NCBI GenBank assembly: GCA_018818905.1
Contig: JAHIRA010000110.1
Coordinates: 1-10,128 of the forward strand
Length of the DNA stretch: 10,128 nucleotides
Origin: Patescibacteria group bacterium
Lineage (GTDB): Bacteria; Patescibacteriota; JABMPQ01; JAHIRA01
Reading direction: 5' to 3'
Positions 1 through 10,128 of this stretch are shown one piece after another. The notes beneath the pieces were generated by a model, which ran no database searches, had not been told where the DNA came from, and worked only from the letters and a program-made list of their open reading frames with translations. Positions within the stretch are counted from its first letter, which is position 1; every line of letters begins with the position of its first letter. Position numbers and translations under genes: made by a program.

Positions 1-110
1 AAGCTTTCAAAGGAGGTTGCATGTTATGCGACGGGACTTAGATCCCAACAGCGAATTCGCAGAACCTCACTTGATAAAAGCATACCATTTGGTATGCTTT
101 TATTATACGA
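1..110. other. left-edge segment, no gene assigned
   Basis: This stretch carries an SD-like AAAGGAGG (9-16) followed by ATG codons at 21 and 26. It then has a small GGGA/TCCC hairpin (about 33-46), a palindrome GCGAATTCGC (51-60) and a terminator-like hairpin. Two frames are open through it. One starts at ATG 26 (MRRDLDPNSEF...) and ends at 214; the other is open from base 1 to about 231. Both run through the hairpin and boundary element A and resemble no family I know. It may be the 3' end of an upstream cassette or transcript, or non-coding. Confidence 0.35.
77..104 (+). terminator. rho-independent terminator-like hairpin
   Basis: The inverted arms AAAGCATACC and GGTATGCTTT enclose an ATTT loop and are followed by TATTAT. 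The stem is about 10 bp and partly A/T, with a T-rich tail on the + strand. It would end a transcript entering from the left edge, just before boundary element A. It could also be part of a larger foldable recombination site. Confidence 0.55.
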
Positions 111-113
111 ACA

Positions 114-210
114 CGGCATATCTGGTTACGGCTTTTATGCAAAAGCCTTCACCCATATTTGCCTCCGCTACGCTACGGCAAACATCAGATATGCCGATAC
201 GTTGTGTGAC
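114..210 (+). repeat. cassette boundary element A (attC-like, long form)
   Basis: A perfect 11-bp inverted repeat, CGGCATATCTG (114-124) and CAGATATGCCG (186-196), encloses two further hairpins: GGCTTTT/AAAAGCC (130-147) and TTTGCC/GGCAAA (158-182). It is followed after 4 nt by GTTGTGT (201-207). The right end resembles elements D, B and C. This architecture of imperfect arms, inner hairpins and a terminal GTT-box on the 3' side resembles an integron attC site of about 100 nt. A matching left (R''-type) box is not clear: ACGAAC at 108-113 is the best candidate. Confidence 0.55.
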
Positions 211-246
211 ATAGTAATGAATCTTTCTTGAGTAGTTTTTACGGTG

Positions 247-252
247 TAAAAT
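247..252 (+). promoter_or_regulatory. possible weak -10 element of the APH-fold gene
   Basis: TAAAAT lies 15 bp upstream of the start codon at 268. No good -35 lies 17 bp upstream of it (TTTCTT, 224-229). A short gap to the ATG and no SD would mean a nearly leaderless mRNA. This is a weak call. Confidence 0.25.
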
Positions 253-267
253 AGAGTCATACGAATT

Positions 268-1080
268 ATGAAACACAATCTTCCAAATCAAATTGTTCTA
301 GAAGCTTTTGAAGTTTCGGGAAAACCAATTCGTCTCAAGGGCGGAGGGGGCACGTGCTACCGAGTTGATGACATCGTTCTGAAGCCAACGAAAGATATTG
401 TAGTTGCATCATGGATTGCGAAAATTTACGATAATCTTAAAAGTGATGAATTTCGTATCCCAAAGCCAATTCGAGCTAAGGATAATTCTTGGGTTTACAA
501 TGGATGGACAGCAAATAAGTTTGTCGAAGGAAAACATGAAGACGGCAATTATGATAAAGCTATCAAATTAAGCAAAATATTTCACAAAGCCTTACTCGGA
601 ATTTCAAAGCCCACCTTTTTTGATAATAGAAATGATATATGGGCAATAGCTGACAGAATTGCCTGGGAAGAACTACCTCCTCCTGATTTTGAGCTAACAA
701 ACAAACCCTTGCGAAAGATATTTGGTATTCTTAAAAAAAACGAATTACCAAACCAACTTATCCATGGTGATTGGGGTACTGGTAATATACTATTTAGCAA
801 AGAACTTGGCCCTGCAATAATTGACTTCAGCCCGTACTGGAGACCTGCAGACTTTGCGATTGCTGTGATGATTGTTGATGCACTTGTCTATGAAGGCGCA
901 GATAAATCAATCATCGATCTGTGTAGTGATATCCAAAACTTTGATCAGCTACTTCTTAGAGCCTTAGTACGACGAATTTGTGAATATATTGGTCACCAAA
1001 ATCATCCAGAAAATGACCATGATCGTTCCGATGATATCATTAAGCATCTAAATATCATGGAACCTATTATCAATGCTTAA
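268..1080 (+). CDS. APH/choline-kinase-fold phosphotransferase (aminoglycoside phosphotransferase-like)
   Basis: The 270-aa protein has the core of the APH/protein-kinase fold. A glycine-rich stretch KGGGG (24-28) precedes a VLKP segment with Lys39 as a candidate ATP-binding lysine. The Brenner-type catalytic loop HGDWGTGN has Asp168 and Asn173, and the metal-binding DFSPYWRP has Asp187. Enzymes of this fold transfer ATP phosphate to small hydroxylated substrates such as aminoglycosides, macrolides or choline. The context next to an AAC(6')-like gene favours a drug-modifying role, but overall it looks like a divergent APH subfamily rather than a named resistance enzyme, so the substrate is open. 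No SD precedes the ATG, and only a weak -10 (247-252) is visible. It occupies the unit between boundary elements A and D. Confidence 0.8.
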   Translation: MKHNLPNQIVLEAFEVSGKPIRLKGGGGTCYRVDDIVLKPTKDIVVASWIAKIYDNLKSDEFRIPKPIRAKDNSWVYNGWTANKFVEGKHEDGNYDKAIKLSKIFHKALLGISKPTFFDNRNDIWAIADRIAWEELPPPDFELTNKPLRKIFGILKKNELPNQLIHGDWGTGNILFSKELGPAIIDFSPYWRPADFAIAVMIVDALVYEGADKSIIDLCSDIQNFDQLLLRALVRRICEYIGHQNHPENDHDRSDDIIKHLNIMEPIINA

Positions 1081-1443
1081 AAGCGTTCAGAACTAATTCA
1101 AGAAAAATTCATGAAATAAAGATCACTTCTGTTACAATTTCTGCCCCCTTCACTCGATTCACCCAGCTTTTTTTGCAATGATTACGCTGGTGCGCTATTA
1201 TTCCATTATAGAAAGTTCTTTATCGTCTCATATACATAAGCAAATAAAATAAAAACATGAACGAGGAAAGCACGAAAAGCAAAATTAGCGATGACGACAT
1301 GGATAAAATATTTGACGAGCCTAGAAGTTGGCAAGAGAGATTTGTGAACTAAATTCGTTTTTCTCTGTTGGGTGGTAGGCCAAGCAAAAGTGCGATAAAA
1401 AGTATTAAGATAAGCCAAGTAATTAATCAATAAATCCTGAAAA
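1081..1443. other. gap between APH-fold gene and boundary element D
   Basis: This long, AT-rich gap separates two cassette genes. It holds only a possible 31-aa ORF (1257-1352). I see no clear terminator, promoter, RNA gene or extra copy of the boundary motif. Its length is unusual next to the other, compact units. It may contain the decayed remains of a second cassette gene or a poorly conserved left arm of element D. Confidence 0.4.
1257..1352 (+). CDS. possible small acidic protein (31 aa)
   Basis: An ATG-initiated 31-codon ORF ends in TAA and encodes a highly charged peptide with the segment SDDDMDKIFDEPRSW. No SD is visible, and the upstream sequence is A-rich (AAATAAAATAAAAAC). The DKIFDE segment faintly recalls the N-terminus of small ribbon-helix-helix antitoxins, but the rest does not follow and no toxin partner is adjacent. 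It may be a real micro-protein, the remnant of a degraded cassette gene, or chance. It shares the A-D unit with the APH-fold gene. Confidence 0.25.
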   Translation: MNEESTKSKISDDDMDKIFDEPRSWQERFVN

Positions 1444-1474
1444 CGAACTTCGCATACTCGGAAATGTTGTGAAT
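1444..1474 (+). repeat. cassette boundary element D (short form)
   Basis: The block CTTCGCATACTCGG (1448-1461) followed by AAAT and GTTGTGA (1466-1472) aligns with the right ends of elements A, B and C. ACGAAC (1443-1448) also occurs to the left of element A. I find no strong complementary left arm; only a few bases (TTCG/CGGAA) can pair locally. This is the least symmetrical of the four. It ends 17 bp before the start codon of the acetyltransferase, the usual tight spacing in gene cassettes. Confidence 0.5.
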
Positions 1475-1488
1475 TCTTAACTTATTTA

Positions 1489-1932
1489 ATGACCTATTCA
1501 AAAATTACAAAAGAAAACTTTGAAGACTGGCTAAACCTCGGCATGCTACTATGGCCTGATCATTCAAGAGAGGAGCTGAGAAAAGACTTCAGTGATACAT
1601 TAGAATCGCACAATGAAGAAGTATTTGGTTGTAAAAATGATCAGAATGAACTTATTGCTTTCATTAGTCTCTCTATTAGAAGTGACTATGTAGAAGGCTC
1701 AAGTACAAGTCCAGCTGGATACGTGGAAGGTATTTTTGTTAAACCAGACTATCGAAATCAAGGCATCGCAAACAAACTTGTGAAAATGGGAGAAGAATGG
1801 ACTGTAAGCAAAGGATGTACCGAAATTGGATCTGATGCAGAAATTGAAAATGTAGAAAGCCAGAAGTTCCATAAGAAAATAGGTTTCAAAGAAGCAAATC
1901 GAATAGTTAGCTTCATCAAAAAGTTAAGCTAG
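1489..1932 (+). CDS. aminoglycoside 6'-N-acetyltransferase-like GNAT protein, AAC(6')-I type
   Basis: This 147-aa single-domain GNAT has the length of AAC(6')-I enzymes. Acetyl-CoA motif A is clear: YVEGIFVKP (78-86) and then YRNQGIANKLV (88-98), with the pyrophosphate-binding R/Q-x-x-G-x-G/A loop at 89-94. The downstream pattern SDAEIEN..S..FHKKIGF (115-133), with Asn121, His128 and GF132-133, matches AAC(6')-I proteins. So does the N-terminal LWPDHS..EL segment (21-30). The family transfers an acetyl group from acetyl-CoA to the 6'-amino group of aminoglycosides in the cytoplasm. I infer this activity from motifs; a related amine substrate is possible. There is no SD: boundary element D ends 17 bp upstream and element B starts at the stop codon. 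It therefore forms a compact unit of about 495 bp from box to box. Confidence 0.85.
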   Translation: MTYSKITKENFEDWLNLGMLLWPDHSREELRKDFSDTLESHNEEVFGCKNDQNELIAFISLSIRSDYVEGSSTSPAGYVEGIFVKPDYRNQGIANKLVKMGEEWTVSKGCTEIGSDAEIENVESQKFHKKIGFKEANRIVSFIKKLS

Positions 1933-1933
1933 G

Positions 1934-1970
1934 ATTCGCGACTTCGGATGATGCGCGAACGTCGTATGAA
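1934..1970 (+). repeat. cassette boundary element B
   Basis: TTCGCG (1935-1940) and CGCGAA (1954-1959) form a short stem around ACTTCGGATGATG, followed by GTCGTAT (1961-1967). From 1940 to 1976 it matches element C (2485-2521) at 29 of 37 positions by direct comparison, including GACTTCGGAT, CGC, AACGT and AAATAA. It begins right after the acetyltransferase stop. The box differs from the other three (GTC instead of GTT), which may mark a decayed or hybrid site. Confidence 0.55.
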
Positions 1971-2117
1971 ATAATTGAAAAAATTAAAACAGACGAACCA
2001 AAATTATGGGCAATAGATATCCCAATAGAAGAAATAGATATTTCAGAGATAGATTACAATTTAGATATTCCTTATCTTGAGCAAGAAGGAACAGATGATT
2101 GGAATTTAACTCCAAGA

Positions 2118-2363
2118 ATGCTAATTAAAAAATTTGATAAAGAAATTTCGCATGCAAAACAAGTTGAAAAAGCAGATATTAAATATCCAATTGAAATTTA
2201 TAAGCATCAAGGAAAATGGATTATTCTTGACGGAATTCATAGATTTACAAAGATAGTTCGTCTTGGATACAAAACAATAAAAGTAAGGAGAGTTACAGAG
2301 GAAATTGCACAGAAAACCAAAAGGTCAGATAAAAAATATAAAAAATGGGGAACAAAAAAATAA
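2118..2363 (+). CDS. ParB/sulfiredoxin-fold protein, probably missing its original start
   Basis: From the first ATG the product is 81 aa. It has the signature of the ParB-N/Srx fold: YPIEIYKHQGKWIILDG (23-39) followed by IHR, giving the DGxHR motif (38-42), then LGYKTIKVRRV (49-59). Proteins of this fold bind nucleotides, and some act as nucleases or CTPases. The same frame is open upstream to about 1911 with no ATG, GTG or TTG. The translation from about 1965 (YEIIEKIKTDEPKLW..., then PIEEIDISEIDYN) looks coding and begins at the edge of element B. The N-terminal 50 or so codons therefore seem to be there without a start codon. Either the gene was beheaded when it was inserted at B, or a rare start such as ATA/ATT is used, or only the short form is made. 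The role is unknown. Confidence 0.55.
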   Translation: MLIKKFDKEISHAKQVEKADIKYPIEIYKHQGKWIILDGIHRFTKIVRLGYKTIKVRRVTEEIAQKTKRSDKKYKKWGTKK

Positions 2364-2365
2364 AA

Positions 2366-2393
2366 AAGTACGTCCCAGAATGGATACGTACTT
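2366..2393. repeat. inverted repeat behind the ParB-fold gene
   Basis: AAGTACGT (2366-2373) and ACGTACTT (2386-2393) form a perfect 8-bp stem with a 12-nt loop, three bases after the stop codon. No T-run follows on the + strand. On the - strand the A-run before it (2362-2367) would read as U's, so it could act as a weak terminator there. It may instead mark the left part of the boundary region that ends with element C. Confidence 0.4.
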
Positions 2394-2443
2394 ATCTCAA
2401 ATAAGATTTCACAGCCTATTATCAAGCATATTTCTAAAGTGAT

Positions 2444-2521
2444 CGTTTTTAGTGCGGATGATCCAAAATATTTTCTATCGAAAAGACTTCGGATCATCCG
2501 CAAACGTTGTGCAAAATAAAT
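2444..2521 (+). repeat. cassette boundary element C (attC-like)
   Basis: A perfect 11-bp inverted repeat, GCGGATGATCC (2454-2464) and GGATCATCCGC (2491-2501), encloses 26 nt. An outer CGTTT/AAACG pair (2444-2448/2502-2506) lies beyond a one-sided bulge. GTTGTGC (2506-2512) follows. A folded single strand would thus be a long hairpin with an asymmetric bulge, the form recognised by integron integrases. The right half is closely related to element B. It precedes the kinase gene at 2573 by 61 bp, the same gap as between element A and its gene. Confidence 0.6.
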
Positions 2522-2572
2522 AATGTTTTTTTAATTTTTCTTTCTAAATAATGCTATTTCTTTTTTCTCACT

Positions 2573-3169
2573 ATGAAAATATTCTTAATAGGTCCGGGTG
2601 GAGTCGGTAAATCAACTTGTGGTGAGGTTTTGGCAAATTTACTCGGCTATAATTTCATTGACTTGGATACTGAATTTTGTGAGCGCGTTGAAAATGTTGG
2701 CGCTTATATCAATAACTATGGTTATGAAAAATATTGTTATGAGAATTCCAAATTATTTTATGAAATAGTAAACCAACATTTAGAAGATTTTGTATTTTCT
2801 CTATCCTCTGGATTTTTAACTCACGAAAACTTGGAGGATTTGACGTTGGGGCATAAACAGTCCCTGAGAGAGCTAGGAATTTCAATCTTACTTCTACCCT
2901 CAAAATCCTTAGATGAATGCACCAGGATTGTAGTTCAAAGACAACTTTCAAGGGGATTTGGCTTAAAAGAAGATAGAGAAAAAACAAAATTTATTCAACG
3001 CTTTCCAATATACAAAAAACTTGGAGACATAAAAATATTTTCACATGAAAAACCTGAAATTATAGCCGAGCAAATTCAATGGCTGCTTCTTTCGTTTCTT
3101 CGTACATATCTCCTCCTGAGCTCAAAGATGTCTATTCCAGTCGATAATCCCACATCAATATATCAATAA
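2573..3169 (+). CDS. shikimate-kinase-like P-loop kinase
   Basis: The 198-aa protein opens with a Walker A loop GPGGVGKS (7-14) and then FIDLDTEF (28-35). Asp30 and Asp32 occupy the position of the Mg/substrate aspartates of shikimate kinase. LSSGF (77-81) sits where the substrate-binding glycine motif is expected. RQLSRG (123-128) resembles the LID, and RFPIYKKLGDI (143-153) matches the R-x-P-x-Y pattern near the C-terminus. Shikimate kinases make shikimate-3-phosphate, but no other aromatic-pathway gene is near and the glycine motif is incomplete. A related small-molecule or nucleotide kinase is equally likely. The family usually ends near residue 172; the last 25 residues (LSFLRTYLLL...) look like read-through into unrelated DNA. 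There is no SD. It is the last gene that follows a boundary element. Confidence 0.65.
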   Translation: MKIFLIGPGGVGKSTCGEVLANLLGYNFIDLDTEFCERVENVGAYINNYGYEKYCYENSKLFYEIVNQHLEDFVFSLSSGFLTHENLEDLTLGHKQSLRELGISILLLPSKSLDECTRIVVQRQLSRGFGLKEDREKTKFIQRFPIYKKLGDIKIFSHEKPEIIAEQIQWLLLSFLRTYLLLSSKMSIPVDNPTSIYQ

Positions 3170-3232
3170 GATATTCTTCGTACAACTAATTATAACTTCA
3201 GCAAAACAATAACGTAACTATCAGAAAAAGCA
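3170..3232. other. gap between cassette region and the ATPase operon
   Basis: No boundary element like A-D and no clear terminator is visible here. An 11-bp direct repeat, TTCTTCGTACA, occurs inside the kinase tail (3096-3106) and just after its stop (3174-3184). This segment probably contains the right junction of the cassette region, but its exact position is not visible. Confidence 0.3.
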
Positions 3233-3261
3233 TTGACAGATTCTTGCATATTTACTAATAT
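3233..3261 (+). promoter_or_regulatory. strong sigma-70-type promoter of the HTH-ATPase operon
   Basis: TTGACA (3233-3238) and TAATAT (3256-3261) are separated by exactly 17 bp: a perfect -35 and a 5/6 -10. Transcription should start near 3268, about 25 nt before the ATG at 3294. The -10 lies inside the TTTAC repeat array, so binding there would block or tune the promoter. Confidence 0.75.
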
Positions 3262-3275
3262 TTACATAGGTTTAC
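3248..3275 (+). repeat. three TTTAC direct repeats at 10-bp spacing (operator candidate)
   Basis: ATATTTAC (3248-3255), ATATTTAC (3258-3265) and AGGTTTAC (3268-3275) start exactly 10 bp apart, so they face the same side of the helix. They cover the -10 and the predicted start site. The first protein of the operon carries an HTH, so autoregulation is the simple reading. AT-richness raises the chance of accidental repeats; another ATATTTAC lies at 4040-4047. Confidence 0.45.
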
Positions 3276-3293
3276 TTATATAAACTTAACATA

Positions 3294-4040
3294 ATGAAGA
3301 AGCTTCTCTCTATTGGTGAAGCAGCAAAACTAATTGGAGTATCAATCGACACTCTTAGAAAATGGGAAGAAAAGGGAATTTTACTATCTTTTCGTCCTTC
3401 GAAAACCAGTAAACGCTACTATCGCCCATCAGATATTAATCAGTTTCTTAATGAAGATAATACTTCTTCAAATGAAAAAATAATTGATTTGGCAGAAAGT
3501 TGGGCATTTTCAGATTCCCCCACTCAACTCTCAAAAGATTATTACTGTGAAACAAGTGATATTTTTTCCGCTCGCTTACAACATTTAAGCGTGAAATTGA
3601 CCAAAGATCAAAAACTTGCTGACATATCCCCTCTTATTATCGCAATTCTTGGTGAGATCGGCAACAATTCATTCAATCACAATATTGGCAATTGGCCTGA
3701 TGTTCGGGGAATTTTCTTCGGCTATGATTTTGGGAAACAACAAATTGTGTTAGCGGATAGAGGTCAAGGAATCCTTAACACTCTCAGAAAAGTCCAGCCA
3801 GATTTAAATACCGACTGTGAAGCACTTGAAGTAGCTTTTACAAAATACATTTCAGCCCGCGCACCGGAAGACCGAGACAATGGGTTAAAATTCGTTAAAG
3901 ATGTAATTGAAAATAATCCTATAGATTTGTATTTTCTAAGTGGAAATGCAGAATTGATTCAGAAAGGCAATACTTCAAAATTGAAAATTGAGAAAAAGGA
4001 TCAAACATTCCATGGTTATCTTACAATAATAAAATATTAA
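3294..4040 (+). CDS. MerR-type HTH fused to GHKL-fold ATPase (anti-sigma/kinase-like)
   Basis: This is a 248-aa two-domain protein. Residues 5-51 (SIGEAAKLIGVSIDTLRKWE, later RYYRPSDINQFL) form a MerR/excisionase-type winged helix. Residues of about 85-245 resemble the histidine-kinase/RsbW-type ATPase: N-box EIGNNSFNH (121-129), G1 box DRGQGI (155-160) and G2 box RDNGLKF (194-200). There is no sensor, membrane segment or phosphoacceptor-His domain, so it is not an ordinary sensor kinase. It is followed 10 bp later by a STAS-like gene. RsbW-type ATPases and STAS proteins act as partner-switching pairs, so the likely job is ATP-dependent control of DNA binding. Its target may be its own promoter with the phased TTTAC repeats. 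It has no SD; the ATG is set by the promoter distance. Confidence 0.75.
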   Translation: MKKLLSIGEAAKLIGVSIDTLRKWEEKGILLSFRPSKTSKRYYRPSDINQFLNEDNTSSNEKIIDLAESWAFSDSPTQLSKDYYCETSDIFSARLQHLSVKLTKDQKLADISPLIIAILGEIGNNSFNHNIGNWPDVRGIFFGYDFGKQQIVLADRGQGILNTLRKVQPDLNTDCEALEVAFTKYISARAPEDRDNGLKFVKDVIENNPIDLYFLSGNAELIQKGNTSKLKIEKKDQTFHGYLTIIKY

Positions 4041-4050
4041 TATTTACAAA

Positions 4051-4332
4051 GTGATTATCAAAATAGAAAAATTTGGTACAAACCTAATTTCTAGGCCTTC
4101 TGGCAAAGAAGCTTTTCTCGCATTCAAATTCGAGCTTGATCAAATTGCTAAAAACGAAGAAGTGCTTATCGATTTTGAAGGCGTGACTGTTCTAACGCCT
4201 TCATGGGCAGATGAATTTGTGACTCCTATTCAAGAGAAATTCAAAAACAAGGTTAAGCTAGTTAATACCGAAAATCCTTCGGTTAAAGCAACACTAAAAA
4301 CACTTGAAAAAGCAAAAGAAGCAAGGGATTAG
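4051..4332 (+). CDS. STAS-like domain protein (DUF4325-type)
   Basis: The 93-aa protein starts at GTG, 10 bp after the ATPase gene. An alternating beta/alpha pattern is visible: strand IIKIEKFGTNLISR, helix SGKEAFLAFKFELDQI, strand EEVLIDFEGVTVLTPSWADEF, then helix and strand VKLVN. The VLIDFEGVTVLTPSWADEF segment (38-56) is the hallmark of DUF4325 STAS-like proteins. They share the anti-sigma-antagonist fold but have T/S-P-S/A-x-A-D/E instead of the usual phosphorylated Ser loop. Such proteins are often encoded beside a stand-alone ATPase, as here. The likely role is binding partner and switch for the upstream HTH-ATPase, made from the same mRNA. It has no SD, so translation is probably coupled. 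Confidence 0.7.
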   Translation: MIIKIEKFGTNLISRPSGKEAFLAFKFELDQIAKNEEVLIDFEGVTVLTPSWADEFVTPIQEKFKNKVKLVNTENPSVKATLKTLEKAKEARD

Positions 4333-4351
4333 AGTACAATAAAATCCACCC

Positions 4352-4787
4352 ATGGAAACAAGACTATTAGAATTTACAAACAAAGAAAAAGAAAATCTTA
4401 GAGGTATAATTACCATACCAAACGAAAAAACAAGGCGATGATTTTGTTAAAGCTATGGAGGAATTTGAAAAAGAGATAGGAGATTGTAGAATTAGTGTTG
4501 TCGCCCACAGTTTGGGTGCTTGTGCTTTGGCAACCAAGATCGAAGAAATAAAAGATAAAGTTGAAAAAATAGTTTTGATAGCTCCAGCCTTAAATCAGAA
4601 AGATCTTTTGAGATATTGGTTTGTAATTTCACAAATGGAGAAATCAAGTCCGGATATTGACATAACTTGGCAAAATTACAAAGAGTATCTGGATGAAAAT
4701 GATTTTGTGAAGGATTGTCAAAGAAGCGATAATGTGAAATTTTTACTCTTCCCCGGAAAGCCAAGCCAGCTCAAAAAAAGTACCTAG
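4352..4787 (+). pseudogene. alpha/beta hydrolase remnant, deleted and frameshifted
   Basis: ATG 4352 opens a 29-aa frame (METRLLEFTNKEKENLRGI..., stop at 4439-4441) with the typical start of a bacterial alpha/beta hydrolase. The family resumes at once in another frame (GDDFVKAMEEFEKEI..., from about 4434), with the nucleophile elbow VVAHSLGA (Ser at residue 19 from ATG 4455) and IVLIAPALN. The oxyanion-hole region (HG....) normally between them, some 50-60 residues, is gone. At the 3' end the reading frame runs antisense into the TrmB gene after about 4740 and stops without the catalytic Asp and His. A gene damaged at both places cannot make an active hydrolase. The fragment from ATG 4455 (110 aa) might be predicted as a gene but is not a complete protein. 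Confidence 0.65.
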
Positions 4788-5471
4788 AGCTTTACTAATA
4801 TCCTGGCTTTCAATAATGAGCGCAAAAACGTGATCGGTCAGTGAGAAGAGAACCACACTATTGCCGTAAATAAAACAATCAATCGGAAAATCAAACTTCT
4901 GAGGTAAAAATCTTATCTTGTGATTCTCGCGAATCGTCGTTTGGGCATAATTTACCCCAACCGAATCACGCGTCAGCAACTCTCGAATATGAGCTTGTTG
5001 ATTTTTTTTGGTTTTTTTGCTGACTTGGTCAATAATTTTGCCGAAATTTTTTTTGACATTCTGTAAAGACCCACACATATCAATACGGTCATAAGCCAGT
5101 GCTTCGTCATAAGCCTGCTCTATCCCCTTGATCCCCTCAAGAAGTCGTACGCGAGGACGGGCCTCATGAACTCCGTAAAGACTAACTAGATCTGGTAAAA
5201 CCGATTTAACGGCGTTTCTGGTTTTGGAAATTTCTTTCAGAAGCTTCTGAGGATGTTCGGCAAAATATGTGATCCTCTTGGCATCGGGTGATTTGGAGAC
5301 CAGATTTTTGGCCGCTAGATCCTCAAGAATATTATACACATGAGGTCTTTTTTGACCTGATTCACTAGCTATCTCTTTTATAGTCCCCTGGCCAAGTGAA
5401 AGAAGCGCCAAGTAGACCTTGCGCTCTTTTTCGTCTAGACCAAGCCTTTTGAGAACATTGTTTAGGTTCAT
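4743..5471 (-). CDS. TrmB-family transcriptional regulator
   Basis: The 242-aa protein has an N-terminal winged helix (about 3-70: LGLDEKERKVYLALLSLGQG, then IKEIASESGQKRPHVYNILEDL, then the wing) typical of TrmB/TrmBL1. A short coiled-coil linker (about 73-92) follows. The effector-domain signature PRVRLLEGIKGIEQAYDEAL (106-125) and a C-terminal segment IYGNSVVLFSL...FALIIES (201-222) complete the family pattern. Members sense sugars or other ligands and repress or activate transport and metabolic genes. The ATG has no close SD. Its promoter (5498-5526) overlaps a TGTCAA-N5-TTGACA palindrome, which suggests autoregulation, and it is divergent from the exported protein at 5692, its likely target. 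Its 3' end overlaps the hydrolase remnant. Confidence 0.85.
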   Translation of the reverse strand: MNLNNVLKRLGLDEKERKVYLALLSLGQGTIKEIASESGQKRPHVYNILEDLAAKNLVSKSPDAKRITYFAEHPQKLLKEISKTRNAVKSVLPDLVSLYGVHEARPRVRLLEGIKGIEQAYDEALAYDRIDMCGSLQNVKKNFGKIIDQVSKKTKKNQQAHIRELLTRDSVGVNYAQTTIRENHKIRFLPQKFDFPIDCFIYGNSVVLFSLTDHVFALIIESQDISKALGTFFELAWLSGEE

Positions 5472-5497
5472 ATTTACTTTATTTAGCCTCTTACTTA

Positions 5498-5526
5498 AGT
5501 TTAGCTCATACTGAGATATTTGTCAA
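5498..5526 (-). promoter_or_regulatory. promoter of the TrmB-family gene
   Basis: On the - strand, TTGACA (5526-5521) and TAAACT (5503-5498) are separated by 17 bp: a perfect -35 and a 4/6 -10. The predicted start is near 5491, about 20 nt before the ATG at 5471. The -35 is itself one arm of the palindrome at 5521-5537. Confidence 0.6.
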
Positions 5527-5537
5527 TATTTTTGACA
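5521..5537. promoter_or_regulatory. TGTCAA-N5-TTGACA palindrome (operator candidate)
   Basis: This perfect 6-bp inverted repeat with a TATTT spacer overlaps the -35 of the TrmB promoter. Similar half-sites lie at 5606-5611 (TTGACA), 5616-5621 (TATCAA) and 5640-5645 (GTCAAA within ATGTCAAAG). TTGACA is also the -35 consensus, so some copies exist for that reason alone; the unused arm at 5532-5537 is the stronger hint of an operator. Confidence 0.45.
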
Positions 5538-5605
5538 CTTTTTATTATATTTCGTTATTTTGTTTTAATAATAACCAAAGATATGCAATGATTTTTCAAA
5601 ATGTA

Positions 5606-5634
5606 TTGACAAAATTATCAAATAGGTTTATAAT
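5606..5634 (+). promoter_or_regulatory. consensus sigma-70-type promoter of the exported-protein gene
   Basis: TTGACA (5606-5611) and TATAAT (5629-5634) with 17 bp between them form a perfect consensus promoter. The start site should be near 5641, giving a leader of about 50 nt. So strong a promoter next to a regulator gene suggests high expression that is held by repression. Confidence 0.85.
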
Positions 5635-5636
5635 GC

Positions 5637-5663
5637 CATGTCAAAGATAGTTTCTTTGGCATG
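5637..5663 (+). promoter_or_regulatory. hairpin/inverted repeat at the transcript start
   Basis: CATGTCAAAGA (5637-5647) and TCTTTGGCATG (5653-5663) pair with one G-T wobble around a TAGTT loop. It straddles the predicted start, so it is either a DNA operator downstream of the -10 or a 5'-end RNA hairpin that stabilises the mRNA. Its left arm contains a TGTCAA half-site like those upstream. Confidence 0.5.
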
Positions 5664-5691
5664 TACATTCACAAAGAAATAAGGAGAGAAA

Positions 5692-6279
5692 ATGAAAAAT
5701 TTCCTGATGGCCATAGTCGTCCTAATCACCCTCACAAACACTTCCCACGCCCAAAGCTTCACCATCGCCCGCTTTGACCTCGACCGCTCACTGTCACTGT
5801 GGCTGATTCACAGAACTGAATCAGGCTTCTTTGCCAATGTCATTGTCAACACTGACAAATGGGTAGAAGTTGATGCCGGATGGAATTTCCAACTTTCCTT
5901 TGCCCGGAAAAAAGCATCACTTAGTATCACGACTCTTGTTGGCACCAACGTCTTGCTGGAAACTGGGGTCCCCCAATCCTTAGTTGGCACTCTTCTGGTC
6001 TTCTTCGACTACTCGTTCATTTCTTCTCAGCTGTGGGCCAACTACTTTCTCAAGTTCGATCGTCAGGCCAAAGACTTCTTGTACACAAGACTCTTCTTTA
6101 CAATCTGGAATGTGGGTCTACAAGTTGAGCTGACATACGATACAGAAAAGCTGGAAGTCTATCTGGGCGGAACAGTTGGCCTCAAGCCACTCAAAAATCT
6201 GTTCCTGAAAATATTTCTAGGAAAGTCTGCAACCAGTGCCAGTTGGATCATCAGATTCAGCGGCGAGTATTCGTTCTGA
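5692..6279 (+). CDS. exported protein, possible small beta-barrel
   Basis: The 195-aa protein has a classical signal peptide: Lys2, hydrophobic core FLMAIVVLITLT, and cleavage at SHA-QS near residue 20. The mature part has no further helix-type membrane segment. It shows many alternating polar/hydrophobic strands with aromatic ends (LWLIHRTESGFFANVIVN, WVEVDAGWNFQLSFA, LFFTIWNVGLQVELTYD, LEVYLGGTVGL). It ends in FSGEYSF, with a terminal Phe as in outer-membrane beta-barrel targeting signals. A barrel of 8-10 strands would fit. I recognise no specific family. The SD is excellent (AAGGAG, 5681-5686), the promoter is consensus, and a strong terminator follows, so it is a single-gene unit. Base use is more C-rich than its neighbours, which suggests high expression or different origin. 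Confidence 0.7.
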   Translation: MKNFLMAIVVLITLTNTSHAQSFTIARFDLDRSLSLWLIHRTESGFFANVIVNTDKWVEVDAGWNFQLSFARKKASLSITTLVGTNVLLETGVPQSLVGTLLVFFDYSFISSQLWANYFLKFDRQAKDFLYTRLFFTIWNVGLQVELTYDTEKLEVYLGGTVGLKPLKNLFLKIFLGKSATSASWIIRFSGEYSF

Positions 6280-6293
6280 TCTTTTTTCCTTCC

Positions 6294-6333
6294 CCCCACT
6301 TGCTTATAGGTGACCGCAAGTGGGGATTTTTTT
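6294..6333 (+). terminator. rho-independent terminator of the exported-protein gene
   Basis: CCCCACTTGC (6294-6303) and GCAAGTGGGG (6316-6325) form a perfect 10-bp GC-rich stem with a 12-nt loop, followed by A and seven T's. It lies 15 bp after the stop codon. Confidence 0.9.
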
Positions 6334-6373
6334 ATTGCGAAATATTTCGCTCGAAAAACGAGGAAAAAGATAA

Positions 6374-6402
6374 TTGTATTTATTGTCTCATTATGAGACA
6401 AT
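6374..6402 (+). promoter_or_regulatory. probable promoter of the HTH-Fic gene
   Basis: TTGTAT (6374-6379) and GACAAT (6397-6402) with 17 bp spacing are each about 4/6 matches. TATCAT (6405-6410) is an alternative -10. Whichever is used, the -10 region is covered by the palindromic operator, which fits repression by the HTH of the encoded protein. Confidence 0.4.
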
Positions 6403-6424
6403 AATATCATAAAAATGAGACAAT
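6382..6424. promoter_or_regulatory. ATTGTCTCAT palindrome plus third half-site (operator)
   Basis: ATTGTCTCAT (6382-6391), a central T, and ATGAGACAAT (6393-6402) form a perfect 21-bp palindrome. A third exact copy, ATGAGACAAT, lies at 6415-6424, 22 bp from the second copy (about two helical turns) and 4 bp before the start codon. This is a clear DNA-binding site for a dimeric regulator, most simply the winged-helix Fic protein encoded just downstream. Confidence 0.75.
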
Positions 6425-6428
6425 AATC

Positions 6429-7481
6429 ATGGCCATAAATAACAGACAAAAATCAATTCTCGAATTCGTTGATACCAAACAGAAGGCCTCTGCTCAAGAA
6501 GTTATTAGTCATTTGGTGTCTTCAGGATTTGAAAAAGCATCTAAGGCGACAGTTTTGAGAGACATTGCGCTACTTCTTGAAAAAGATTTAATAAAAAAAG
6601 TAGGCAGCAAAAGAAATGTTATCTACAAAACAAAGACCGAGAATCCTTTGCTGAAGTATTTTGATGTAAAGGAATATTATAAAACCGTGGCAGATCTCAG
6701 AACAGTCAAAGAGAACTATCAGCCAGAAATATTACCTCATTTGGAGTCACTTTTTTCTGACAGAGAAATCAAGCATCTTACCTCTTTAAACAATGAGTAT
6801 CAAAAGAGAAAAGCAAAACTCTCAGAAACAGCGCTACGAAAAGAGTTTGAAAGAATTACTATTGAGTTTACATGGAAATCATCAAGAATAGAGGGCAATA
6901 CCTACTCCCTCGTTGACACCGAGGTACTCATTAAACAAAACAAACCAGCCCCCGGTCATAGCAAGGAAGAAACTCAAATGATTTTGAATCATAAAGAGGC
7001 AGTAGAATATATTTTTAGTAAACCCAAAGTTTTTGAAAAAATTTCTGCTCAGAAAATTAGAACTATTCATAGCCTTGCAGTTAAAGATCTTGGTATTGAA
7101 ACCGGGCTAAGAAAGTCGATTGTTGGGATCACTGGCACCAAATACAAACCTATCGACAATCAGCACCAAATCAGTGATGCCATATCACAAACGTGCCGAG
7201 TCATAAACAGAACCAAAGAACCTATTAGCAAAGCGCTTATTGGTGTTTTGATGATTTCTTATATCCAGCCATTCATGGACGGCAATAAGAGAACCGCCAG
7301 AATCACCTCCAACGCACTCCTTAATGCTTACAATTGGGCTCCAATATCATATCGAAGTGTTGACGAAGCTGAGTACAAAAAAGCCATGCTACTTTTTTAT
7401 GAACAAAACTCCGCTAATTACTTCAAAGAACTGTTCGTTCAGCAATTTGAGTTCTCGGTTAATAATTATTTTGGAGCATAG
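6429..7481 (+). CDS. HTH-Fic family protein (class II, with Gln in place of catalytic His)
   Basis: The 350-aa protein has an N-terminal winged helix (about 4-68: RQKSILEFVDTKQKASAQEV, then KATVLRDIALLLEKDLIKKVG) and a Fic domain (about 140-345). The inhibitory helix motif S/T-x-x-x-E-G/N is present as SSRIEGN (151-157), N-terminal to the core, which defines class II. The Fic core reads IQPFMDGNKRTAR (279-291). The catalytic His of H-P-F-x-D/E-G-N-G/K-R is Gln280 (codon CAG); the Asp, Gly, Asn and Arg are intact. Fic enzymes transfer AMP or other nucleotide parts to protein hydroxyls, and the His is the general base. This copy should therefore be inactive, altered, or now only a nucleotide-sensing repressor. 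It is a lone gene, with an operator and promoter in front and a terminator behind. Confidence 0.85.
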   Translation: MAINNRQKSILEFVDTKQKASAQEVISHLVSSGFEKASKATVLRDIALLLEKDLIKKVGSKRNVIYKTKTENPLLKYFDVKEYYKTVADLRTVKENYQPEILPHLESLFSDREIKHLTSLNNEYQKRKAKLSETALRKEFERITIEFTWKSSRIEGNTYSLVDTEVLIKQNKPAPGHSKEETQMILNHKEAVEYIFSKPKVFEKISAQKIRTIHSLAVKDLGIETGLRKSIVGITGTKYKPIDNQHQISDAISQTCRVINRTKEPISKALIGVLMISYIQPFMDGNKRTARITSNALLNAYNWAPISYRSVDEAEYKKAMLLFYEQNSANYFKELFVQQFEFSVNNYFGA

Positions 7482-7511
7482 CAACAAGCTTCACCCCCTC
7501 CTCCTCAAACA

Positions 7512-7548
7512 AAAAACACCTGACTTCCACAACAGAAGAGGTGTTTTT
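7512..7548. terminator. bidirectional terminator between convergent genes
   Basis: AAAAACACCT (7512-7521) and AGGTGTTTTT (7539-7548) pair perfectly around 17 nt. T-runs follow on + and A-runs precede, so it works on both strands. It serves the Fic gene (+) and the zinc-ribbon gene (-, stop at 7570). Confidence 0.8.
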
Positions 7549-7569
7549 CTATTTGAAACAAACTATACT

Positions 7570-7923
7570 TTACCCAGCAATCAAAGCCTTAACGCTCTCT
7601 TTCTTCTGAAAAAATTCATATACGTTTAGAATATCATCGGTGCTTATACTATCACAATCCTTAAACTTGACTACATCGTCATAGGTAAGGTCGGTGATCA
7701 GACCGACTGAACTTATCCCCATTTGATTGGCGATCAAAGTAGCTATAACTGAACTACCGCATTTTTTGCAGTTGGTGTAGACCAAGAAAGCGCCTTCCTT
7801 TTCTGAGACTATTCTAGCTTCTTCGGGAGCATATTCTGTAGCACAAAGCGGACAAGAAGAGACCCATTTGAGGTCTTTGTTGCCATCTTTTCCTTCTGGT
7901 TGCTGCCTTTCAAAGTTTTGCAT
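7570..7923 (-). CDS. small zinc-ribbon protein of unknown function
   Basis: The 117-aa cytoplasmic protein has two knuckles, CPLC (24-27) and CKKC (52-55), 24 residues apart. They should bind one zinc in a rubredoxin/zinc-ribbon fold. The segment between them is beta-rich (ARIVSEKEGAFLVYTNC). After the ribbon come a helical/strand part ANQMGISSVGLITDLTYDDVVKF and a charged amphipathic C-terminal helix (STDDILNVYEFFQKK). The first 20 residues are polar and probably disordered. No catalytic motif is visible; a protein- or nucleic-acid-binding role is possible. ATG 7923 is preceded by TATAAT (7969-7964), and a GGAG lies too far upstream (about 23 nt) to serve this start. It ends at the bidirectional terminator. 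Confidence 0.75.
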   Translation of the reverse strand: MQNFERQQPEGKDGNKDLKWVSSCPLCATEYAPEEARIVSEKEGAFLVYTNCKKCGSSVIATLIANQMGISSVGLITDLTYDDVVKFKDCDSISTDDILNVYEFFQKKESVKALIAG

Positions 7924-7963
7924 GATTTTATTTTATCTACCAAAACCGACTCCTTCTACAGCT

Positions 7964-7992
7964 ATTATAGCAGGAAATGGCAATGCGAGCAA
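7964..7992 (-). promoter_or_regulatory. promoter of the zinc-ribbon gene
   Basis: On the - strand, TTGCTC (7992-7987) and TATAAT (7969-7964) are separated by 17 bp. The -10 is perfect and the -35 weak (TTG only). The start is expected near 7957, giving a leader of about 34 nt. Confidence 0.6.
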
Positions 7993-8001
7993 GAGGAAAA
8001 T

Positions 8002-8038
8002 AAAAAGGTCAGGAAAGAAATCTAATTCTTTCCTGACC
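8002..8038 (-). terminator. rho-independent terminator of the 76-aa gene
   Basis: GGTCAGGAAAGAA (8007-8019) and TTCTTTCCTGACC (8026-8038) form a perfect 13-bp stem with a 6-nt loop. On the - strand it is followed by TTTTTATTTT (from 8006 down). It lies 18 bp beyond the stop at 8057. Confidence 0.88.
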
Positions 8039-8056
8039 GAGAAAAACTTGGACATT

Positions 8057-8287
8057 TCATTCCTTTCTGTCAATAGGTGTGCCACAGTGACAGCATACAG
8101 ATCCCCCGTTATGCTCTATGGTAGGACCACAGCTATCTTTGCATGGTTTACGCTCTTCAGGCTCAAATTGCGACACCTGCTGCCAACACTCTCCCGTTTG
8201 CTCAATGCTTGCTTCGCTGACTTTTCCTTCTTTAGGCACGTTACTATCACGCCAACCCGTTTGATTAGAATCTCTTTCTGGCTTCAT
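8057..8287 (-). CDS. 76-aa cysteine-rich hypothetical protein
   Basis: I place the start at ATG 8287 rather than the in-frame ATG at 8302, because AGGAG (8299-8295) lies 7 nt upstream of 8287 and overlaps the earlier start region. The protein is polar, with no membrane segment or signal peptide. Its C-terminal half has five cysteines: PCKDSC (48-53) and VCCHCGTP (64-71). CxxxC plus CCxC could hold one zinc ion. The N-terminal half is low-complexity and charged. I recognise no family. Its own promoter (8339-8367), a strong SD and a perfect terminator argue that it is expressed, although it is short and unlike any known gene. A + strand ORF (7868-8380) over the same DNA has no such signals. Confidence 0.65.
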   Translation of the reverse strand: MKPERDSNQTGWRDSNVPKEGKVSEASIEQTGECWQQVSQFEPEERKPCKDSCGPTIEHNGGSVCCHCGTPIDRKE

Positions 8288-8338
8288 CTTTTTTCTCCTC
8301 ATAAGAAAAGAACGTTTGTCATAAAAACATCAGTTGCA

Positions 8339-8367
8339 AAAATACCACTAGCTCACACTTCTGTCAA
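8339..8367 (-). promoter_or_regulatory. promoter of the 76-aa gene
   Basis: On the - strand, TTGACA (8367-8362) and TATTTT (8344-8339) have 17 bp spacing: a perfect -35 and a 4/6 -10. The start is expected near 8332, about 45 nt before ATG 8287. The -35 overlaps the TGA (8366-8364) that ends the extension of the upstream gene. Confidence 0.6.
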
Positions 8368-9182
8368 TGGTTTTCAATAGCGATCACTACCGCTTCTAGA
8401 ATCTCCTTAAACTGAAATTTTGATTTTAAGTCAGATAACTCACCGGCGCTAAGATGTCTAAGGCCATTGCCAAGCTCAATAAGCTACTCATCTTCCATAG
8501 TGTCCACGTTTAGGTGTAAAAGCGCTTCCTGCCAGACTTTACAATAGTTCTCCAATCCAATACCCAGTCTTGCCATTCTAAGAATAGCCTTATTGTAATA
8601 ATTAGAACCCTCAAATTCGTGACACTCCCTGCTGCTGGCAAGCACCACACTCGCCATACTAAACATGTTTCTCTCAACTAAGCTTTGACGTGAATTATTC
8701 TTTTCGTAGAACTGCCTAACTTTGGCCATAGCCAAAACAATGGTAACAGCATCACCGGACTGTTTGGCGATGGCTTCAACTTGATCAAGATCCAAATAAG
8801 CTTTGATGAGAATAGATTTCCAAACAAATGGCTTGCCTATTCTTTTCCCTACTTCCAACAACTGCTTGAAGCCAAGCTTGGACCATGCAAGCTTATCTTC
8901 CAAAAGTATCCATTCCTTCAAACCAATGACAGCAAAAAATTTCTTGAGCAAATCAGGATCAAGTTCCTCAAAGTCAAGGTTGTTGAAGATGTATCCCCAA
9001 ACATAGGGATGCTTGGCTTTGATCCCGAAGTCAATTCTATCCTCAACCGATAGTTTATCAAGACCAAAAATTTTGACCACCTCTCTGATAATCTGTGGCA
9101 GTGAAAACATCGAAGCGATGTCCTTATATTCGGCCTCGATCTCACTAATTATTTTCCGTATGCCTGTTTCCTGACTAGTCAT
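8364..9182 (-). pseudogene. helical-repeat protein interrupted by an in-frame TAG
   Basis: From ATG 9182 (SD AGGAGG, 9194-9189) the first open stretch gives 232 aa and stops at TAG 8486-8484. The same frame then continues for 40 coding-like codons (LIELGNGLRHLSAGEL, later FKEILEAVVIAIENH) to TGA 8366-8364. The intact gene would thus be about 272 aa. Three units of about 29 residues are visible: PYVWGYIFNNLDFEELDP (59-76), EWILLEDKLAWSKLGF (90-105) and PFVWKSILIKAYLDLDQV (118-135). Trp62, Trp91 and Trp121 are in register and a Gly closes each unit. This fits an alpha-helical solenoid, probably protein-binding. No catalytic motif is seen. It is related to the next gene at 9336. The TAG may be a recent mutation, a read error or a read-through site; the 232-aa product could still fold. 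If TAG is taken as the true stop, the CDS is 8484-9182. Confidence 0.6.
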
Positions 9183-9188
9183 CTTCTT

Positions 9189-9194
9189 CCTCCT
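9189..9194 (-). promoter_or_regulatory. Shine-Dalgarno that fixes the start at 9182
   Basis: AGGAGG on the - strand, 6 nt before the ATG. It is a strong site and supports this start. Confidence 0.8.
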
Positions 9195-9203
9195 TGAAAA
9201 AGT

Positions 9204-9226
9204 GCAATCAGAGAAATTCTGATTGC
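9204..9226 (-). promoter_or_regulatory. leader hairpin before the helical-repeat gene
   Basis: GCAATCAGA (9204-9212) and TCTGATTGC (9218-9226) form a perfect 9-bp stem with a 5-nt loop. On the - strand it is followed by ACTTTTTC and then the SD. The short U-run makes it look like a weak terminator or attenuator inside the leader; it could also protect the mRNA. Confidence 0.5.
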
Positions 9227-9232
9227 CGTATT

Positions 9233-9261
9233 GATACCATAGTTTGGCCTTCTAATCAAGG
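9233..9261 (-). promoter_or_regulatory. possible promoter of the helical-repeat gene
   Basis: On the - strand, a TTGATT and a TATCAA are separated by 17 bp (approximate positions within 9230-9262). Both match only 4/6. It lies after the terminator of the upstream gene and before the leader hairpin, which is where a promoter is needed. Confidence 0.35.
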
Positions 9262-9290
9262 AACTTGAGAGAACCTGATTTTTTTGTCGT

Positions 9291-9317
9291 AAAAAAATGA
9301 GCTCCGGTTGGAGCTCA
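9291..9317 (-). terminator. rho-independent terminator of the right-edge gene
   Basis: TGAGCTCC (9298-9305) and GGAGCTCA (9310-9317) form a perfect 8-bp stem with a 4-nt loop. On the - strand seven T's follow (9297-9291). It lies about 19 bp after the stop at 9336. Confidence 0.88.
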
Positions 9318-9335
9318 AGGTGCAAGAGGCTGGAA

Positions 9336-10128
9336 TCAAAGATCAGAATGATCCATTTGGTTTTTGGCGGCAAAAATGTTGGGGATGCTTTCTTTTTGCT
9401 CATCTGTTAATTTGACCATGTCTAGTTCTGAGCAAAACTTCTTCCAGAAACAATCTTGGTCTGCCTGGACACAGAGATTGATAGCGTCATCAATTGGTAA
9501 CTTTTTCCAGGCCAAATTATCAGCAAGAGCTATGAAGACACTTTCATCGTTGTAGTGTTTTGCCAATCTGACCAAATATTCGTACGTCTTTGGACCAACA
9601 AGCAGAAAGGTTTCAAGTATGTCAATGAAATTTTCAGCGGCTAGCAGTGACTCAACAGCTTCGGCACTCACCCTTCCTGACGCAACTGCTACCAGTCTCA
9701 AGAAGTATTCTTTACCAGGATCTCTAACGATCTCCTCTAATTCATCATCACTAGACTCTTCTAGGACCTCGATAACTTTTAGAAAAACCTCTCGTCGAAA
9801 AACCCGATCAGTTTTGCAACTTATGCGACTTCTAACGGTTATTCTCGAGGCGCTCAAAATATAAAGCAGTTGATCGAGATCAAGATAATTCAGATCTATG
9901 TAGGAAAGAGCCCCATTCCAGACAAAAAGAAGCGCATCAGCATCATCGATATGGACTGCTTTGACTCCAGGAGCATAGTACGCTTTTCGAAGAAACTCTT
10001 CATGAGTAATTGGAAAATGGAATCTTGAGCTCAAGATCTCTTGCCATTTTAGCAATACGCGAGCATGCCTTTCGATCCCGCACACAATATAACCACCTTG
10101 CTGTGCGCATGCTTTGATGAGTTCTGTA
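9336..10128 (-). CDS. helical-repeat protein, paralogue of its neighbour (N-terminus off the window)
   Basis: The frame is open to the right edge. A GTG at 10085 gives 249 aa, but upstream codons (TELIKACAQQGGYIV) continue without a stop, and they look coding, so the true start is probably outside. No signal peptide or membrane segment is visible. Repeat units like those of the 8364-9182 gene occur: LLFVWNGALSYIDLNYLDLD (52-71), then VFIALADNLAWKKLPIDDAI (183-202), and CFWKKFCSELDMVKLTDEQ (212-230). They share the x-V/F-W pattern, LAWxKL and a following L-D. An acidic stretch (107-122) separates the first unit from the later ones. The fold is most likely an all-helical solenoid for protein contacts. 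Function is unknown. It ends at a clear terminator, so it is transcribed separately from its paralogue. Confidence 0.7.
   Translation of the reverse strand, partial: TELIKACAQQGGYIVCGIERHARVLLKWQEILSSRFHFPITHEEFLRKAYYAPGVKAVHIDDADALLFVWNGALSYIDLNYLDLDQLLYILSASRITVRSRISCKTDRVFRREVFLKVIEVLEESSDDELEEIVRDPGKEYFLRLVAVASGRVSAEAVESLLAAENFIDILETFLLVGPKTYEYLVRLAKHYNDESVFIALADNLAWKKLPIDDAINLCVQADQDCFWKKFCSELDMVKLTDEQKESIPNIFAAKNQMDHSDL

Follow-up and report, generated by a model that had tools for sequence, protein, structure and literature searches.

The four related elements A, D, B and C in the 10,128-nucleotide stretch of patescibacterial DNA analysed here (the window) are, with a probability of about 0.86, attC-type sites of a family found in CPR bacteria, and the window is a partly decayed piece of a gene cassette array with no integrase on its contig. 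An integron-like cassette array had been proposed in the first-pass annotation from the sequence of the window. The comparisons reported below support that proposal, and none of the three observations that it had named as speaking against it (no covariance-model match, no further copies in related genomes, the same gene order and elements fixed in all relatives) was made. The likeness to integrons holds for the site family and the layout of the arrays; it does not extend to the canonical type, as the recombinases of the CPR arrays lack the IntI-specific domain.

Four elements in one orientation and the genes between them

Element A (105..207) is a complete attC-type site. It is composed of the R'' box (TACGAAC, 106-112), the L'' arm (114-123), GGTT (124-127), a hairpin, the segment CACCCATAT, another hairpin, ACATC, the L' arm (187-196) and the R' box (GTTGTGT, 201-207); the two arms form 10 of 10 possible pairs. 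Element C (2453..2512) is an attC-type site with paired arms, the block ACTTCGGAT, the box GTTGTGC (2506-2512) and a degenerate R'' box. Element D (1447..1472) is the right half of a site, consisting of ACTTCGCAT, 10 nt and GTTGTGA (1466-1472), and element B (1941..1967) is a left-truncated site, in which ACTTCGGAT is followed by 11 nt and GTCGTAT (1961-1967). A related block stands before every box, as first described (ACATCAGAT in A, ACTTCGCAT in D, ACTTCGGAT in B and C), and ends 10 nt upstream of the box in A and D and 11 nt upstream in B and C. All four elements are on the + strand, with box-to-box distances of 1265 bp (A-D), 495 bp (D-B) and 545 bp (B-C). The positions, common orientation and spacings that had been reported were reconfirmed on the sequence.

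The left R'' boxes had been called unconvincing. This is true for C and for B and D, in which left arms were not found, but not for A. Arms of other sites pair with the right arm equally well in 16 of 106 cases for B and in 77 of 106 for D, whereas none of the 106 other arms is as good as the arm of C. The suggested fit of the right boxes to the attC consensus GTTRRRY has to be corrected: a strict GTTRRRY search misses the four elements, and the box follows a lineage-specific consensus instead.

The elements were scored with a weight matrix for which 49 sites from other genomes served as the training set, those of a set of 59 that have a C before GTT. Elements C, A and B reached 30.4, 28.9 and 23.6, respectively, the next-best place in the window scored -1.6, and the maximum in 60 shuffled 10-kb sequences was 10.9. 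With a matrix derived from all 59 training sites element D scored 13.5 and the best of 40 shuffles 12.8, so that D is borderline. Neither the weight matrix nor the covariance model described below detected sites other than A, D, B and C in the 10-kb window, and an Rfam search of the window gave weak matches alone, far below the curated scores. Two early structural site finders, one of which placed A at the top of the window's + strand while the other missed it, were discarded as too loose, since in many loci shuffled sequences yielded about as many hits as real ones.

As had been noted at first, each interval between boxes contains one main gene, on the + strand. The first cassette gene (268..1080) encodes an APH-fold protein of the TIGR02569 family (148 bits, cut-off 136.75; Pfam APH, 32.2 bits), and the second (1489..1932) a GNAT protein of the AAC(6') aminoglycoside acetyltransferase type (NF043067, 176.1 bits, cut-off 140). 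The third frame (1968..2363) encodes a small protein which had no match in Pfam, and which, judged by its motifs, we take to be ParB-like. Among the 120 relatives of this protein listed, of 211, the named lineages were Parcubacteria, Uhrbacteria, Peregrinibacteria, Komeilibacteria and Patescibacteria, and one further relative bore no name but "bacterium". The gene following C (2573..3169, + strand), which codes for a shikimate-kinase-like P-loop protein (Pfam SKI, 57.2 bits), is either the last cassette or the flank of the array, as no site was found after it. The genes had been said to begin 17-61 bp after a box; the distances are 61 bp for A, 17 bp for D and 61 bp for C, but the statement fails for B, near whose box the ParB-like frame has no ATG, GTG or TTG start, the earliest ATG being at 2118. 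The host, uncultured and probably ultra-small, is in all likelihood a CPR bacterium, as these lineages indicate and as does its TrmB-type protein, which is 73% identical to one from a Patescibacteria group bacterium.

A site family in CPR bacteria

In a typical site of the family, a left box whose last letters are AAC is followed by a spacer of 1 nt, an arm of 10 bp and GGTT. Up to two hairpins then flank the segment YCNCCCAWAT, and the right side is made up of ACWTC, the arm that pairs with the first one, 4 nt and the box GTTRNNN, often with RAAAT directly after it. Comparison of arrays showed that the sites have a uniform orientation and that about one gene lies between neighbours. The fold of attC (R''-L''...L'-R', with the GTT core at the cassette ends) is present in element A and in the arrays of relatives.

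The search with a covariance model that had been recommended was performed with a model (CM R1) built here solely from sites of other genomes. Element A was recognized with 73.2 bits (E 1.5e-15), but C was not significant (6.0 bits, E 9.7), and B and D were not listed. The same model gave 87 matches, some of them training rows, in 29 CPR sources, and no match in 28 non-CPR loci. When 11 genomes were searched, no site was detected in G058 and G040, which both belong to the order of the window. An AAC(6') relative (51%) encoded in G058 was dropped as cassette evidence because, in a genome lacking covariance-model hits, it adds nothing on this point.

Further copies of the elements were found across the phylum, and one extra copy in the genome of the window. 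Of the 379 genomes of the phylum, 48 contained a match to a site pattern, eight of the 48 looking like chance; by our own count the pattern occurred at 73 places and its reverse at 19. Among 44 genomes from other groups the count was at chance level (9 matches versus 8). The pattern missed one genome (G100) in which the covariance model detected four sites. A motif of the element A type was present 13 times, at 12 distinct places including the window, in 1.17 Mb of loci, compared with a single occurrence after shuffling. All these loci come from the phylum of the window or from named CPR bacteria, and one occurrence (L033) looks like chance. A site in G225 (contig C31) matches element A with 97.9% identity over 95 nt, and a site in G012 does so with 95.7% over 94 nt, each genome belonging to a family other than that of the window. 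In element B, 27 of 28 nt are the same as in the right part of a complete site of 60 nt on contig C21 of G086.

The arms of the sites covary: the score was 0.491 against 0.153 (sd 0.019), and none of 500 shuffles reached it, although the value is inflated because the 25 rows used had been picked from 51 sites that were already well paired. In 106 unselected sites, copies from the window excluded, pairing with the site's own arm averaged 21.0, compared with 15.3 for pairing with arms of other sites, and in 46 of the 106 the own arm surpassed all 25 foreign arms drawn. No bulge was seen in 84 of the 91 sites with well-paired arms (116 examined), in a test that puts a cost on bulges.

The third gene of the window has a close relative in G086, a genome of the same family and of another genus. 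The ParB-like gene on its contig C10 is 97.4% identical in DNA sequence over 392 bp (window 1984-2375), and the match extends from 17 nt past box B to 12 nt past the stop codon. The G086 copy retains the N-terminus that the window frame has lost, and has different flanking sites; the site beside it has ATCTAAC as left box, GTTAGAT as right box and a middle part matching that of element A. Because the shared block ends within the unit on both sides and excludes the flanking sites, it shows that genera have exchanged a gene, but not that an intact cassette was transferred. G086, the only unit-sharing relative found, differs from the window in both neighbouring genes and sites.

Tyrosine recombinases beside the arrays

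A related tyrosine recombinase was encoded in 27 of 40 site-bearing genomes but in only 4 of 40 other genomes (Fisher p 8e-8); in the remaining 13 site-bearing genomes no relative was found. The first set consisted of the 48 pattern-positive genomes minus the eight that by eye looked like chance (G093, G145, G193, G201, G203, G245, G295 and G332), and the negative genomes were taken in handle order. In the 25 CPR loci that contain both sites and recombinase, 59 of 59 sites are upstream of the recombinase gene and on the opposite strand. Twelve loci were omitted from this count as repeats; one of them (L180, from G246) is actually uncounted elsewhere, and its two sites are likewise upstream and opposite. 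The count also leaves out 60 non-CPR loci, five of which gave one weak hit each (15.1-17.7).

In the relatives the recombinase gene is divergent from the array, as in a canonical integron, an arrangement not visible in the window. A search for an IntI-type tyrosine recombinase had been advised. In relatives a divergent tyrosine recombinase stands beside the arrays; no match to it was found on the contig or, at E 1e-40, in the assembly of the window. In G315, whose genome is one contig, the recombinase gene is followed by sites alternating with single genes, which encode, in order, an unknown protein, a methyltransferase, a NUDIX protein, an alpha/beta hydrolase, a RibD-like protein and another unknown protein. 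The named hosts of such loci include Wolfebacteria, Paceibacterota, Peregrinibacteria, Dojkabacteria and Magasanikbacteria. Candidates for attI are weak box-like first sites, located 48-177 bp from the recombinase frame (L123, L154, L164 and L181).

The occurrence of near-identical copies in different families, and of a single copy on another contig of the window's genome, could also be explained by dispersed palindromic repeats (REP- or MITE-like) that were spread by a transposase, in which case the intervening genes would not be cassettes. Such repeats are very unlikely to account for arrays of single genes in one orientation, for the invariable placement of the sites on the opposite strand and upstream of the gene of a related recombinase, and for the tracking of the sites by that recombinase. 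We therefore retain the interpretation of the elements as attC-type sites.

The recombinases were compared with the curated IntI model TIGR02249 (cut-off 265 bits). Eight array recombinases scored 185-224 bits, L032 scored 232 and L005 240, whereas two canonical IntI proteins reached 440 and 485. No protein exceeded the cut-off in the 379 genomes of the phylum. The I2 region was absent from 14 relatives aligned to a canonical integrase (L120), and the corresponding motif distance was 66 aa in 32 of 35 measurable CPR rows, against 108 in L120. Most of the I2 region is kept in L005 (98). In length and domain plan the enzymes are like XerA / NF040815 tyrosine recombinases; the NF040815 cut-off was passed by three of the eight array recombinases (L044, L053 and L167) and also by L032. 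A quick tree was computed from 91 rows, and its deep forks are unsure; 42 array-type recombinases formed one clade in it (SH-aLRT 94) and three canonical-type IntI proteins a separate one (100). All members of the 42-protein clade are from the phylum of the window or from named CPR bacteria, except one from a Margulisiibacteriota bin; the array recombinases L005, L032 and L165 fell outside it.

These scores bear on the idea that the array belongs to a canonical integron, whose ordinary I2-bearing IntI is absent from the assembly only. An assembly 87.9% complete in 186 contigs could lack such a gene, and in G141, of the same phylum, a contig that bears one site of the family also encodes an IntI-like protein in which most of the extra region is present. 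With array recombinases at 185-240 bits and not one protein of the phylum over the cut-off, we give this idea even less credence than the repeats.

Like the CPR arrays, integrons (IntI, attI and attC; sedentary chromosomal integrons and CALIN included) have single genes in a one-orientation array, folded sites with R and L arms, a GTT box at the junction and a divergent tyrosine recombinase. They differ in that the CPR recombinase lacks the IntI-specific I2 domain and stays under the IntI cut-off, and in that the CPR sites have mostly unbulged arms and the conserved core YCNCCCAWAT plus ACWTC. A canonical attC acts as a folded single strand whose extrahelical bases are docked by I2, whereas the CPR arms, as read from their sequences, appear to offer few such bases. 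Recombinases without I2 that score below the IntI cut-off, together with mostly unbulged arms, indicate a variant integron rather than a canonical one; by sequence comparison, the site family and its architecture are those of a CPR integron variant. Cassette arrays in uncultured lineages were similarly found in archaea through a search for sites and integrases (PMC9668308). The available part of that paper describes an additional domain in archaeal IntIs, which the CPR recombinases aligned here do not have.

State of the array and its possible mechanism

The window spans contig C13 of a 1.14-Mb assembly from end to end and starts just upstream of A, so that the array may extend past the contig end. 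No array recombinase was found in this assembly at E 1e-40. Two recombinases of the same genome, L001 and L002, were rejected as owners of the array: they scored 121 and 65 bits on TIGR02249 and did not reach E 1e-40 with L032 as query. By the CALIN definition (at least two attC, no integrase nearby), the contig has A by the covariance model, B and C by the matrix only, and no integrase.

Several features suggest decay. C no longer has its left box, B and D are right halves only, and the start of the ParB-like frame is gone. A second A-like site in this genome stands singly on contig C154; an IS-like insertion interrupts it close to the box, and the half with the box lies about 1.1 kb further on. 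Together with the missing recombinase, these features favour a fossil, that is, sites and cassettes that are true by origin but between which recombination has ceased in this genome. On the other side, A is intact and its near-identity to sites of other families indicates that it is not a product of old decay, and the array may go on beyond the contig. We regard cessation tentatively, at slightly less than even chances. Possibly the array of the window is a relic; alternatively, its recombinase may sit in the missing part of the genome.

As for the mechanism in the CPR arrays, the recombinase would cut at the GTT box, a gene and the site downstream of it would be excised as one circle, and this circle would be inserted at an attI-like site adjoining the recombinase gene. 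Since the enzyme lacks I2 and the arms are mostly unbulged, strand choice would have to rest on another cue, which could be the difference in length between the 1-nt and the 4-nt spacer; alternatively, the sites might recombine in double-stranded form.

According to the available part of PMC7790495, the I2 helix is needed for cassette capture and was the innovation that enabled integrons. A cassette system in many CPR genomes, with recombinases mostly lacking I2 and sites mostly lacking I2-docked bases, makes this claim of necessity directly testable. No report of integrons in CPR bacteria was found among the listed titles and abstract beginnings of open-licence PMC papers (preprints excluded); some of the 2,697 integrons in groundwater genomes mentioned in the available part of PMC12259885 may be from CPR bacteria. 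Finders tuned to canonical integrons may overlook the CPR sites.

We see about equal chances for and against CPR bacteria having an integron class of their own, in which an I2-less recombinase both captures single-gene cassettes and shuffles them through unbulged sites, either as a living form from before I2 or as a second solution to single-strand recombination. If this is true, CPR bacteria with their small genomes would gain a built-in route of gene exchange across families, the cargo in the present array being genes of the aminoglycoside acetyltransferase type and of the APH fold.

Genes beyond the array and a second A-like site

On the 3′ side of the array, positions 3294–4332 of the window encode two proteins, first one of the MerR type and then a STAS-like protein with DUF4325. 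Further downstream the window encodes a Fic-domain protein (6429–7481), the N-terminus of which shows weak helix-turn-helix matches.

The window's own genome contains a second site resembling element A, which is interrupted by an IS-like insertion (L211, G000:C154, 4655–5915). The ends of the insertion match each other, a short target repeat is present, and the frame 5159–5752 within it encodes what we take to be a transposase.

Recombinases and long arrays of relatives

In G141, a genome of the same phylum, contig C5 (L005/L031) encodes an IntI-like recombinase, which keeps most of the IntI-specific region and scores 239.7 bits on TIGR02249 (cut-off: 265 bits). Next to this gene are long repeats, both direct and inverted, that carry GTT boxes, in a region whose sequence is partly N. 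In G086, the closest relative of the window among the genomes compared, a recombinase frame (L040, G086:C26, 1501–2403) stops short of the catalytic-tyrosine motif; intact relatives are known. The same genome carries a long array of nine sites in about 7 kb (L162, G086:C21), and in G012, a member of another family, 17 matches to the covariance model extend across about 28 kb (L212, G012:C1).

Cassette gene content

Two neighbouring cassettes of this probable CPR genome carry an APH-fold gene (268–1080) and an AAC(6′)-type gene (1489–1932). The ParB-like gene (1968–2363) represents a recurrent cassette type, because its distant relatives at L026 (G027:C18) and L023 (G100:C4) sit between, or just before, attC-type sites.
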